Shown here: positions 1-64,000 of the stretch, piece by piece
Layout: each line of letters starts with the position of its first letter
Position numbering within the stretch: the stretch's first letter is position 1
Assembly: GCA_945865545.1 (NCBI GenBank)
Contig: CAMBEQ010000004.1
Span: 1 to 64,000, forward strand
Length of the DNA: 64,000 nt
Origin: Sediminibacterium ginsengisoli
Lineage (GTDB): Bacteria; Bacteroidota; Bacteroidia; Chitinophagales; Chitinophagaceae
Direction of reading: 5' to 3'
Made by a program: the position numbers and the translations under genes
Notes under the pieces: model-generated
Told to the model about the DNA's origin: nothing
The model's input: the letters and a program-made list of their open reading frames with translations, nothing else
The model's database searches: none

Positions 1-198
1 ATCTGCTAATTTATTTTTTAATGACTTATAGATGTCATTGTTTTTTCGCTCAATAATATCATTCGCATTGGACAAGCTTTTTTCAATCGTTTTAAACGCA
101 TTTAAAATTTCGCTAGATACATTTAATGCCAACAAAGCAGTCAACACAATGTACATGATGTTGATCATTTTCTGCCTTGGCTCCTTAGGTAATGACAT
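1..198 (-). CDS. gldM: GldM, type IX secretion/gliding motor protein (N-terminal part, cut by window edge)
   Basis: Only the first 66 codons are present; the gene runs off the left edge. The reading begins MSLPKEPRQKMINIMYIVLT and continues with one hydrophobic segment at about residues 12-28, then a charged helical stretch. This matches GldM, which has one inner-membrane helix and a long periplasmic part. GldM pairs with GldL to form the proton-driven motor of the type IX secretion system. It lies 34 bases downstream of gldL in the order gldK-gldL-gldM, which is conserved in Bacteroidota. The ATG at 198 gives exactly this start. Identification is firm for the visible part; the C-terminal domains cannot be assessed. 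Confidence 0.93.
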   Translation of the reverse strand, partial: MSLPKEPRQKMINIMYIVLTALLALNVSSEILNAFKTIEKSLSNANDIIERKNNDIYKSLKNKLAD

Positions 199-232
199 GT
201 ATACTAGTTTTTATAAAATTTTTAAAAAAAAA

Positions 233-916
233 TTAACGTCCTTGCATGGCGATAATCATATTGCCATATACCTGATTTAATTTGGTTAAATTATCAGCAA
301 GCAACGCAATTTGCTCTTTCGCTCTAATGGCATCTTGCGCCGAGCTGGACATGGCGTTAGAAGCTTCTGCTAGTTTGCTATAATAAGTATTCATGGCCTC
401 CATGCTTTTACTCATCATTTGAAATTGTTCATTTAAATCCTTCACTCCATTCGTAGCCAAAGCAAAACTTCCTAAGTTAGTGGACACCCCTGCTGCTGCC
501 TCTTTAATGGATCCCAAAGCAATGGCTGCATCTTTTGTATTGTGTGTAAAATCTTTACTTGATTTAGACATATCTGCTAAATCACCTAAATACATTGCGG
601 TATCATTCAATCGCTGAAAACTATTGCTTAATTTTTCAAAAGCAGCGCCATCTAATTTAGCAGCTTCTAAATGCGACATCACCGAATCTACTGCACCAGC
701 CTGAGGTGCATGGGTTGAGTCACCCACTTCTGGCGGTGGTAAAAAAGCATAAATAGTAAAAATAACGGCCTCAGTGATAAAGCCAAGTATTAATGCATAA
801 TCTGCCCATCCAAGGTGTAATATTTTAGCCAAGGTGGCAATAATAACAACAGCTGCTCCCAATGAAAAAATTACATTAATAATTTTATTGGTTCTTGGGG
901 AAATGGTATTTGACAT
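233..916 (-). CDS. gldL: GldL, inner-membrane motor subunit of type IX secretion/gliding
   Basis: A 227-residue protein with two hydrophobic helices close together near the N-terminus (about residues 12-30 and 36-60), joined by the short segment HLGW. A long soluble, Ala/Ser/Met-rich, largely helical cytoplasmic region follows. This is the architecture of GldL, which forms the ring of the GldLM rotary motor that powers protein secretion and gliding. The second helix carries a Glu (TEAVIF), consistent with the conserved glutamate implicated in proton flow in this family. It sits between gldK (41 bases upstream) and gldM, so one operon is likely. Family assignment is from recognition of the N-terminal helical hairpin and gene order. 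Confidence 0.93.
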   Translation of the reverse strand: MSNTISPRTNKIINVIFSLGAAVVIIATLAKILHLGWADYALILGFITEAVIFTIYAFLPPPEVGDSTHAPQAGAVDSVMSHLEAAKLDGAAFEKLSNSFQRLNDTAMYLGDLADMSKSSKDFTHNTKDAAIALGSIKEAAAGVSTNLGSFALATNGVKDLNEQFQMMSKSMEAMNTYYSKLAEASNAMSSSAQDAIRAKEQIALLADNLTKLNQVYGNMIIAMQGR

Positions 917-957
917 TTGGAAAATTTAATAGTTTTAAATAAAAAAAATGATATGAT

Positions 958-2241
958 TTATTTGGGACTTGGAGCCATTGACAATACACATCTAAATCCA
1001 ATATAAGATTTAGCGGTATCTTGATATTCGTAATTTCTTGTACTTACTTGGCAGTTATACGCAATGTCTTTCCAAGCACCACCTCTAATTACTTTACGTT
1101 TCATTAATATAGGATCTTCCTCTTTTGCATTGTATTGCATATCGGGACTAAAATCGCCTACAAAATTATAACCCCCTTCATAGAAAATAGAACTGGTCCA
1201 CTCTGCCACATTACCAGCCATATCAAAAAGTTTATAACCGTTTTCTGCGTAGGTTTTAACCTTGGTGGTATAAATATTATCTGCTTTAGAATTTCCACCA
1301 AAGTAATCGCCTCTACCTGGTTTAAAATTAGCTAACAAACGCCCTTCTTTTGTTCTAGTATAAGGTGATCCCCATGGATACATTGCATTTGATTTTGAAT
1401 TGCCTCTTGCAGCATATTCCCATTCTGCCTCAGTAGGTAAACGAAAAATGCCATCAACCTTTGCATCTGCACGGCCAGGTTTCCCATTGTAATAATCACT
1501 ATTATTGGTTCTCCAATTACAAAAAGCAGTTGCTTGCTTCCAAGTAACCCCTACCACCGGATACTCATTGTAAGATGGATGAGAGAAGTACATTCGTGTT
1601 AGTGGTTCGTTGTAAGAATAAGAAAAATCACGCATCCAAACTAAAGTATCAGGATATATGGGTTCTTCTTTGGTCACTAAAAAGTCACTTAACGGAAGCT
1701 CTAAAGCTTTAGAAGCTAATGCCGCAGACTTAAGATCTATATATGAATATTTATAGATTAATTTTAAAGGGTCTATTCCAATTTTACCTTTGTAACGATT
1801 GTCAGGGCTCAATAGTAATTCATTTAATTTTTCAATAACTGCTTTACTATTTAAATTTATTCTTTGTGCTCTTGCCCAATCCACTTTAATGGTATCCTCT
1901 GTTTGATTAATTCCTCCAAGGTATACCGCTAAATATTTTAAAGAGTCACTCACATAAGTAACAAACTTTCTATATTGTTCATTGGTGATTTCTGTTTTAT
2001 CCATCCAAAAGCTTTGAACTGAAACTAATTTTTTTCGATTCACCATGGCCATGTCAATTTGTTCATCACTGGCGCCCATATAAAATGAACCACCTGGGAT
2101 AAGGATGGTATGGGCTGGATCTGAGTTGAACTTTGGAGTACCTTTATTGGATTCAAATGCCATAATCAACAAGGATCCTATCAAGATACTAAGTACCATG
2201 AGGGGAAATTTTAAAGGCAACTTATATAAATTTTTTATCAT
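958..2241 (-). CDS. gldK: GldK, SUMF1/FGE-fold outer-membrane ring protein of type IX secretion
   Basis: A 427-residue protein with an N-terminal hydrophobic segment (about residues 12-28) and a formylglycine-generating-enzyme fold. Recognisable blocks are IPGGSFYMGAS near residue 49, DKTEITNEQYRKF, LPTEAEWEYAARG, DMAGNVAEW and VIRGGAWKD near the C-terminus. GldK/PorK forms, with GldN/PorN, the periplasmic ring attached to the outer membrane. The FGE catalytic cysteine pair is not intact: the block after RGGAW has a single Cys, as expected for a structural GldK. Most characterised GldK/PorK proteins are lipoproteins, but no cysteine occurs in or after this hydrophobic segment, so lipidation is not supported here. 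First gene of the gldKLM run. Confidence 0.92.
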   Translation of the reverse strand: MIKNLYKLPLKFPLMVLSILIGSLLIMAFESNKGTPKFNSDPAHTILIPGGSFYMGASDEQIDMAMVNRKKLVSVQSFWMDKTEITNEQYRKFVTYVSDSLKYLAVYLGGINQTEDTIKVDWARAQRINLNSKAVIEKLNELLLSPDNRYKGKIGIDPLKLIYKYSYIDLKSAALASKALELPLSDFLVTKEEPIYPDTLVWMRDFSYSYNEPLTRMYFSHPSYNEYPVVGVTWKQATAFCNWRTNNSDYYNGKPGRADAKVDGIFRLPTEAEWEYAARGNSKSNAMYPWGSPYTRTKEGRLLANFKPGRGDYFGGNSKADNIYTTKVKTYAENGYKLFDMAGNVAEWTSSIFYEGGYNFVGDFSPDMQYNAKEEDPILMKRKVIRGGAWKDIAYNCQVSTRNYEYQDTAKSYIGFRCVLSMAPSPK

Positions 2242-2390
2242 ATCTTTTTTTTAACCTACCACCTATTCTATCTAGAACGTAAAAAATGGGATTAAATTAC
2301 ATTTTTCAATAAAATATTTTTCATGATTTTAAAGCAGAAACCATTGATTTACACTGCTTAATTAAGGTTTGCAAATTAAAACATTAGTTG

Positions 2391-4424
2391 TTAGATATTT
2401 GCTAAAAATTCATCGAGATGCCCTATTGGCTCAGAACAGGTATTATTCTTACATATAAAATATTGATTATCAATATTTTGCTTCCCAATTGTCATCATTA
2501 TATTTTCATCCTCTTTTTTGGTAAAAAGAATCAAATGGTGGGGCAAAAACTTTGCTAACACAGAGGGAATGGCTTTTGGCGCATTCAATCCCACCGAAAC
2601 TAATTCTGAAACACCTGCTGCCAGTTGGCTAAAGCTTTGTGCCCAATAACTATAGGAGTTGGGATATTGAAGCATCATTTTTTTCATATTGGAAATCATT
2701 TGCTCGGCTTGATGCACCCATTTAGTTTGATCAAAAACACTCCCTAAATAAATTAAATTGGCACACATTACTGCATTGGCACTTGGCTGTGCACCATCAT
2801 ACAATTCCTTTTTTCGAATAATAATATCATTTTGATATGCTGCTGTATAATAATAAAAAATGGACTCCTCATCCAAGAAATGAATTTGAACATATTCGGT
2901 CCATTGTTTTGCTTTTTCCAAATAAGCAACTTCTCCTGTAATAATTTGTAATTGAATGTACGCTTGAATTAATGTAGCATAGTCTTCTAAAAACGCATAG
3001 GATTTTTTATTCCCTTTGGTATGGGTATGATAAAAATAATTTTCTGATTCGTTGTATAAATTTAGCTCTAACCATTGCATGGTAGCAATGGCTTTATTTT
3101 TAAACTTTTCTTCCCCTAATGCGCCAAAACATTTACAAAGCGCTATCACCATTAAATTATTCCAGGATAAAATTATTTTATAATCTAATGCAGGTCTAAT
3201 TTTTTTTGCTCTTTCATTAAATAATATTTTTCTGGCTTTTTCAAAAGTGGCTATCCTTCCCTCTTCTATATTATTTTGGGTCCATAAAATATTGGTATGC
3301 TCCCAATTGCCTTCCTCTTTAATTTGATAATAAGCACAAAAATCATCAAAAATTTTGGAATCAACATGCGCTTTTATTTCATCATAGGTCCAGGTGTAAT
3401 ATTTTCCTTCTATCCCTTCACTATCTGCATCTAATGCAGCAAAGTAGCCGCCAGCTTCATTTGAAAGCTCCCTATCTATAAACAAAATAGTATCCTCTAT
3501 CACCATTTTGTAATTTTCTTTTTTAGTGATTTGATAGGCTTCTGCCAACACCGTTAACAACAAAGCATTGTCATACAACATCTTTTCAAAATGAGGCGCT
3601 TGCCATTGAACATCGGTACTGTATCTTGAAAACCCACCTCCTATATGATCATATATTCCACCCTGAATCATTTTATCTAAGGACCTTACCCCATGCACCA
3701 TCGAAGCTTCATGATGATTGATATAATAATTCCGAAACAACATTTGAATAGAAAAAGTTTGTGGAAATTTAGGCGCAGTTCCAAAACCACCCCACTGCGT
3801 ATCGGCGTTGTGTAAAATTCTATTTCCAATTAAGGTGAGTTCTTCTTTAGTAGCAAGCGGCTCATTGGCACTGTCAATAGATCCCTTACTGCTCAATAAA
3901 GCCTTACCTGTTTGTGCAATATGATTCGTTAGGTTTTCTGATTGCTCAATTAATTTCTCAGGTTGACGCACATACGCTTCCTGTACACTTTTTAATACCT
4001 CCATCCAAGAAGCCCTTTGATGCATAGCAATAGGTGGAAAATAAGTACCTCCGAAAAATGGTTTCCCATTGGGCAATAAAAAGATATTTAAAGGCCACCC
4101 ACCTGCACCTGTCATGGCTTGCAATGCATCCATATAAATATGATCCACATCGGGACGCTCTTCTCTATCTACTTTAACATTGATAAAATGAGTATTCATG
4201 TAGGTAGCCACTTCTTCCGATTCAAAACTTTCTCTTTCCATTACATGACACCAATGACAAGCAGCATACCCAATACTTAATAAAATAGGTTTATTTTGTT
4301 TTTCTGCCAATTGAAAAATTTCTGCAGACCAAGCCATCCAATCCACCGGATTATGCGCATGCTGTAATAAATAAGGACTGCTCTCGTGTATGAGCTTATT
4401 GGTAAATGGGGGATTTGCATTCAT
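2391..4424 (-). CDS. YyaL/SSP411-family thioredoxin-domain protein (DUF255)
   Basis: 677 residues from the ATG at 4424; a TTG three codons further upstream is a less likely start. The N-terminus carries the thioredoxin-like DUF255 block (HNPVDWMAW at about 25-33, then a CHWC motif with Cys56 and Cys59). A long alpha/alpha-toroid region resembling N-acylglucosamine 2-epimerase/glycoside hydrolase folds follows ([40 protein letters not shown]). This is the full-length architecture of the YyaL/spermatogenesis-associated protein 20 family, whose biochemical role is not settled. There is no signal peptide, so it is probably cytoplasmic. It begins 14 bases after hemD and is probably cotranscribed with it. 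Confidence 0.85.
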
Positions 4425-4438
4425 GGAATGCAATTTAT

Positions 4439-5230
4439 TTATTTCTTTTTACTATTAGAGGAAAGAAATTGGTCCAAGCCTGCTATCATGCTTGGTGTTT
4501 GTGGGCTAGGTACCTTGATATGTAAATTTAGTCCTGCCTCTTCCACCGCCTTACAGGTACTAACACCAAAAGCGCCAATGGCAGTTCCATTTTGTTTAAA
4601 GTCTGGCTTGTTTTGAAATAAACTCTTTAAACCACTTGGTGTAAATAAACAAATCACATCAAAATCATGTTCTTTTAAAACTTTTTTTATATCACTACAC
4701 TCAGTTCGATACATATAACCAAGATCAAATTCGCATTCGTGTTCTTTTAGCCAGTTCACAATCTCATTGTCTTGCTGATTTTCGCTACATACATAAAGGA
4801 ATTTTTCGTTGCCCTTATGTTTATTTAACACATCAAATAATTTCTTATTAGTACCATCTGCCCCAAAAAATACTTTACGCTTTCGGTACATGATAAACTT
4901 CTGAAGATACAGTGCCACCGACTCGGTTACGCAAAAATATTTAGTATCCTGACTTATACTCAATTTTAACTCATCACAAGTTCTAAAAAAATGATCTATG
5001 GCATGTTTACTTGTAAAAATAACTGCAGAAAATGCAGCGATATCAATTTTATTTTTTCTAAAGTCTTTGGAAGGAATTGCGATAAGCTCAATCAAGGGAT
5101 GAAAATGTAAAGAAACTTTATGTTTTCGCTCTAAATCAAAGTAAGGAGATTTTTCACTTTCAGGACGCGCTTGTGAAATAAGTATTTTTTTTGCTGCCTT
5201 TGCGCTTATCGTTTTTTTCTCTTCGCTCAT
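4439..5230 (-). CDS. hemD: Uroporphyrinogen-III synthase
   Basis: 263 residues from the ATG at 5230 (a GTG at 5248 is the alternative). The sequence has the two-domain HemD pattern: a Lys-rich start, then [60 protein letters not shown] and [19 protein letters not shown]. HemD converts hydroxymethylbilane to uroporphyrinogen III in tetrapyrrole synthesis. HemD is poorly conserved in general, so the call rests on the overall motif order and on the neighbouring DUF4271 gene, a pairing I know from Bacteroidota. It is followed at 14 bases by the YyaL-family gene. The heme chaperone hemW lies just across the divergent intergenic region. Confidence 0.82.
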
Positions 5231-5256
5231 ATCTTTTACGTTTTTCACTTTTAAAA

Positions 5257-6273
5257 TTAGTAGGTCCCGCCAAAATACTGAACTACCAATTTATACAAAA
5301 TTAAAAGAGGTAATATTTCGAAAGCACAAAGGTATAGAAAAAAATGAAAAGACGATAAATGTAATTTGTTCCTAACAGATGTTATTGAAAATAAATACCT
5401 GTAAAGCAGCAATAAAACTGATACCCCTGCAGCCCCATAGATGGCCACATTATAATACATAGGCTTAGCAAAGGCTAAAATTAAGACAAAGGGGACCAAT
5501 AAAAACCCCAATACCTTATTAACCATAAAAACAACAAAAACGTATGATTTTACCAACTCCCTTGTATTAAAAATCGCACCAGCCATTTCAAGACAAATGT
5601 ACTTAACGAGATATAAGGTTGTAAAAAAAAGTGAAATATATAAATAGCCTTGCCAAAAAGAAATTGGGAGTAAGTGATTATTGAAAATTAATAAAGAAGC
5701 CATCAATGAAAAACTTAAAATAAAACAAATATTTAAGGTTAAAGAAGCAAACCCATTTTGCAAAAGCTGATCTCTATTTTGCAACATCCTAGTGGTTGAC
5801 TGATTAAATTGACTAAATAATTTTGGAAAATATTGCGGATAAATGGTATTGATAAATCCATACAATAAAAGAATGGCCACTATTAAATAAAATAAGAAAT
5901 CTTTGTCTGGCAAGGAAAACCTTTGTTCAATTTTATAAATAATTTGATTATCCTTATTATTGAATGTGTTTTTAAAATATAATTGAAACGCATTTTTATG
6001 ATTGCTATAGTACGCTCTATACTCTTTTAAGCTATTAAAATTAGAGTCTACTATTAAATTGTGATTGGCTTGAATAAACCAAGCATCAGCAACTTGAAAA
6101 GAAGTAGGGACAACCGGAACATACTTAATTAAAAGCGTATCTTTCTTAAGCAGGCTGTCGACTACTTGACCCGCAGTATCCTGATTCAATAAGTTGTTGT
6201 TTTTTTGAGTAAACGAACTCAAAAAGAGCAATGCCCCTATTAGCCAGGTTCCTTTTTTTAGTATTGTCCACAT
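5257..6273 (-). CDS. DUF4271 integral membrane protein
   Basis: A 338-residue protein. It has an N-terminal hydrophobic segment (about residues 9-21), a soluble, probably extracytoplasmic region to about residue 120, then five to seven hydrophobic helices up to the C-terminus. This is the architecture of the DUF4271 family found upstream of hemD in Bacteroidota; its function is unknown. A TAnnTTTG promoter element lies 6 bases upstream of the ATG (6280-6287, minus strand). It is the first gene of a likely operon with hemD and the YyaL-family gene. Assignment is from topology and context; I cannot verify the domain by search. Confidence 0.72.
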   Translation of the reverse strand: MWTILKKGTWLIGALLFLSSFTQKNNNLLNQDTAGQVVDSLLKKDTLLIKYVPVVPTSFQVADAWFIQANHNLIVDSNFNSLKEYRAYYSNHKNAFQLYFKNTFNNKDNQIIYKIEQRFSLPDKDFLFYLIVAILLLYGFINTIYPQYFPKLFSQFNQSTTRMLQNRDQLLQNGFASLTLNICFILSFSLMASLLIFNNHLLPISFWQGYLYISLFFTTLYLVKYICLEMAGAIFNTRELVKSYVFVVFMVNKVLGFLLVPFVLILAFAKPMYYNVAIYGAAGVSVLLLLYRYLFSITSVRNKLHLSSFHFFLYLCAFEILPLLILYKLVVQYFGGTY

Positions 6274-6279
6274 CTAGCA

Positions 6280-6287
6280 CAAAAATA
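6280..6287 (-). promoter_or_regulatory. TAnnTTTG promoter -7 element upstream of the DUF4271 gene
   Basis: Minus-strand TATTTTTG, matching the Bacteroidota -7 consensus TAnnTTTG. It ends 6 bases before the ATG at 6273, so the transcript would have almost no leader. No convincing -33 TTTG is seen at the usual distance. Confidence 0.4.
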
Positions 6288-6319
6288 AGTATCCTAATGC
6301 AGAATTAGTAACTAATAAC

Positions 6320-6327
6320 TAGCTTTG
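6320..6327 (+). promoter_or_regulatory. TAnnTTTG promoter -7 element upstream of hemW
   Basis: Plus-strand TAGCTTTG matches the Bacteroidota -7 consensus and ends 16 bases before the hemW ATG. It is divergent from the DUF4271 promoter element 33 bases away. No clear -33 element is seen. Confidence 0.38.
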
Positions 6328-6343
6328 TTCACCAATACTTATT

Positions 6344-7474
6344 ATGTCAGGCATTTACATACATATACCATTTTGCAAAAAGGCCTGCCATTATTGTAAT
6401 TTTCATTTTTCTACACAAACCAAGTATATCAATGAATTTACAGAAGCCCTCCTTATAGAAATTGATCTACAACAAAAATACCTGGGCGGCAAAATAGAAA
6501 CCTTGTATTTTGGCGGCGGTACACCATCCATTTTAAGTAAAGAGGCACTTCAATCCATTTTTAGTAAAATCAAGGATTCCTTTGACTTGTCCCAAGATTT
6601 AGAATTTACATTGGAAGCCAACCCGGACGATCTAACAGCCACTCAAGCGCAGGATTGGCTGGAGATGGGGGTTAATCGCTTAAGTATTGGCATACAAAGT
6701 TTTCAACCCCATTCCTTGGCCTGGATGAACCGTGCACATAATATTCAGCAAGCGCATTCAGCTATTGTCAATGCAAAAACAGCCGGTTTTAGTAATATTA
6801 GTGCAGATTTAATTTACGGGACCCCACATTTAAGCGACCAAGACCTGGCCGAAGACTTGCAAATTTTATTAAACTATAACATTCTACATATATCTTGTTA
6901 TGCTTTAACAGTAGAAGAAAAAACAGCCTTGTATACGATGATTCAAAAAAAGACTTTGCAGCAGGTGGATACGATACAACAAGCAAGGCAATTTGAATTG
7001 ATTGTACAAACACTTAATAATGCAGGCTGGGAACATTATGAAATTTCAAATTTCTCAAAACCCAATTGTAGAAGCAAGCACAATAGTAATTATTGGAATG
7101 GGATTCCGTATTTAGGTTTAGGCCCTGCTGCGCACTCTTATAATATTCATTCAAGACAATGGAATGTAGCTAATAACCAATTGTATTTTCAATCCATTAA
7201 AAAAAATACCGTTCCTTTTGAAATAGAGACCTTAGATACCACCACTAGGTTCAATGAATACATGATGATTTCACTCAGACAAATGGAAGGATTTTCATTG
7301 GATAAAATTAAATCTCAATTTGGAGAAAAATATGAAGCGCATGTAAAAATAATTGCTTCCACTTTTGAACTTAAAAAACAAATTCAAAAAACCGTTTTAG
7401 GTTATTGTTTAACTAAGAAAGCAAAATTCTTTGCAGATGGAATTGCAAGTGATTTTTTTTGGATCAAGGAGTGA
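6344..7474 (+). CDS. hemW: HemW, radical-SAM heme chaperone
   Basis: A 376-residue protein starting MSGIYIHIPFCKKACHYCNF. The radical-SAM cluster motif CxxxCxxC is present (Cys11, Cys15, Cys18), followed by the FGGGTPS block, LEANPDD and GVNRLSIGIQSF, all typical of HemW. HemW was long annotated as oxygen-independent coproporphyrinogen oxidase. Family members with this CxxxCxxC form, lacking the extra HemN cysteine directly after it, are heme-binding chaperones; here Phe follows Cys18-Asn19. The C-terminal HemN_C region (NEYMMISLRQMEG) is present. It is divergent from the DUF4271-hemD operon and convergent with gpsA, 22 bases away. Confidence 0.92.
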   Translation: MSGIYIHIPFCKKACHYCNFHFSTQTKYINEFTEALLIEIDLQQKYLGGKIETLYFGGGTPSILSKEALQSIFSKIKDSFDLSQDLEFTLEANPDDLTATQAQDWLEMGVNRLSIGIQSFQPHSLAWMNRAHNIQQAHSAIVNAKTAGFSNISADLIYGTPHLSDQDLAEDLQILLNYNILHISCYALTVEEKTALYTMIQKKTLQQVDTIQQARQFELIVQTLNNAGWEHYEISNFSKPNCRSKHNSNYWNGIPYLGLGPAAHSYNIHSRQWNVANNQLYFQSIKKNTVPFEIETLDTTTRFNEYMMISLRQMEGFSLDKIKSQFGEKYEAHVKIIASTFELKKQIQKTVLGYCLTKKAKFFADGIASDFFWIKE

Positions 7475-7496
7475 AAATAAATTATCCAAAGAACTA

Positions 7497-8504
7497 CTAA
7501 ACTAGTATTTTTTCAATTTGTTTAAAGGCTTCTGCTGGATCATGGCCTTCCCATAAAATTTGGTAGATGGCTGTTATAATGGGCAAAGAAATTTTATTTT
7601 TTTCATTCATAGCAACAATACATTTGCTGGCATTGTATCCTTCGGCTACCATATTCAATTCTAATTCCGCAGCACGAACCGAATACCCTTTCCCAATCAT
7701 ATTCCCAAAGGTTCTGTTTCTGCTGTGCAAGGAATAACAGGTCACTAATAAATCTCCTAAATACACTGAAGAGTCATAATTAACTCCATTGCCATTTTCT
7801 TGATTCATTATTGACTTTAGCAATGCTTGCATTTCATTGGCCGCATTGGCAATAAAAACACTTAAAAAATTATCCCCGTATTCCAACCCATGGGCTATCC
7901 CCGCACCCAATGCATATATATTTTTTGCAACCCCAGCGTATTGTACACCAATAACATCGTTATTAATTCTAGTATTAATGTATTCGGTTTCAAAATAGCG
8001 CGCAATCAATTCAGTAGCCTTTAGATCAAGGCCTGAAAAAGTTAAATAGGATAATTGCTCTGCGGCTACTTCCTCTGCATGGCTTGGACCCAATAAAGTA
8101 AAATATTGCTCTAAAGGAAAATTAAATGTTTTATACAAGTATTCATGTAGTAGAATATTGTGTTTAGGCATCACTCCTTTTACTGCAGAAACAATTTGTT
8201 TCCCTTTTAAAATATCGGCATCAATACCTTTTAAGGAAGCTTCCATATGAATAGAAGGGACTGCAATAATAAGTACATCAGATTGCTCAATCACTTGCTT
8301 TATTTCAGAAAAGAAATTGATTTTCGAAACATCAAAATAGGTATTCCTAAGATAATGTGGATTATGGTGACGCTTATTAAAATACTCAATATTAACAGCT
8401 TGCCTTACCCACCAATTAATAGAATGATTATTATCCGTAACAATTTTAGCAATGGCTGTAGCCCAGCTACCACTTCCAATTATGCCAATTTTTTTTGCTT
8501 CCAT
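7497..8504 (-). CDS. gpsA: NAD(P)H-dependent glycerol-3-phosphate dehydrogenase
   Basis: 335 residues, normal length for GpsA. The N-terminal Rossmann motif is GIIGSGSWATAIAKI. VSAVKGVMP, LLGPSHAEEV, the catalytic-lysine block GVAKNIYALGAGIAHGL and the RNRTFG substrate loop follow in the usual order. The enzyme reduces dihydroxyacetone phosphate to sn-glycerol 3-phosphate for phospholipid synthesis. A TATGTTTG element ends only 4 bases before the ATG, suggesting a leaderless transcript. A strong bidirectional hairpin at 8528-8564 separates it from the efflux genes upstream, so it is probably its own transcription unit. Confidence 0.95.
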   Translation of the reverse strand: MEAKKIGIIGSGSWATAIAKIVTDNNHSINWWVRQAVNIEYFNKRHHNPHYLRNTYFDVSKINFFSEIKQVIEQSDVLIIAVPSIHMEASLKGIDADILKGKQIVSAVKGVMPKHNILLHEYLYKTFNFPLEQYFTLLGPSHAEEVAAEQLSYLTFSGLDLKATELIARYFETEYINTRINNDVIGVQYAGVAKNIYALGAGIAHGLEYGDNFLSVFIANAANEMQALLKSIMNQENGNGVNYDSSVYLGDLLVTCYSLHSRNRTFGNMIGKGYSVRAAELELNMVAEGYNASKCIVAMNEKNKISLPIITAIYQILWEGHDPAEAFKQIEKILV

Positions 8505-8508
8505 ACTG

Positions 8509-8516
8509 CAAACATA
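8509..8516 (-). promoter_or_regulatory. TAnnTTTG promoter -7 element directly before gpsA
   Basis: Minus-strand TATGTTTG fits the Bacteroidota -7 consensus. Only 4 bases separate it from the gpsA ATG, so transcription would start at or next to the start codon. No clear -33 element is seen. Confidence 0.42.
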
Positions 8517-8527
8517 CGAAACTCAAC

Positions 8528-8564
8528 AAAAAAGGGGCCCATTATTAAAATGGGCCCCTTTTTT
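8528..8564 (-). terminator. Bidirectional rho-independent terminator between the efflux adaptor and gpsA
   Basis: A perfect 15-bp stem (arms 8528-8542 and 8550-8564) has a GC core GGGGCCCAT, a 7-base loop, and A-tract/T-tract flanks that work on both strands. It probably ends the TolC-adaptor transcript, whose last stop codon is at 8581. Confidence 0.88.
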
Positions 8565-8580
8565 TACAATCATTTAGATT

Positions 8581-9933
8581 TTACTTTTTTTCTTCAAATA
8601 GCTTCTCTTTTGAAACAATTTTTACCAAATCTCCTTCTTTCAAAGTTTTACTCACAGTACTGTAAGGGCCTGTAATAACTTCTTCTCCTACTTTTAATCC
8701 TACTATTTCAATATAATTTAAGTCTTGAATATCAGTTTTAACTTTAACCATTTTTACTTTATTGTCTTTTTGTAAAACGAAAACTACTTCAGTCATATCA
8801 TCGGCAGTTTCAGTTTTAGGAGCCGCTTTATCATCTGTTTTAGTACTAGATACTTTTGTGTCTTTCCCTTGTCCTTCTTTGTCTCTTGTGGTTACCGCGT
8901 TCAATGGAACCGTAATTACATTCACTTTTGATTTAGTTTGTATGTCTGCACTTGCAGTCATACCCGGTCTAAATGGGAATATATTATTATCCTTTACCAA
9001 ATCTGTATAGCCTTCTGGAAGCAATCTAATGTGTACTTTATAGTTAGCCACTTCTGAAGTAGTAGCCACACCTGATGAAGTAGAAGTAATTGGATTGGCT
9101 ATTTTATATACCACTCCTTTAAATTTTCTATTGTTATAAGCATCTACCTCTACCAAAGCCGTGTCCCCTATTTTAACTTTAGTGATATCATTTTCTCCTA
9201 CGTCCACTCTCACTTCTATACTTTTCATATCGGCCACACGCAACATTTCAGTACCTGTCATTTGAGCGGTACCTACCACTCTTTCTCCTTTTTTTACATT
9301 CATCAAACTCACTATACCATCCATAGGACAGGTAATAATGGTTCTTGATAAATCTTTTTCGGCACGCGCTAATTGTGCATTGGCTCCTTGTATTTGCGCT
9401 TCTCCGCTTTTAATAGTTTCTTTAGCCGAATTGAAAGCCGATTCAGCAGAACGATACGCTTGTTCGGTTTGCTCAAATTCAGATCTTGACACAATTTTAT
9501 CGGCGAACAATTTTTTATACCGCTCGTAACTTGCTTTCGTATTTTCGTAACTTGTCTTAAATCCACTCAAAGCTGCTTTTACATTTTCGTATTGCGCTTT
9601 AACTTGATTCACACTAGCCGTAATTTGATCTCTTTGAGAAGAATATATATCGGCATAAATTTTAGCAAGCACTTGGCCTTTGGTAACTTTATCGCCTTCC
9701 TCCACGTATAAGTTTACAATTTCACCAGAAATATCTGGACTCACTTTAACTTCCACTTCAGGATATACTTTTCCGCTGGCATTTACCGATTCAGTAATAG
9801 TTCTTAACTGAACTTTTTCCGAAGTCACTTCCATACCTTCTTCCTTTCCAATGACACCTGCTTTTTTCAAGCCGATCAATAGTGCAATGATTGCCACTAA
9901 GCCTACCAGTATCCAAATTACTTTCTTATTCAT
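8581..9933 (-). CDS. Periplasmic adaptor subunit of a tripartite efflux pump (HlyD/MacA family)
   Basis: 450 residues. An N-terminal membrane anchor lies at about residues 4-22. The biotinyl-lipoyl half-motif YVEEGDKVTKGQVLAKI is followed by a long coiled-coil hairpin (about 95-215, rich in Ala/Gln/Glu) and the returning lipoyl half (ITCPMDGIVSLMNVKKGERV). Beta-barrel blocks (MLRVADMKSIEVRVDVGENDI) and a membrane-proximal domain follow. A low-complexity Lys/Asp/Thr insertion (about residues 365-395) interrupts the C-terminal region. It bridges an inner-membrane transporter and TolC. It starts 19 bases downstream of the TolC-family gene. No inner-membrane transporter gene follows: the next gene is gpsA, after a terminator. 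Confidence 0.9.
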   Translation of the reverse strand: MNKKVIWILVGLVAIIALLIGLKKAGVIGKEEGMEVTSEKVQLRTITESVNASGKVYPEVEVKVSPDISGEIVNLYVEEGDKVTKGQVLAKIYADIYSSQRDQITASVNQVKAQYENVKAALSGFKTSYENTKASYERYKKLFADKIVSRSEFEQTEQAYRSAESAFNSAKETIKSGEAQIQGANAQLARAEKDLSRTIITCPMDGIVSLMNVKKGERVVGTAQMTGTEMLRVADMKSIEVRVDVGENDITKVKIGDTALVEVDAYNNRKFKGVVYKIANPITSTSSGVATTSEVANYKVHIRLLPEGYTDLVKDNNIFPFRPGMTASADIQTKSKVNVITVPLNAVTTRDKEGQGKDTKVSSTKTDDKAAPKTETADDMTEVVFVLQKDNKVKMVKVKTDIQDLNYIEIVGLKVGEEVITGPYSTVSKTLKEGDLVKIVSKEKLFEEKK

Positions 9934-9952
9934 TTTGATTTATTTAATGCTA

Positions 9953-11290
9953 CTATAATGTTAATGCTTCTCCTTTATAAAATTCTAAAAGTTTAATTCT
10001 AAATACATGCTCGTATTGAGCCGTTTTAAAATTAACTTTAGCTTTTAAATAATTATTTTGATTGTTTAATAATTCAATGGTACCCAACAAACCTAATTCA
10101 TAACGCTTGGTAGCGAATTGATATGTTTTTTCAGAAGAGGTTAATGCTTTTTGAGCAGCGTTTAATTTATTGTAGGCTACTACCGCATTGGTAAAGGCTG
10201 AATAAATATCTTGCTTTAATTTACGCTGTGTATTGTCCGCCTGAAGTATTACGCTACTTAAATTTAGCTTTGATTGTTGATAATTTAATTTTGATTGATT
10301 GCCATTGAAAAGAGGAATGCTCATTTGCAAGCCAACGTTTTGACCAAAATTATTACCTACTTGCGTATTCCATCCATTCCATACCCTTCCCCAATCTTTA
10401 GATTGATTAGAAAAGTTAGAAGTTAAATTGTATCCAAAACTTAAAGTAGGATAGAAACCTGCTTTAGCTACTAAAGTGTTTTTTTCAGCTGCTTTTACTC
10501 TAAGGGTTGCCGCTTTTACATTAGGCATATTTTGAGCAGCTAAATTAAATACATAATCGGGTTGCAAATCGGCGAAGGCTTGTAACTTAATTTGATCCAC
10601 TGGTTGTGCTATAATTTCAAATGGATTGGACGCGTCTAAATTTAACAAAGCCATCATGTTTAATTTAGTTTGCTGCACCGAAGAAATCGCTGTAATATAA
10701 CTACTACTGTCATTCGCCAATTGCGTTTCTAATTCTAATAAATTTAATTCAGGCAACAAACCCACTTCTACTCTTTTACCTGTTGCAATTAATTGCTCTT
10801 TGGTTTGTTGTATTTGTATTTTTGCAATTTCAACTTGCTCAATAGCCGATAATATTTGTAAATAGAAAGTAGCTACATTCATTGAAATGTCATTAGCAAT
10901 AGTAAGCTTATCCGCTTCGCTAGCATACCAACTCAAACTAGAAGCCTCTGCATTATTTTTCAATCTTCCGGCATTGAATACTTGCACCCCACCATTTAGA
11001 CCAAAGTTATTGTAGAGAAATTGAGTGTTAGAAAAACCATTGGTGGTAGGATCAATAGACCTACCAAACCTCATACCCATTCCAGTAGAACCATTTACAG
11101 TTGGCAAACGATTAGAATTAGCTAATTGAGCCTGTAATTTTGCTAATCTGGCAGAGACATCTGCTTGCTGAACGGAAATATTGTGCTGGATAGCATATTG
11201 AACACAGGATTTTAGATCCCATTGAGCTGGTTCTTGCGCTTTAAGGCTTAATGCCCCGCAAAACAGGAATAAGGAAAATAAGTATTTCAT
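9953..11290 (-). CDS. TolC-family outer-membrane efflux protein
   Basis: 445 residues from the ATG at 11290, chosen because it gives a clean signal peptide (MKYLFSLFLFCGALSLKAQ); an in-frame ATG lies 11 codons upstream. The mature part shows the duplicated outer-membrane efflux protein pattern: WDLKSCVQYAIQHN near the start, two Ala/Gln-rich helical repeats, and SIPLFNGNQSKLNY and RYELGLLGTIELLNNQNNYL in the second half. It forms the outer-membrane channel of a tripartite pump with the adaptor encoded 19 bases downstream. Substrate cannot be deduced. Confidence 0.9.
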   Translation of the reverse strand: MKYLFSLFLFCGALSLKAQEPAQWDLKSCVQYAIQHNISVQQADVSARLAKLQAQLANSNRLPTVNGSTGMGMRFGRSIDPTTNGFSNTQFLYNNFGLNGGVQVFNAGRLKNNAEASSLSWYASEADKLTIANDISMNVATFYLQILSAIEQVEIAKIQIQQTKEQLIATGKRVEVGLLPELNLLELETQLANDSSSYITAISSVQQTKLNMMALLNLDASNPFEIIAQPVDQIKLQAFADLQPDYVFNLAAQNMPNVKAATLRVKAAEKNTLVAKAGFYPTLSFGYNLTSNFSNQSKDWGRVWNGWNTQVGNNFGQNVGLQMSIPLFNGNQSKLNYQQSKLNLSSVILQADNTQRKLKQDIYSAFTNAVVAYNKLNAAQKALTSSEKTYQFATKRYELGLLGTIELLNNQNNYLKAKVNFKTAQYEHVFRIKLLEFYKGEALTL

Positions 11291-11406
11291 AGGTATATTA
11301 TTAGAACGCTTTTTACGGTACAAAAGTAATCTAATAAGCAGTAGTTGACTAATTTTTAGACAGACGGAAAAGGCATCGGCTGAGCAGCAATAATTACAGA
11401 TGAAAG

Positions 11407-11429
11407 GCTTTAAAAATACTTTTTAAAGC
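11407..11429 (-). terminator. Inverted repeat downstream of the permease gene, possible terminator
   Basis: A perfect 10-bp inverted repeat GCTTTAAAAA/TTTTTAAAGC with a 3-base loop sits between the permease stop (11447) and the tolC start region. It is AT-rich and lacks a T-tract after the stem, so terminator function is only possible. Confidence 0.4.
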
Positions 11430-11446
11430 AGCAAACCCCCATTTCG

Positions 11447-12787
11447 CTATGAATTAGCGTTGGATGGCTGCTTTTTGTAATAAAACATACGGTAAATAAT
11501 AAGCACCAATGCCACTAAAGCCATGGCGGTAAAGGCTGAATAAGGCTTGTCTATGACCACCGCAACAGCCACCAAAGCATAAGCAATCACAAAAATGACA
11601 CAAAAAATAGGCGTCCACTTTTTAAGGGCTCCTGTCACTTCTCCATCTCCCTGTTTTTTGTTCCTTAAAATTAGCAGCGTAGCAGCCGAAGTACTCATGC
11701 CCAAGCAATCTAAAAAAATGCTAAAACTTAAAACATCATCCACCCCTTTACCAAAAAAAGTAACTAAAATTGTAATTATGGCAAAAACAGTTAAGCCAGG
11801 AACCAGCGCATCTGTTGTTGGATGTTTTTTTTGAAAAATGGCAGGAAGTACTTTATCCTCACTCATCGCAAACATCACTCTGGGGTTACTCATTAAAATA
11901 ACATTCACATAAGCCAACACACTTAGTACCATCGCAAAATCAAAAACCTTGGCACCAAATTTTCCAAACCAAGCTTCAAATAATAAAGAACCAATTGCAT
12001 TCGCATTTTTCATTTGATCAAAGCCAATCACTTTAATATAAGTATAATTGATGGCTAAGTATAAAAACAATACTACTAATATGCCTACTACAATTCCTCT
12101 TTGCATGGTTTTAGCCGACTTTACCTCCGATCCAAAATTGATCGTTTGTTGATAGCCCCCATAGGTAAAAAATACCGATACCAAACTTACTAATAACAAT
12201 AAAGCGCCATTGGTTCCATCGTAGGTATAAATTTTCCCTTCATTAATTCCATGTGGAGGAACCGTCACCCCTTTAAACAAGGAAGAAATTAATAAAACGA
12301 TTAATGAAATTTTCACCACCGTTAAAATATTCTGTGTGCGACTACTTGTTTTTAATCCCAGCAAATTAACAATATAAAATAGCCCTACAGAAAAAGAAGC
12401 CACTATAATATTAAATAAAGTGCCGGAAGGTTGACCAAATAATAAATCACTTACATAATCGGCGCCAATTAAAGCAACGACTGCTAAGGAAGCTGCATTA
12501 CTTATTAATATTAAAACGTTAATGGTAAATCCAACACCGGGATGATAACAATGCGCAAACACTTTATAGTAACCTCCCATTACTGGAAGTCTTTGTCCAA
12601 TTTCGGCATAAGTGAGCGCGCCAAATAAAGCAATCACACCCCCAATCATCCACGCGCCAAAAAAAATAAGCGGCGTGCCCGACTTTGCAGCAATGGTAGC
12701 GGGGGTTTTAAAAATACCCATCCCAATCACCAAACTCACCACAATCATGGTCAGGCTAAAAAAATTAATGGATTGCTTTTCTTTCAT
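11447..12787 (-). CDS. APC-superfamily amino acid permease
   Basis: 446 residues from the ATG at 12787 (a TTG three codons upstream is less likely). It is very hydrophobic with about 12 membrane helices. The first helix has the APC signature SLVIGMGIFKTPA, and later blocks (GALTYAEIGQRLPVMGGYYKVF, FFTYGGYQQTINFGSEVK) are typical of the amino acid-polyamine-organocation family, close to the LAT/APC subgroup. It imports or exchanges amino acids across the inner membrane; substrate unknown. No linked gene suggests a specific pathway: the riboswitch-btuB unit lies divergently upstream and tolC lies downstream. Confidence 0.87.
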   Translation of the reverse strand: MKEKQSINFFSLTMIVVSLVIGMGIFKTPATIAAKSGTPLIFFGAWMIGGVIALFGALTYAEIGQRLPVMGGYYKVFAHCYHPGVGFTINVLILISNAASLAVVALIGADYVSDLLFGQPSGTLFNIIVASFSVGLFYIVNLLGLKTSSRTQNILTVVKISLIVLLISSLFKGVTVPPHGINEGKIYTYDGTNGALLLLVSLVSVFFTYGGYQQTINFGSEVKSAKTMQRGIVVGILVVLFLYLAINYTYIKVIGFDQMKNANAIGSLLFEAWFGKFGAKVFDFAMVLSVLAYVNVILMSNPRVMFAMSEDKVLPAIFQKKHPTTDALVPGLTVFAIITILVTFFGKGVDDVLSFSIFLDCLGMSTSAATLLILRNKKQGDGEVTGALKKWTPIFCVIFVIAYALVAVAVVIDKPYSAFTAMALVALVLIIYRMFYYKKQPSNANS

Positions 12788-12875
12788 AAAATTCAATGAA
12801 AGCTAAATATAATTAAAATGGTTAAGTTTTCAACAAGCCGTTAGTAATTAAAAGTGGTTGGAGGTAGATAAATAC

Positions 12876-12883
12876 TAAATTTG
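12876..12883 (+). promoter_or_regulatory. Promoter -7 element for the cobalamin riboswitch-btuB transcript
   Basis: TAAATTTG matches the TAnnTTTG consensus and ends 6 bases before the riboswitch P1 stem. A TTG at 12858-12860 lies 15 bases upstream, somewhat close for a -33 element. The placement fits transcription starting right at the riboswitch. Confidence 0.55.
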
Positions 12884-12889
12884 ATACAG

Positions 12890-13050
12890 AATTAGGTTCA
12901 TGCAAGTGATTAAAAGGGAATCCCGTTAAAATCGGGGGCTATTCCCGTAGCTGTGAGTTCGTTGCTGCAAAGCAATTGATGCAATATATCCACTAAAGCA
13001 ATTTGGGAAGGATGCATCCTTAAAGAACAAGCCAGAAGACCTGCCTAATT
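12890..13050 (+). ncRNA. Cobalamin (B12) riboswitch
   Basis: The terminal P1 stem pairs AATTAGG (12890-12896) with CCTAATT (13044-13050). Inside it, the conserved core runs GTTCATG, AAAAGGGAA, CCCGT, GGGGGCTATTCCCGTAGCTGTGAG in part, and ends with the B12-box form GCCAGAAGACCTGCC at 13031-13045. Element order and length (161 nt) are those of the adenosyl/aquocobalamin riboswitch. It lies 166 bases upstream of a BtuB-like receptor gene, the classical target, which it should repress when cobalamin is plentiful. A small hairpin GCTTT/AAAGC at 13064-13080 follows and could be part of the expression platform. Confidence 0.95.
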
Positions 13051-13216
13051 TAAAAAATCAACAGCTTTCGGGTAAAAAGCATGGATTGTAAAAAATTAAG
13101 TGCAGATGTTATAGAGCCGAATTGTATTTATTATCTAAATGCTTTCCTCTTCTTCTCCTTAATCAATTATGGTTCTCTTTCTCCAGGAAGCTCATTGTTC
13201 AATCAAAAACAAAACA

Positions 13217-15142
13217 ATGAGCCAAAAATTAATCACGCTCTCGGTGTGCCTTATCGCCACCACCCTTGCCTTTGGGCAAAAAGAAAAGTCTCCAAAAGAT
13301 TCTTTAAACACTTTAGAAGAAGTGATTGTCACTGCCAACAAAGTGGAGCAGAGACAAAACAGCACTGGTAAAGTGGTTACGGTAATCAATGCTGCTCAAA
13401 TTCAGGCCAATGCAGGCAGAAGCATTGCTCAAATTTTAAATGAACAAGCAGGCTTGTATTTACCAGGTAGTTTAAGCAATGTAGGAACTGTGCCAAGCAT
13501 TTACATGCGAGGTGCTTCCAGTGGTCGAACTTTGATTTTAATTAATGGTATGCCCGTGGGTGATCCTTCTATGATTAGCAATGAGTTTGATTTAAACTTA
13601 GTGCCACTCAATCAAATAGAGCGTGTTGAAATTTTAAAAGGTGCGCAAAGTACTTTGTACGGATCTGATGCCATTGGGGGCGTCATCAATATTATCACCA
13701 AAAATAAATCAATCCCTACCCTCTCGGGAGATATCAGCGCAGGCAGTTATGGTACGAAAAAAATAAATTTGCAACACAGCAACACCCTAGGTAAATTAAA
13801 TTATGCTGTTGGAATAGGCAACGAAACAGCCACTGGATTTTCTTCTGCAGCAGATATTACGGGGAAAAATAACTTTGATAAAGACGGTTATCAAAATAAA
13901 AACTGGTTCGGTAATATTAATTACACTTTCAATCCAAATTGGAATGTAAAAATCTCCACCCATCAAACAAGTTATAAAGCGGATATTGATTATGGTGCTT
14001 TTAAAGATGATAAGGATAATCAATTTAACAACGCGACCAAAATGACAGGCGTTATTTTGAAATATAAAAAAGAAAAAACTATTTTTCAATTTCAATACCA
14101 ATTGAGTACACAAGACAGGCAATATAAAAACGATAGCGTAGATAGAACTTACACCATTTTTGAAGACAATCAATACACTGGCAAATCTCATTTTGCAGAT
14201 GCCTTTTTTTCAAAATCAATTTCAAAAAATATACAGTGGATTGTAGGTGCCGATTTTAGATACGGATCTTATCAACAGACTTATTTGTCAATAAGTGAAT
14301 ATGGGCCTTATAATGATAAATTTAAAGATACTTTTCAATACCAAACTGCCCTGTATAGCTCTTTATTAATTAACAACCCCTCCAATAAATGGTTAATCGA
14401 ATTAGGCGGTAGAGTGAATAAGCACGATCGTTATGGGGCCAACCAAACTTTCACTATTAGTCCTTCTTATAAATTAAATACTAGCATTCGATTCATGGCA
14501 AGTGCTTCCACTGGATACAAAGCACCTTCACTTTATCAATTAAGCTACAATGAAAAATTAAAACCAGAGCAATCTTTTAATACGGAGGTAGGGATAGAAT
14601 ATAAAACCAACCCTCTTTTTGTTAGAGCCGTTTATTACAATAGAACCATAGATAACGGAATAGACTACAATTATATTGATTATAATTTTTTCAACTACAT
14701 CCAACAAAAGGTAAATGGCTTAGAATTAGAATTGAATTGGAAGGCCAATGAAAAAAACAATATTTCGTTGAACTATACTTTAATGTATGGGCAAGAAACC
14801 AATCAAAATAGAGCGACTACCACCGACACTATTACTTATGACTATTTATTAAAGCGTCCTAAAAATACAGCAGGCATTCAATGGACATACGAAGCTTCTT
14901 CAAAATTAAATTTTAGCATGGCCGCTAGATACATTAGTAAGCGATACGATATAGGTGGTTATGCAGCAAAAGATGTTAATTTAAAAAGCTATACCCTAAT
15001 TAATGCGCATATTCAATACAAGCTCAACAAGCATATTTTATTGTATGCCGATGCGCAAAATATCGGCAACGTTGTATTTCAAGAAATCAATGGATACAAT
15101 GCTATGGGAAGAATGTTCCTGTTTGGACTGAGGATAAATTAA
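13217..15142 (+). CDS. btuB: TonB-dependent vitamin B12 receptor (BtuB-like)
   Basis: 641 residues from the ATG at 13217, which gives a signal peptide (MSQKLITLSVCLIATTLAFGQ); an in-frame ATG at 13169 would add 16 residues ahead of it. A TonB-box-like segment (LEEVIVTAN) is followed by a plug domain (IYMRGASSGRTLILINGMPVGD in two pieces, VERVEILKGAQSTLYGSDAIGGVINI) and a 22-strand-type barrel ending in a terminal aromatic/hydrophobic strand (GRMFLFGLRIN). Length and plug match BtuB, and the cobalamin riboswitch upstream makes vitamin B12 or a related corrinoid the likely cargo. No btuF/btuCD genes are adjacent. A strong terminator follows at 15175-15206. Confidence 0.9.
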   Translation: MSQKLITLSVCLIATTLAFGQKEKSPKDSLNTLEEVIVTANKVEQRQNSTGKVVTVINAAQIQANAGRSIAQILNEQAGLYLPGSLSNVGTVPSIYMRGASSGRTLILINGMPVGDPSMISNEFDLNLVPLNQIERVEILKGAQSTLYGSDAIGGVINIITKNKSIPTLSGDISAGSYGTKKINLQHSNTLGKLNYAVGIGNETATGFSSAADITGKNNFDKDGYQNKNWFGNINYTFNPNWNVKISTHQTSYKADIDYGAFKDDKDNQFNNATKMTGVILKYKKEKTIFQFQYQLSTQDRQYKNDSVDRTYTIFEDNQYTGKSHFADAFFSKSISKNIQWIVGADFRYGSYQQTYLSISEYGPYNDKFKDTFQYQTALYSSLLINNPSNKWLIELGGRVNKHDRYGANQTFTISPSYKLNTSIRFMASASTGYKAPSLYQLSYNEKLKPEQSFNTEVGIEYKTNPLFVRAVYYNRTIDNGIDYNYIDYNFFNYIQQKVNGLELELNWKANEKNNISLNYTLMYGQETNQNRATTTDTITYDYLLKRPKNTAGIQWTYEASSKLNFSMAARYISKRYDIGGYAAKDVNLKSYTLINAHIQYKLNKHILLYADAQNIGNVVFQEINGYNAMGRMFLFGLRIN

Positions 15143-15174
15143 TAGCTAGTAATGATATCGACGCCGAATAGTTC

Positions 15175-15207
15175 AAAAAGCTTTGTATCTTTATACAAAG
15201 CTTTTTT
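15175..15207 (+). terminator. Terminator after btuB, abutting the marC start codon
   Basis: A 13-bp perfect stem AAAAAGCTTTGTA/TACAAAGCTTTTT (15175-15187 and 15194-15206) with a 6-base loop and T-tract. The T-tract ends directly at the marC ATG (15208). The loop side also contains TATCTTTA, close to the TAnnTTTG promoter consensus, so the hairpin may overlap the marC promoter. Confidence 0.8.
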
Positions 15208-15786
15208 ATGGTATTTCACTTCGATCAATTACTTACCGTTATTTTTACTTTGTTTGCCGTAATAGATATTGTGGGTTCTATACCACTATTAATTGCGATG
15301 AAAGAAAAATCGGGCGCCATTAAATCGCTCAAAGTGACGCTTATTTCAGGTGCACTTATGATTTTGTTTTTATTTCTTGGAAAACCTTTTTTACAAGTAT
15401 TGGGCTTGGATGTAAAGTCTTTTGCGGTGGGTGGTTCTATTGTAATATTTCTATTAGGATTAGAAATGGTATTGGGTCATGAAATTTTTAAGGGGGATAA
15501 AAATGCACACTCAGGTGCCGTGGTGCCTATTGCCTTTCCAATTATTGCTGGAAGCGGAACGCTTACCACCATCATGTCTTTAAAAGCTAATTTTGATGAA
15601 TTATATATTGCATTAGGCATACTTATTAATTTAGTCATTGTATTTGCAGTACTTAAATCACTTAATTTCATAGAAAGGCTGCTAGGGCCCGGAGGCTTAC
15701 TAGCAGTTCGTAAATTTTTTGGCGTTATTCTTTTAGCCATCGCCGTTAAAATATTCTCTAGCAATGTGAGCGCTTTGAAACGCTAA
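15208..15786 (+). CDS. MarC-family integral membrane protein
   Basis: 192 residues with about six hydrophobic helices. The first helix contains TLFAVIDIVGSIPLLI, and a later block has AFPIIAGSGTLTTIMSL, both signatures of the MarC/UPF0056 family. Members were once linked to multiple antibiotic resistance, but their function is unproven. The start at 15208 fits the family N-terminus, even though it is immediately behind the btuB terminator hairpin. The 3' end overlaps the stop of the convergent TonB receptor gene by 4 bases. Confidence 0.88.
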   Translation: MVFHFDQLLTVIFTLFAVIDIVGSIPLLIAMKEKSGAIKSLKVTLISGALMILFLFLGKPFLQVLGLDVKSFAVGGSIVIFLLGLEMVLGHEIFKGDKNAHSGAVVPIAFPIIAGSGTLTTIMSLKANFDELYIALGILINLVIVFAVLKSLNFIERLLGPGGLLAVRKFFGVILLAIAVKIFSSNVSALKR

Positions 15787-17990
15787 AATGAATATCTACA
15801 ACTAAGGATATAATTTCTACCCACAGCAGAAATACCACTTGCGAAGTATCGATAGTTAAGATCGGTAATATTTTCTATCTGAAAACCAACACTTAATTTT
15901 TTAGTGGGCGTATAATAAGATGCAAAATTAATGGTCATCCAACTTGGCATACCCTCTTTGGTGGCATAAATTTCATTGTCTTCTCCATTTAAATTATAAT
16001 CTTCTATGCGCTTCCATCCATTAAACACAGTAAACAATTCTGCATTCCATTTGTCATTACCATGCTTTAAAGCAACTCTGCCATAAGTAGGCGGAATATG
16101 ATCTAAAGGCATTTCTTTAAAACTATTGTTATAGGTTCCTTTTGTATAAGTATAGGTAGCAGAAAGCATCGTATTAGGCGTTAAGTTAGCGGACCCATTT
16201 AAATTAAAGCCATAGACAACTGCTTTAGCTTTATTTTGAGTCGCAAATACATCACTTTTTACACCTTGGTAAATAATGGTACTTGAATTATTCCACTTGA
16301 ATACATCTACCACCAAAGCATTCTTAAACCAAGTGTAAAACAAAGAAGCGCCAAGACTATAATTCGAAGTTGTTTTAGAAATATTTACTTCTGCATTATA
16401 AGTATATTCCGGTTTTAAATCCTTGTTAGGTACCACTACATAACCAGTTCTAGTATCAAATACTTTAGTCAAATCATCCACATTGGGTGCTCTAAATCCA
16501 CTGCTTGCACCAAAAGCAATTCTTAATCCATCGGCTCCATTGTAGGCCATGCCCAAATTACCCGTAATAGCAGTATTATTTTGTTTGGCATCTGTGAATG
16601 GAAAATGCATGAGTGCAGTGTCTTTAAAATGAGCATTCAATTGTACATTGTTCAAACGCAAACCACTATTCAATACCCAATTGCCTGTAAAGAATTTAGT
16701 GTGTTGCACATAGATGGCATGATTAGACATATTAGTTGGTCCATCACTGTATCTAGTGGCAATAGCGCTGCGTAAATTAGTTTCAATATTATTACGATAC
16801 GCCGTAGAGCCCACCACATTATAATAAGACTCTATTCCAATATTTAATTCACTAGACTTTCCTTGATGCAATAAATCCATATTCAAACCAAATAAATCTA
16901 CTTCTTCAAATCTAAAGTCCTTGTTATTGGACTTGAATCTTCTACTAATCCTACTTTCTTCTAGGTGTTGGTAATTGACATTCGCATTCATTTTTTGAAA
17001 ATAACCTTTCAATTGCGATTTGGTTAATTTATATCCAAACATATTGCGCACTTGTGGTCCATAATACCACTCTGAATATATGGGCAACCCTTTACTCGTT
17101 TCTGTTAAACGATCATAGCGATTAATAGCAGAAGAGTTAGAGATTTGAACATTCAATAAATGAGTTGTATTTTCATTTGGCTTATACAATACTTTTTGCA
17201 AAAGATCGGTTTGATTGTATCCACTTAATTTTTGAATGTTTGCAGATGTACTATTGTCTTTAACTACATCTACATTGTTTTCACGTACTACGTAAAAAAG
17301 TCTTTTACCAAAGTCTGGGTAAGCTGCCAATCTTTTATTCCCTTGACGCATATCGCCGAAAGTACTATTGGTAAAGGACGTTAGGTATGCCCATTTATTA
17401 TTGGCAATATTTACATCAACATGTTGTCGATTTTCATTTTGACCATTGCCGTATCTATAAACCAGATTGCCATTTACTTTCCAAGGTGCTTTGTTGGAGC
17501 TAAGATTAGAAATATACAATTGTGGCTGTTTAGTAAATAAATTCACCACACCCCCCAATGCATCGCTTCCATATAAAGTAGAACTTGGCCCATAAATAAT
17601 TTCAACACGATCCAATATCATATTATCCACAGTAATAATATTTTGTAAATGGCCAGCTCTAAAAATGGCACTATTCATACGAATACCATCCACCATTAAC
17701 AATACCCTACTCGCCTCAAAACCCCTTACCACAGGGCTTCCTCCACCAGCTTGACTTTTTTGAACAAATACTTGACCCGAAGCAGTTAAGATATCTGCCG
17801 TGCTTGCTTGTTGTTGCAACAATATTTTATCGGTTAAAGCAACCACCCTTTGTACGATATTTTTTGAGAGTGTTGGAAATTTGTTAGCATAAATAACTAC
17901 ATCTTTTAATTGTTTAGCTGTAGTATCAGATTGCGCCAAAAGTTCCAAACTCATACCAAAAAATAATAGTACGCTTAATATAAAACGCAT
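15783..17990 (-). CDS. TonB-dependent outer-membrane receptor
   Basis: 735 residues with a signal peptide (MRFILSVLLFFGMSLELLAQ), TonB-box-like LKDVVIYANKF, a plug domain with GSPVVRGFEASRVLLMVDG and VEIIYGPSSTLYGSDALGG, and a beta-barrel ending in LSCRYSF. The plug most resembles the hemoglobin/heme or colicin-type receptor branch, but cargo cannot be read from sequence alone. There is no carboxypeptidase-like N-terminal extension and no SusD partner. A small exported protein gene lies 72 bases upstream on the same strand and is probably cotranscribed. Confidence 0.88.
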   Translation of the reverse strand: MRFILSVLLFFGMSLELLAQSDTTAKQLKDVVIYANKFPTLSKNIVQRVVALTDKILLQQQASTADILTASGQVFVQKSQAGGGSPVVRGFEASRVLLMVDGIRMNSAIFRAGHLQNIITVDNMILDRVEIIYGPSSTLYGSDALGGVVNLFTKQPQLYISNLSSNKAPWKVNGNLVYRYGNGQNENRQHVDVNIANNKWAYLTSFTNSTFGDMRQGNKRLAAYPDFGKRLFYVVRENNVDVVKDNSTSANIQKLSGYNQTDLLQKVLYKPNENTTHLLNVQISNSSAINRYDRLTETSKGLPIYSEWYYGPQVRNMFGYKLTKSQLKGYFQKMNANVNYQHLEESRISRRFKSNNKDFRFEEVDLFGLNMDLLHQGKSSELNIGIESYYNVVGSTAYRNNIETNLRSAIATRYSDGPTNMSNHAIYVQHTKFFTGNWVLNSGLRLNNVQLNAHFKDTALMHFPFTDAKQNNTAITGNLGMAYNGADGLRIAFGASSGFRAPNVDDLTKVFDTRTGYVVVPNKDLKPEYTYNAEVNISKTTSNYSLGASLFYTWFKNALVVDVFKWNNSSTIIYQGVKSDVFATQNKAKAVVYGFNLNGSANLTPNTMLSATYTYTKGTYNNSFKEMPLDHIPPTYGRVALKHGNDKWNAELFTVFNGWKRIEDYNLNGEDNEIYATKEGMPSWMTINFASYYTPTKKLSVGFQIENITDLNYRYFASGISAVGRNYILSCRYSF

Positions 17991-18062
17991 TAATAATTAA
18001 TTGAAAATGAAATTGAATTAACTATCAAATGAAAAAATGATTTGATAGTCCTGTCTTGTACA

Positions 18063-18623
18063 TTAGACAGCTTCTGGAGGGTGCGAGATATCTTTTGAAT
18101 AGCTACTTAAAATTGGAGTAGCATAAAATGAATATTTCTTTTTTAGTATAGTATAATTGAATAAACTATGCTTGTTTAATGAAGGACATTCATATACAGC
18201 CAGGCTAAGGTTCAATTTGATCTTAGAAGAAGTGGATTTAGTTTGCGCCTCTTTATTTAATTGATGTGCTTTATATTGATTGGCAACAATGGCTGCTTCT
18301 TCTTCATCGGATGCAGCTGTAATGACCCAACCTTCCTTTGTTTGCTTAATGGAAACGATATCGTAAAACATGCCTTTATAACTAAATTCACGACCCTCTT
18401 CCTCCCACTGATAGCCTTCCGGCAAAACAGATTTATCTTTTACTACGATTGTGATTTGATCGCTATCATGATTATTATTTTCTTTTTCAAGAATTCGACC
18501 TGCATCAATACTTGCGAAGCGTTCCTGCTCATGTAGCTTTTCCTGAAGCCAATAAAAATAGCTCAGGCTGCTTGTTGATAATAACAAGGCAGCAAAACAA
18601 AATATGGCAATCACTTTTTTCAA
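18063..18623 (-). CDS. Small exported protein of unknown function, upstream of a TonB receptor
   Basis: 186 residues; not recognised. The only workable start is TTG at 18623: an in-frame stop lies 9 codons upstream and no ATG precedes the signal-like segment (KKVIAIFCFAALLLSTSSLSY). The protein then has an acidic/charged middle (residues 30-120), with a repeated Trp/Tyr-Glu-rich part around 75-105 (YKGMFYDIVSI, WVITAASDEEE), and a C-terminus ending SHPPEAV. It is probably anchored in or secreted across the inner membrane. Its position 72 bases before a TonB receptor gene suggests a functional partnership, but this is inference. Confidence 0.62.
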   Translation of the reverse strand: MKKVIAIFCFAALLLSTSSLSYFYWLQEKLHEQERFASIDAGRILEKENNNHDSDQITIVVKDKSVLPEGYQWEEEGREFSYKGMFYDIVSIKQTKEGWVITAASDEEEAAIVANQYKAHQLNKEAQTKSTSSKIKLNLSLAVYECPSLNKHSLFNYTILKKKYSFYATPILSSYSKDISHPPEAV

Positions 18624-18725
18624 GAAACCTAAGGTACGGAAAAGAAATTAAGTTATATCGCTTTAAACTTAAAACTCATTTTCATTTCATAACCCCCATC
18701 TGAAATGCAATAGTTAGAAGGACTG

Positions 18726-18733
18726 TAAATTTG
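18726..18733 (+). promoter_or_regulatory. TAnnTTTG element in the intergenic region before the lipid kinase gene
   Basis: TAAATTTG on the plus strand matches the Bacteroidota -7 consensus, about 145 bases upstream of the kinase start. The rest of the 256-bp gap (18624-18879) is AT-rich with no other structure that I can support. Confidence 0.3.
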
Positions 18734-18879
18734 CCTTATTGGATGCTTTTAAATTAATTGAAATTAAAAAAGTAATTAAAAAGCCTAATATAGTTAGATA
18801 TAAAAGCATCGGTTTTTATTTAGGCACTCGGGAAACTTCAATGTAAACATAACTCACCATTTTATAGTAATTTTGAATA

Positions 18880-19731
18880 ATGTTCCATTTTATTATTAAC
18901 CCTAACGCTGGTAGTAAAAATAAGGCAAAATATACAAAACTTATTCACCTTATTAAGTCTAATGACGCGCACAGAATTTGGGAGACTACCGAGCCATTAG
19001 AAGCCACTCAATTTGCACAAAAAGCCATCGAAAATGGGGCAACCCGAATTATTGCAATTGGAGGAGATGGAACCATTAATGAAGTAGCCTCCGTTTTAGT
19101 GGGTCATTCAATCCCACTTGGAATTATCCCAGTTGGCTCGGGAAACGGACTAGCCAGGCATTTAAATATCCCTCTTAATTATAAGAAGGCTTTTAAAAAA
19201 GCATTGGTAGGCGCTTCCATCAAAATTGATGTAGGGTATATTAACCATAAACCATTTTTCTGTACAGCAGGTGTTGGATTTGACGCCGCCGTGGCGCATC
19301 GTTTTGCTAACAGCCAAGGTCGTGGCCTAATCAATTACATGAAAGCCACCATCTTTACTCTTTTCAAATACAAACCAATTGAAGTAAGAATTAATAATGC
19401 ACCAATTGAAAAAGTATTTTCATTAAGTATTGCCAATGCCAACCAATTTGGAAACAATGCATATATCTCCCCATTTTCAAATATTCAAGATGGGCAATTA
19501 GAATTAGTAAAAATTGGAATTTTAAACAAAATACAAGCAGGTATTTTGGCTGTTCGCTTATTTAAAAAAAGTATTCACCATTCTAAAAATGTGACATTAG
19601 AAAGCTTCAAAGAAACACGTATTCATTATTTAAACAACGCCCCCATTCATATTGACGGTGAAAATCTCTTAACGGACAACGAATTATTAAATATTACCAT
19701 AAGTCCTTTAGCGCTCACGGTCATCGTCTAG
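18880..19731 (+). CDS. Diacylglycerol kinase-family lipid kinase (YegS/DgkB type)
   Basis: 283 residues. The catalytic domain begins immediately (FIINPNAGSKNKAKY) and carries the nucleotide-binding GGDGTINEVAS and PVGSGNGLARHLNIP motifs. The C-terminal part (IHIDGENL near residue 260) contains the second conserved acidic block. This is the DAGK catalytic/YegS fold; enzymes phosphorylate diacylglycerol or related lipids (sphingoid bases are an alternative in Bacteroidota). No membrane helix is obvious, so it probably acts at the cytoplasmic membrane surface. It is followed after 100 bases by a TonB receptor with its own promoter. Confidence 0.87.
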   Translation: MFHFIINPNAGSKNKAKYTKLIHLIKSNDAHRIWETTEPLEATQFAQKAIENGATRIIAIGGDGTINEVASVLVGHSIPLGIIPVGSGNGLARHLNIPLNYKKAFKKALVGASIKIDVGYINHKPFFCTAGVGFDAAVAHRFANSQGRGLINYMKATIFTLFKYKPIEVRINNAPIEKVFSLSIANANQFGNNAYISPFSNIQDGQLELVKIGILNKIQAGILAVRLFKKSIHHSKNVTLESFKETRIHYLNNAPIHIDGENLLTDNELLNITISPLALTVIV

Positions 19732-19782
19732 TCATTGATCTTTTTTAAAGACAAATTTTAATAAAATAGCCTTTTTTGAGCC

Positions 19783-19808
19783 TATATTTGCACCTGCAAA
19801 TGCAAATA
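19783..19808 (+). promoter_or_regulatory. TAnnTTTG promoter element overlapped by a dyad, before a TonB receptor
   Basis: TATATTTG (19783-19790) fits the -7 consensus. It overlaps a perfect dyad ATTTGCA-CC-TGCAAAT (19786-19801), and TATTTGCA at 19785 is also mirrored by TGCAAATA at 19801-19808. The position over the promoter suggests an operator; the regulator is unknown. Confidence 0.5.
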
Positions 19809-19831
19809 ATTATTACTCAAAAAGCTCAAAA

Positions 19832-22195
19832 ATGATGAAGCAAATTTCTCTTTTATTTTCATTCTTAATTTTTCTAAGTATTAACACAAAGAGTCAAGAA
19901 GTATTTACTGGTAAATTGACCAATACTAAAAATTTACCTATAGCTAATGCGTCTATTTCAGTTTTAAATGCGAATACAAATACAATCACCGATAGCGAAG
20001 GAAACTTTAAATTAAAATTACCAACTCTAGGTAAATACCAATTAGAAATTAGTCATATTAATTTCGCTTCTATTCATCCAATAATAAATATAGAAAACAA
20101 TAAAAATATTGCCATTCCTGTTTTTATTTTAGAAGAGGCTCTTAATACTTTAGATGAATTGGTCGTGACTGCTCAAAAACGAGAAGAATTAATTCAAAAA
20201 ATTCCATCAAGTATTACCGCTTTAAATGCAAAACAAATAAATGCATTTGGCATATGGAATACTAAAGAAATTACTGGAATTATCCCTAATTTATACAGTG
20301 CCGATCCAGGTGATGGTCGGGATGTAACCTCTGTAAGAGGTATTGCCACTAGCTCTTACGACCCTAGCGTGGCTACTTATATAGATGGTGTAAGTCAATT
20401 TAGCTTAGACACTTATATCCCTACTTTATTTGATGTGGAAAGAATTGAAGTGTTGCGTGGGCCCCAAGGTACTTTATATGGAAGAAATGCGATGGGTGGA
20501 GTAATTAATATTATTACCAAACAACCTACTAATACTACTTCAGGATTTGCTGATATTAGTTTAGGGAATTACAATCAAAAAAGAGCTACTCTTGGATTGA
20601 AAACACCCATTATAAAAGATAAATTATTTTTTGGCGCAGCCTTATTACACTATCAAAGAGACGGTTTTTATAGCAATGAATTTACCAATACCAGTTACGA
20701 TCAACAAAACGCAATGTCTGGAAATTATTTTTTAAAATACTTGGTAAACGATCGTTGGACCATGAATTTAAATTTCAAACATCTTTCCAATAAAAACAAA
20801 GGAGCTTTCCCATTGGTTTTTGGGGCTGAGGAAGCTTTTGCCAACCCTTATAAATTAAACCAAAATAGCACCACGACCATGATGGATCAAACCAGCAATA
20901 CTGGCTTGTCTATTCATTATGCGGGCAATGGATTTAATTTTAGTAGCCAAACAGCTTATCAACAAAATTATCGTTATTACACCAACCCTATCGATGGCGA
21001 TTTCTCTCCAATAGATGCTATTTCTGTTATTAATAATTATGGAAATAAATGGAATAATAATAAAGTACTTACCCAAGATTTTAAATTCAGTAGCAACAAT
21101 AGTAGCAATAGTAAATTAAAATGGACTGCCGGCGCTTTCTTATTTTATCAAGACGCTCCTGTAAAACAAGCTACACGATTTGGAATAGATGCCAATATGA
21201 TGATGATTGGCGATTCTTTGTTTAGCCTCATTAACACCAGCACTACTATTAAAAAAGGATTTGCTTTATATGGTCAAGCCACTTATGCATTAACCAATCA
21301 ATTGAATATTACATTTGGATTAAGAAATGATTATGAGAATCAATCTCAATCTGTTTTAGGTGAATACCAACGTGACCCAAGCAATGACCTATACATTACC
21401 AGATCCGACACATTAGGTCGGACTAATTTTAATGCCTTGTCTCCAAAATTATCATTGGACTACCAAGTAAATAAGAATAGTTTATTATATGGAGTTTACA
21501 GCAGAGGATTTAGAGCAGGTGGATTGTCTCCACTTTCTTCAGATCCTTCACAGCCGCCATTGGTAGGCTACTTACCTGAGTACAGTAGCAACTTTGAAAC
21601 TGGAGTTAAAAACAACTGGTTTTCCAATAAATTGCAATTCAATATTGCTTTATTTTATAGCAAAGTAATTGATGCGCAAGTTCCAACTTTAGTATTACCA
21701 GATGCGATTACTATTACAAAAAATACCGGTCAATTAACCAGTAAAGGGATGGAAGCAGAAATAATAGCTATCCCTGTCAAAGGTTTATTATTACAATATG
21801 CATTTGGAACCACCAACGCGCGCTTTGACAAATTAGATATCGCCTCACAAGGGGAAAATGTCAATTTAGCTGGGAAATATTCCATCTTCACCCCTTCCAT
21901 GACTTCCTTATTGGCAGCTCAATATACGTATACAGCTTCTAGCAAAGTGAATGTCTTTGTAAGAGCTGAATGGAAATATATCGGTACCACGTATTTTGAT
22001 TTAGCGAATAATATTCAACAATCTCCTTATCATTTATTGAATCTGAGGACAGGTATTGAACATAATAAAATGTCATTGTCCTTTTGGGCAAAAAATATTA
22101 CCGAGACCAAATTTATCTCCTACGCCTATGATTTTGGAGCAGTTCATTTGGGTGATCCAGCAACTTTTGGAACTACTCTTTCTTTTAAATTTTAA
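19832..22195 (+). CDS. TonB-dependent receptor with N-terminal carboxypeptidase-like domain
   Basis: 787 residues. Signal peptide to about residue 21, then a CarboxypepD_reg-like beta-sandwich (about 22-100: FTGKLTNTKNLPIANASISV and following), TonB-box-like LDELVVTAQKRE, a plug with VEVLRGPQGTLYGRNAMGGVINI-type motif (seen here as VERIEVLRGPQGTLYGRNAM), and a barrel ending TTLSFKF. The plug sequence is of the iron-complex receptor type rather than the SusC type, and no SusD follows. Cargo is unknown. The gene stands alone between the lipid kinase and nuo operons and has its own promoter with a dyad. Either of two adjacent ATGs (19832 or 19835) could be used. Confidence 0.88.
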   Translation: MMKQISLLFSFLIFLSINTKSQEVFTGKLTNTKNLPIANASISVLNANTNTITDSEGNFKLKLPTLGKYQLEISHINFASIHPIINIENNKNIAIPVFILEEALNTLDELVVTAQKREELIQKIPSSITALNAKQINAFGIWNTKEITGIIPNLYSADPGDGRDVTSVRGIATSSYDPSVATYIDGVSQFSLDTYIPTLFDVERIEVLRGPQGTLYGRNAMGGVINIITKQPTNTTSGFADISLGNYNQKRATLGLKTPIIKDKLFFGAALLHYQRDGFYSNEFTNTSYDQQNAMSGNYFLKYLVNDRWTMNLNFKHLSNKNKGAFPLVFGAEEAFANPYKLNQNSTTTMMDQTSNTGLSIHYAGNGFNFSSQTAYQQNYRYYTNPIDGDFSPIDAISVINNYGNKWNNNKVLTQDFKFSSNNSSNSKLKWTAGAFLFYQDAPVKQATRFGIDANMMMIGDSLFSLINTSTTIKKGFALYGQATYALTNQLNITFGLRNDYENQSQSVLGEYQRDPSNDLYITRSDTLGRTNFNALSPKLSLDYQVNKNSLLYGVYSRGFRAGGLSPLSSDPSQPPLVGYLPEYSSNFETGVKNNWFSNKLQFNIALFYSKVIDAQVPTLVLPDAITITKNTGQLTSKGMEAEIIAIPVKGLLLQYAFGTTNARFDKLDIASQGENVNLAGKYSIFTPSMTSLLAAQYTYTASSKVNVFVRAEWKYIGTTYFDLANNIQQSPYHLLNLRTGIEHNKMSLSFWAKNITETKFISYAYDFGAVHLGDPATFGTTLSFKF

Positions 22196-22267
22196 AGATT
22201 TTAATCCAATTGTAGGCAACAATTCGTGATTCATATCAGACCTAGCGTTCTAGTTGAATAAAACGCC

Positions 22268-22303
22268 CTAATACGTGGATTAGATGTGGATTACCTAGGT
22301 AAT
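22268..22303 (+). promoter_or_regulatory. Palindrome and direct repeats upstream of the nuo operon
   Basis: A 14-bp perfect palindrome ATTACCTAGGTAAT (22290-22303) is preceded by two copies of GTGGATTA one helical turn apart (22275-22282 and 22286-22293) and by CTAAT/ATTAG arms (22268-22283). They sit 52-88 bases before nuoA. Candidate operator for control of respiration; no regulator identified. Confidence 0.45.
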
Positions 22304-22355
22304 TATTAGCCATTTTATTGCTACTTTACAGCATCAATTTTATACCTAATTTACT

Positions 22356-22706
22356 ATGGGTGCTATTTCATTAATTGCTTTATTAATTGCCGCTATTGCG
22401 TTTTCTGCAGGCGGTATTTTAGTGGGAAAAATTTTAGTTAAAGGAAGCTATAATCCTCAAAAAGGACAAGCTTACGAGTGCGGTATTCGCACCGACACCT
22501 CTCCTTGGCATCAATTTAATGTGGGCTATTATTTATTCGCCCTATTGTTCCTCATCTTCGATGTGGAATTGGTTTTTTTATACCCATGGGCAGTGGTCGT
22601 AAAAAAAGTAGGTATCGTTGCCTTAATTGAAATTATTGTTTTCATATTTATATTATTCATGGGCTTTTTATACGCTCATAAAAAAGGTGCATTAAAATGG
22701 AATTAA
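22356..22706 (+). CDS. nuoA: NADH-quinone oxidoreductase subunit A
   Basis: 116 residues with three membrane helices. The family signature is present in the loop after helix 1: [32 protein letters not shown] (blocks YECG and FLIFDVE). NuoA is a small subunit of the complex I membrane arm at the junction with the peripheral arm. First gene of the nuo operon; it overlaps nuoB by 10 bases, indicating translational coupling. Confidence 0.95.
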
Positions 22707-23242
22707 AAGAAAATATTGCTGGCAACGAGCCATTCCCAGGTATCGTTCACGAAACACCAGGTGGTGGAATTGTAGTAAGCACTTTTGATAGTGTAATTAA
22801 TTGGGCACGTTCCAATTCACTATGGCCATTATCTTTTGCTACTAGCTGTTGTGGCATTGAAATGATGTCAACTGCTTCTGCGAAGTACGATTTTTCACGT
22901 TTTGGTTTTGAAGTAGCGAGAGCCTCGCCGCGTCAAGCAGATGTAATTATTATAGCAGGTACCATTGTCAACAAAATGGCCCCTGTATTAAAAAGATTAT
23001 ACGATCAAATGGCCGATCCTAAATATGTGATTGCTATGGGCGCTTGCGCTATAAGCGGTGGTCCATTTTTTTACAATACTTACTCAGTAGTAAAAGGTGC
23101 CGATCATATTATTCCAGTGGATGTATACATTCCTGGATGCCCTCCCCGCCCCGAAGCTTTATTACATTCTTTAATTTCTTTACAAGAGAAAATTAAATTG
23201 GGTATGACGCGCGAACAAATTAGAGGAGAATTTAAAGTATAA
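22697..23242 (+). CDS. nuoB: NADH-quinone oxidoreductase subunit B
   Basis: 181 residues. All ligands for the terminal 4Fe-4S cluster N2 are visible: adjacent Cys51-Cys52 in [10 protein letters not shown], Cys117 in [11 protein letters not shown] and Cys148 in PGCPPRPEA. NuoB passes electrons to the quinone site at the peripheral/membrane arm interface. Length is normal. It overlaps nuoA and is followed after 58 bases by nuoC. Confidence 0.96.
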
Positions 23243-23300
23243 AGAAGGCAATATCACTCGCGTTGAAATGATTTAAAAATATAGAAGTTAATTTATAATA

Positions 23301-23777
23301 ATGACCAACGAAGAAATTAAAGAATACATCAGTTCCATAGCACCAGCAGCCACTTTCGACGAAACAGGTGAATGGTTAAATATGATAGTGGAATCTGCTC
23401 AATTAAAGCCCACTATGGCTGCATTAAGAACGGGCAAAATGCAAATGAATTATTTATTTTGTTTAACCTGTGTTGATTTTAAAACACATTTAACCATGGT
23501 GTATCATTTGTCAGCTACTACCCATCGTCAAAGCATCGTTATCAAAGCAAATTTAAATCGCGAGCAGGCTATGATTGAAACGGTTTGTGATATTTGGAGA
23601 ACAGCCGAATTTTTAGAGCGTGAAGTATTTGAAATGTTTGGTGTAGACTTTACCAACCATCCCGATTTAAGAAAGTTAATTTTGGAGGAAGAAAATCCGA
23701 AAGGATTTGATGAAAAAAAAGGATACTGGCCCCTAAGAAAAGATTTTGAAGACCCTATCAACATGATAAAATTATAA
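23301..23777 (+). CDS. nuoC: NADH-quinone oxidoreductase subunit C
   Basis: 158 residues, a compact NuoC. The signature LEREVFEMFGVDFTNHPDLR (residues about 110-129) is present, followed by GYWPLRKDFEDP. NuoC (30-kDa subunit) stabilises the NuoB/NuoD part of the peripheral arm. It is a separate gene from nuoD, which begins 7 bases after its stop; there is no CD fusion as in enterobacteria. Confidence 0.95.
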   Translation: MTNEEIKEYISSIAPAATFDETGEWLNMIVESAQLKPTMAALRTGKMQMNYLFCLTCVDFKTHLTMVYHLSATTHRQSIVIKANLNREQAMIETVCDIWRTAEFLEREVFEMFGVDFTNHPDLRKLILEEENPKGFDEKKGYWPLRKDFEDPINMIKL

Positions 23778-23784
23778 TAGGCAC

Positions 23785-24921
23785 ATGTACAATCAAACTG
23801 AAATAATTAAAGATACCAGCGAATTAGGTGCCGAAGGCGAATTGGTTATTAATATGGGGCCTCAACACCCTGCCACCCATGGTGTACTTCATTTGGTAGT
23901 GACTTTAAATGGAGAAACGATAAAAAAAATCGAACCGCATTTAGGATACATCCACCGCTCTATTGAAAAAATGTGCGAGAGTTTAACCTATCGCCAATTT
24001 ATATACGTGACCAGCAGAATGGATTATTTATCTTCCCATATTAATAATTTAGGCTGCGCATTATTAGTTGAAAAAGGAATGGCCATTGAAGTACCTGATC
24101 GCGCTAAATATATTCGCGTTATTTTGAGCGAATTAACCCGTATTGCTTCTCATGAATTGTGGTTAGGTGCGATGGCGATGGACTTAGGTGCTTTTACTCC
24201 TTTTTTCTACGCCTTTAGAGAAAGAGAAATGATTACTGATATTATGGAAGATACTTGCGGTGCAAGATTAACCATGAACTATATTGTTCCAGGTGGATTG
24301 ATGTATGATATTCACCCCGATTTTCAAAAGAAGGTGAAAGCATTTATCACTCAATTCAAATCTAAGGTAACAGAGTACGAAGATTTAGTCACCAACAATG
24401 TTATTTTTCAAAGCAGAACCAAGGGGGTAGGTATATTAAGTGCTGAAGATGCCATTTCTTATGGTTGCACTGGGCCTGTTGCTCGTGCAAGTGGAGTAAG
24501 TTGTGATATTAGAAAACTATACCCTTACGAAGTATATGATAAAGTAGAGTTTGATGAAGTATTAGAAACAGCAGGCGATTCATTCGCGCGTTACATAGTG
24601 CGTGTGAAAGAAATGAATCAATCTATCCGCATTATTGAACAATTAATTGACAATATTCCAGAGGGTGATTTTGTTGGCAAAACAAAAAATGTTTTAAAAT
24701 TACCTAAAGGGGAATTTTATACAAGAGTAGAAACGGCAAGAGGAGAATTTGGGGTGTATATAGTAAGCGAAGGCGGTACGACTCCACACAGAATTAAATT
24801 TAGATCTCCAGGATTTTCTAATTTATCTGTATTAAATCATATTGCTGCAGGAAGTAAGATTGGAGATTTAATGGCAAGTATGGGTACTTTGGATTTAGTG
24901 ATACCCGATATTGATAGATAG
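23785..24921 (+). CDS. nuoD: NADH-quinone oxidoreductase subunit D
   Basis: 378 residues, 49-kDa subunit related to the large subunit of NiFe hydrogenases. Blocks seen: MGPQHPATHGVLHL near residue 25, HLGYIHRSIEKMCE, RDYLSSHINNLG-like (seen as RMDYLSSHINNLG), TGPVARASG and LDLVIPDIDR at the very C-terminus. It builds the quinone pocket with NuoB. In 14-gene operons nuoE, nuoF and nuoG follow; here nuoH starts only 52 bases downstream. Confidence 0.96.
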   Translation: MYNQTEIIKDTSELGAEGELVINMGPQHPATHGVLHLVVTLNGETIKKIEPHLGYIHRSIEKMCESLTYRQFIYVTSRMDYLSSHINNLGCALLVEKGMAIEVPDRAKYIRVILSELTRIASHELWLGAMAMDLGAFTPFFYAFREREMITDIMEDTCGARLTMNYIVPGGLMYDIHPDFQKKVKAFITQFKSKVTEYEDLVTNNVIFQSRTKGVGILSAEDAISYGCTGPVARASGVSCDIRKLYPYEVYDKVEFDEVLETAGDSFARYIVRVKEMNQSIRIIEQLIDNIPEGDFVGKTKNVLKLPKGEFYTRVETARGEFGVYIVSEGGTTPHRIKFRSPGFSNLSVLNHIAAGSKIGDLMASMGTLDLVIPDIDR

Positions 24922-24973
24922 TAGTGCGTTGATAAATGAATTTTAGTTAGACCTATATATAAATAGATTAAGC

Positions 24974-26050
24974 ATGTTTAGTTTAGAAGGAATTACAACC
25001 AATGTTCAAGATTGGTTATTTATGAAGTTCAATCCCACATTGGCATTGGCTATGGAATGTGTGATTGTTATTTTATTGGCCATTAGTTTATTTGCCATCT
25101 TAGGTTTGGTATTGGTACTCATGGAAAGAAAAGTAGCTGCGCATATTCAAATTCGCTTAGGGCCTAATAGGGTTGGGCCAGGCGGTATGTTTCAAACGGT
25201 AGCCGATACCTTGAAATTAATAATGAAAGAAGGCTTGGTGCCTGACCTGGCAGATAAGTTTTTATTTAACCTGGCTCCTTTTGTAGTGATGATGGTGGGT
25301 ATGTTATTATTAGCCCCTATTGCCTTTGCAAAGAATTTTCAAATTTGGGATATTAATATTGGAGTATTATATATCTCCTCTGTTTCTTCTTTATCAGTAA
25401 TTGGTATTTTAATGGCAGGCTGGGCTAGTAATAATAAATATTCTTTATTAGGTGCCATGCGCAGTGGTGCTCAAATAGTAAGCTATGAATTGTCTGCCGG
25501 TTTTGCCGTTTTAACTATTGTAGTTCTTACGGGCAGTTTACAACTTTCAGAAATTGTTAATGCACAACAAAACGGTTGGTGGATTTTTAAAGGACATATC
25601 CCTGCAGTCATTGCCTTTGTATTATATATTATTGCAGTTACAGCCGAAACCAATCGTGCACCTTTTGACTTAGCCGAAGCAGAATCAGAATTAACTGCTG
25701 GTTTTCATACCGAATATTCAGGAATGCGTTTTGCCTTATTCTTTTTAGCAGAATACATCAACATTTTTATTGTATGCGCTATTGGAGCTACTTTGTTTTT
25801 TGGCGGTTGGATGCCATTACATATTGGCAATTGGGAAGCTTTTAATCATATCATGGATTATATTCCTTCTTCGGTTTGGTTTATGGGAAAAACTTTCTTC
25901 CTTATCTTTTTAATCATGTGGTTTAGATGGACTTTCCCAAGATTGCGTGTAGATCAATTATTGAATTTAGAATGGAAATATTTATTACCCATAAGTTTGT
26001 TTAACCTTTTACTAGTTGCAGTGATTGCTATATTAGGTTGGCATTTTTAA
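24974..26050 (+). CDS. nuoH: NADH-quinone oxidoreductase subunit H
   Basis: 358 residues with about eight membrane helices. The quinone-channel signatures are present: MERKVAAHIQIRLGPNRVGP near residue 50 and ETNRAPFDLAEAESELTAGF near residue 225, plus YSGMRFALFFLAEY. NuoH connects the quinone cavity to the proton-pumping antiporter-like subunits. The 52-bp stretch between nuoD and this gene has no remnant of nuoE, nuoF or nuoG that I can see. Confidence 0.96.
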   Translation: MFSLEGITTNVQDWLFMKFNPTLALAMECVIVILLAISLFAILGLVLVLMERKVAAHIQIRLGPNRVGPGGMFQTVADTLKLIMKEGLVPDLADKFLFNLAPFVVMMVGMLLLAPIAFAKNFQIWDINIGVLYISSVSSLSVIGILMAGWASNNKYSLLGAMRSGAQIVSYELSAGFAVLTIVVLTGSLQLSEIVNAQQNGWWIFKGHIPAVIAFVLYIIAVTAETNRAPFDLAEAESELTAGFHTEYSGMRFALFFLAEYINIFIVCAIGATLFFGGWMPLHIGNWEAFNHIMDYIPSSVWFMGKTFFLIFLIMWFRWTFPRLRVDQLLNLEWKYLLPISLFNLLLVAVIAILGWHF

Positions 26051-26069
26051 TATTAAATGAATTAGAAAC

Positions 26070-26546
26070 ATGTTTTTGAAAGATTATATATCAGACGTAG
26101 TAAACGGCGTAAGTTCTTTATTAAAAGGAATGCGTAAGACAGGTTATTACTTTACGCATCCCAAAGAAATAATTACAGAGCAATACCCCGACAACCGTGC
26201 CACCTTATTATTATCAGAAAGGTTTAAGGGAGAAGTAGTGATGCCACATGATGCCAACAATGAGCATACATGCACAGGTTGCACTGCCTGTGAATTGGCC
26301 TGCCCGAATGGTACCATTAAAGTAGTAACCAAGTTTGAAGTTTCGCCAGAAGGAAAAAAGAAAAAAGCCATTGATGCTTTAGTCTATCGCTTAGAACTAT
26401 GTACGATGTGTAATTTATGCATAGTGGCCTGCCCAAGTGATGCCATTAAAATGGCACCTAATTTTGAGCACAGTGTATTTGATAGAACCAAATTAACCAA
26501 AGTATTAAATCAACCAGGATCTAAAATAAGGGAGGGAATAGAATAA
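26070..26546 (+). CDS. nuoI: NADH-quinone oxidoreductase subunit I (2x 4Fe-4S ferredoxin)
   Basis: 158 residues. Two complete CxxCxxCxxxCP motifs: Cys68/71/74/78 and Cys111/114/117/121, ligating clusters N6a and N6b. In complex I these carry electrons from NuoG towards NuoB. In this operon, without nuoG, NuoI would be the most exposed electron-entry point, as proposed for 11-subunit complexes that use ferredoxin or another donor. It overlaps nuoJ by one base. Confidence 0.96.
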   Translation: MFLKDYISDVVNGVSSLLKGMRKTGYYFTHPKEIITEQYPDNRATLLLSERFKGEVVMPHDANNEHTCTGCTACELACPNGTIKVVTKFEVSPEGKKKKAIDALVYRLELCTMCNLCIVACPSDAIKMAPNFEHSVFDRTKLTKVLNQPGSKIREGIE

Positions 26547-27088
26547 TGAATACATCAGCCATTATATTTTACGCCATTGCTACCCTTATACTAGGGGCAG
26601 CATTACTAGCCGTAACCTCACTCAAAATATTTAGATCCGCCATTTGGTTGTTATTTTCATTAGTAGGCATTGCCGCACTTTATTTTTGGATGCAAGTTGA
26701 ATTTATTGCAGCCATACAAATAGTGGTGTATGTGGGTGGCATTGTGGTCCTAATTATCTTCTCTATTTTCTTAACCCAACAATCAGGAAAAGAAATGGCC
26801 AAGCCTGCCACTGGTAAAATTATTTTTTCTGCCCTGGCTGCCTTATTAGGAACTGCTTTTACAATAAACCTAATCAATCATTACGGATTCAATACCCTAT
26901 CAGCTTTACCTTTTAATTCTAGCGTAAGTGAAATTGGTATGCAAATGCTTAGCACTACCTCACATGGTTTTATCTTGCCTTTTGAAGTAGTGAGTATGTT
27001 GTTATTAGCTGCGATGGTGGGTTGTATTGTTATTGCAATGAAGCCTACAGCAGCGAATATTGTTCACCTAAATAATAAGGAGGATTAA
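26546..27088 (+). CDS. nuoJ: NADH-quinone oxidoreductase subunit J
   Basis: 180 residues with five hydrophobic helices; the conserved helix 3 block with VYVGGIVVLIIFSIFL (family form YVGAxxVLFLFV) is clear. NuoJ lies in the membrane arm next to NuoH and NuoK. The ATG overlaps the nuoI stop and nuoK follows after 4 bases, so the genes are tightly coupled. Confidence 0.94.
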   Translation: MNTSAIIFYAIATLILGAALLAVTSLKIFRSAIWLLFSLVGIAALYFWMQVEFIAAIQIVVYVGGIVVLIIFSIFLTQQSGKEMAKPATGKIIFSALAALLGTAFTINLINHYGFNTLSALPFNSSVSEIGMQMLSTTSHGFILPFEVVSMLLLAAMVGCIVIAMKPTAANIVHLNNKED

Positions 27089-27092
27089 TACC

Positions 27093-27407
27093 ATGAACGA
27101 AATACCCTTAACCCATATTCTTTTTGTAAGCACAGCCTTATTTTTTATTGGCATGTATGGTTTGTTTACAAGAAGAAATATTATTACCATGCTCATGTCT
27201 ATTGAGCTGATGTTAAATAGCGTGAATATTAATTTTGTTGCCTTTAATAAATATTTATTCCCTGATAAATTAGACGGATTGTTTTTCTCTTTATTTATCA
27301 TCACTATTGCAGCAGCGGAAGCGGCAGTAGCCATTGCCATTATCATTAATTTATATCGCAGCCATCAATCCATTGATGTAGACGATGCAACAGAAATGAA
27401 ATTTTAA
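27093..27407 (+). CDS. nuoK: NADH-quinone oxidoreductase subunit K
   Basis: 104 residues, three membrane helices, with the family blocks GLFTRRNIITMLMSIELMLNSVNINF (two conserved Glu, one in MSIELML and one in AAAEAAVAIAI). NuoK is the smallest proton-channel-related subunit, homologous to MrpC. It is followed by nuoL after 5 bases. Confidence 0.95.
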   Translation: MNEIPLTHILFVSTALFFIGMYGLFTRRNIITMLMSIELMLNSVNINFVAFNKYLFPDKLDGLFFSLFIITIAAAEAAVAIAIIINLYRSHQSIDVDDATEMKF

Positions 27408-27412
27408 TTATT

Positions 27413-29371
27413 ATGTCAAACTATTTATATATACTTTGGATTCCTTTATTACCGCTTGCTACTTTTGTGGTATTGGGTTTATTCGGACGCAAATACTTTG
27501 CTAAATCAGCAGGTATCATAGGAACTGCTTCCTTATTAACTTCTACCCTACTATCTTTTGTAGCTGCAAAGCAATACTTTTTTGAAGATGGCAAGGTAAA
27601 TGGGGTGTATCAAAAAATTATCGCTTTAAAATATACTTGGTTACAATTTAGCCCTAACGTTTCTATTGACATGGGTGTAATTGTAGATCCTATTTCAGTG
27701 ATGATGCTCATTGTAGTAACTTCTGTTTCCTTGATGGTACATGTATTTAGCTTAGGCTATATGAAAGGAGAAGAACGCTTTGCTACTTATTATGCCTTCT
27801 TGTCTTTATTTACCTTCTCTATGTTGGGTCTTATTTTATCCGTCAATATATTCCAAGTATATATGTTCTGGGAGCTAGTGGGGGTATCTAGCTTCTTATT
27901 AATTGGTTACTACTTTAATAAACCTTCGGCAGTGGCTGCTTCTAAAAAAGCATTCATTGTAACACGCTTTGCCGATTTAGGATTCTTAATTGGTATTTTA
28001 ATCATTGGCTTTTACGGAGGCACTTTAGATATTGGATTATTAATTGAAAAATTTACATCAGCACAATCACCTGAATTTATAAGTATTACCACTGCTAGTT
28101 TCTTAGGCGCAAGTATGCTTACTTGGGGATTGGTTTTAATATTTATGGGTGGTGCAGGAAAATCGGCCATGTTCCCTTTGCATATTTGGTTACCTGATGC
28201 CATGGAAGGTCCCACACCTGTATCTGCTTTAATACACGCAGCTACGATGGTAGTGGCAGGGGTATATTTAGTAGCTCGATTATTTCCTGTGTACTCTATG
28301 GATGAAGCTGCTTTAACTATTGTAACTTATGTAGGTGCTTTTTCTGCTTTATTGGCTGCAGTAATTGCGTGTACACAAACCGATATCAAACGCGTACTAG
28401 CTTATTCCACCATGTCACAAATTGGCTACATGATGTTTGCTTTAGGCGTTTCAAAAAATGGCGGCGAAAATGGATTGGGTTATATGGCTTCTATGTTTCA
28501 TTTATTTACCCATGCATTTTTTAAGAGTTTATTATTCTTAGGCGCGGGTTCGGTGATACATATGGTGCATAGCAACGAAATGAAAGATATGGGTGGCTTA
28601 AGAAAATTAATGCCTATCACTCATGCTGCTTTTTTAATTGCTTGTTTGGCCATTGCAGGTATTCCTCCTTTTGCAGGATTTTTTAGCAAGGAAGAAATAT
28701 TAACGGCTGCTTTCCATGAAAATAAATTGATTTATGGAGTGGCTTTATTTACCGCTGCCTTAACTAGTTTTTATATGTTCCGTTTGTACTTTAATATCTT
28801 CTGGAGCAAAGATGCTGCTGTAAAAGCACATCATAGCGCAGGTCATGATGACGCGCATGACCATGGCGAAGGCACTTGGACCATGAAATTGCCTTTAATG
28901 ATACTAGCTGCTTGCGCAGTGGGTGTAGGTTTTATTCCTTTCTCTCAATTCATCAGTTCCGACGGCGCCCCTTTAGAAACCCATATAGATGTGGTATTTT
29001 CTATTGCACCTGTGACACTTTCAATTCTTGCCATCTTGCTTTCGGCTAGTTTTTATAAGTCGCATAATGCAAAATCAGATAAAGCAGTGGCTTTCTTTGG
29101 TGGTTTTTATAGAGCAGCTTATAAGAAATTTTATGTGGATGAATTGTATTTATTTATCACTAAAAAAATAGTCTTCCCTTTAATAGGACAACCTATTGCC
29201 TGGGCAGATAGAAATATAGTAGATGGTTTCATGTTGTTATTAGCCAATACCACTGCAAAAATTTCAACAGCGATTAAAGGATTACAATCGGGTAAGGTTC
29301 AAAACTATGCCTTGTATTTCTTTGGAGGTGTATTGGCTTTATCGGTATTATTTATTTATATCTGGAAATAA
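27413..29371 (+). CDS. nuoL: NADH-quinone oxidoreductase subunit L
   Basis: 652 residues, about 16 membrane helices. Antiporter-like core signatures: FWELVGVSSFLLIGYYF, KSAMFPLHIWLPDAMEGPTPVSALIHAATMV in pieces, and AYSTMSQIGYMMFALG. A His-rich stretch (HHSAGHDDAHDHGEG, around residues 475-490) lies in a loop before the last third. The C-terminal region includes the long lateral helix of NuoL. This is the distal proton-pumping subunit. Length is normal. Confidence 0.96.
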   Translation: MSNYLYILWIPLLPLATFVVLGLFGRKYFAKSAGIIGTASLLTSTLLSFVAAKQYFFEDGKVNGVYQKIIALKYTWLQFSPNVSIDMGVIVDPISVMMLIVVTSVSLMVHVFSLGYMKGEERFATYYAFLSLFTFSMLGLILSVNIFQVYMFWELVGVSSFLLIGYYFNKPSAVAASKKAFIVTRFADLGFLIGILIIGFYGGTLDIGLLIEKFTSAQSPEFISITTASFLGASMLTWGLVLIFMGGAGKSAMFPLHIWLPDAMEGPTPVSALIHAATMVVAGVYLVARLFPVYSMDEAALTIVTYVGAFSALLAAVIACTQTDIKRVLAYSTMSQIGYMMFALGVSKNGGENGLGYMASMFHLFTHAFFKSLLFLGAGSVIHMVHSNEMKDMGGLRKLMPITHAAFLIACLAIAGIPPFAGFFSKEEILTAAFHENKLIYGVALFTAALTSFYMFRLYFNIFWSKDAAVKAHHSAGHDDAHDHGEGTWTMKLPLMILAACAVGVGFIPFSQFISSDGAPLETHIDVVFSIAPVTLSILAILLSASFYKSHNAKSDKAVAFFGGFYRAAYKKFYVDELYLFITKKIVFPLIGQPIAWADRNIVDGFMLLLANTTAKISTAIKGLQSGKVQNYALYFFGGVLALSVLFIYIWK

Positions 29372-29380
29372 AATATTTAT

Positions 29381-30862
29381 ATGAATTTATCTTTGTTAAT
29401 CTTATTGCCTTTGCTAACTGCACTACTCATATTAGTGAGTAAGCAATTGGCGCAAATAAGAGTTATTGGATTAGTGGGGTCATTGGCTCAATTGGGTGCT
29501 GCAGGCTGGTTATTAAAATTGTATATGGATCAAAGAGCTGCAGGCAATGCTGCTACACATTTATTTGAATCCAATACTGTTTGGTTTAAAGCATTAAATA
29601 TTAATTACCATATTGGCATAGATGGTATCTCATTAGCCATGATATTATTAACCTCTCTAATTGTAGTAGCAGGTATTTTAGTTTCATGGACTATGGAGAA
29701 GTTGAGCAAAGAGTATTTCTTCTTACTAGTGTTATTAAGCATGGGTGCTTATGGTTTCTTTATCTCTTTAGATTTATTTACTTTATTTTTCTTTTTAGAA
29801 GTAGCCGTGATTCCTAAATTCTTATTAATTGGTATTTGGGGTAGTGGTAAAAAAGAAAACAGTGCTATGAAATTGGCTTTAATGTTGATGGCAGGATCTG
29901 CACTCGTATTTGTTGGATTAATGGGCATTTATTATAACACGCACACATTTGATATGGTGGAAATAGGAAGAATGGGCATTGCTTTAGGTGTGCAAAAATT
30001 CTTCTTTCCTTTCTTATTCTTAGGTTTTGGCATCTTTGCAGCTTTATTTCCATTTCATACTTGGGTACCCGATGGTCACGCTTCAGCTCCCACTGCAGCT
30101 TCTATGTTTTTAGCAGGTATCTCTATGAAACTAGGAGGCTATGGTTGTTTACGCATGGCGGCTTTAATGCCCGATGCGGCTCATAGTTATTCATGGATCA
30201 TTATTTTACTAGCCACCATTGCTATTATATATGGTGCCTTTGCTACCATGATGCAGACCGATTTAAAATACATTAATGCGTATTCCTCTATCAGCCATTG
30301 CGGATTTGTAATTTTAGGCATTGGCATGTTAAATAAAACTTCTATTAATGGCGCAGTCATTCAAATGGTTTCTCATGGATTAATGACCGCCTTATTTTTC
30401 GCCGCTATTGGCATGATTTATTCCAGAACACATACCAGAATGGTGGCACAATTAGGGGGTTTATTAAAAGCCATGCCATTTATCTCCACGGTGTTTGTGA
30501 TTGCAGGTTTATGTTCTTTAGGCTTACCAGGCTTTAGTGGATTTGTGGCCGAGATGACGGTGTTTATGGGCTCCTGGCAAAACCCAGATGGGGTGTATCG
30601 TATCGCCACTGTTATTTCTGCAGCTTCTATTGTAGTCACTGCAGTGTATATATTAAGAGCTACCGGCAAAACCATTATGGGCCCTATCTCTGATGAACAT
30701 GCCTTATTACCTGATGCCACTTGGAACGAAAAATTAGCAGCAGGCTTATTAATAGTTGGGATTTTAATTATTGGATTGGCCCCATTTTTAATTAATCAAT
30801 TAATTATGCCTACCACCGATTTTTTAATGATTAACATTGACAAAGCCCTTACCCTTAAATAA
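29381..30862 (+). CDS. nuoM: NADH-quinone oxidoreductase subunit M
   Basis: 493 residues, about 14 membrane helices. Seen: GIDGISLAMILLTSL, FLEVAVIPKFLLIGIWG, FHTWVPDGHASAPTAASMFLAG in pieces and YSSISHCGFVILGIG, the antiporter-like Mrp-type core with the key Glu and Lys residues in place. Middle proton-pumping subunit of the membrane arm. Nine bases separate it from nuoL and nine from nuoN. Confidence 0.96.
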   Translation: MNLSLLILLPLLTALLILVSKQLAQIRVIGLVGSLAQLGAAGWLLKLYMDQRAAGNAATHLFESNTVWFKALNINYHIGIDGISLAMILLTSLIVVAGILVSWTMEKLSKEYFFLLVLLSMGAYGFFISLDLFTLFFFLEVAVIPKFLLIGIWGSGKKENSAMKLALMLMAGSALVFVGLMGIYYNTHTFDMVEIGRMGIALGVQKFFFPFLFLGFGIFAALFPFHTWVPDGHASAPTAASMFLAGISMKLGGYGCLRMAALMPDAAHSYSWIIILLATIAIIYGAFATMMQTDLKYINAYSSISHCGFVILGIGMLNKTSINGAVIQMVSHGLMTALFFAAIGMIYSRTHTRMVAQLGGLLKAMPFISTVFVIAGLCSLGLPGFSGFVAEMTVFMGSWQNPDGVYRIATVISAASIVVTAVYILRATGKTIMGPISDEHALLPDATWNEKLAAGLLIVGILIIGLAPFLINQLIMPTTDFLMINIDKALTLK

Positions 30863-30871
30863 TTTAGCATA

Positions 30872-32281
30872 ATGTCATCTACTATTTTTATATTATTAAG
30901 ACAAGAACTTTTATTAAGCCTACTTATATTCCTACTGCTATTTATAAAAATTGGTAAAGAGAGAAGCAATGAAAGTATTTTAAACTTAATTAATATTTTA
31001 TTATTTGTAAACCTAGCTTCAGGCTTATTTGGTATGAGCGAAGGGGGTGCTTTTAATGGCATGTTTACGACCAATGCCTTTATAGTCCTAGAAAAAAATA
31101 TATTAAACTTGGCAATGCTTCTTATTTCCATGCAATCCTACGCATGGTTAAAGAATCATAAGCAGTTGGCTGAATATTACTTACTGTTATTTACTTCTTT
31201 ACTAGGGATGTTCTTTATGATTTCTAGCGGCAACTTATTAATGTTTTATCTAGGACTAGAAATGAGTACCATTCCTTTAGCTGCAGCAGCTAATTTCGAT
31301 TTGGCTAAAAGAAAATCTTCCGAAGCGGCTATGAAATTAATATTGTCTTCTGCTTTTTCTTCCGGTATCTTACTCATGGGCATTTCTTTTTTATATGGAA
31401 CAAGCGGTACACTAAGTTTTGACATCTTAACAGCGCATATAAGCAATAACCCTATGCAATTGTTTGGGTTCATCTTATTAGTATCAGGTTTTGCTTTTAA
31501 AATATCAGCAGTTCCTTTTCACCTATGGACAGCCGATGTATACGAAGGCGCTCCAGTAGCAGTTACAGCCTTTTTATCGGTGGTGTCTAAAGCGGCGGTG
31601 CTATTTACTTTTACTTCTATCTTATATAAAGTATTCACACCTATTGCCACGGTATGGTATGGTGTATTGGTAGTGTTATCGGTGGCCACTATTTTAATTG
31701 GAAATTTATTCGCCTTAAGACAGGATAATTTCAAACGCTTTCTTGCCTTTTCTTCTATTGCGCAGGTAGGTTTTATCTTAATTGGTATTTCAGGAAGTTC
31801 ACAAACAGGATCTGCCTCTTTAGTATACTTTGTTTTAATTTATGTGTTCTCTAATTTAGCCGCTTTTGGTGTGGTATCGGTGGTAAGTGCTTTAGCAGGT
31901 AAAGAAAATATTTCAGACTTTAAAGGCTTTTATAAAACCAACCCGTTTTTATCTTGGGTATTAACCATTGCACTCTTTTCATTAGCAGGGGTTCCGCCTA
32001 CTGCAGGCTTTTTTGGAAAATTATTTTTAATGATGGCAGGCGCTGCTAAAGAAAATTATGGTTTGATTACTTTTGCTGCCTTAAACATGGTAATTTCTTT
32101 TTATTATTATTTAAAAGTAGTGAAAGCCGTTTTCATGGAAGAAAATGAACAACCTATTCAAAAGCTAAGCGTTCCTGCTATTACTAAATTGGCTATGTAC
32201 ATCTGTATTGTAGGTATTATAATAACAGGATTAGCTAGTATGGTATACGATTATATTTATTCACTAAGTATTGGCATGTAA
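30872..32281 (+). CDS. nuoN: NADH-quinone oxidoreductase subunit N
   Basis: 469 residues, about 14 membrane helices. Core motifs include GLEMSTIPLAAAANF, KISAVPFHLWTADVYEGAPV and FLAFSSIAQVGFILIG. Third antiporter-like subunit. It is the last recognised nuo gene; a small Pro/Ala-rich protein gene begins 11 bases after its stop and is probably in the same transcript. Confidence 0.96.
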   Translation: MSSTIFILLRQELLLSLLIFLLLFIKIGKERSNESILNLINILLFVNLASGLFGMSEGGAFNGMFTTNAFIVLEKNILNLAMLLISMQSYAWLKNHKQLAEYYLLLFTSLLGMFFMISSGNLLMFYLGLEMSTIPLAAAANFDLAKRKSSEAAMKLILSSAFSSGILLMGISFLYGTSGTLSFDILTAHISNNPMQLFGFILLVSGFAFKISAVPFHLWTADVYEGAPVAVTAFLSVVSKAAVLFTFTSILYKVFTPIATVWYGVLVVLSVATILIGNLFALRQDNFKRFLAFSSIAQVGFILIGISGSSQTGSASLVYFVLIYVFSNLAAFGVVSVVSALAGKENISDFKGFYKTNPFLSWVLTIALFSLAGVPPTAGFFGKLFLMMAGAAKENYGLITFAALNMVISFYYYLKVVKAVFMEENEQPIQKLSVPAITKLAMYICIVGIIITGLASMVYDYIYSLSIGM

Positions 32282-32292
32282 AAAATAGTTTT

Positions 32293-32712
32293 ATGGCGAT
32301 TAATAAGAACCACGAATTTGAAGATTTAGGTACAAGCAAATGTGCCATTGTAGAAAAAAATGCAAGTGCTGAAAGAGTTGCCTTTTTAAAAAAAATATTG
32401 GAATTCAATAAATACCAAGTAGTGGTAGTGGATAGCCCTGCCCCTAAAGCTGCGCCTGCTGCACCGGTGGTTTCTCCAGTAACAGAAGGTGAAGCACCTG
32501 CACCAACGCCTGCTGTTCCTGCAGCTCCAATAGCTCCTCCAGCTCCCACTACATTTACAATAGGTGTAACCGATTTATGTTTTAATGCGACCAATGCCAT
32601 TTTTGGCCGTCAGTTAAAAACTGCCGATGGACATATTGTATCACTTGCTTATTGGCAAGAAAAAGAAGCGGTATCAAGCGATGAGATACCTTATTTTGAC
32701 AATGTGAAATAG
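32293..32712 (+). CDS. Small protein with Pro/Ala-rich linker, tail gene of the nuo operon
   Basis: 139 residues; not recognised. It has three parts. The N-terminal segment (1-50) ends in KKILEFNKYQVVVVDSPA, an alpha-beta pattern. A linker (about 51-88) is made almost entirely of Pro, Ala, Val and Thr. The C-terminal segment (89-139) contains FTIGVTDLCFNATNAIFGRQLKT and DGHIVSLAYWQE in pieces. No signal peptide or membrane helix. Two short conserved-looking ends joined by a flexible linker suggest a bridging or adaptor protein. The 11-bp spacing to nuoN implies cotranscription and possibly an accessory role in the complex, but that is inference. Confidence 0.7.
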   Translation: MAINKNHEFEDLGTSKCAIVEKNASAERVAFLKKILEFNKYQVVVVDSPAPKAAPAAPVVSPVTEGEAPAPTPAVPAAPIAPPAPTTFTIGVTDLCFNATNAIFGRQLKTADGHIVSLAYWQEKEAVSSDEIPYFDNVK

Positions 32713-32726
32713 ACACTCAAAAACTT

Positions 32727-32788
32727 TATAGCAAGACTGCCAGTCCCATTACTTGGGACTGGCTTCTACCGTATTGGACTTACCCAAA
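32727..32788 (+). repeat. Intergenic hairpin repeat, copy 1
   Basis: 62-bp unit starting TATAGCAAGACT and ending GGACTTACCCAAA. It contains a perfect 9-bp stem GCCAGTCCC/GGGACTGGC with the 7-base loop ATTACTT. There is no T-tract after the stem. A copy with a single substitution follows 66 bases downstream. Confidence 0.9.
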
Positions 32789-32792
32789 ATAC

Positions 32793-32854
32793 TATAGCAA
32801 GACTGCCAGTCCCATTACTTGGGACTGGCTACTACCGTATTGGACTTACCCAAA
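32793..32854 (+). repeat. Intergenic hairpin repeat, copy 2
   Basis: Second copy of the 62-bp unit; it differs from copy 1 by one base just after the stem (GGCTA versus GGCTT). The stem and loop are identical. Downstream (32860-32940) there is only AT-rich sequence with weak inverted repeats such as CAAACTTCGTTTG followed by a T-rich run, which may end the nuo transcript. Confidence 0.9.
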
Positions 32855-32940
32855 GCCTTTCAAAATCAAACTTCGTTTGCTTTTGTCTTTTTTTATTCTC
32901 ATCAGCTTACACAAGCAAGCTTGTGACGCTGCCTCAAATA

Positions 32941-32976
32941 AAAAAAGCCTGTCCCGAGAAATCGGGACAGGCTTTG
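32941..32976 (-). terminator. Terminator downstream of tRNA-Arg
   Basis: A GC-rich perfect stem GCCTGTCCCGA/TCGGGACAGGC with a short loop. On the minus strand it is followed by six T residues, directly after the tRNA 3' end. On the plus strand only three T residues follow, so it serves chiefly the tRNA. Confidence 0.85.
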
Positions 32977-33048
32977 TAGCCTCGCCAAGAATCGAACTTG
33001 GATTTGGAGTTTCGGAAACTCATGTACTATCCATTATACTACGAGGCT
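32977..33048 (-). tRNA. tRNA-Arg (anticodon CCG)
   Basis: On the minus strand a 72-nt cloverleaf: acceptor AGCCTCG pairing with CGAGGCT (7 of 7, A1-U72), discriminator A, D-arm GTAT/GTAC around an AATGGATA loop, anticodon arm with loop TTCCGAA (anticodon CCG, reading CGG), a 4-nt variable loop and T-arm CCAAG-TTCGATT-CTTGG. The outermost anticodon-stem pair is a T-C mismatch. CCA is not encoded. Confidence 0.93.
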
Positions 33049-33088
33049 ATTGGACAAATTTAAGAAAAATTAATTAGAAGGAATAGAC

Positions 33089-34330
33089 TTAGGCCCGCCG
33101 CAACAATACGCGAATAGCAGCAGGTAAGAATATGTGAGTGGGCAGGGAGCGCATAATTTGAATGTCTTCAAAAATATTGGAAGTATTAGATAGAAATTTA
33201 AACACAGTAGCAGCCTTATTTTTGGCAAAAATGCGTTTAAATATTTCGGCCCCTTCCATTTTATGGTGGAATAGGACATACAGTAATACCGCATCGTAAA
33301 ATTGATGCCTAGTGTTATGCACTTGCGCTTGAATGGGTTGTCCATTTTCCAATTGTTGCACTATATTTTTACATTGCAATTGAATAAACTGAAAAGCATA
33401 CCCCGTACTTGCTTTGATGGCTGCTCCTAAAGCGCCAATAGCATAAATTGGATCTTGAAAATTGCTCAAAGACAATTGGGTCATAGGTATAGCCCCTATT
33501 TCTTCATGAGCAATTGAATAGCGCTGTCCTGGAAACTCATTGGCTAAATAAGTATTCAACACTTGATCATATTCTGCTATGCTCAAAACATTTTCAGAAA
33601 ATATAGTATACTCCACTAAGGCTTCCTTTTCATTTAAGGGCAATTGATACATAAACGCAGTGGCACTTTGTTGAGGGACATTAAAATCCATCAATTTAGC
33701 AATAGAAGTATTAAATACTTCCTTTTCAAATTGTACTATCCTTCCCTTAAAATGTTGCCATAAAAAAGGCGCTTTCTTAAAACTGGAATCATTCCTTTGT
33801 ATTGATTGCGAGTAAGCAGCGGCTGTTGCTAATTGATTCATTTGAAAAGGCAACAAACTAGAAAAAATATAGTTCCCAGTAGCAGCACCTCCTTCCCATT
33901 CAATGGTAGCTCCTTTACTCGTATTTGATAGATCAAGGACTTTGATGTCTAGTATAATGGCTTCTTGAAAATGAATATTGGACTTCAATTTTGCTTTACT
34001 TAGAATAGCATTGTAAAAATCAATCCCCTGAATCATTTTATAGGTAAATGGTGTGGTAGAAAGCTCCTTATTAAAACCTTTTGCATGTATAGAAATGGTA
34101 TCCCAATGATGATGGACTAAATTTTCAAAAGCACCTGGTTCTTTTTCCCAAAAGCACCAAGTACGATCATTGGTTTTTTGAAAAGACTTATCAATGACTA
34201 AAATGGATTTCGAAGATAAGCCTGAGGATTCCATTAAATAATGTAATAAAGATAATCCCGCCCCGCCGGCTCCTGCTATAATATAGTCGTAGCTTGCTAA
34301 ATTTGTATTAGAAGTTAGAGCATTACTCAT
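33089..34330 (-). CDS. crtY: Lycopene beta-cyclase
   Basis: 413 residues. An FAD-binding Rossmann start (YDYIIAGAGGAGLSLLHYLM) is followed by TWCFWEKEPGAFENL and, in the middle, FMYQLPLNEKEALVEYTIFS, then a GALGAAIKASTGYAFQFIQ block. This is the order seen in CrtY/CrtL-type lycopene cyclases, which form the two beta-ionone rings of beta-carotene at the membrane. It overlaps the hydroxylase gene by 8 bases and is the last gene of the carotenoid operon. The tRNA-Arg gene follows 40 bases downstream. Confidence 0.9.
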   Translation of the reverse strand: MSNALTSNTNLASYDYIIAGAGGAGLSLLHYLMESSGLSSKSILVIDKSFQKTNDRTWCFWEKEPGAFENLVHHHWDTISIHAKGFNKELSTTPFTYKMIQGIDFYNAILSKAKLKSNIHFQEAIILDIKVLDLSNTSKGATIEWEGGAATGNYIFSSLLPFQMNQLATAAAYSQSIQRNDSSFKKAPFLWQHFKGRIVQFEKEVFNTSIAKLMDFNVPQQSATAFMYQLPLNEKEALVEYTIFSENVLSIAEYDQVLNTYLANEFPGQRYSIAHEEIGAIPMTQLSLSNFQDPIYAIGALGAAIKASTGYAFQFIQLQCKNIVQQLENGQPIQAQVHNTRHQFYDAVLLYVLFHHKMEGAEIFKRIFAKNKAATVFKFLSNTSNIFEDIQIMRSLPTHIFLPAAIRVLLRRA

Positions 34331-34802
34331 TGCTTTGTAAGGCTTCGTCTCTGCGCACTTTATCCCAATATTTTTTTGCTACGATTAACATACCGAAGCT
34401 TTCGCTATCTTCTTTATGTAAATGCTTATGATGCATTTTATGTGCCCAACGAATGGCTTTAATATAACGACTATTAGATTTAGTAAACCACTTAATTCTT
34501 TGGTGTATAATTACTTCATGTACAATAAAATAAGCAAAGCCATACATAGCTACCCCTGTTCCTATGCCTGCAATCCACAAAGGACCTACGAAATTGCCAT
34601 AGAAAATACAAGCCATGCTAGGAATGGCAAATATTAGAAAAAAGGCATCATTCTTTTCAAAAAAATGTCCAGTGGGTTGATGATGGTCTTCGTGTAAATA
34701 CCATAAAAAACCATGCATTACATAACGGTGGGTTAACCAAGTAATCCCTTCCATAATACAAAAAGTAAGTAAGGTCACTAATATAAACATCATAAAATCC
34801 AT
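34323..34802 (-). CDS. crtZ: Beta-carotene hydroxylase (fatty acid hydroxylase superfamily)
   Basis: 159 residues from the ATG at 34802 (a TTG 7 codons upstream is the longer alternative). The di-iron histidine boxes of CrtZ are clear: HRYVMHGFLWYLHEDHH, then HEVIIHQRIKW and WAHKMHHKHLHKED. Four hydrophobic helices surround them. It adds 3- and 3'-hydroxyls to beta-carotene, giving zeaxanthin. It lies between crtB (26 bases upstream) and crtY (8-bp overlap). Confidence 0.92.
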   Translation of the reverse strand: MDFMMFILVTLLTFCIMEGITWLTHRYVMHGFLWYLHEDHHQPTGHFFEKNDAFFLIFAIPSMACIFYGNFVGPLWIAGIGTGVAMYGFAYFIVHEVIIHQRIKWFTKSNSRYIKAIRWAHKMHHKHLHKEDSESFGMLIVAKKYWDKVRRDEALQSNE

Positions 34803-34828
34803 TTTTATTAAATTATACAACAAATTTA

Positions 34829-35671
34829 CTACAACAAATTCAACTGACTACGTAATGCTGCCTTTGCTACAATAAATATTTTACCAGGAGTAGGAATTCT
34901 AATTCTGGTTTTTAAAATAGCATCTGGTTGCGTTTTTTTTATTTTTTTAAACAAAGAATAATAATATTTAAAAGCTACATACACACCAAATCTAGCTTTC
35001 AAAGGTAGCATTTTAATTCCTTTTAATGCTTCTTCAAAATCAGCTTGTATGTCCGCTTCTATCATTGCTTTGTCTGATAAAGTAAAATTAGAAAAATCAC
35101 AATTGGGAAAATACATTCTATCCAATCCCTCAAAATCGGCCTTGATGTCCCTTAAGAAATTGACTTTCTGAAAGGCTGCCCCTAAATGTTTAGCCGATGG
35201 TTTTAATTTTTCAAATTGTTCCATATTGCCCTCACAAAAAATATGCAAACACATTAAACCCACTACTTCTGCACTACCATAGATATAAGTTTGATAAGTG
35301 GATAGGTCATACTTTTGCTTACCCAAATCCATTTCCATACTTACTAAAAAAGCTTCTAATAAGTTAGCATCAATTTTATACTTTTTAAATGTCAATTGGA
35401 AACGATGTAATATCGGATTCAAACTTATGCCTTGCTCCAAGGCCAAATAAGTATCTTTTTTAAATTGCGCAAATAAAGCGGCCTTGTCATAATCATGAAA
35501 AGTATCCACTATTTCATCGGCAAATCTAACAAAGCCATATATATCATAAATAGGTTGACGCAAATCTGCATTCAATAACTTAATAGCAGAAGAAAAACTA
35601 GAACTATACAATAGTGTAGTGGTTTTACTGCTTAAGCCAGTGACTTCATTGTATAGTTGTAAATCAGACAT
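34829..35671 (-). CDS. crtB: Phytoene synthase
   Basis: 280 residues. Both Asp-rich motifs of squalene/phytoene synthases are present: FVRFADEIVDTF (near residue 45-56) and FLRDIKADFEGLDRMYFP (near 168-185), plus YGSAEVVGLMCLHIF. It condenses two geranylgeranyl diphosphates to phytoene. Its start overlaps the end of crtI by 8 bases, so the two are translationally coupled. Confidence 0.94.
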   Translation of the reverse strand: MSDLQLYNEVTGLSSKTTTLLYSSSFSSAIKLLNADLRQPIYDIYGFVRFADEIVDTFHDYDKAALFAQFKKDTYLALEQGISLNPILHRFQLTFKKYKIDANLLEAFLVSMEMDLGKQKYDLSTYQTYIYGSAEVVGLMCLHIFCEGNMEQFEKLKPSAKHLGAAFQKVNFLRDIKADFEGLDRMYFPNCDFSNFTLSDKAMIEADIQADFEEALKGIKMLPLKARFGVYVAFKYYYSLFKKIKKTQPDAILKTRIRIPTPGKIFIVAKAALRSQLNLL

Positions 35672-37184
35672 TTTTAGGATGTAAATTTATATAATTTTTA
35701 TCAATCAATTCTGCCACCACTTCCCCACTTATTAAACTTGGTGGCACCCCGGGCCCGGGTACTGTTAATTGGCCAGTATAATATAAGTTTTTTACTTTTT
35801 TACTTTTGCAAGAGGGCTTTAATATAGCTGTTTGTAAAAGGGTATTGGCAAGGCCATAAGCATTGCCCTTAAAAGAATGATAATCACTCTTAAAATCGGA
35901 AATAGCATAGGATCTTTTATACACTATGGACTCCGCAATGGATTGGCCCCATCTTTCCTCTAATCGCGCTATGAGTTCATTAAAATATTTGTCTCGAACT
36001 TCCTCTGTGTCTCCTTCTAAACCCGCAGCTACCGGTATCAATAAAAATAAATTTTCACTGCCCTGAGGCGCTACCGTGGGGTCGGTGACAGAAGGCACAG
36101 AAGCATAAAACAAGGGCTTGCTTGGCCAACTAGGTGCTGTATAAATTTCTTTACCATGAATGGCAAAGTCGGTATCAAAAAATAAAGAATGATGCGTTAC
36201 ACCAGTTAGTTTTTTATTCAATCCAACATAATACAATAATGAACTTGGTGCCATGGTACGGGTATCCCAATAACTAGTAGTATAAGATTGATATTTAGTT
36301 GTTAATAGATTTGTTTCAATATGATGATAATCACCAGCGCCTATAACTACCTCAAATTCATAATGCTTTTGTTCGCCTGTTACATTTGATTTAGTTAAGC
36401 AAGATTTGGCTAACCCATTGACTATATCAATTTGCAAAGCCTCTTCATTGAAATGAAATTGAACGCCTTGCGCTACAGCGGTATCATACATAGCTTGTAC
36501 AATACTATACATACCAAATTCTGGATACCAAGTACCTCCTTTAATATCTGCATAGTTCATTAAGCTATATAAGGCAGGGGTATTTTGTGGAAGTGCTCCT
36601 AAAAATAAAACAGGGAACTCCATTAAGGTTTGAATGTAAGGATGTTTGAAAAAACGAGCTACATGTTTTTTCATAGATTGAAATACATCTAATTTAAAAA
36701 CCCCTTTAATTAAATCTATGTCTATAAATTCTTTTATAGATATGCCTGGTTGATGTACTAGTTTACCCACACCTACCTCATATTTAAATTTAGCCTCTTC
36801 CATGAATTGATCCAAAGCCTTGGCTGCACCGGGTTCTACGCTTTCTAACAAAGCGGCTAGTTCAGAATAATTCGCTGGCATATCCCAATGCGTTTGATCA
36901 AAGTAAACGCGGTAAGAGGGGTCTAGTCGTTTTAATTTGTAAAAATCGGAAACTTTTTTTCCAAATGAATTAAAATATCTTTCAAAAACATCAGGCATCC
37001 AGTACCAACTTGGCCCCATGTCAAAAGTAAAACCTTGTGCTTCAAATTTTCTAGCCCTTCCTCCTGGCAAATTGTGCTTTTCAATAACAGTTACACTCCA
37101 TCCTTTTTTGGCTAAAAAAGTAGCTACAGACATGCCAGCAAAACCAGCACCTATCACCAAAGCTTTTTTAGTTGGAGATTTCAT
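35664..37184 (-). CDS. crtI: Phytoene desaturase
   Basis: 506 residues, normal CrtI length. N-terminal FAD motif VIGAGFAGMSVATFLAKKG, then NLPGGRARKFEAQGFTFDMGPSW in pieces, and the C-terminal LYYTGQLTVPGPGVPPSLISGE signature of bacterial CrtI. It converts phytoene to lycopene. It sits 4 bases behind the sigma-factor gene and overlaps crtB. Confidence 0.95.
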   Translation of the reverse strand: MKSPTKKALVIGAGFAGMSVATFLAKKGWSVTVIEKHNLPGGRARKFEAQGFTFDMGPSWYWMPDVFERYFNSFGKKVSDFYKLKRLDPSYRVYFDQTHWDMPANYSELAALLESVEPGAAKALDQFMEEAKFKYEVGVGKLVHQPGISIKEFIDIDLIKGVFKLDVFQSMKKHVARFFKHPYIQTLMEFPVLFLGALPQNTPALYSLMNYADIKGGTWYPEFGMYSIVQAMYDTAVAQGVQFHFNEEALQIDIVNGLAKSCLTKSNVTGEQKHYEFEVVIGAGDYHHIETNLLTTKYQSYTTSYWDTRTMAPSSLLYYVGLNKKLTGVTHHSLFFDTDFAIHGKEIYTAPSWPSKPLFYASVPSVTDPTVAPQGSENLFLLIPVAAGLEGDTEEVRDKYFNELIARLEERWGQSIAESIVYKRSYAISDFKSDYHSFKGNAYGLANTLLQTAILKPSCKSKKVKNLYYTGQLTVPGPGVPPSLISGEVVAELIDKNYINLHPKNV

Positions 37185-37188
37185 TTAA

Positions 37189-37689
37189 TTAGTATCGTTG
37201 TATTTTCTGTTTTAATATTTTTCTTGCAAAGTGAATTCGACTTTTAATGGTGCCTAAGGGTTCATTTAACACGTCTGCAATTTCATTGTACTTATAGCCC
37301 TCAAAGTATAAATTAAAGGGCGTTCTAAATAGTTCAGGCAAATCATATATTAGTTGCTTCACTTCTCTCAAATTTAAGTTAGTCACACCATCATTCAAAA
37401 CCTTTGTTCGAGTTTGATCAATTAAAAAATCATTAGGCGAATTGTCTAATACCACCGATTGTTTTGAACGCTTGCGATAATCATTAATAAATATATTACG
37501 CATAATGGTATACAACCAAGCTTTAATATTGGTACCCACATTATATTTGTCTTTATTGGACAAAGCTCTGTACAAAGTTTCTTGGAATAGATCCTTAGCA
37601 GACTCATGATCCTTGGTCAAATTAATGGCAAAGGGTTTCAAAAAATCGGCATTTTCAGTTAGCAATAGGGTGAATTCGGCAGTTGACAT
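37189..37689 (-). CDS. ECF-type RNA polymerase sigma factor at the head of the carotenoid operon
   Basis: 166 residues from the ATG at 37689; an upstream ATG 19 codons earlier would add an unusual extension. Region 2 (DHESAKDLFQETLYRALSN, NIKAWLYTIMRNIFINDYRK) and region 4 (LFRTPFNLYFEGYKYNEIADVL, LGTIKSRIHFARKIL) are complete. No anti-sigma factor gene is next to it. It is 4 bases upstream of crtI, so it is presumably cotranscribed with the pigment genes and may drive them autogenously. A MerR/B12 regulator lies upstream; this trio recurs in Bacteroidota carotenoid loci as far as I know. Confidence 0.9.
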   Translation of the reverse strand: MSTAEFTLLLTENADFLKPFAINLTKDHESAKDLFQETLYRALSNKDKYNVGTNIKAWLYTIMRNIFINDYRKRSKQSVVLDNSPNDFLIDQTRTKVLNDGVTNLNLREVKQLIYDLPELFRTPFNLYFEGYKYNEIADVLNEPLGTIKSRIHFARKILKQKIQRY

Positions 37690-37815
37690 AAAATTCTGTT
37701 TAACTTTTAAGTAAGTGAAGCTAAACATAATTATTACTAAAATCAATTATTTTGTTTAATTTTTATATTAATTTCTTAAACAATTCCAAAATTGGTAAGT
37801 CGGTTTGATGTTTGG

Positions 37816-37839
37816 ATTACATATTTAAACATATGTAAT
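37816..37839 (-). promoter_or_regulatory. Inverted repeat between the CarH-like gene and the carotenoid operon, candidate operator
   Basis: A perfect 8-bp inverted repeat ATTACATA-N8-TATGTAAT. Each half contains TTACA, which fits the TnACA core reported for Thermus CarH sites. It lies 127 bases upstream of the sigma-factor start, in the only long gap of the cluster. The function is inferred. Confidence 0.5.
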
Positions 37840-37911
37840 TGATTATTAGCTATTTAATAAAATATTCTAATAAATTGTATAAAATGTCCCTTTTGGGGGA
37901 GGCACTCGAAA

Positions 37912-38790
37912 TTAGATAGATTGTATGAACTGAAGGGTATCAATCAAACTTCTCTTTAACTGAATCCCTGCGGGAACGGGCCCTTTATAATCTTGAATCA
38001 ACTGGCCAGATAAAATGATGGAAGATCCTTTACTAAATTCAGCCAGCTGATTGATAAATTTATCAAACTTAAACTTTTTGGCCGGCAAGGTTAAATGAGA
38101 AAATAAATAATCAACCTTATTTGTTTTTACTAAGTATTCAAGATCTACCATAGGTACATTAGCCCCTAAGTAGTCTACATATACTCCATTTAGCTTTAAC
38201 AAAAAATGTACAAACAAAAGACCAATTTCATGATACTCTGCCTCGGGTAAAAATAAGATAACTCTTTTAGTATATTTAGTTATAGGGGGCAATTTCTCAA
38301 TGCCATAAATAATTTTTTGTCTTAGTACATTGGTGGCTAAATGTTCTTGTGCAGGATTAATATGGTTAGTAACCCATAATATACCTACCCTTTCTAAAAA
38401 AGAGAAGATAATTTCATTAATAGTTTTTTCAATTCCTTTTTGTGCAATATAAATATCTAATTGCTGCTCGAAACCAAGCATGTTCATGGAAACCATCTCC
38501 TTAATCAAATTATTTACTACTCGCTCTTTTTGGGCATCTAGCTGATTAATTGAAAGAATTTTTTCTTCCATTTGCTCCGAAGTCATCTTATCAATATGGG
38601 ATATCTTAAACCCGTATTTATTTAAAAGCGATACGTTCAATATAGTCTTCAATTCATTAGATGAATACGTCCTAATATTGGTGGTGGTACGCGAGGGTTG
38701 CAAAAATTGATAGCGCTGCTCCCAAATACGGATCGTATGGGCTTTGATACCTGAAATTTGCTCTAAATCTTTGATTGAATAAGATGACAT
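37912..38790 (-). CDS. CarH/LitR-like MerR-family regulator with B12-binding domain
   Basis: 292 residues. N-terminal MerR helix-turn-helix (SIKDLEQISGIKAHTIRIWEQRY, in pieces; residues 4-27). The middle four-helix region holds the light-sensor signature W-x9-EH (Trp139, Glu149-His150). The C-terminal cobalamin-binding Rossmann fold has the ExHxxG ligand motif (Glu185-Tyr-His187-Glu-Ile-Gly190). In CarH, His in this motif and the W-x9-EH elements bind adenosylcobalamin; the dark tetramer represses carotenoid genes and light destroys it. All key residues are here, so light/B12 control of the adjacent crt operon is predicted. An inverted repeat lies 8 bases before its ATG. Confidence 0.9.
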   Translation of the reverse strand: MSSYSIKDLEQISGIKAHTIRIWEQRYQFLQPSRTTTNIRTYSSNELKTILNVSLLNKYGFKISHIDKMTSEQMEEKILSINQLDAQKERVVNNLIKEMVSMNMLGFEQQLDIYIAQKGIEKTINEIIFSFLERVGILWVTNHINPAQEHLATNVLRQKIIYGIEKLPPITKYTKRVILFLPEAEYHEIGLLFVHFLLKLNGVYVDYLGANVPMVDLEYLVKTNKVDYLFSHLTLPAKKFKFDKFINQLAEFSKGSSIILSGQLIQDYKGPVPAGIQLKRSLIDTLQFIQSI

Positions 38791-38798
38791 ACCATATA

Positions 38799-38823
38799 GA
38801 ACAATAGTTTATTAAAATTGTTC
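38799..38823 (-). promoter_or_regulatory. Inverted repeat just upstream of the CarH-like gene
   Basis: GAACAAT-N11-ATTGTTC, perfect 7-bp arms, 8 bases upstream of the regulator ATG. The position suggests autoregulation or control of translation initiation. The half-site differs from the one at 37816-37839. Confidence 0.4.
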
Positions 38824-38882
38824 ATCATTTTATAAAAAAAAGGGGAATGTCTACTACAAATAAAGAAATAATACGGTAAAAC

Positions 38883-39743
38883 TTACTTCTTTAAGGTTCT
38901 CAAGTATTCACCATACCCGCTTTTAGCATACTTATCGGCCAATACCAATAATTGAGTTTTATCTATAAAACCCATACGATAAGCTACTTCCTCTATGCAT
39001 CCTACTTTTTGGCTTTGTCGCTTTTCTATTACCCTAACAAATTCACAAGCGTCCGCATAAGAATCAAAAGTACCAGTATCCAACCAGGCCGTTCCACGGT
39101 TCATAATACCTACTTGTAATTCCTTTTTTTGCAAATATACTTTATTGACATCTGTAATTTCATATTCTCCTCTTGGAGAAGCAGGAATATTTTTTGCTAT
39201 TTCAACCACCTGGTTATCATAAAAATACAATCCAGGTACTGCGTAATTGGATTTAGGTTGCTTAGGTTTTTCTTCTAAGGAAATGGCATTATTGTTTGCG
39301 TCAAATTCTACCACACCATAACGCTCTGGATCATTTACTTCATAAGCAAACACAGCAGCGCCTGCTACATCATTAAAAGATTGTACCAGCTTACTAAAGC
39401 CAGCACCATAAAATATATTATCGCCTAAAATTAAAGCTACTTTATCCTTGCCAATAAATTCGGCACCAATCACAAATGCCTGTGCCAAACCATTCGGAAC
39501 GGCTTGCACTGCATAATGAAAAGAACAGCCTATTTCGGATCCATCGCCTAATAATCTTTTAAATTGATCATTGTCTTCGGGCGTAGTAATAATTAATATT
39601 TCTTTGATGCCCGCTAATAACAAAACAGACAAAGGATAATAAATCATTGGCTTATCATAGATAGGCATCAATTGCTTACTAATTCCTTTGGTAATAGGAT
39701 ACAATCTAGTACCCGAACCGCCTGCTAATATGATTCCTTTCAT
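38883..39743 (-). CDS. rmlA: Glucose-1-phosphate thymidylyltransferase
   Basis: 286 residues. N-terminal nucleotidyltransferase signature [37 protein letters not shown] (blocks [10 protein letters not shown] and [11 protein letters not shown]), LGDNIFYG, and the C-terminal [17 protein letters not shown]. It makes dTDP-glucose, the first step of dTDP-L-rhamnose synthesis. Last gene of the rmlB-rmlC-rmlA run (minus strand), 16 bases after rmlC. No rmlD is present in this window. Confidence 0.95.
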
Positions 39744-39759
39744 TTTAATAATTTATATT

Positions 39760-40314
39760 TTAACCAATACTTTTTTTGTAGGTCGCAAATGATTGTAAAA
39801 CTTTATCCTTTGCAGATAATAACAATTCCGAAGTGGGTACCCTCCAATCTATATTTAAATCTACATCATTGTATAAAATTCCTACTTCTTTAGATGGGTC
39901 ATAAAATTCATCGCACTTATAAAAAAAAGTAGCCGCCTCACTTAATACCACAAAACCATGCGCAAATCCTTTGGGTATAAAAAATTGTTTATGGTTATCT
40001 GCCGTTAATTCAATGGTAAAATGCTGGCCAAAAGTAGGCGATCCGATTCTAACATCTACTGCTACATCTAAAACAGCACCTTCTAAAACCCTTACCAGCT
40101 TTGACTGAGCAGCTGCACCCGACTGCATGTGCAAACCTCTTAATACTCCTTTTTGTGATCTGGATTGATTGTCTTGTACAAAATTAATTTGCAACCCAGT
40201 GGCTTCAGCAAATTGCTTTTGATGATAGGTTTCAAAAAAATAACCACGGGCATCTCCATGCACTGTATCGTGAATGATAAAACAATCTTTTAAGGGGGTG
40301 GCTTCTATTTTCAT
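39760..40314 (-). CDS. rmlC: dTDP-4-dehydrorhamnose 3,5-epimerase
   Basis: 184 residues, cupin fold. Seen: DARGYFFETYH near residue 22-32, FVQDNQSRSQKGVLRGLHMQ (contains the catalytic His of GLHMQ) and FIPKGFAHGFVVLSE. It epimerises dTDP-4-keto-6-deoxyglucose. Eight bases after rmlB and 16 bases before rmlA. Confidence 0.95.
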   Translation of the reverse strand: MKIEATPLKDCFIIHDTVHGDARGYFFETYHQKQFAEATGLQINFVQDNQSRSQKGVLRGLHMQSGAAAQSKLVRVLEGAVLDVAVDVRIGSPTFGQHFTIELTADNHKQFFIPKGFAHGFVVLSEAATFFYKCDEFYDPSKEVGILYNDVDLNIDWRVPTSELLLSAKDKVLQSFATYKKSIG

Positions 40315-40322
40315 TGATCTAA

Positions 40323-41417
40323 TTATCTGTTATCGTACATTGAATTGTAATATTGTTGATAGGCCCCGCTGGTTACATTCTCTAACCAAGCCCCATTGCT
40401 CAAGTACCAATCGATGGTGGCTGCCAAGCCTTCTTCAAAAGTAACCGAAGGACTCCATCCTAGTTCTTTATTTAATTTAGTGGCGTCAATAGCATACCTA
40501 CGGTCATGTCCTGGCCTATCTTTTACATAAGTAATTAATTTTTCACTTTCTCCTTTGGCTCTTCCTAGCTTCGCATCCATTTGAGCACACATTACTTTTA
40601 CTAAATCAATATTGGTCCATTCGTTAAAGCCACCAATATTATAAGTATCTCCATTTTTTCCTTGATGAAATATTAAATCAATCGCACGTGCATGATCAAT
40701 TACATACAACCAATCGCGCGTGTATAAACCATCGCCATATACTGGCAATGCTTTTTTATTGATAATATTATGTATAAATAAAGGAATTAATTTCTCTGGA
40801 AAATGATTAGGACCATAATTATTAGAACAATTAGAAACCACATAAGGTAGGTGATAGGTTTCTCCATAAGCACGCACAAAATGATCACTCGCTGCTTTAC
40901 TTGCAGAATAAGGTGAGTTAGGATCATAGGCAGTGGTTTCTTTAAACAATCCTTCTTTGCCTAAACTTCCATATACTTCATCCGTAGAAATATGATAAAA
41001 TAAATGATCTCTATTTTTCTCCCAACCCCCTTCATGCGCTTTTTCATAACTTAAATCTCCTTTCCAATATTCTTTAGCTGTATTTAATAAATTCACGGTG
41101 CCAATTACATTGGTATATACAAAGTCTAAAGGTGAAACAATGGATCTATCTACATGGGATTCTGCTGCCAAATGAATGACATCGGTGATAGCATGTTTTT
41201 CAAAAATTGTTTTAAGTGCATCGGCCTCTAAAATATTGGCTTTTACAAAATGATAATTAGGTGCTTTTTCGATATCCTTTAAATTTTCCAAATTACCCGC
41301 ATAGGTCAATGCATCTAAATTAAAGATTTGATACTGAGGATATTTAGTCACCATTAAGCGCACTACATGCGAACCTATAAAGCCCGCCCCACCTGTAATT
41401 AATATGTTTTTTTGCAT
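40323..41417 (-). CDS. rmlB: dTDP-glucose 4,6-dehydratase
   Basis: 364 residues, extended SDR. N-terminal ILITGGAGFIGSHVVRL, then HLAAESHVDRSI, STDEVYGSLG, and the YSASKAASDHFVRAY catalytic Tyr-x3-Lys block. It forms dTDP-4-keto-6-deoxyglucose. First gene of the rml operon, with a TATCTTTG promoter element 16 bases upstream. It is divergent from the acyltransferase gene by 34 bases. Confidence 0.95.
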   Translation of the reverse strand: MQKNILITGGAGFIGSHVVRLMVTKYPQYQIFNLDALTYAGNLENLKDIEKAPNYHFVKANILEADALKTIFEKHAITDVIHLAAESHVDRSIVSPLDFVYTNVIGTVNLLNTAKEYWKGDLSYEKAHEGGWEKNRDHLFYHISTDEVYGSLGKEGLFKETTAYDPNSPYSASKAASDHFVRAYGETYHLPYVVSNCSNNYGPNHFPEKLIPLFIHNIINKKALPVYGDGLYTRDWLYVIDHARAIDLIFHQGKNGDTYNIGGFNEWTNIDLVKVMCAQMDAKLGRAKGESEKLITYVKDRPGHDRRYAIDATKLNKELGWSPSVTFEEGLAATIDWYLSNGAWLENVTSGAYQQYYNSMYDNR

Positions 41418-41433
41418 CTGAACTTGTATCTTA

Positions 41434-41441
41434 CAAAGATA
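41434..41441 (-). promoter_or_regulatory. TAnnTTTG promoter -7 element upstream of rmlB
   Basis: Minus-strand TATCTTTG fits the Bacteroidota -7 consensus and ends 16 bases before the rmlB ATG, inside the 34-bp divergent gap. The -33 region would lie within the coding start of the divergent gene. Confidence 0.45.
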
Positions 41442-41451
41442 TTAAAAGACT

Positions 41452-42606
41452 ATGAGCCAGCAAAGATATTATTCATTAGATGTTTTTAGAGGCGCAACAG
41501 TAGCATTAATGATTTTAGTGAACAATCCTGGTTCTTGGGCATCAATTTTCAGCCCATTGGAGCATGCCAGTTGGCACGGATGCACCCCTACCGATTTAGT
41601 TTTTCCTTTCTTTTTATTCGCAGTAGGTAACGCCTTATGCTTTGTGATGCCAAAATTACAAAATGCAAGCGCTGCAAAATTTTGGAGTAAAATTATTAAA
41701 CGTACCCTATTAATTTTTACCATTGGATTATTTTTAAATTGGAGCCCTTTTGTAAAATGGTCTGATGCTGGCTTGATTTTTAAGCCCTGGGAAAATGTGC
41801 GCATTTTTGGAGTGTTGCAACGTATTGCACTTTGTTATTTTTTTGCTTCTATTATTATTTATTATGGCCGTTCTCGTATTGCCCTTTTTATAGGCATGAT
41901 GATTTTAGTAATTTATTGGGTACTCAGTTATGCATTAGGCGCAGCAGGACATCCATTTAGTTTATCCGGTTATTTCGGCAATACCATTGATCAATCCATA
42001 ATTGGCATTAACCATTTGTATAAAGGAGAAGGCGTCCCTTTTGATCCAGAAGGTTTAACAAGTACACTGCCGGCAATTGTACAAGTGATATTTGGTTTTT
42101 TAGTGGGCGAATACATTCAACTCAAAGGAAAAAATTACGAAATGTTAGCACAATTGCTATTAACAGGTGTGCTGCTTGTTTTGGTTGGTTATATTTGGGA
42201 TTTTAGTTTTCCTATCAATAAAAAAATATGGACCAGTAGTTATGTATTGTATACTTCTGGATTAGCGATGATTACTCTGGGTATGTTAATTTATTTGCTA
42301 GAATTTAAAAATGCCAAAGGAAAATGGAGCCAGTTTTTTGATGTGTTTGGAAAGAATCCATTATTTGTTTTTGTCCTAAGCGGATTTTTACCTCGTATTT
42401 TAGCTTTGTTAAGATGGGTAGATTATGTAGACGCAGATGGCAAGTCCATATACACTTCCGCATTACCTTGGTTTTACGAGCATATTTGTAAAAATGTAGC
42501 AAGTGATTTGCGCATTGGTTCTTTCCTCTATGCCTTATGCATCATTGCATTTTTTGGCATCCTATCTTATTACTTAGATAAAAAGAAGATTTACATTAAA
42601 GTGTAA
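41452..42606 (+). CDS. Multi-pass membrane acyltransferase homologue (DUF5009/HGSNAT-like)
   Basis: 384 residues with about ten membrane helices. The N-terminus RYYSLDVFRGATVALMILVNNPGSW and the block WHGCTPTDLVFPFFLFAVGNAL (in pieces) are typical of the DUF5009/DUF1624 family related to human heparan-alpha-glucosaminide N-acetyltransferase. Such proteins are thought to move acetyl groups across a membrane on to amino sugars. The conserved His in ASWHGCTPTD matches the proposed active site of the family. Substrate in bacteria is not established. Next to rml and amino-sugar salvage genes, so a glycan role is plausible. Confidence 0.83.
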   Translation: MSQQRYYSLDVFRGATVALMILVNNPGSWASIFSPLEHASWHGCTPTDLVFPFFLFAVGNALCFVMPKLQNASAAKFWSKIIKRTLLIFTIGLFLNWSPFVKWSDAGLIFKPWENVRIFGVLQRIALCYFFASIIIYYGRSRIALFIGMMILVIYWVLSYALGAAGHPFSLSGYFGNTIDQSIIGINHLYKGEGVPFDPEGLTSTLPAIVQVIFGFLVGEYIQLKGKNYEMLAQLLLTGVLLVLVGYIWDFSFPINKKIWTSSYVLYTSGLAMITLGMLIYLLEFKNAKGKWSQFFDVFGKNPLFVFVLSGFLPRILALLRWVDYVDADGKSIYTSALPWFYEHICKNVASDLRIGSFLYALCIIAFFGILSYYLDKKKIYIKV

Positions 42607-42631
42607 TTAAAGTATAAAGGAGTGAAAATAT

Positions 42632-43381
42632 TTACTTAAACAGTTCCTCCGCTTTGGCAATATTTTCTGGTTTACCCACATCTAATAATAATCCATCACT
42701 GTGATCATAAAAACCAATAGTATTGGAAGAGGCTACTTGCAAATAGGCATCTATCAAAGAGAATTTGCCAGTTAAATTTAATACTTTATAAAAAGAACTG
42801 TGAATGATTTGAATACCGCTAAACGCTTTGGCTACAATGGTTTCAGAGTTTAATATTTTATTTGACACATTGGACCATTTTTCTTCCCCTGTACTATTAT
42901 TTTTCCAACCTACTAATTTCTCCGCATTATTAAATAATAAATTTCTACTTGAAGTTCTATTAGTAACCGCCAAAGTAGCAACATATTTTTCATCGCCACT
43001 AGATAAAATTTTATCGGCAGCCATCAATTTGTCTAGCTCCAAATTAGTTAAGATATCCGCATTCATCACCAACCAAGATGCTTCTTGTTCGAAAAATGGT
43101 TTTGCCAATAAAACACCGCCGCCGGTTTCTAACACCTCACTACTTTCATCAGAAATAAAAATTGTACTCCCCCAGCCAGCATTGGCTTCCACCGCTTCTA
43201 TAATTTGATGGGCAAAATGATGCACATTCACCACCACTTCATCAATACCAAACTGCTGTAAGTATTCAATATTTCTTTGTAATAAAGTCTTGCCATTCAC
43301 TTGCGCCAATGCCTTTGGATGACTATTGGTAAAGGGCTTTAACCTGGTACCTAAACCTGCTGCTAAAATCATTGCGCGCAT
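42632..43381 (-). CDS. MurU-like sugar-1-phosphate nucleotidyltransferase
   Basis: 249 residues. N-terminal MRAMILAAGLGTRLKPFTNS with PKALAQVNGKTLL, VVVNVHHFAHQI, LETGGGVLLAKPFF and WLVMNADILTNL, the pattern of GT-A nucleotidyltransferases close to MurNAc-1-phosphate uridylyltransferase MurU. In Pseudomonas, MurU acts after the kinase AmgK in cell-wall sugar recycling. Here the gene directly follows (7-bp gap) an AmgK-like kinase fusion, which supports that role. A general hexose-1-phosphate substrate is the alternative. Confidence 0.82.
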   Translation of the reverse strand: MRAMILAAGLGTRLKPFTNSHPKALAQVNGKTLLQRNIEYLQQFGIDEVVVNVHHFAHQIIEAVEANAGWGSTIFISDESSEVLETGGGVLLAKPFFEQEASWLVMNADILTNLELDKLMAADKILSSGDEKYVATLAVTNRTSSRNLLFNNAEKLVGWKNNSTGEEKWSNVSNKILNSETIVAKAFSGIQIIHSSFYKVLNLTGKFSLIDAYLQVASSNTIGFYDHSDGLLLDVGKPENIAKAEELFK

Positions 43382-43388
43382 AAAATAA

Positions 43389-44828
43389 TTATTTAACCCA
43401 GTTTTCTTTGTTGGTATGTGTTATCACCGTTTTAAGATGATATTTATTTCTTAAATGTCTTGCTGTTTGCTCGGCAGCATATACACTTCGATGCTGCCCA
43501 CCTGTGCACCCAAAATTAATTTGTAAAGAAGCAAAGCCTCGATTTAAATAATTTTCTACCGTAATGTCAATGGTATCCCAAACGCTATTTAAAAACCCAT
43601 TCATTTTTGTTCTTTGTTCTAAAAAATCTTGAACAGGCTTATCTAATCCAGATTGTTTTTTATGTTCTTCTACTCTGCCTGGGTTTAATATTCCACGCAT
43701 ATCAAACACAAAGCCGCCGCCATTTTCAGAAGTATCAACAGGAATTCCTTTTTTATAACTAAAACTATTAATGGTAATAACCAATGGTGTATTTTCATTG
43801 GCCTTAGGTGGTGTAAAACGTTGTATCACCTCTTCACTCACCATCCATTTTAAAACAGAAGCAAATACGGGCGTGTCCTTATCTAAGGAATAAATTTGTA
43901 AAAAGTTTTTTAAATTTTGTAGCCCTAATGGGATACTAGTTAAAAAATGCGCTTTCCTTTCAAACAACCCTCTAAATCCGTAAGCACCTAGTACTTGCAA
44001 TAATCTCAACAATACAAAACCATGGTATTGTTTTTTGAAATCCACTACATTTAAGGGTGTTGGAAGTAATACTTGCAATTCATTAATATAATGATTCAAT
44101 AATTTTTCTTTCCACTCATTGGAAAGTTCTGCTTTTGCTTGCCACAATAAAGAAGCTACATCATAAGGCAAACCTCCTTGCATACCTCCTTGGAAATCGA
44201 TAAAAAATACTTCGCCATTTTTTACCATAATATTTCTACTCTGAAAATCGCGGAACATAAAATTATCAAAATGGCTTACTGCTAATTGGTCACTTACTAT
44301 TTCAAATTCATCTATCAATGCTTGTTTATCATAGGGATGTTGCAAGGTATCCAAGAAATAGTACTTGTAATACAATAAATCGGTTAGTATGGAATGTTTA
44401 CCAAAATACTTTGAAGTAATGCATCTATTATAGTCTAAGCCCTTTGCTCCTTCAATTTGTAATTGCGCAAGTGCTGTTAAGCTTTTTTGAAACAATAAAA
44501 ATACTGCTTCTGTTTTGCCTTCTTTTTCCAATACATCTAACAAGGAAATAGTTCCAACATCTTCTTGCAGATAAACAGTTTGCTGTTCATTCACTGCCAA
44601 TACTTTTGGAACAGGCATTCCCTTTTCATTAAAATGATGGGCAAAATAGATAAAGGTTTGATTCTCCCTACAATTCAAATTATAGGTAGCTATCCAGGAT
44701 TGATTTCCTAAAATTATTCTGAAATACATCCGATCTCCTCCACTTTGGGGAATTTTTTGAATAGACTCCCATGGTTCGGTAACTATAGTATTAAATAGAT
44801 TCTCAATATGTTGTAAAATAAGCTCCAT
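43389..44828 (-). CDS. AmgK-like sugar kinase fused to a RapZ C-terminal domain
   Basis: 479 residues, two domains. Residues about 1-330 are an aminoglycoside-phosphotransferase/AmgK-type kinase with the catalytic block FRDFQSRNIM (Asp194, Asn199) and IDFQGG (Asp211). Residues about 347-479 match the C-terminal domain of RapZ: INSFSYKKGIP, FVFDMRGILNPG, SGLDKPVQDFLEQRT and GCTGGQHRSVYAAEQ (440-454). The RapZ N-terminal P-loop domain is absent. In E. coli the RapZ C-terminal domain binds glucosamine-6-phosphate and small RNA; the basic RNA-binding tail is not obvious here. Together with the MurU-like gene 7 bases downstream, the likely role is phosphorylation of MurNAc/GlcNAc in peptidoglycan recycling with a built-in sensor. 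Confidence 0.85.
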   Translation of the reverse strand: MELILQHIENLFNTIVTEPWESIQKIPQSGGDRMYFRIILGNQSWIATYNLNCRENQTFIYFAHHFNEKGMPVPKVLAVNEQQTVYLQEDVGTISLLDVLEKEGKTEAVFLLFQKSLTALAQLQIEGAKGLDYNRCITSKYFGKHSILTDLLYYKYYFLDTLQHPYDKQALIDEFEIVSDQLAVSHFDNFMFRDFQSRNIMVKNGEVFFIDFQGGMQGGLPYDVASLLWQAKAELSNEWKEKLLNHYINELQVLLPTPLNVVDFKKQYHGFVLLRLLQVLGAYGFRGLFERKAHFLTSIPLGLQNLKNFLQIYSLDKDTPVFASVLKWMVSEEVIQRFTPPKANENTPLVITINSFSYKKGIPVDTSENGGGFVFDMRGILNPGRVEEHKKQSGLDKPVQDFLEQRTKMNGFLNSVWDTIDITVENYLNRGFASLQINFGCTGGQHRSVYAAEQTARHLRNKYHLKTVITHTNKENWVK

Positions 44829-44931
44829 GGAGTAGTTAGCTGCTGTTTTATGTGCAATAAAAGTAATTAATTATAATGTATAAATCATAAAACGTGAAAA
44901 AGTAGTAAATTGTTATCAAATCAAATACAGT

Positions 44932-47721
44932 ATGCGAACTAAATCAACCCCCCTTTTCCTTGCGATGGCTTTACTTTTATCTTTTAATGTTTTTGCGCAG
45001 AAAGAAACAATAAAAGGTTGGGTACGTGATGCAAAAGGAAACGCTTTAGAAGGCGTTACCATAAAAGTAGCTAATTCAAAAGCAGTCGCTACATCCAATA
45101 AAACTGGAGCATATACCATTAACGCAAATCCAAATGATGTTTTGGAATTTAGTTTCATTGGATTTGAAACAAAAAAACAAATTGCAGTTGGCAATAATAT
45201 CAATATTGTCTTAACTACTAGTACTTCAGATTTACAAGATATTATATTAGTAGGTAGCAGGGGTGCTGGTCGTGTTAAAACAGAATCACCCGTTCCTGTG
45301 GATGTTATTAAATTAACCGATGTTGGATTGAACACAGCAAGAATGGATTTAACTTCTACTTTAAACTTTGCTGCTCCTTCTTTTAACTATAATAAACAAT
45401 CAGGTGCTGATGGTGCTGATCACGTTGATATTGGAACCTTAAGAGGCTTAGGCCCTGATCAAACCTTGGTATTGATTAACGGGAAACGTAGACATAGTAC
45501 TGCTTTAGTAGGTTTGTTTGGAACAAGAGGACGTGGTGGTTCGGGTGTAGATTTAAATGGATTCCCTATGTCCGCAGTAGATAGAATTGAAATATTAAGA
45601 GACGGAGCTTCTGCACAATATGGTTCTGATGCGATTGCAGGTGTAATGAATATTGTGCTAAGAAAAAATACCAATGAGTGGAATGTAACCACTGGTCTTG
45701 GGGGCTATTATGATAAAAAATTCAATACGTATCAATTTAAAGATAATAAGGATTATTTAACCTCTAACCCAATTGATGGTGTTACTAAATCAATTTCTGC
45801 CAATAGAGGATTTGATGTTGGAAAGAAAGGGGGCTTTATCAATTTATCTTTCGACTTATTAGATCAAGGAAAAACTTTCCGTCAAGCTGCTTCTTCTGAT
45901 ATCAAAGACAAAGATGGTTTACCTACAAATACATGGAGACAAGGTTTTGGTGATGCTTCAATGAGTTCAATTGGAACTATGTTTAATATGGAAGTGCCTC
46001 TTGGGGATGATATTAAATTTTATGCATTTGGAAGTTTTAATTCAAAAAAATCTGATGCATACGCCTATACGCGAAATTGGTCTGCAAGACCCACTCGATT
46101 CCCCATAAAGGCAGATGGATCTTTAATATTTGTACCTAGCATTATGTTTGCGTCAGGCACTGGTGATACAAGTTATAACCCTCATATTCAAGCAAATATT
46201 CAAGATATATCCATGGTGACTGGTTTTTCTAAAACAAGTAAAAATGGATGGGATTGGGATTTGAGCAATTCTTTTGGAAATAATAATTTTCATTACTTTG
46301 GACATGGTACATTTAATGCCTCCAATATTGGTAATATCACCCAAACACATTTTGATGATGGCGGATTTAATTTTTTACAAAATACATCCAATTTAGATAT
46401 AGCTAAGCAATTTGGAAAAGTGAATGAAGGTGGTATTAAAGTAGCCTACGGTGGTGAATTAAGATTTGAAGAGTATAGTATTTTTAAAGGAGAGATAAAC
46501 TCCTATAAAGCCTTTATTACTCCTGGATTAGAACAAGCACCAGGTGCGCAAGGTTTTCCAGGCTTTAGCCCCGATGATAAAATAAAAGCAAATCGTTTTG
46601 TAACAGGTGCCTATGCAGATTTAGAATATACTCCTTCTGAAATGTTTTTAATTACGGGTGCCGTTAGAGCAGAAAATTATTCTGATTTTGGTTCCGTTGC
46701 AACCTTTAAAACTTCTGCTCGTTTAAAATTGAGTAATAATTTTAATCTTAGAGGTTCTTTTAGCACAGGCTATCGAGCACCTTCTTTACAACAGAAATAT
46801 TTTAGCAACACCCTTACTTCTTTTTCAAACGGTGGTCTAGTTCAATCTAGAATTGCACGTAACGACGATGAAATTAGCAAATTGGCAGGTATCCCTTCTT
46901 TAAAACAAGAAACTTCCACCAATATGAGCCTAGGCTTTTCTTGGAAACCAGCTAAGGGTTTAACGTTGACTGTTGACGGTTATTCAATTAAAATGAAAGA
47001 TAGAGTTGTATTGTCCGGATTATTTAGTGCCAGTGACGAATCACTTCCAACTGCGCTAACTACTAAATTAAATACGATGGGCGTTTCTACTGCTCAATTT
47101 TTTGCTAACGCTGTAAACACTACCAATACAGGTATTGATTTTGTTGCCGATTATCAAAAGAAAATTTCTGCTACAGAAAGATTTAAATTTTTATTGGTAG
47201 CAAACGTTCAAAACATTACTATTGATGAAATAAATGTGCCTGCTGCATTAAGCACCACCGAGTATAATGCAAATACATTTTTTAATGACAGAGAAAAATA
47301 TTTCTTAAAAGCTTCTGCGCCTAAATCTAAATACTCAATGAGTTTTGATTACACTAAAAATAAAGTAAGTATTGGCACTCGTGTTACCTACTTTGGTGCT
47401 CTTGCATTAACTGGTTTTGGATATAATGGCGATGGAATTAATCCGGAGGTTCCTTCAGACCTTGATGAGAATGTAATGCTTCCAGAGGTATTTAATTATA
47501 GTGGTAAATTTGCAACCGACTTGTATTTGAATGTACAGTTGAATAAAAAGACATCTTGGATTTTAGGCGCCGATAATATTTTTAATGTGCACCCCGACTT
47601 TGCAGTCAATCCTCTAGCTAAAGGATGGGCTGGCGACAATGAAACCGGTGGACCATGGGATGGAGTTCAAATGGGCTACAATGGTTTGAGATTGTTTAGC
47701 AAATTGGTCTTCAAATTTTAA
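44932..47721 (+). CDS. Large TonB-dependent receptor with carboxypeptidase-like domain
   Basis: 929 residues. Signal peptide (MRTKSTPLFLAMALLLSFNVFAQ, in 23 residues), a CarboxypepD_reg-like domain (about 25-95), then LQDIILVGSRGAGR as TonB-box region. The plug contains DQTLVLINGKRRHSTAL and VDRIEILRDGASAQYGSDAIAG, and a large barrel follows, ending LFSKLVFKF. The plug form with NGKRRH and a Gly-rich GTRGRGGSG loop is seen in large iron/sugar receptors of Bacteroidota; cargo unknown. No SusD partner. Followed by a good terminator. It is divergent from the AmgK-RapZ gene by 103 bases. Confidence 0.88.
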   Translation: MRTKSTPLFLAMALLLSFNVFAQKETIKGWVRDAKGNALEGVTIKVANSKAVATSNKTGAYTINANPNDVLEFSFIGFETKKQIAVGNNINIVLTTSTSDLQDIILVGSRGAGRVKTESPVPVDVIKLTDVGLNTARMDLTSTLNFAAPSFNYNKQSGADGADHVDIGTLRGLGPDQTLVLINGKRRHSTALVGLFGTRGRGGSGVDLNGFPMSAVDRIEILRDGASAQYGSDAIAGVMNIVLRKNTNEWNVTTGLGGYYDKKFNTYQFKDNKDYLTSNPIDGVTKSISANRGFDVGKKGGFINLSFDLLDQGKTFRQAASSDIKDKDGLPTNTWRQGFGDASMSSIGTMFNMEVPLGDDIKFYAFGSFNSKKSDAYAYTRNWSARPTRFPIKADGSLIFVPSIMFASGTGDTSYNPHIQANIQDISMVTGFSKTSKNGWDWDLSNSFGNNNFHYFGHGTFNASNIGNITQTHFDDGGFNFLQNTSNLDIAKQFGKVNEGGIKVAYGGELRFEEYSIFKGEINSYKAFITPGLEQAPGAQGFPGFSPDDKIKANRFVTGAYADLEYTPSEMFLITGAVRAENYSDFGSVATFKTSARLKLSNNFNLRGSFSTGYRAPSLQQKYFSNTLTSFSNGGLVQSRIARNDDEISKLAGIPSLKQETSTNMSLGFSWKPAKGLTLTVDGYSIKMKDRVVLSGLFSASDESLPTALTTKLNTMGVSTAQFFANAVNTTNTGIDFVADYQKKISATERFKFLLVANVQNITIDEINVPAALSTTEYNANTFFNDREKYFLKASAPKSKYSMSFDYTKNKVSIGTRVTYFGALALTGFGYNGDGINPEVPSDLDENVMLPEVFNYSGKFATDLYLNVQLNKKTSWILGADNIFNVHPDFAVNPLAKGWAGDNETGGPWDGVQMGYNGLRLFSKLVFKF

Positions 47722-47744
47722 TTACCATTTTTTTAAATAACTTT

Positions 47745-47777
47745 AAAGCCTTCTCGTTCACTCGGGAAGGCTTTTTT
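47745..47777 (+). terminator. Rho-independent terminator after the large TonB receptor
   Basis: Perfect 9-bp stem AAAGCCTTC/GAAGGCTTT (47745-47753 and 47766-47774) followed by a run of T. Its place 24 bases after the stop codon fits transcript termination. Confidence 0.85.
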
Positions 47778-47830
47778 ATTTAATAATATTCGTAAATAAA
47801 TAGCTTTATTTACTTTTAAATTTTAGATAA

Positions 47831-47907
47831 AAAACAATAATACTTTTTCGTGGCGAACATTGTGAGCGAAGCGATCTGAGCGCATAGAAAAAGGTATTTT
47901 GTGTTTT
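47831..47907 (+). repeat. Long imperfect inverted repeat in the leader of the SAM-hydrolase-like gene
   Basis: Arms of about 19-21 bases (47831-47849 and 47887-47907) pair with one or two bulges. The 37-base interior is distinctly GC-richer than the flanks and holds GAGCG-type repeats (GAGCGAAGCGATCTGAGCG). It lies 60 bases before the ATG at 47967. It could be a structured leader or a small mobile repeat; no known riboswitch core is recognised. Confidence 0.5.
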
Positions 47908-47966
47908 ATACAATGGACAGCTATTTATTTGCATCGTGGAAGTTAAAAAAAATTAAACCGAACAAT

Positions 47967-48872
47967 ATGAAAAAAATAATTACAACTTGGGCCATTCTAT
48001 TATTGACAATAATAAGCGCATCTGCGCAAAATGGCATTGTGGTTTTTCAAACAGATTTTGGCACCAAAGATGGCGCGGTGTCGGCCATGAAAGGAGTAGC
48101 GAGTTCAGTGGATGCTAATTTAAAATTATACGATCTTACCCATGATATACCCGCATACAATATTTGGGAAGCCGCTTACCGATTAGATCAAACAGTCGCT
48201 TATTGGCCAGCAGGTACCGTGTTTATTTCCGTAGTGGATCCAGGCGTAGGTACCCAAAGAAAGTCGGTGGTGGTTAAAACTAAATCGGGTCATTACATTG
48301 TTACCCCAGACAATGGCACCCTTACTTTAATAGCTACTTCTTTAGGCATTGATTCGGTGAGAGAAATTGATGAAGTCATTAATAGGAGAAAAAATTCAGG
48401 TGCTTCTTATACTTTTCATGGAAGAGATGTATATGCGTATACCGCTGCTCGCATAGCTTCTCATAAAATTAGTTATGAGCAAGTAGGAAAAATAAGTACG
48501 GATCCTATTACTTCTTTACCATTTCAAAAAGCACAATTAGTGGGTGAAAAATTAATGGGCACCATTGATATCCTAGATATTCAATATGGAAATATTTGGA
48601 CCAATATTAATCAAGAGAATTGGAAAAAATTGAATAGCCTTGTGCATGCTAAAAATGAATTACAAGTTCAAATTTTTCATGCTAATAAATTAATCTACAC
48701 AGGCAGCATGCCTTTTGAAAATACTTTTGGAGGCGTAGCTATTGGTAAACCTTTGGCTTATTTAAATAGTTTAATGAATATTTCTTTTGCTTTAAATCAA
48801 GGTAGCTTTTCTGAAAAGTACCATGTAAAGGCTGGCAGCAGCTGGACGGTAGCCATCCAATGGGCCAATTAA
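47967..48872 (+). CDS. Exported SAM hydrolase / SAM hydroxide adenosyltransferase-family protein (DUF62)
   Basis: 301 residues from the ATG at 47967, which gives a clean signal peptide (MKKIITTWAILLLTIISASA, cleavage after ASA). The mature part is the DUF62 fold: VVFQTDFGTKDGAVSAMKG at the start, VVDPGVGTQR (Asp91, Arg98) and YTFHGRDVYAY (His151). Asp-x6-Arg plus His is the catalytic triad of SAM hydroxide adenosyltransferases, related to fluorinase/chlorinase. The triad is intact, so hydrolysis of SAM to adenosine and methionine is predicted. Family members are usually described as cytoplasmic, so a periplasmic location is unusual. Not obviously linked to neighbours. Confidence 0.85.
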   Translation: MKKIITTWAILLLTIISASAQNGIVVFQTDFGTKDGAVSAMKGVASSVDANLKLYDLTHDIPAYNIWEAAYRLDQTVAYWPAGTVFISVVDPGVGTQRKSVVVKTKSGHYIVTPDNGTLTLIATSLGIDSVREIDEVINRRKNSGASYTFHGRDVYAYTAARIASHKISYEQVGKISTDPITSLPFQKAQLVGEKLMGTIDILDIQYGNIWTNINQENWKKLNSLVHAKNELQVQIFHANKLIYTGSMPFENTFGGVAIGKPLAYLNSLMNISFALNQGSFSEKYHVKAGSSWTVAIQWAN

Positions 48873-48969
48873 TTGATAAAGTCGTGATTTTAAAGCGCAT
48901 ACAAAAAATAAACCACCCAAAGCAGCGTATAAATACTTTAAAAAAAGGGTATAAATTAATCATCAAAAT

Positions 48970-49006
48970 ACTAAATTATTTAGTTAATATTGCTAATAAA
49001 TTTAGT
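48970..49006 (+). promoter_or_regulatory. Inverted repeat upstream of umuD, candidate operator
   Basis: ACTAAATT (48970-48977) is mirrored by AATTTAGT (48999-49006), ending 3 bases before the umuD ATG. A further near-dyad centres on TTAATATTGCTAA. It lies where an SOS-type operator would be expected, but I cannot match it to a known LexA box. Confidence 0.4.
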
Positions 49007-49009
49007 TTT

Positions 49010-49453
49010 ATGTCATTTATAGATAGAGATCCAGGAGAAGGAATAGCTACACAGCAGATTAATAAGAACTATCAATCGGGTCAAATTGTACAGGCCAATG
49101 CCACCGGTTTTGGCGCGGCTTCGGACGATTTTATGGAAAGAGGTATTGATTTGAACGAACAACTCATTCGTAACAAACCTGCTACTTTTTTCTTTCGGGT
49201 GAACAGCGATGCCATGTTGGGTGCCGGCATTCACATTGGCGATATTTTAATTGTAGATAGAAGTTTGCCTGCTAGTTCTGGCAAAGTAGTGGTAGCAGTT
49301 TTGAATGGCGAATTTTTAGTGCGCCGTTTACAAATACAAGAACACAGTATTAGTTTGGTTCCAGAAAATAAAAGATATGGCACCATTCAAGTGGCTCAAC
49401 TAGAACAGTACAGCACTTGGGGCATTGTTAGTTTTGTAATACATAGTTTATAA
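49010..49453 (+). CDS. umuD: UmuD-like protein with substituted catalytic residues
   Basis: 147 residues from the ATG at 49010; the longer in-frame reading to 48860 overlaps the previous gene and is not needed. It aligns along its full length with E. coli UmuD: ATGFGAASDDFMERGIDLNE matches the cleavage-site region (Thr32-Gly33 in place of Cys24-Gly25), and FFRVNSDAMLGAGIHIGD matches the nucleophile loop. There the S24 nucleophile Ser (GDSM in UmuD, Ser60) is Ala68 (SDAM). The general-base Lys97 (FTVKKL) is Arg105 (FLVRRL). Codons GCC and CGC are unambiguous. So self-cleavage as in UmuD is not expected. It ends exactly where umuC begins. Confidence 0.88.
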   Translation: MSFIDRDPGEGIATQQINKNYQSGQIVQANATGFGAASDDFMERGIDLNEQLIRNKPATFFFRVNSDAMLGAGIHIGDILIVDRSLPASSGKVVVAVLNGEFLVRRLQIQEHSISLVPENKRYGTIQVAQLEQYSTWGIVSFVIHSL

Positions 49454-50740
49454 ATGCAAGCCATTGTAGATTGTAACAGTTTTTATTGTTCCTGCGAACG
49501 TCTTTTTCAACCCCAACTACAAAATGTTCCAGTAGTGGTACTTAGTAACAATGATGGTTGTATTGTATCACGTTCCGACGAAGCCAAACAATTAGGTATT
49601 GGCATGGCCGTTCCTTATTTTCAAGCAAAAGAATTAATTGAAAAAAATAAAGTGCATGCTTTTTCATCTAACTATCACTTATACGGCGATCTCAGTTGGC
49701 GTGTCATGGAAACTATGAGACATTTGCTACCACCGGGTTGTGTGGAAGTGTATTCGGTAGACGAAGCCTTTTTAGATTTAAAACATATTCCCGCTGAGGC
49801 ATTACAAGATTTTTGCAACCTCTTAAAAAATAAAATAGAAACCTGGACAGGCATTTCTGTTTCTATTGGCGTAGGGCCCAATAAAGTACTTAGCAAAGTA
49901 GCCAACCGATTGGCTAAAAAAGATAAAATAAAAACAGGATGTATTGTAATACTTAATGATACTAAAAAAATTCAAGTGGCTTTACAACAAACACCTATAG
50001 ATGATATTTGGGGTATTGGCTTTAGCTATAGTGAAAAATTAAAAACCTATGGTATACACACGGCCTATGCACTTAGCATTAAAGACCTTAGTTGGGGCAA
50101 ACGATTTTTAGGAGGCGTTACCGGCATGAGATTGCTAAGAGAATTAAAAGGAGCACAAAGTCATTCCATGCAAGCACCTCGCACCGAAAAAAAAATGATT
50201 GCCACCACGCGTATGTTTGGTCGCGAAGTCACTGAATGGCAAGAGATAGAAGAAGCCCTTGCCACTTATGCTACACGAGCCGCAGAAAAATTAAGAAGGC
50301 AACATAGCGCCGCCTGCGGAGTAAGTGTTTTTTTACTTAAAAAAGCACCCATCTCTATAGAGGCTTCCCATTATAATAGAGGTCGTCAAGCAAGCGGCTA
50401 CTCTGTGCTAGACAACCCTACTCATCTTACCCCCGATATTATTAAAGCGGTGGTCGCCCTTGGCAAAAGTCTATTTGAACCAGGAGAGACTTATAAAAAA
50501 GCAGGCGTTATTTTAAGCGATTTTGTACCCGATAATGCCCTTCAAACCAACTTATTCGTTGCACCCGCCGATGCAAGACGTAAAAAACTAATGAACGTAA
50601 TTGACAATATGAATGCTGCCTACCGCAATGATATTTTGAAGTTTGGCACCAGCGGCACCCAAAAAAACTGGAAAATGCGCAGCGAAAGACGTAGCAAACG
50701 CTATACCACACGCTGGCAGGAGCTTTGCCTAGTACGGTAA
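49454..50740 (+). CDS. umuC: UmuC, Y-family DNA polymerase V catalytic subunit
   Basis: 428 residues, full UmuC length. Palm-domain metal ligands are present: Asp6 in AIVDCNSFYCSCERLF and Asp103-Glu104 in YSVDEAFLDL. Other blocks are SNNDGCIVSRSDEAK, VSIGVGPNKVLSKVANRLAKK, the helix-hairpin-helix region WGIGFSYSEKLKTYGI, and the little-finger and C-terminal DUF4113 region (KKLMNVIDNMNAAYRNDI). It performs translesion synthesis with UmuD'. The ATG directly follows the umuD stop, so they are coupled. Because the partner UmuD seems unable to self-process, activation may differ from E. coli. Confidence 0.94.
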   Translation: MQAIVDCNSFYCSCERLFQPQLQNVPVVVLSNNDGCIVSRSDEAKQLGIGMAVPYFQAKELIEKNKVHAFSSNYHLYGDLSWRVMETMRHLLPPGCVEVYSVDEAFLDLKHIPAEALQDFCNLLKNKIETWTGISVSIGVGPNKVLSKVANRLAKKDKIKTGCIVILNDTKKIQVALQQTPIDDIWGIGFSYSEKLKTYGIHTAYALSIKDLSWGKRFLGGVTGMRLLRELKGAQSHSMQAPRTEKKMIATTRMFGREVTEWQEIEEALATYATRAAEKLRRQHSAACGVSVFLLKKAPISIEASHYNRGRQASGYSVLDNPTHLTPDIIKAVVALGKSLFEPGETYKKAGVILSDFVPDNALQTNLFVAPADARRKKLMNVIDNMNAAYRNDILKFGTSGTQKNWKMRSERRSKRYTTRWQELCLVR

Positions 50741-50792
50741 AAGCTGGTGGAAAACCATTGCATAAAAATTCGTAGAAATGGTTTCGCTGATG

Positions 50793-50800
50793 TATTTTTG
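50793..50800 (+). promoter_or_regulatory. TAnnTTTG promoter -7 element before the carB half gene
   Basis: TATTTTTG fits the Bacteroidota -7 consensus and ends 15 bases before the ATG at 50816. It lies in the 75-bp gap after umuC, suggesting independent transcription. No -33 match at the usual spacing. Confidence 0.42.
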
Positions 50801-50815
50801 CCCAATTTAACACCT

Positions 50816-52009
50816 ATGAGCAAGAAGCTGAACTCTAACGAATCTATCTCCTCTTCCAAGAAAAAAATAATTGTTTTAGGCAGTGGTCCTAACCGCATTG
50901 GTCAAGGTATTGAGTTTGATTATTGTTGTGTTCATGGATTATTGGCCGTTAAAGAATCTGGCTATGAAGCCATCATGGTCAACTGTAATCCAGAAACCGT
51001 ATCGACCGATTTTGACATGGCCGATAAATTATACTTCGAACCTGTTTTTTGGGAACACCTTTGGGAAATTATAGAATTAGAAAAACCAGAAGGCGTTATT
51101 GTACAGTTAGGAGGACAAACAGCCTTAAAATTAGCGAAACGCTTAAGCGAAAGAGGTATTAAAATAATAGGCACTTCCTTTGATAGTTTAGACATTGCAG
51201 AAGATAGAGGTCGCTTTAGTGATTTACTAAAAGAATTAAATATTCCTTACCCAGATTATGGAACTGCTTACACTGCTGAAGAAGCCATTGAAGTGGCTAA
51301 TAAAGTAGGCTACCCTGTTTTAGTAAGACCTAGCTATGTAATTGGCGGACAAAGAATGCGTATTGTAATTAATGATGCAGAAGTAGAAACTGCAGTAGTA
51401 AGTATATTAAAACATATCCCAAATAATAAAATATTAATCGATCATTTCTTAGATCGTTGTCAAGAAGCAGAAGTAGATGCTATTTTTGATGGGGAAACTT
51501 TTCACATCATGGGCGTGATGGAACATATTGAACCTGCAGGAATTCATAGCGGAGACAGTAATGCAGTTTTGCCTGCATTCAACCTTACTCCATTAATTGT
51601 AGAAAAAATGGAATTTTATAGCGAGAAAATTGCAAGAGCTTTAAATATTAAAGGACTCATCAATATTCAATTTGCTATTAAAGATGGTAAAGTGTTTGTC
51701 ATTGAAGCCAACCCAAGAGCTTCAAGAACCACTCCGTTTATTGCAAAGGCATACCAAATACCTTATTTGAATATTGCTACCAAAGTAATGTTGGGCGCCA
51801 ATAAATTAACCGAATTCACCATGGAGAAAAAACTAGAAGGCTACGCGATTAAAGAGCCTGTATTTAGTTTTGATAAATTTCCTGGTGTCAATAAAGAATT
51901 AGGACCAGAGATGAAGAGCACAGGAGAAGCCATTCGTTTCATCAAAGACTTACGCGACCCTTACTTCCGCAACTTATACAAAGAGCGTTCGATGAACTTA
52001 AGTCGTTAA
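50816..52009 (+). CDS. carB: Carbamoyl-phosphate synthase large subunit, C-terminal half only
   Basis: 397 residues from the ATG at 50816. It begins at the point equivalent to about residue 550 of E. coli CarB: KKIIVLGSGPNRIGQGIEFD, MVNCNPETVSTDFD and GVIVQLGGQTALKLAK (pre-ATP-grasp domain), then the second ATP-grasp with VRPSYVIGGQRM, DHFLDRCQEAEVDAI and FVIEANPRASRTTPF. It ends soon after GPEMKSTGEAIRF, so the allosteric MGS-like domain is missing. The first half (carboxyphosphate synthesis) is not upstream: umuC is. A Ser/Lys-rich leader of about 18 residues and an own promoter suggest a genuine split gene rather than a broken one. Split CarB is known from some archaea and Aquifex. Confidence 0.88.
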   Translation: MSKKLNSNESISSSKKKIIVLGSGPNRIGQGIEFDYCCVHGLLAVKESGYEAIMVNCNPETVSTDFDMADKLYFEPVFWEHLWEIIELEKPEGVIVQLGGQTALKLAKRLSERGIKIIGTSFDSLDIAEDRGRFSDLLKELNIPYPDYGTAYTAEEAIEVANKVGYPVLVRPSYVIGGQRMRIVINDAEVETAVVSILKHIPNNKILIDHFLDRCQEAEVDAIFDGETFHIMGVMEHIEPAGIHSGDSNAVLPAFNLTPLIVEKMEFYSEKIARALNIKGLINIQFAIKDGKVFVIEANPRASRTTPFIAKAYQIPYLNIATKVMLGANKLTEFTMEKKLEGYAIKEPVFSFDKFPGVNKELGPEMKSTGEAIRFIKDLRDPYFRNLYKERSMNLSR

Positions 52010-52016
52010 CTTAACT

Positions 52017-52049
52017 AAAAAGTCCTTAATAAAAATTTAAGGACTTTTT
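52017..52049 (+). terminator. Terminator hairpin 1 after carB (repeat copy 1)
   Basis: Stem AAAAAGTCCTTAA/TTAAGGACTTTTT with a short loop and T-tract, 8 bases after the carB stop. It belongs to a 41-bp block (52019-52059) repeated exactly at 52104-52144. Confidence 0.85.
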
Positions 52050-52072
52050 AGTTTCTTCTCTTATGATTTTTT

Positions 52073-52099
52073 CAAGACCCCCCATAAACGAGGGTCTTG
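52073..52099 (+). terminator. Terminator-like hairpin 2 between the repeat copies
   Basis: 8-bp stem CAAGACCC/GGGTCTTG (52073-52080 and 52092-52099), followed by TTTT. It differs in sequence from the flanking repeated hairpins. Confidence 0.6.
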
Positions 52100-52103
52100 T
52101 TTT

Positions 52104-52144
52104 AAAGTCCTTAATAAAAATTTAAGGACTTTTTAGTTTCTTCT
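52104..52144 (+). terminator. Terminator hairpin 3 (exact repeat of hairpin 1 block)
   Basis: Second exact copy of the 41-bp block AAAGTCCTTAAT...TTTCTTCT, 85 bases downstream of the first. Both strands carry A/T tracts, so it may also serve the convergent peptidase gene. The remaining gap to 52273 is AT-rich with nothing else supported. Confidence 0.75.
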
Positions 52145-52273
52145 TTTGTAATGATTTAAAATCAATGAGTAGTGTAATTTTTAAGGGTTTGAAAGAAATA
52201 TAATTTTGAGTGAGCCTTTTATTGGCGAATCGAAAAATTAATATTTTTTCTACCCCTTAAAACTAAAATACTA

Positions 52274-53647
52274 CTAAGGATTCACACCATACTGATCTAC
52301 TAAATAAATAATAGCAGCCATATTAGCAGCCCCTAAAAGTAATTCACGCTTATTTACATTTTCAAACACATCTGTTGTAGCATGATGTAAATCAAAGTAA
52401 CGTTGACTATCTGGCACTAGTCCTGATAAGACAATATTTTTATCTACCGATTTCAATGGACCAATATCGGCACCGCCTCCACCAGCAGTGACTTCTGTGC
52501 CATAAGGTTTTAAGAAGCTAGACCATGTTTGAAATTTTTTGAATTGTTCTGGACTACAAGTAATACCAATAGATCTTGGTGTAAATCCACCTGCATCACT
52601 TTCTATTGCAAAAATATGTTTCTCCTTATTCAACTTTGCTAATTCAGCATACTTCGCACCTCCTTTTCCACCATTCTCTTCATTCGCAAACAATACAAAA
52701 TGAATGGTATGTTTGGGTTGATAATTTAATGCTTTCATAGTTCTTAATAATTCCATGGTTTGAACAATACCTGCACCATCATCGTGTGCTCCTTCATTAA
52801 CATCCCAACTATCTAAGTGACCACCAATAGTAATAATTTCATCAGGAAATTCAGTTCCTTTTAATTCTGCCACTACATTATTCTCATCAGCATCGGGCAA
52901 GAAGAAACCATAGGTTTGCATTTGAACACGAATTTTTGAAGTTTTGGCAGCTTCCCAAAGTGCTTTTGCATCATTAGGACCTAAAGCCACAGCAGGTATC
53001 TTAGGAAAAGACTCATCATAACGCATGCCGCCAGTATGTGGTTCATTATCTGGTGCAGTACTTAATGAATGAATCATCACCCCCACTGCACCATATTTAG
53101 CGGCACGACTAGCTCCTGAACTTCGATATATTCCAGTTTCACCATAAGCCATAAAAGTTTGGATACGTGTTGGATTGAATTGACTATTGTAATAAACTAT
53201 TTTTCCTTTTACTTCCTCTTTTCTTTTTTCCAATTCATCAAAATTAGACACTGCTAATAGTTCGGCTTCTATTAAACCATTACTTCCTAATGAATTCCCT
53301 AGCGCTAAAGCAGCTAATGGTTTATTTTGTGCTTTACCATTAACGCTTGTAATGGCTGCAAAATCTTTTCCGCCTCTCTGCCAATTGGGCGTTTTACAGG
53401 GTTGCATAAAAACTTGATCGGGATGATAGGCTTCCATATTTCTTTTCCCCCAAATGGCTGCATTTTGTTGTTGTGGGGAGCCTGCTAAACGACCTCCAAT
53501 ATTTTTAGTAAGCTCTCTTAATAAATCGTAAGCTTTACCATTGGTCATTATTTCATCGACCATTTTTTTTATATTAATACTGTCTTGATTCACTTGGGCT
53601 TGCGCTATAATAGGCAAACAAAAAACAAACAAAAGAAGCTTACGCAT
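52274..53647 (-). CDS. M28-family zinc metallopeptidase with PA domain
   Basis: 457 residues from the ATG at 53647, which gives a signal peptide (MRKLLLFVFCLPIIAQAQ). A protease-associated domain lies in the middle (about 120-230), then the M28 peptidase domain. Metal ligands are visible in GGHLDSWDVNEGAHDDGAG (His and Asp), NEENGGKGG (Glu pair), ESDAGGF (Asp) and DLHHATTDVFENV (His). It is probably a periplasmic or secreted aminopeptidase/carboxypeptidase of the plasma glutamate carboxypeptidase-like type. No type IX C-terminal sorting domain is visible. Confidence 0.9.
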   Translation of the reverse strand: MRKLLLFVFCLPIIAQAQVNQDSINIKKMVDEIMTNGKAYDLLRELTKNIGGRLAGSPQQQNAAIWGKRNMEAYHPDQVFMQPCKTPNWQRGGKDFAAITSVNGKAQNKPLAALALGNSLGSNGLIEAELLAVSNFDELEKRKEEVKGKIVYYNSQFNPTRIQTFMAYGETGIYRSSGASRAAKYGAVGVMIHSLSTAPDNEPHTGGMRYDESFPKIPAVALGPNDAKALWEAAKTSKIRVQMQTYGFFLPDADENNVVAELKGTEFPDEIITIGGHLDSWDVNEGAHDDGAGIVQTMELLRTMKALNYQPKHTIHFVLFANEENGGKGGAKYAELAKLNKEKHIFAIESDAGGFTPRSIGITCSPEQFKKFQTWSSFLKPYGTEVTAGGGGADIGPLKSVDKNIVLSGLVPDSQRYFDLHHATTDVFENVNKRELLLGAANMAAIIYLVDQYGVNP

Positions 53648-53736
53648 AGGTATAAATTTAATGTTCAAATAATTCCTAAATATAATTAAACTTTATCAAA
53701 GATTTAGTTGTTAATTGCATATACAATAGCACAAAA

Positions 53737-54873
53737 ATGAAGATCGGAATTGTTTGCTACCCCACTTTCGGAGGTAGCGGGGTTTTAGCAACAGAATTAG
53801 GTAAGGCATTGGCAGAAAAAGGCCATGAAATTCACTTTATTACCTACCAACAACCAGTGAGACTGAATGGTTTTCATGCCAATATATTTTACCACGAAGT
53901 AAGGGTGCCTACCTATCCATTGTTTGATTATCCTCCTTACGAATTGGCTTTAGCAAGTACGATGGTGGATGTAATTTTAAACCATGATTTAGATTTAATT
54001 CATGCGCACTATGCCATCCCGCATGCATCTGCTGCCTATACCGCCAAGCAAATTGTGAAACAAAAAACGGGTCGTATTGTTCCTGTTATCACCACCTTAC
54101 ATGGCACGGATATTACTTTAGTAGGTCGTGATAAAACCTATGAACCCGTTGTTACTTTTTCTATTAACGAAAGTGATAGCATCACCGCCGTATCAGATAA
54201 TTTAAGAGCTGAAACTTTTAAGCATTTCGATATAAAGAAAGAAATTGAAGTCATTCACAATTTTGTTGATGTGCACCGTTATAATAAAAAACCTGTAGCT
54301 GCTTTTAGACAAGTGATTGCTCCTAATAATGAAAAAATAATTATACACGCTTCTAACTTTAGAAAAATTAAGCGTATCGATAATGTGATGGAGATTTTTA
54401 AAAATATTCATGCTGCCTTACCTGCCAAATTATTAATGGTGGGTGACGGCCCAGAACGTCCAATAGCAGAAGACCTTACTAGACAATATGGATTAGAAGC
54501 TGACATTCGTTTTTTAGGTAAGCAAGAACAAATGGAAGAAATATTAGCAGTTAGTGATGTGTTTTTATTGCCTTCTGAATATGAAAGTTTTGGATTGGCT
54601 GCTTTAGAAGCCATGGCAGCAAGCACTGTCGTGATTAGTTCTGATGCAGGCGGATTGAATGAAATAAATATTAATGGAGTAACGGGATATACTTCACCCG
54701 TTGGCGATGTGGCAGAAATGAGCAAAAATGCCATTGAATTATTACAAGATGAGGCCAAATTAAAAGCCTTTAAGCATAATGCTTTAAAAGAAGCCAAGCT
54801 TTTTGATATTCACCATATCATTCCTAAATATGAAGCTTTGTATAGAAAATTTTGCAGAACAGGGGATTGCTAA
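53737..54873 (+). CDS. bshA: N-acetyl-alpha-D-glucosaminyl L-malate synthase (bacillithiol synthesis)
   Basis: 378 residues, GT4 glycosyltransferase. The N-terminus MKIGIVCYPTFGGSGVLATE is the BshA hallmark. Then HEIHFITYQQPVRL, HAHYAIPHASAAYTAKQ, TTLHGTDITLVG, HNFVDVHRY and the C-terminal donor-site block PSEYESFGLAALEAMA. It joins UDP-GlcNAc and L-malate in the first step of bacillithiol synthesis. The other bsh genes are not in this window. Convergent with the aminotransferase gene (10-bp gap). Confidence 0.94.
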   Translation: MKIGIVCYPTFGGSGVLATELGKALAEKGHEIHFITYQQPVRLNGFHANIFYHEVRVPTYPLFDYPPYELALASTMVDVILNHDLDLIHAHYAIPHASAAYTAKQIVKQKTGRIVPVITTLHGTDITLVGRDKTYEPVVTFSINESDSITAVSDNLRAETFKHFDIKKEIEVIHNFVDVHRYNKKPVAAFRQVIAPNNEKIIIHASNFRKIKRIDNVMEIFKNIHAALPAKLLMVGDGPERPIAEDLTRQYGLEADIRFLGKQEQMEEILAVSDVFLLPSEYESFGLAALEAMAASTVVISSDAGGLNEININGVTGYTSPVGDVAEMSKNAIELLQDEAKLKAFKHNALKEAKLFDIHHIIPKYEALYRKFCRTGDC

Positions 54874-54883
54874 ATCCTTCGCA

Positions 54884-56077
54884 TTAAACTACCTGATCAA
54901 TACTTTCTTTAATTTTTACAATCGCGGCTGAAAGTTCCGCAGCAGTAATACATAAAGGTGGTGCAATACGAATCCGATCTTCTGCAAATAAAAACCAATC
55001 GGTGATAATTCCATTTACAACACAAGTAGCGGCAATTTTTTTTGCGATGTCTTCACTTTTAAATTGTAGCGACATCCACAATCCTTTATAGCTTCGATGT
55101 ATAATAGCAGGATGTACCATTTCATTGATTAAAATAGTTTCCTTGGCAGCTACCCCTTCTATCCAACCAGACTTTTGTAAAACTTTTAATGCCGCATCAC
55201 CTGCTGCACAACAAACTGGATTGCCTCCAAAAGTAGTAATATGGCCAAGCACCGGGCTTTCGGTAAGTAGGGCCATCATTTTAGGATGGGAGATAAAAGC
55301 ACCCAATGGCAATCCACCCCCTAATGCTTTTCCTACCAATAAGATATCAGGAATAATTCCATATTGTTCAAAAACAAATAAAGAACCTGTACGGCCAAAG
55401 CCAGATTGTATTTCATCAAAAATTAAAAGCGCGCAATGTTGTTTACATTTTTCTGCAATAGCCGCCAACCATTCTTTGGAAGCCGGTGTAATACCCGATT
55501 CTGCTTGCACTGGTTCAACAATAACACAGGCTACTGAGCTATCTATTTGTTCAAGGTCTTCAATATTATTATAGCTTAATTGAAGGGTATCGGGCAACAA
55601 AGGTCTAAATGAATTTTTAAAATATTCATCTCCCATTACACTCAAAGCGCCTTGCGTGCTCCCATGATAGCCGCCTGTAAAAGAAATTATTTTTGATCTT
55701 TTAGTAACGCGCTTGGCTAATTTCATCGCACCTTCCGTGGCTTCTGCGCCACTACTCGTAAAATAAACCGATTGTAAATTTTCTGGCAACAAACTCGTTA
55801 ACGCTTTTGCATATTGTACCTGTGGTGCTTGAATGAATTCTCCATACACAATGACGTGCATGTATTTTGAGGTTTGCTCTTGTATGGCTTTGATCACATC
55901 GGGGTGGCTATGCCCAATATTGCAAACACTGAAACCAGCGATCATATCAACAAATGATTTTCCCTGCACATCCTTAATATAGATGCCTTCGGCAGAAGCT
56001 ACTTCAATACCAATAGGCTTAGTAGATGTTTGTGCTAAATGCTGAAAAAAAAGTTGTCTATTATTAATACTGGACAT
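54884..56077 (-). CDS. Class-III PLP aminotransferase (acetylornithine/ornithine type)
   Basis: 397 residues from the ATG at 56077; the longer reading would overlap the divergent gene region. Typical class-III blocks: FVDMIAGFSVCNIGHSHPDV, FTSSGAEATEGAMKLAKR, GGYHGSTQGALSVMG, LLIFDEIQSGFGRTG and VGKALGGGLPLGAF, where Lys is the PLP Schiff-base residue. It could be an acetylornithine or ornithine aminotransferase, or a 4-aminobutyrate-type enzyme. No arginine genes are adjacent, so substrate is not assigned. Divergent from the carbonic anhydrase gene by 37 bases. Confidence 0.85.
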   Translation of the reverse strand: MSSINNRQLFFQHLAQTSTKPIGIEVASAEGIYIKDVQGKSFVDMIAGFSVCNIGHSHPDVIKAIQEQTSKYMHVIVYGEFIQAPQVQYAKALTSLLPENLQSVYFTSSGAEATEGAMKLAKRVTKRSKIISFTGGYHGSTQGALSVMGDEYFKNSFRPLLPDTLQLSYNNIEDLEQIDSSVACVIVEPVQAESGITPASKEWLAAIAEKCKQHCALLIFDEIQSGFGRTGSLFVFEQYGIIPDILLVGKALGGGLPLGAFISHPKMMALLTESPVLGHITTFGGNPVCCAAGDAALKVLQKSGWIEGVAAKETILINEMVHPAIIHRSYKGLWMSLQFKSEDIAKKIAATCVVNGIITDWFLFAEDRIRIAPPLCITAAELSAAIVKIKESIDQVV

Positions 56078-56114
56078 AATAACTATTAAATTGCAGTACA
56101 AAAGTCGCATTTTT

Positions 56115-56648
56115 ATGGCAACCATACTCACAGTTCAAGGGAAAGATCCTCAATTTGGTGAAAATTGTTTTATAGCCCCCAACGCTACCATCGCAGGGGA
56201 CGTTACCATTGGCAACGATTGCTCTATCTGGTTTAATGCCGTGCTTAGAGGCGATGTACACTATATAAAAATGGGTAATAAAGTAAATGTGCAGGATGGT
56301 GCCGTGATTCATTGTACCTATTTAAAACATCCTACCAATATAGGCAATAATGTTTCCATTGGTCATAATGCCCTGGTGCATGGTTGTACGATTCATGATA
56401 ATGTATTAATTGGTATGGGAAGTATTGTGATGGATGGATGTGTAGTGCATTCACATTCCATTATTGCAGCAGGTGCGGTAGTTTTAGAAGGAACCATTGT
56501 AGAAGAAGGAAGTATTTATGCAGGCGTGCCGGCTAAAAAAGTAAAAACAGTTTCAGAAGCCATGATCACTGGTGAGATTAATAGAATCGCGGACAACTAT
56601 GTGAAATATGCAAGTTGGTTTGATGCGTATAATGATGCGAAGAAATAA
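56115..56648 (+). CDS. Gamma-type carbonic anhydrase family protein
   Basis: 177 residues from the ATG at 56115 (an in-frame ATG at 56091 adds 8 residues). Left-handed beta-helix hexapeptide repeats run through most of the protein (FIAPNATIAGDVTIGNDCSIWFN and onwards, read in pieces). Zinc-ligand histidines are in VIHCTYLKHPT and IGHNALVHGC. The family includes CamH/YrdA-like proteins, with carbonic anhydrase activity proven only for some. Two bases separate its stop from that of rsgA. Confidence 0.88.
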   Translation: MATILTVQGKDPQFGENCFIAPNATIAGDVTIGNDCSIWFNAVLRGDVHYIKMGNKVNVQDGAVIHCTYLKHPTNIGNNVSIGHNALVHGCTIHDNVLIGMGSIVMDGCVVHSHSIIAAGAVVLEGTIVEEGSIYAGVPAKKVKTVSEAMITGEINRIADNYVKYASWFDAYNDAKK

Positions 56649-56649
56649 A

Positions 56650-57576
56650 TTAATATTTCGGTCCTTCTATCCCATGCCATAAATCTACATAGCTATAAAA
56701 ACGTGCTTCGGTAATGATTCCTTTTTCTACTGCTGCTTTTACCGCACAGCCTGGCTCATTAATATGTTGGCAATTATTAAATTGACAACCATTCATTTTA
56801 GCGCGCATCTCAGGAAAATATTGCGCCAATTCTTCTTTTTCTAAATTCACCAATCCCAATTCTCTCATACCTGGTGTGTCAATCACCGAACCACCTTCAG
56901 GTAAATCATACATTTGTGCAAAGGTGGTCGTATGCAATCCCTTTCCACTCCAATCACTCACTTCCTGTGTGCTTAAATCTAAATGAGGAAATAAATAATT
57001 TATAAGAGATGATTTTCCCACTCCACTATGTCCACTAATTAATGTTGTTTTATTTTTGAGTAATTTTTGCACCACATCCAAACCTTCCTTTTTTTCTACA
57101 CTTATTAAATAAACTTGATAACCAACAGCTTCATACATTGATTTCATGGTTTCGTAAGACTTCATTTCTTTCGCACCATAGATATCGGACTTATTAAAAA
57201 CAATGATGGCCGGAATATGAAATGCTTCACAGGAAACTAAAAAACGATCTATAAAACCCTGCGATGTTTTAGGCGATTTTAATGTACCCAATAAAATAGA
57301 CTGATCTAAATTAGATGCTATTATATGTTGTTGTCTTTTATTGTGCGGAGATTGCCTAGCCACATAATTATTTCGGTCTAAAATAGTATTAATCATGACC
57401 GTCCCCCGCTCCTCATCTTCCAGCTCATATTCGACCCAATCTCCTACTGCAATAGGGTTGGTGGAAGTGATATTGTCTAACTTAATTACCCCCTTAATAC
57501 GGGCTTGATATAACAGTCCAGCCTCGGATTTGACCGAATACCAGCTACCTGTAGACTTGTAAATACGTGCTTTCAT
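56650..57576 (-). CDS. rsgA: Ribosome small subunit-dependent GTPase RsgA
   Basis: 308 residues. An OB-fold N-terminus, then the circularly permuted GTPase: NKSD (G4) comes before GHSGVGKSSLIN (G1/P-loop) and DTPGMRELGL (G3). The zinc-finger CQFNNCQHINEPGC follows at about residue 268. This order is unique to RsgA/YjeQ, which acts in late 30S subunit maturation. Divergent from menG by 76 bases. Confidence 0.95.
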   Translation of the reverse strand: MKARIYKSTGSWYSVKSEAGLLYQARIKGVIKLDNITSTNPIAVGDWVEYELEDEERGTVMINTILDRNNYVARQSPHNKRQQHIIASNLDQSILLGTLKSPKTSQGFIDRFLVSCEAFHIPAIIVFNKSDIYGAKEMKSYETMKSMYEAVGYQVYLISVEKKEGLDVVQKLLKNKTTLISGHSGVGKSSLINYLFPHLDLSTQEVSDWSGKGLHTTTFAQMYDLPEGGSVIDTPGMRELGLVNLEKEELAQYFPEMRAKMNGCQFNNCQHINEPGCAVKAAVEKGIITEARFYSYVDLWHGIEGPKY

Positions 57577-57640
57577 GCACTACGAAGATAAAAGTATTTG
57601 TTAAGAACTACACTATCCAAAAAAGCACCCACAAATTCAA

Positions 57641-57648
57641 TATCTTTG
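57641..57648 (+). promoter_or_regulatory. TAnnTTTG promoter -7 element directly before menG
   Basis: TATCTTTG fits the Bacteroidota -7 consensus and ends 4 bases before the menG ATG at 57653, so a leaderless or nearly leaderless transcript is expected. No clear -33 element. Confidence 0.45.
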
Positions 57649-57652
57649 CGCC

Positions 57653-58396
57653 ATGAGTCAATTTGCACATGATAAAGTAGTCCCTTATAGCCAAAGCAAT
57701 GCCGAGAAGAAAGAGCAGGTAGCCAGCATGTTTGATTCCATTGCAAGCAGGTATGATTTTTTGAATCGTTTTTTGAGTTTAGGCATTGATCAGGGTTGGA
57801 GAAAAACAGCCATCAGTTATTTGAAAGATAAAAAAATTAACCATCTTTTAGATATTGCAACGGGCACAGCCGATATGGCCTTGATGGCTTATCGACAAAT
57901 TCAACCTCTTAAAATTACGGGTATAGATATTTCTGAAGGGATGATGCAATATGGCAGAATAAAAATTGAACAAAAAGGGCTGAGGGATACAATACAATTA
58001 AGTTTAGGGGACAGCACCGCTATTCCATTTGAAGCAGCGCAGTTTGATGGTGCCATGGTGGCTTTTGGGGTGCGCAATTTTGCGAATTTAGAAAAAGGAT
58101 TGCAAGAAATTTATCGCGTATTAATGCCAGGAAGTAAACTAGTAATATTAGAATTTTCACAGCCAACTAGTTTTTGGTTTAAACCTATTTATACTTTTTA
58201 TATGAAATGGGTGACGCCAACTGTTGGAAAATTATTTTCTGGAAATAAAGCCGCCTATACATATTTAAATGAAAGTGTAATTGCTTTTCCAGAAGGAACG
58301 GCTTTTTTAACTATATTAGAACAAGCTGGGTTTAAAAATGTTTCTCAACAAAAATTAAGTTTAGGCATATGCAGCATTTATTGCGGAAGCAAATAA
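57653..58396 (+). CDS. menG: Demethylmenaquinone methyltransferase
   Basis: 247 residues, UbiE/MenG family. Signatures: MFDSIASRYDFLNRFLSLGIDQGWR, LLDIATGTADMALMA (SAM-binding motif I), VAFGVRNFANLEKGLQEIYRVLMPG (in pieces). In menaquinone-only Bacteroidota it performs the last step of menaquinone synthesis, supplying the quinone for the nuo complex in this window. The 3' end overlaps porT by 28 bases, a pairing I know from this phylum. Confidence 0.93.
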   Translation: MSQFAHDKVVPYSQSNAEKKEQVASMFDSIASRYDFLNRFLSLGIDQGWRKTAISYLKDKKINHLLDIATGTADMALMAYRQIQPLKITGIDISEGMMQYGRIKIEQKGLRDTIQLSLGDSTAIPFEAAQFDGAMVAFGVRNFANLEKGLQEIYRVLMPGSKLVILEFSQPTSFWFKPIYTFYMKWVTPTVGKLFSGNKAAYTYLNESVIAFPEGTAFLTILEQAGFKNVSQQKLSLGICSIYCGSK

Positions 58397-59163
58397 TTTT
58401 ATTGGTATGCTTACTTAGCATTTCATTTACCTCCTTTGCACAGAGTGATGAAATATACAGGCCCTATAATGATGAAAAGCCCGTATACCTTGGATTAAAT
58501 ATTGGATTAACTAGTAACTATATGAACTTCGAAAGAGGAGCCAATTTCTCCAACCCCGGTATAGATATGGCCAATTGGATTTCCCCCGTTTTTAATAAAG
58601 CATTGGTGATGGGATTAAGTGGAAACTTAAGATTAAATAGTCATTTTTTACTAAGAACCAATCCAAACATACTTATTACTGGCAATAAAGATATTTTTTA
58701 CTATAAAAAAAGTAATAATATTTTAGACACATTTAAAATGTCCACTCCGTCTACTATAATAAATATACCTATTGCTTTAAAATTAGAATCAGATCGTTAC
58801 AATTTATTTAAATTGCCCAATTTTATGCGTCATTATGTTTTTGCAGGGGTAAAGTTTGATTATGATTTTTCTGCCAGTAAAGATGCTAATGGTAATAATA
58901 AGAAGAATGGAAATTTAGAAAACACTTACTCCCGATTATTAAATGCTGCAGACTATGGGTATGAGTTTGGATTAGGGGTAAGCTTTTATTTCCCTTACGC
59001 CACCATTTCACCAGAAATAAAATTTAGCTATGGGCAGCGAGATATGATCTACTCCCGTACCTCAGCTCAAACTAAATTATTAAACGGCTTAGACAAGCTT
59101 ACTTCTAATTTTGTGTATTTTACTATTCATGTAGAAGGAGAATCATTCAATTGGAAAAACTAA
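58369..59163 (+). CDS. porT: PorT, type IX secretion outer-membrane beta-barrel protein
   Basis: 264 residues. Signal peptide to about residue 24 (KQIILLVCLLSISFTSFAQ), then a beta-barrel of roughly eight strands (YLGLNIGLTSNYMNF, LGVSFYFPYATISPEIKFSYG, FVYFTIHVEG). Its position directly behind and overlapping menG is the usual context of PorT in Bacteroidota. PorT is needed for type IX secretion in Porphyromonas. Together with gldKLM at the left edge it supports a working type IX system. Confidence 0.85.
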   Translation: MQHLLRKQIILLVCLLSISFTSFAQSDEIYRPYNDEKPVYLGLNIGLTSNYMNFERGANFSNPGIDMANWISPVFNKALVMGLSGNLRLNSHFLLRTNPNILITGNKDIFYYKKSNNILDTFKMSTPSTIINIPIALKLESDRYNLFKLPNFMRHYVFAGVKFDYDFSASKDANGNNKKNGNLENTYSRLLNAADYGYEFGLGVSFYFPYATISPEIKFSYGQRDMIYSRTSAQTKLLNGLDKLTSNFVYFTIHVEGESFNWKN

Positions 59164-59169
59164 TGTTTT

Positions 59170-60510
59170 ATGAATACTTACATAATTAAAAATACAAGTA
59201 TTGTTAATGAGGGTAAAACCACTCAGGGTGATGTGCTTATTAAAAAAGGGCGTATTGAAAAAATAGCCAGCAAAATTGATGTAAAAGAAGCTGTAACAGA
59301 AATAAATGGAGAAAATCAGTTTTTATTACCTGGCGTCATTGACGACCAAGTACATTTTAGAGAACCAGGCTTAACCCATAAAGCCAATATTTATAGTGAG
59401 GCCAAAGCCGCTGTAGCAGGCGGTGTTACGAGTTTTATGGAAATGCCCAATACCCAACCTCCGGTTTTTACACAATCTCTATTAGAAGACAAGTATGCCA
59501 TTGGCGCCAAAACTTCTTTAGCCAATTATTCATTTTATATGGGTACTTCTCAAGACAATTGGGCAGAGGTTTTAAAAACCAACGATAAAAAAAATGAAGT
59601 GTGTGGTATTAAAATATTTATGGGCTCTTCTACCGGTAATTTATTAGTGGACAATCCGCTCGTTTTAGAAAAAATATTTGGCGGTGCTGAACTTTTAATT
59701 GCAACACACTGCGAAGAAGAAAGCCTTATAAAAAGAAACAAAGCTGCCTTGGAAGCTATTAAACCTCATTTAGAACCAGCCGACCATCCCATTATAAGAA
59801 ATGAAGAAGTTTGTTTTGAATCTTCTTTTAAAGCCATTCAATTGGCTCAAAAATTTGATGCTCGTTTGCATATTTTACACATTAGCACCGCTAAAGAATT
59901 ACAATTGTTTTCTAATTTAAGGACCTTGGCGGATAAAAGAATCACCGCCGAAGTATGTGTACATCATTTACACTTTACGGCTGAAGATTATGCCACCAAA
60001 GGCAATTTAATAAAATGCAACCCTGCTATTAAAAGTCCCGAAAATAAAGCAGCGCTTTGGGAAGGTTTATTAAATGATCAATTAGATGTGATTGCCACCG
60101 ATCATGCCCCACATACCTGGGCAGAAAAGCAAGAAGAGTATGCTCATGCTCATGCAGGCTTGCCTTTAGTACAACATCCTTTAATGTTGATGCTTAAGTA
60201 TGTTAAAGAAGGTAAAATAAGTATGGAAAAGATGGTGGAAAAAATGAGTCACGCTGTTGCCACTTGTTTTCAAATTAAAGAACGTGGTTTTATTAGAGAA
60301 GGTTACCACGCCGACCTAGTACTAGTGAAAGAACAACCTTATACCGTTAGTAAAGAGAATATTTTATACCATTGCGGTTGGAGCCCATTAGAAGGAACCA
60401 CTTTCCCTTATCAAGTGAGTAGCACTTTTATAAATGGGCATCCCGTTTATCAAGAAGGCGTATTTAATGAGTCACAAAAAGGGAAACGCTTACAATTTAC
60501 GAGAAGCTAA
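59170..60510 (+). CDS. pyrC: Dihydroorotase
   Basis: 446 residues, type-I dihydroorotase fold. Metal-site blocks: VIDDQVHFREPG (Gln60, His62), GIKIFMGSSTGN (the Lys that is carboxylated), ATHCEEE, HILHIST and VIATDHAPHTWAEK. The usual first motif is HxH; here the first His is Gln. I believe this QxH form is common in Bacteroidota, so it may not mean loss of activity. The enzyme cyclises carbamoyl-aspartate to dihydroorotate. It starts 6 bases after porT. Confidence 0.88.
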   Translation: MNTYIIKNTSIVNEGKTTQGDVLIKKGRIEKIASKIDVKEAVTEINGENQFLLPGVIDDQVHFREPGLTHKANIYSEAKAAVAGGVTSFMEMPNTQPPVFTQSLLEDKYAIGAKTSLANYSFYMGTSQDNWAEVLKTNDKKNEVCGIKIFMGSSTGNLLVDNPLVLEKIFGGAELLIATHCEEESLIKRNKAALEAIKPHLEPADHPIIRNEEVCFESSFKAIQLAQKFDARLHILHISTAKELQLFSNLRTLADKRITAEVCVHHLHFTAEDYATKGNLIKCNPAIKSPENKAALWEGLLNDQLDVIATDHAPHTWAEKQEEYAHAHAGLPLVQHPLMLMLKYVKEGKISMEKMVEKMSHAVATCFQIKERGFIREGYHADLVLVKEQPYTVSKENILYHCGWSPLEGTTFPYQVSSTFINGHPVYQEGVFNESQKGKRLQFTRS

Positions 60511-60527
60511 AAAGTAAATTGGGTAAA

Positions 60528-61856
60528 ATGCAAGTAGATAAAATTACTTTACAAGATATTGGGCTTTTTGATACAGAAGGGAGTCAGGGTTTAATTACCC
60601 ATCTTAATTTTTGTAAAACAAATGGCGGCAAAGAAAAACTAGATCAATTTTTACTAACTCCTTTGTCTTCTATCTCTTCTATCGAACAAAGGCAAAATAC
60701 AATTGAACAATTTATTCAAGAAATTGACTTTATTCGAGCTATGACCATTACCAATGGAAGTTCCTTGGTCATTGAAAAATTTTTTGAAACAAGTTTTAAA
60801 CGTATTCCCAATCAAATTAGTTTGCCTGCTGCCTATTGGTACCAATACTTAAATGCTTCCGATTATTCTTTGTTACGCTACTCCTTAGAGCATTTGATTG
60901 TTTTTTATCAAAACTTACAAAAGTGGGTAGCCATTTTTGAAATAAAAAATGAAAACCCAACCATTCAAAGACTAGTAGCGGAAATTAAAAAACACACGCA
61001 TCATCCTAGCTTAATTAGTCTTCCTAAAAAAGCAAAAGTGGATCATCCACAGCAATTGCTCTCCTTATGTTATTTCTTTTTTTACCAATACAAAAATAAT
61101 ACGATTCAATTATTGAATCATTTTTACGAGCTTGATGCCTACTATAGCATGGCCGAGGCAGCCAGTCAATATCAATTTGTTTTCCCTACCTGGATAAGTG
61201 AGGAAAAAAGTTTTTTTAAAGTGGAAGGCGCCATTCATCCATTGGTTATTAGTCCTATTGATAATGCAATTTCATTAACCCAAACCAGCAACCTGCTTTT
61301 TTTGACAGGGGCCAATATGGCGGGGAAAAGCACTTTTATTAAAACCATTGGCATTGTAATTTATTTAGCGCATATTGGTATGGGTGTACCTGCCAAAAAA
61401 ATAAGCTTATCCTTATTTGATGGGCTTATTACCAACTTAACTATTGCCGATAATGTAGTTAAAGGAGAGAGTTACTTCTTTAATGAAGTACATCGTGTTA
61501 AAAATACCATTGAAAAAATAATAGATGGGAAAAAATATTTTGTTTTAATAGACGAACTTTTCAAAGGCACGAATATTCAAGATGCCATGAAGTGTAGTAC
61601 GGCCGTTATTGAAGGTTTACAAAATTTAGATAATAGCCTTTTTATTATCTCCACTCATTTATACGAAATAAGCGATGGCTTAAAAAAATATTCCAATATT
61701 CAGTTTAGTTATTTCGAAACCGAAGTACACCAAAAAGAACTTATTTTTCATTACCAATTAAAAGAAGGGGTAAGTCAAGACAGATTGGGCTATTTAATTT
61801 TAGAAAGAGAAGGGGTTGTTGATCTGTTAGATAGCATTTCTAAAACCAAGTATTAA
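60528..61856 (+). CDS. MutS-family ATPase lacking the mismatch-recognition domain
   Basis: 442 residues from the ATG at 60528 (TTG at 60519 is an alternative). An N-terminal helical core/lever region lacks the MutS mismatch-binding domain I. The MutS ATPase follows: FLTGANMAGKSTFIKTIGI (Walker A, near residue 263), YFVLIDELFKGTNIQDA (Walker B/signature) and IISTHLYEIS. This DNA-mismatch-repair-related protein family is common in Bacteroidota next to biosynthetic genes; function is unknown. No Smr domain is seen. Between pyrC and yifB, same strand. Confidence 0.85.
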   Translation: MQVDKITLQDIGLFDTEGSQGLITHLNFCKTNGGKEKLDQFLLTPLSSISSIEQRQNTIEQFIQEIDFIRAMTITNGSSLVIEKFFETSFKRIPNQISLPAAYWYQYLNASDYSLLRYSLEHLIVFYQNLQKWVAIFEIKNENPTIQRLVAEIKKHTHHPSLISLPKKAKVDHPQQLLSLCYFFFYQYKNNTIQLLNHFYELDAYYSMAEAASQYQFVFPTWISEEKSFFKVEGAIHPLVISPIDNAISLTQTSNLLFLTGANMAGKSTFIKTIGIVIYLAHIGMGVPAKKISLSLFDGLITNLTIADNVVKGESYFFNEVHRVKNTIEKIIDGKKYFVLIDELFKGTNIQDAMKCSTAVIEGLQNLDNSLFIISTHLYEISDGLKKYSNIQFSYFETEVHQKELIFHYQLKEGVSQDRLGYLILEREGVVDLLDSISKTKY

Positions 61857-61898
61857 TACTTTACCAAAGGCTTTAAAGTAGCGTAGTTTACAAGAAAA

Positions 61899-63473
61899 AT
61901 GCTTGTAAAAATAAAAGGCAGTGCCCTAATTGGTATTGACGCCATTACCATTACCATAGAAGTGAATGTAAGTATGGGCCAGGGCTATTGTATTGTTGGA
62001 CTTCCCGACAATGCGGTAAAAGAAAGTTTAGATCGGACTGAAAGTGCCATTAAGTCTAATGGCTTTCACATGCCTAGAACTAAAGTAGTTGTGAATTTAT
62101 CTCCAGCCGATTTAAAAAAAACGGGTGCTGCATTTGACCTACCCATTGCTATTGGCATCTTAGCTGCATCGGAACAATTACCATCCCCTTCTCCACTAGA
62201 ACAATATATTATCATGGGAGAGTTGGGACTAGATGGTTATTTATATCCTATCAAAGGTGTCCTAGCCATGGCCATGCAAGCAAAGGAAGAATGTTTTTCA
62301 GGTATGATCGTTCCCAATGCCAATAAAGCCGAAGCCATGATGGTAGATGAATTAGCTGTTTTTGGATTTGATCACATCCAAGAAGTGATTGCCTTTTTAA
62401 AAGACCCTTTATATAGTAGTCCCGAACTTTCTAAAAATTTAAAAATAAATAACCTTATCTCTAAAATACATACCAGCTCAACATTAACACAAGTCATCCC
62501 TGATTTTTCTGAAGTGAAGGGACAATTCTATTGCAAACGCGCATTAGAAGTTGCTAGTGCAGGTGGGCACAATATTATCATGATTGGTCCTCCTGGTGCA
62601 GGTAAAACGATGTTAGCAAAAAGTATCGTTTCTATTTTACCCCCATTAAGTAAAAAGGAAGCGCTGGAAACTAGTAAAATTTACAGTGCAAGCGGTAAGT
62701 TGGCTATCAATAATCAATTACTTAGTCAAAGGCCATTTAGACAACCGCACCATACTTTATCTGCTATAGCCATGATTGGAGGTGGAAGTTTTCCGCAGCC
62801 TGGTGAAATTTCATTGGCCCACAATGGAGTCCTATTTTTAGATGAGCTTCCAGAATTCAATAGATCCGTTATAGAAGTTTTAAGGCAACCCATGGAAGAA
62901 GGCGTGGTAGCCATTGCAAGAGCTAAAATGAGTGTTCAGTTTCCAGCAAGGTTTATGTTAATGGCTTCGATGAATCCCTGCCCTTGTGGTTTTTACAATC
63001 ACCCCCAAAAAGAGTGTCATTGTAGCCCTAGCTCCATTCAAAAGTATATGCATAAAATATCTGGTCCTTTATTAGACCGAATTGACTTACATATTGAAGT
63101 TTCTCCTGTTTCGTATGAGGATCTTAGAGGAAATGACGAAAGTGATTCCTCTGCCGCCATCGCTAAAAGGGTACAAAAAGCAAGAGCGATTCAATTTCAA
63201 AGGTTTGCATTAGAACAAGGGGTGTACAACAATGCTCAAATGAACAGTAGCCAATTAAAAAAGTTTTGCTCCATTTCACCCACTGCGGAAACCTTGTTAA
63301 AAAATGCGATGGAAAAATTCCAATTAAGTGCCCGTGCTTTTGATCGTATTTTGAAAGTAAGCAGAAGCATAGCAGATTTAGAAGCTAAAGAAAATATTGA
63401 AATAGGCCATATAAGCGAGGCCATTCAATATAGAAATTTAGATCGTTCTAGCTGGGGCCAATTTAAAAACTAA
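61899..63473 (+). CDS. YifB/ComM-family magnesium-chelatase-like AAA+ ATPase
   Basis: 524 residues. N-terminal ChlI domain (Lon-protease-like fold: VSMGQGYCIVGLPDNAVKESLDR in pieces), then the AAA+ Walker A MIGPPGAGKTMLAKSI, Walker B VLFLDELPEF, MASMNPCPCGFY and RIDLHIEV, and a C-terminal Mg-chelatase domain (FDRILKVSRSIADLE). ComM is a hexameric helicase that aids integration of DNA in natural transformation; YifB is the same family. Normal full length. Confidence 0.92.
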   Translation: MLVKIKGSALIGIDAITITIEVNVSMGQGYCIVGLPDNAVKESLDRTESAIKSNGFHMPRTKVVVNLSPADLKKTGAAFDLPIAIGILAASEQLPSPSPLEQYIIMGELGLDGYLYPIKGVLAMAMQAKEECFSGMIVPNANKAEAMMVDELAVFGFDHIQEVIAFLKDPLYSSPELSKNLKINNLISKIHTSSTLTQVIPDFSEVKGQFYCKRALEVASAGGHNIIMIGPPGAGKTMLAKSIVSILPPLSKKEALETSKIYSASGKLAINNQLLSQRPFRQPHHTLSAIAMIGGGSFPQPGEISLAHNGVLFLDELPEFNRSVIEVLRQPMEEGVVAIARAKMSVQFPARFMLMASMNPCPCGFYNHPQKECHCSPSSIQKYMHKISGPLLDRIDLHIEVSPVSYEDLRGNDESDSSAAIAKRVQKARAIQFQRFALEQGVYNNAQMNSSQLKKFCSISPTAETLLKNAMEKFQLSARAFDRILKVSRSIADLEAKENIEIGHISEAIQYRNLDRSSWGQFKN

Positions 63474-63500
63474 GGTTTTTTACAAGTGAAATTCCTTGGA

Positions 63501-63866
63501 TTAATATTGACCAGTTTTTAGCAAAACCAAAGTGCAAGCTTCCATAGTTTCGATGCCATTTTTGGCTGCAAGTGAAGCTAGTATTGGATTTTCAGTGCCT
63601 GGATTAAATATAATTCGACGTGGCGCTAGGGCAATAATAGCTTCTAAATATTCGCTTTGTGCTGCTGGACCTAGGTATAAAGTGACGGTATCAACAGTCC
63701 CTTGCACTGGCCATTCATTGATGATAGCTGTGTTATTGATCTGTCCTTTTTTGATGCCAAAAGGATACACTGCATACCCTTTTTCTTCCAAAAGCGCTGT
63801 TGCTAAAAAACTGTATCTTTCTGGATTGGGCGTTGCGCCAACTACTAATGTCAGGGGTGTCTTCAT
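63501..63866 (-). CDS. CoA-binding domain protein (CoA_binding_2 family)
   Basis: 121 residues, one Rossmann-like domain: TLVVGATPNPERYSFLAT at the start, YAVYPFGIKKGQI in the middle and RRIIFNPGTENP near residue 85. It matches the YccU-type CoA-binding family; no catalytic function is known. Convergent with yifB (27-bp gap). Confidence 0.85.
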   Translation of the reverse strand: MKTPLTLVVGATPNPERYSFLATALLEEKGYAVYPFGIKKGQINNTAIINEWPVQGTVDTVTLYLGPAAQSEYLEAIIALAPRRIIFNPGTENPILASLAAKNGIETMEACTLVLLKTGQY

Positions 63867-63966
63867 TACACAAATCTATTATAAAAAATCAATACATTTA
63901 ATTTAGTTACAATAAAACAATGTAATTTTATATTTATAAAAAACTAACAATTTAAAAATAAACATC

Positions 63967-64000
63967 ATGGCAAAGTCAAACAAGAAAAAAGTAGTAGCAA
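63967..64000 (+). CDS. Start of a Lys-rich protein (cut by window edge)
   Basis: Eleven codons are visible, reading MAKSNKKKVVA. A Lys-rich start like this is seen in histone-like DNA-binding proteins of Bacteroidota, but nothing more can be said from this fragment. The upstream 100 bases (63867-63966) are AT-rich and contain TATATTTA, near the promoter consensus. Confidence 0.45.
   Translation, partial: MAKSNKKKVVA

Follow-up and report, generated by a model that had tools for sequence, protein, structure and literature searches.

A UmuD type of the Chitinophagaceae lacks its self-cleavage dyad and probably serves DNA polymerase V uncut

The UmuD homolog encoded in a 64,000-nucleotide stretch of the Sediminibacterium ginsengisoli genome (contig CAMBEQ010000004.1; here called the window) lacks both catalytic residues needed for self-cleavage, and we propose that it is probably a pseudo-autoprotease, that is, an S24-fold accessory subunit of polymerase V (Pol V) that works uncut at full length. 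The loss is not peculiar to one protein: it characterizes a UmuD type, or clade, and further losses are scattered outside it. UmuD self-cleavage is described in the available text of PMC3901139 as a switch from a nonmutagenic to a mutagenic state, and family members carrying this UmuD probably control DNA damage mutagenesis without that switch.

The features of the locus are collected in the table. The sequence-only reading of this DNA had placed Ala at the position of the E. coli nucleophile Ser60, Arg at that of the general base Lys97, and Thr-Gly at the cleavage site, and all three assignments held. A phmmer search of PDB sequences paired residues 33 to 144 of the window protein with E. coli UmuD' (1umu_A; E 2e-22). 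Both catalytic positions, and everything between them, align without gaps: ASGDSM in E. coli faces VNSDAM in the window protein (Ser60 to Ala68), and FTVKKLQ faces FLVRRLQ (Lys97 to Arg105). Because other assemblies, 97 to 99% identical (L033 to L046), have the same Ala and Arg residues and the changes are shared across the relatives of the type, chance and assembly artifact are excluded as explanations.

Features of the umuDC locus in the window
Feature	Positions	Strand	Basis or remark
SOS box 1, CTAA-ATTAT-TTAG	48971..48983	+	Motif CTAA-N5-TTAG
SOS box 2, CTAA-TAAAT-TTAG, 22 bp after box 1	48993..49005	+	Motif CTAA-N5-TTAG
umuD-like CDS, S24 domain without catalytic dyad, 147 aa	49010..49453	+	NF007621, PF00717, phmmer against PDB sequences
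N-terminal arm, residues 1-32, retained	49010..49105	+	Low model confidence; positions 17-32 conserved across relatives
Vestigial cleavage dipeptide Thr32-Gly33 (ACC GGT), within conserved ANATGFGAA	49103..49108	+	Equivalent to E. coli Cys24-Gly25
Ala68 codon GCC, position of nucleophile Ser60	49211..49213	+	Alignment to E. coli UmuD'
Arg105 codon CGC, position of general base Lys97	49322..49324	+	Alignment to E. coli UmuD'
umuC CDS, 428 aa, Y-family polymerase with C-terminal DUF4113	49454..50740	+	Profile matches, catalytic residues
UmuC Arg391, RecA-NT-like motif	50624..50626	+	Mostly Gly in UmuCs paired with Ser/Lys UmuDs

Peptidase_S24 is the sole Pfam domain of the window UmuD (PF00717; 82.3 bits). 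The NCBI model NF007621, "autoproteolytic subunit," gives 130.8 bits where 110 is required, and because this cut-off is passed, annotation would give the protein this name and mask the loss of the dyad. The AlphaFold2 model reached a mean pLDDT of 80.2 when viral-contig UmuDs were included in the alignment versus 40.5 with relatives of this type alone; residues 51 to 147 are mostly above 90, and residues 1 to 35 are of low confidence. The best Foldseek match of the model was UmuD' (1ay9; E 3.2e-11; TM-score 0.90 by target length and 0.67 by query length). Pfam, phmmer, and the structure model with Foldseek thus agree on an S24/LexA-like C-terminal fold, as the earlier reading had claimed when it described the rest of the fold as kept. 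Its further statement that full length and coupling to an intact umuC are retained was also confirmed, the protein having 147 residues with its arm and umuC starting on the base after the umuD stop.

We defined the UmuD type as having at least 47% identity to the window protein, a line that we set ourselves and near which L136, L234, and L236 fall. It comprises 195 loci, 173 of them distinct, counting the window protein (L003) and leaving out L001, a duplicate of the window; L235 and L073 (incomplete) were left out of the codon, conservation, and tree work, and L235 was also left out of the arm-length count. Arg105 is present in all 172 readable distinct rows, and position 68 is Ala in 159 of the 173 distinct rows, Ser in 11, Thr in 2, and Cys in 1. 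The co-occurrence of Ala and Arg among Chitinophagaceae UmuDs, proposed earlier as a check, is therefore what we found. When 294 genomes of the family were searched, 180 had a UmuD-like match (146 strong, with E up to 1.3e-28, and 34 weak) and 114 had none. Every one of the 112 family genomes read with this type has Arg105; they consist of 30 plus 4 read by loci (the window's own genome included) and 78 from 80 stretches, two stretches being second copies. In the GTDB r220 scan, of which the best 80 of 238 confirmed loci were read, matches include S. ginsengisoli DSM 22335 and many Chitinophagaceae metagenome-assembled genomes. A single UmuD-like match was obtained in 121 of the 146 strong-match genomes by a search that misses LexA-like proteins.

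Since some members of the family carry Ser/Lys UmuDs instead, the loss characterizes a type of UmuD and does not extend to the whole family. Among 63 distinct UmuD-like rows of lower identity, drawn from the family, order, and class, 51 have Ser/Lys. The 63 mostly read AGFPSPA, G-x-S-M, and VKR at the motifs; they include two LexA-like rows (L143 and L145), both excluded from the active (Ser/Lys) conservation set. All 34 weak family genomes were read (G227 included), and 22 have a Ser/Lys UmuD. A set of 30 loci gave 20 Ser/Lys rows, 9 dyad-less rows (Arg at 105 in all 9), and 1 truncated row. On IMG/VR viral contigs, where UmuDs were picked by AGFPSPA and L[IV]..ATF-like patterns and not by dyad, the best 80 loci yielded 78 distinct UmuDs, every one of them Ser/Lys.

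Outside the family-type group and a sister family of the same order (f8), we counted 18 dyad-less rows, namely, 8 of the 63 lower-identity rows, L282, and 9 of the set of 30 loci. Arg occupies the Lys97 position in 15 of them (L131, L132, L135, L141, L144, L282, L400, L408, L409, L411, L413, and L417 to L420) and is absent there from L142, L151, and L152. The f8 UmuDs (L147, L148, L149, and L150) have Q/R and D/D as their dyad positions, a more radical loss, and they pair with UmuCs that group alongside those of the window's type. In a UmuC tree of 110 rows, the 46 UmuCs of dyad-less UmuDs from these two groups (42 family-type and 4 f8) form one split with an SH-aLRT of 98, and seven further UmuCs of dyad-less UmuDs lie elsewhere (L131, L135, L141, L142, L151, L152, and L282). 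The Ser/Lys label changes 8 times on the UmuC tree, with at least 4 changes forced by starred branches, and 3 times on the UmuD tree, with 2 forced; both are quick trees with SH-aLRT support only, and the UmuD tree has long branches. Because of these forced changes, it is likely that the dyad was lost more than once.

The gene is nevertheless preserved without its dyad. Among the window's close relatives, the median pairwise dN/dS was 0.045 for umuD (387 pairs, 57 sequences) and 0.078 for umuC (267 pairs, 54 sequences), so umuD is under strong purifying selection. In 171 rows, six Arg codons are in use at position 105 and four Ala codons are in use at position 68, which indicates that both residues are old and maintained; active rows have AAA or AAG at 105.

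Next to this gene stand two copies of CTAA-N5-TTAG, which the available text of PMC8565304 gives as the motif of the noncanonical LexA of Bacteroidetes. They end 26 and 4 bases upstream of the umuD start codon and, judged by motif alone, form a putative SOS operator. A box lies between -300 and +30 of umuD in 167 of 173 distinct relatives versus 7 of 63 other rows; for the same placement, nine control palindromes gave 0 to 9 of 173 and shuffles gave 1.6. Of the 172 relatives, 51 have at least two boxes, and in every one of these the final pair is spaced by 22 or 23 bp. By itself the motif is not enriched, with 3 matches versus 2.18 expected in the window and 60 versus 83 for a backward control in the genome; it is the position of the box and not the frequency of the motif that carries the signal.

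The genome to which the window belongs (92% complete) has two PF00717 matches, the window UmuD and a LexA-like repressor. The search for a second S24 protein that the sequence-only reading had suggested therefore turned up this repressor and no second UmuD. The LexA-like gene (L002, 606-1421) has an HTH_3 domain (41.6 bits) and an S24 match that is weak in the Pfam scan (23.1 bits) and above the cut-off in the genome PF00717 search; GDSM and YKR motifs were read in it by eye. It is itself preceded by tandem boxes 22 bp apart (L002, 569-603) that end 2 bases before its ATG, nearly the layout seen at umuD. Two boxes 23 bp apart also end 88 bases before the RecA match in this genome. We rejected the possibility that the window UmuD is itself a UmuDAb or noncanonical LexA repressor, as it has Peptidase_S24 only and no N-terminal DNA-binding domain; the HTH_3 domain resides in the genome's own LexA-like protein.

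In E. coli, the N-terminal arm is removed by UmuD cleavage. The S60A variant is noncleavable there (PMC3901139 and PMC5342242, available text), in agreement with what the earlier reading had stated of S60A. In the window's type, the arm is kept: with the start taken as the in-frame ATG that comes first downstream of the final SOS box, 27 to 33 residues precede Gly33 in 165 of 172 relatives. The mean relative entropy of arm positions 17 to 32 is 2.81 bits in 57 nonredundant dyad-less rows versus 1.59 bits in 69 active rows, a gap of which part may be sampling because the active set is taxonomically broader; for the core (positions 41 to 147), the values are 2.81 and 2.55 bits. The arm (residues 1 to 32) evolves faster than the whole protein, with a median dN/dS of 0.121 versus 0.045 among close relatives, and its conservation is thus only moderate. 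The scissile Ala-Gly or Cys-Gly bond is not present, Thr32-Gly33 standing in its place, and Ala precedes Gly in 96% of the 69 active rows. Across the 57 dyad-less rows, the old cleavage region retains Thr in 86%, Gly in 98%, and Phe in 95%. FPSP follows the cut in 99 to 100% of active UmuDs, and the corresponding residues are mostly FGAA in the window's type. Direct translation of UmuD' from an internal start was considered and rejected, as the window has no such start codon and the 172 relatives have 2 start-like codons in total within 4 codons of Gly33.

All 42 representative UmuCs of the type keep the catalytic D and DE. At the Arg391 position of the RecA-NT-like motif, 37 of these 42 have Arg (3 are gapped, 1 has Lys, and 1 has Gly), whereas Gly is found in 53 of 57 UmuCs of Ser/Lys UmuDs and in 4 of 4 f8 UmuCs; the motif names follow PMC6511836 in its available text. 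A simple clamp pattern occurs in 35 of 42 UmuCs of the type versus 42 of 57 active ones, and the UmuD-binding tail YTT occurs in 28 of 42 versus 50 of 57, some rows being incomplete. The window UmuC has both a RecA-NT-like motif and a tail resembling that of E. coli. A umuC match was present in the fetched stretch at 149 of 173 distinct loci and absent at 24, 22 of which were looked at further, and at G070 umuC lies upstream of umuD in the opposite direction; dyad-less UmuD is therefore not always found beside umuC. At several loci with no umuC match in the fetched stretch, a frame resembling a PA0069-family radical SAM gene follows the dyad-less umuD. One such gene was checked by profile (L212, 1111-2217; 464 bits), and PA0069-like frames were recognized by eye at L020, L029, L031, L153, L190, L196, L199, L215, L239, and L255. 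In the window, the open reading frame at 50747-52009 is the second half of a carbamoyl-phosphate synthase large subunit (profile positions 543 to 924 of 1058) with the C-terminal part missing; a related 578-amino-acid frame lies on another contig (C10:46127-47269), and carB looks split into separate genes.

Taken together, the near-constant arm length, the lost FPSP, and the altered UmuC motif favor adaptation to a subunit that stays uncut. Lacking both nucleophile and general base, the protein is not expected to undergo RecA-stimulated autocleavage; E. coli S60A is noncleavable (PMC5342242 and PMC3901139, available text). The sequence-only reading had argued that, if the protein cannot cut itself, Pol V must act without self-made UmuD'; the comparative data, with Arg105 in 172 of 172 rows, favor this. 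Among the options that it listed, the one in which full-length UmuD is competent from the outset agrees best with the data, given that the arm is kept, that a UmuD' start is lacking, and that the other PF00717 protein is LexA-like. In the mechanism that we propose, DNA damage would give rise to RecA filaments, and the phage-repressor-like LexA would then cleave itself. Its loss would free the tandem CTAA-N5-TTAG operators for transcription of umuDC, a fresh full-length UmuD dimer would bind the UmuC tail directly, and a RecA subunit would dock on UmuC to complete Pol V. The arm, elsewhere a removable inhibitory leader, would now be a permanent part of the subunit, and FPSP, which cleavage exposes elsewhere, would have been lost as well. 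Since a UmuD of this type could not cut itself, the timer by which cleavage delays mutagenesis in E. coli would be absent, leaving SOS transcription and RecA docking as the controls on Pol V. The absence of cleavage in the cell, competence at full length, Pol V activity, and this order of assembly are all predictions drawn from sequence comparison.

Several observations run counter to the pseudo-autoprotease reading: 11 of the 173 rows keep Ser together with Arg105 and may cleave slowly, and the conserved ANATGF may still be cut by another protease. The faster evolution of the arm and its low model confidence, the 24 loci with no umuC match in the fetched stretch, and the lower share of UmuCs with the YTT tail also weigh against it. 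In E. coli, moreover, S60A UmuD strongly lowers UV mutagenesis, so full-length UmuD is not competent there (PMC5342242 and PMC3901139, available text). It follows that either full-length UmuD is competent here, Pol V is restrained, or another protease makes UmuD'. Permanent restraint of UmuC by full-length UmuD is in our judgment unlikely, though it deserves serious attention. The SOS-induced UmuD2C would then serve in a replication checkpoint or in accurate bypass, and the mutagenic activity of Pol V would have been given up. This reading agrees with a conserved arm, as expected of an inhibitory element, and with E. coli, in which full-length UmuD prevents UmuC mutagenesis (PMC3901139) and S60A impairs UV mutagenesis (PMC5342242), as far as the available texts go. 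However, the UmuC catalytic carboxylates are intact in 42 of 42 representatives, umuC is under purifying selection, and the window UmuC keeps its RecA-NT-like motif and E. coli-like tail. Cleavage in trans at ANATGF by a housekeeping protease or the LexA-like S24 protein, such that UmuD' is still made, appears quite unlikely. The old site is indeed conserved in the proportions given above, and in E. coli a partner that has an active site is able to cut the S60A arm in trans (PMC5342242, available text). Yet there is no second UmuD in the window's own 92% complete genome, 121 of 146 strong-match genomes have one UmuD-like match, and the FPSP that is normally exposed is FGAA here. We also know of no protease that cuts at ANATGF.

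That self-cleavage persists through other catalytic residues is very improbable. Ser66 and Arg106 are nearby in the window protein and 11 of 173 relatives have Ser68, but position 106 is Arg in 88% of the 57 nonredundant relatives and in 87% of active UmuDs alike, and the confidently modeled core matches UmuD'. Ser66, which the sequence-only reading had named as a possible alternative nucleophile, was rejected because position 66 is Gly in 56% of those 57. We give almost no weight to the idea that umuD is decaying, having lost its function and accumulated neutral substitutions. In its favor, neither catalytic residue remains and the distant, sporadic homologs L142, L144, and L152 look degenerate, but the low dN/dS over 387 pairs, the SOS box in 167 of 173 relatives, and the near-constant arm length all speak against it. 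We therefore retain full-length function without cleavage as the preferred reading of the window UmuD.

A mobile or phage origin for this UmuD was considered and received no support from plasmid, phage, or IMG/VR comparisons. Among the plasmid matches listed, all below 60% identity, the best was a Ser/Lys protein from Synechocystis (49.6% identity over 80% of the query); phage matches reached 44.7% among the 25 of 63 records listed, again all below 60%. IMG/VR, searched with the window protein and with alignment A1, yielded no relative. In the open-access literature searched, we came across no description of a natural UmuD clade that lacks the dyad. A broader proposition, which we regard as evenly poised and put forward tentatively, is that most Pol V-bearing members of the family, together with the sister group of that order, use a Pol V that does not depend on cleavage. 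In it, UmuD would be a pseudo-protease, the inhibitory leader would have become a permanent functional arm, and UmuC would have been remodeled in parallel, with Gly replaced by Arg in its RecA-docking motif. Lys97 to Arg would have appeared repeatedly in other UmuDs as a way of uncoupling SOS mutagenesis from the UmuD timer. That a large group keeps umuDC behind SOS operators without the cutting machinery suggests that the switch is dispensable, and dyad-less UmuDs offer natural material for asking what the arm and its cleavage do.

Among known systems, E. coli UmuD and UmuD' (1umu, 1ay9, and 8gmt) share with the window UmuD the S24/LexA-type fold, the umuDC pairing, and the SOS operator. The window protein differs in having no Ser60/Lys97 dyad, Thr-Gly in place of Cys-Gly, FGAA in place of FPSP, and an arm that is kept. 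The laboratory mutants S60A and K97A are altered at the same positions, and in the phmmer alignment position 97 of 8gmt is Ala. These are single engineered changes, however, and S60A impairs mutagenesis, whereas both sites differ naturally (Ala and Arg) in the window's type. HumD of phage P1 is UmuD'-like, has no arm, and gives Pol V function without UmuD cleavage; the window UmuD has a 32-residue arm, and we rejected its identification as a HumD on account of that arm and of a score of 57.8 against the NF051876 cut-off of 120. The CI repressor of phage 186, which according to the available text of PMC12984324 has the S24 fold without a canonical active site, is a natural pseudo-S24 protein, but it is a repressor and not a polymerase subunit, and it matches the fold of the window UmuD model weakly (E 0.034). 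YqjX and YolD, the UmuD analogs of B. subtilis, are small Y-polymerase partners like UmuD; unlike it, they are likely monomers and have no detectable sequence homology to UmuD in the available account (PMC6511836). In models, their N-terminal arm enters the Y polymerase (PMC12926913, available text). Because the published Pol V model in the same text sets the N terminus of UmuD' near the UmuC active site, the longer arm of the window UmuD would need a different placement.
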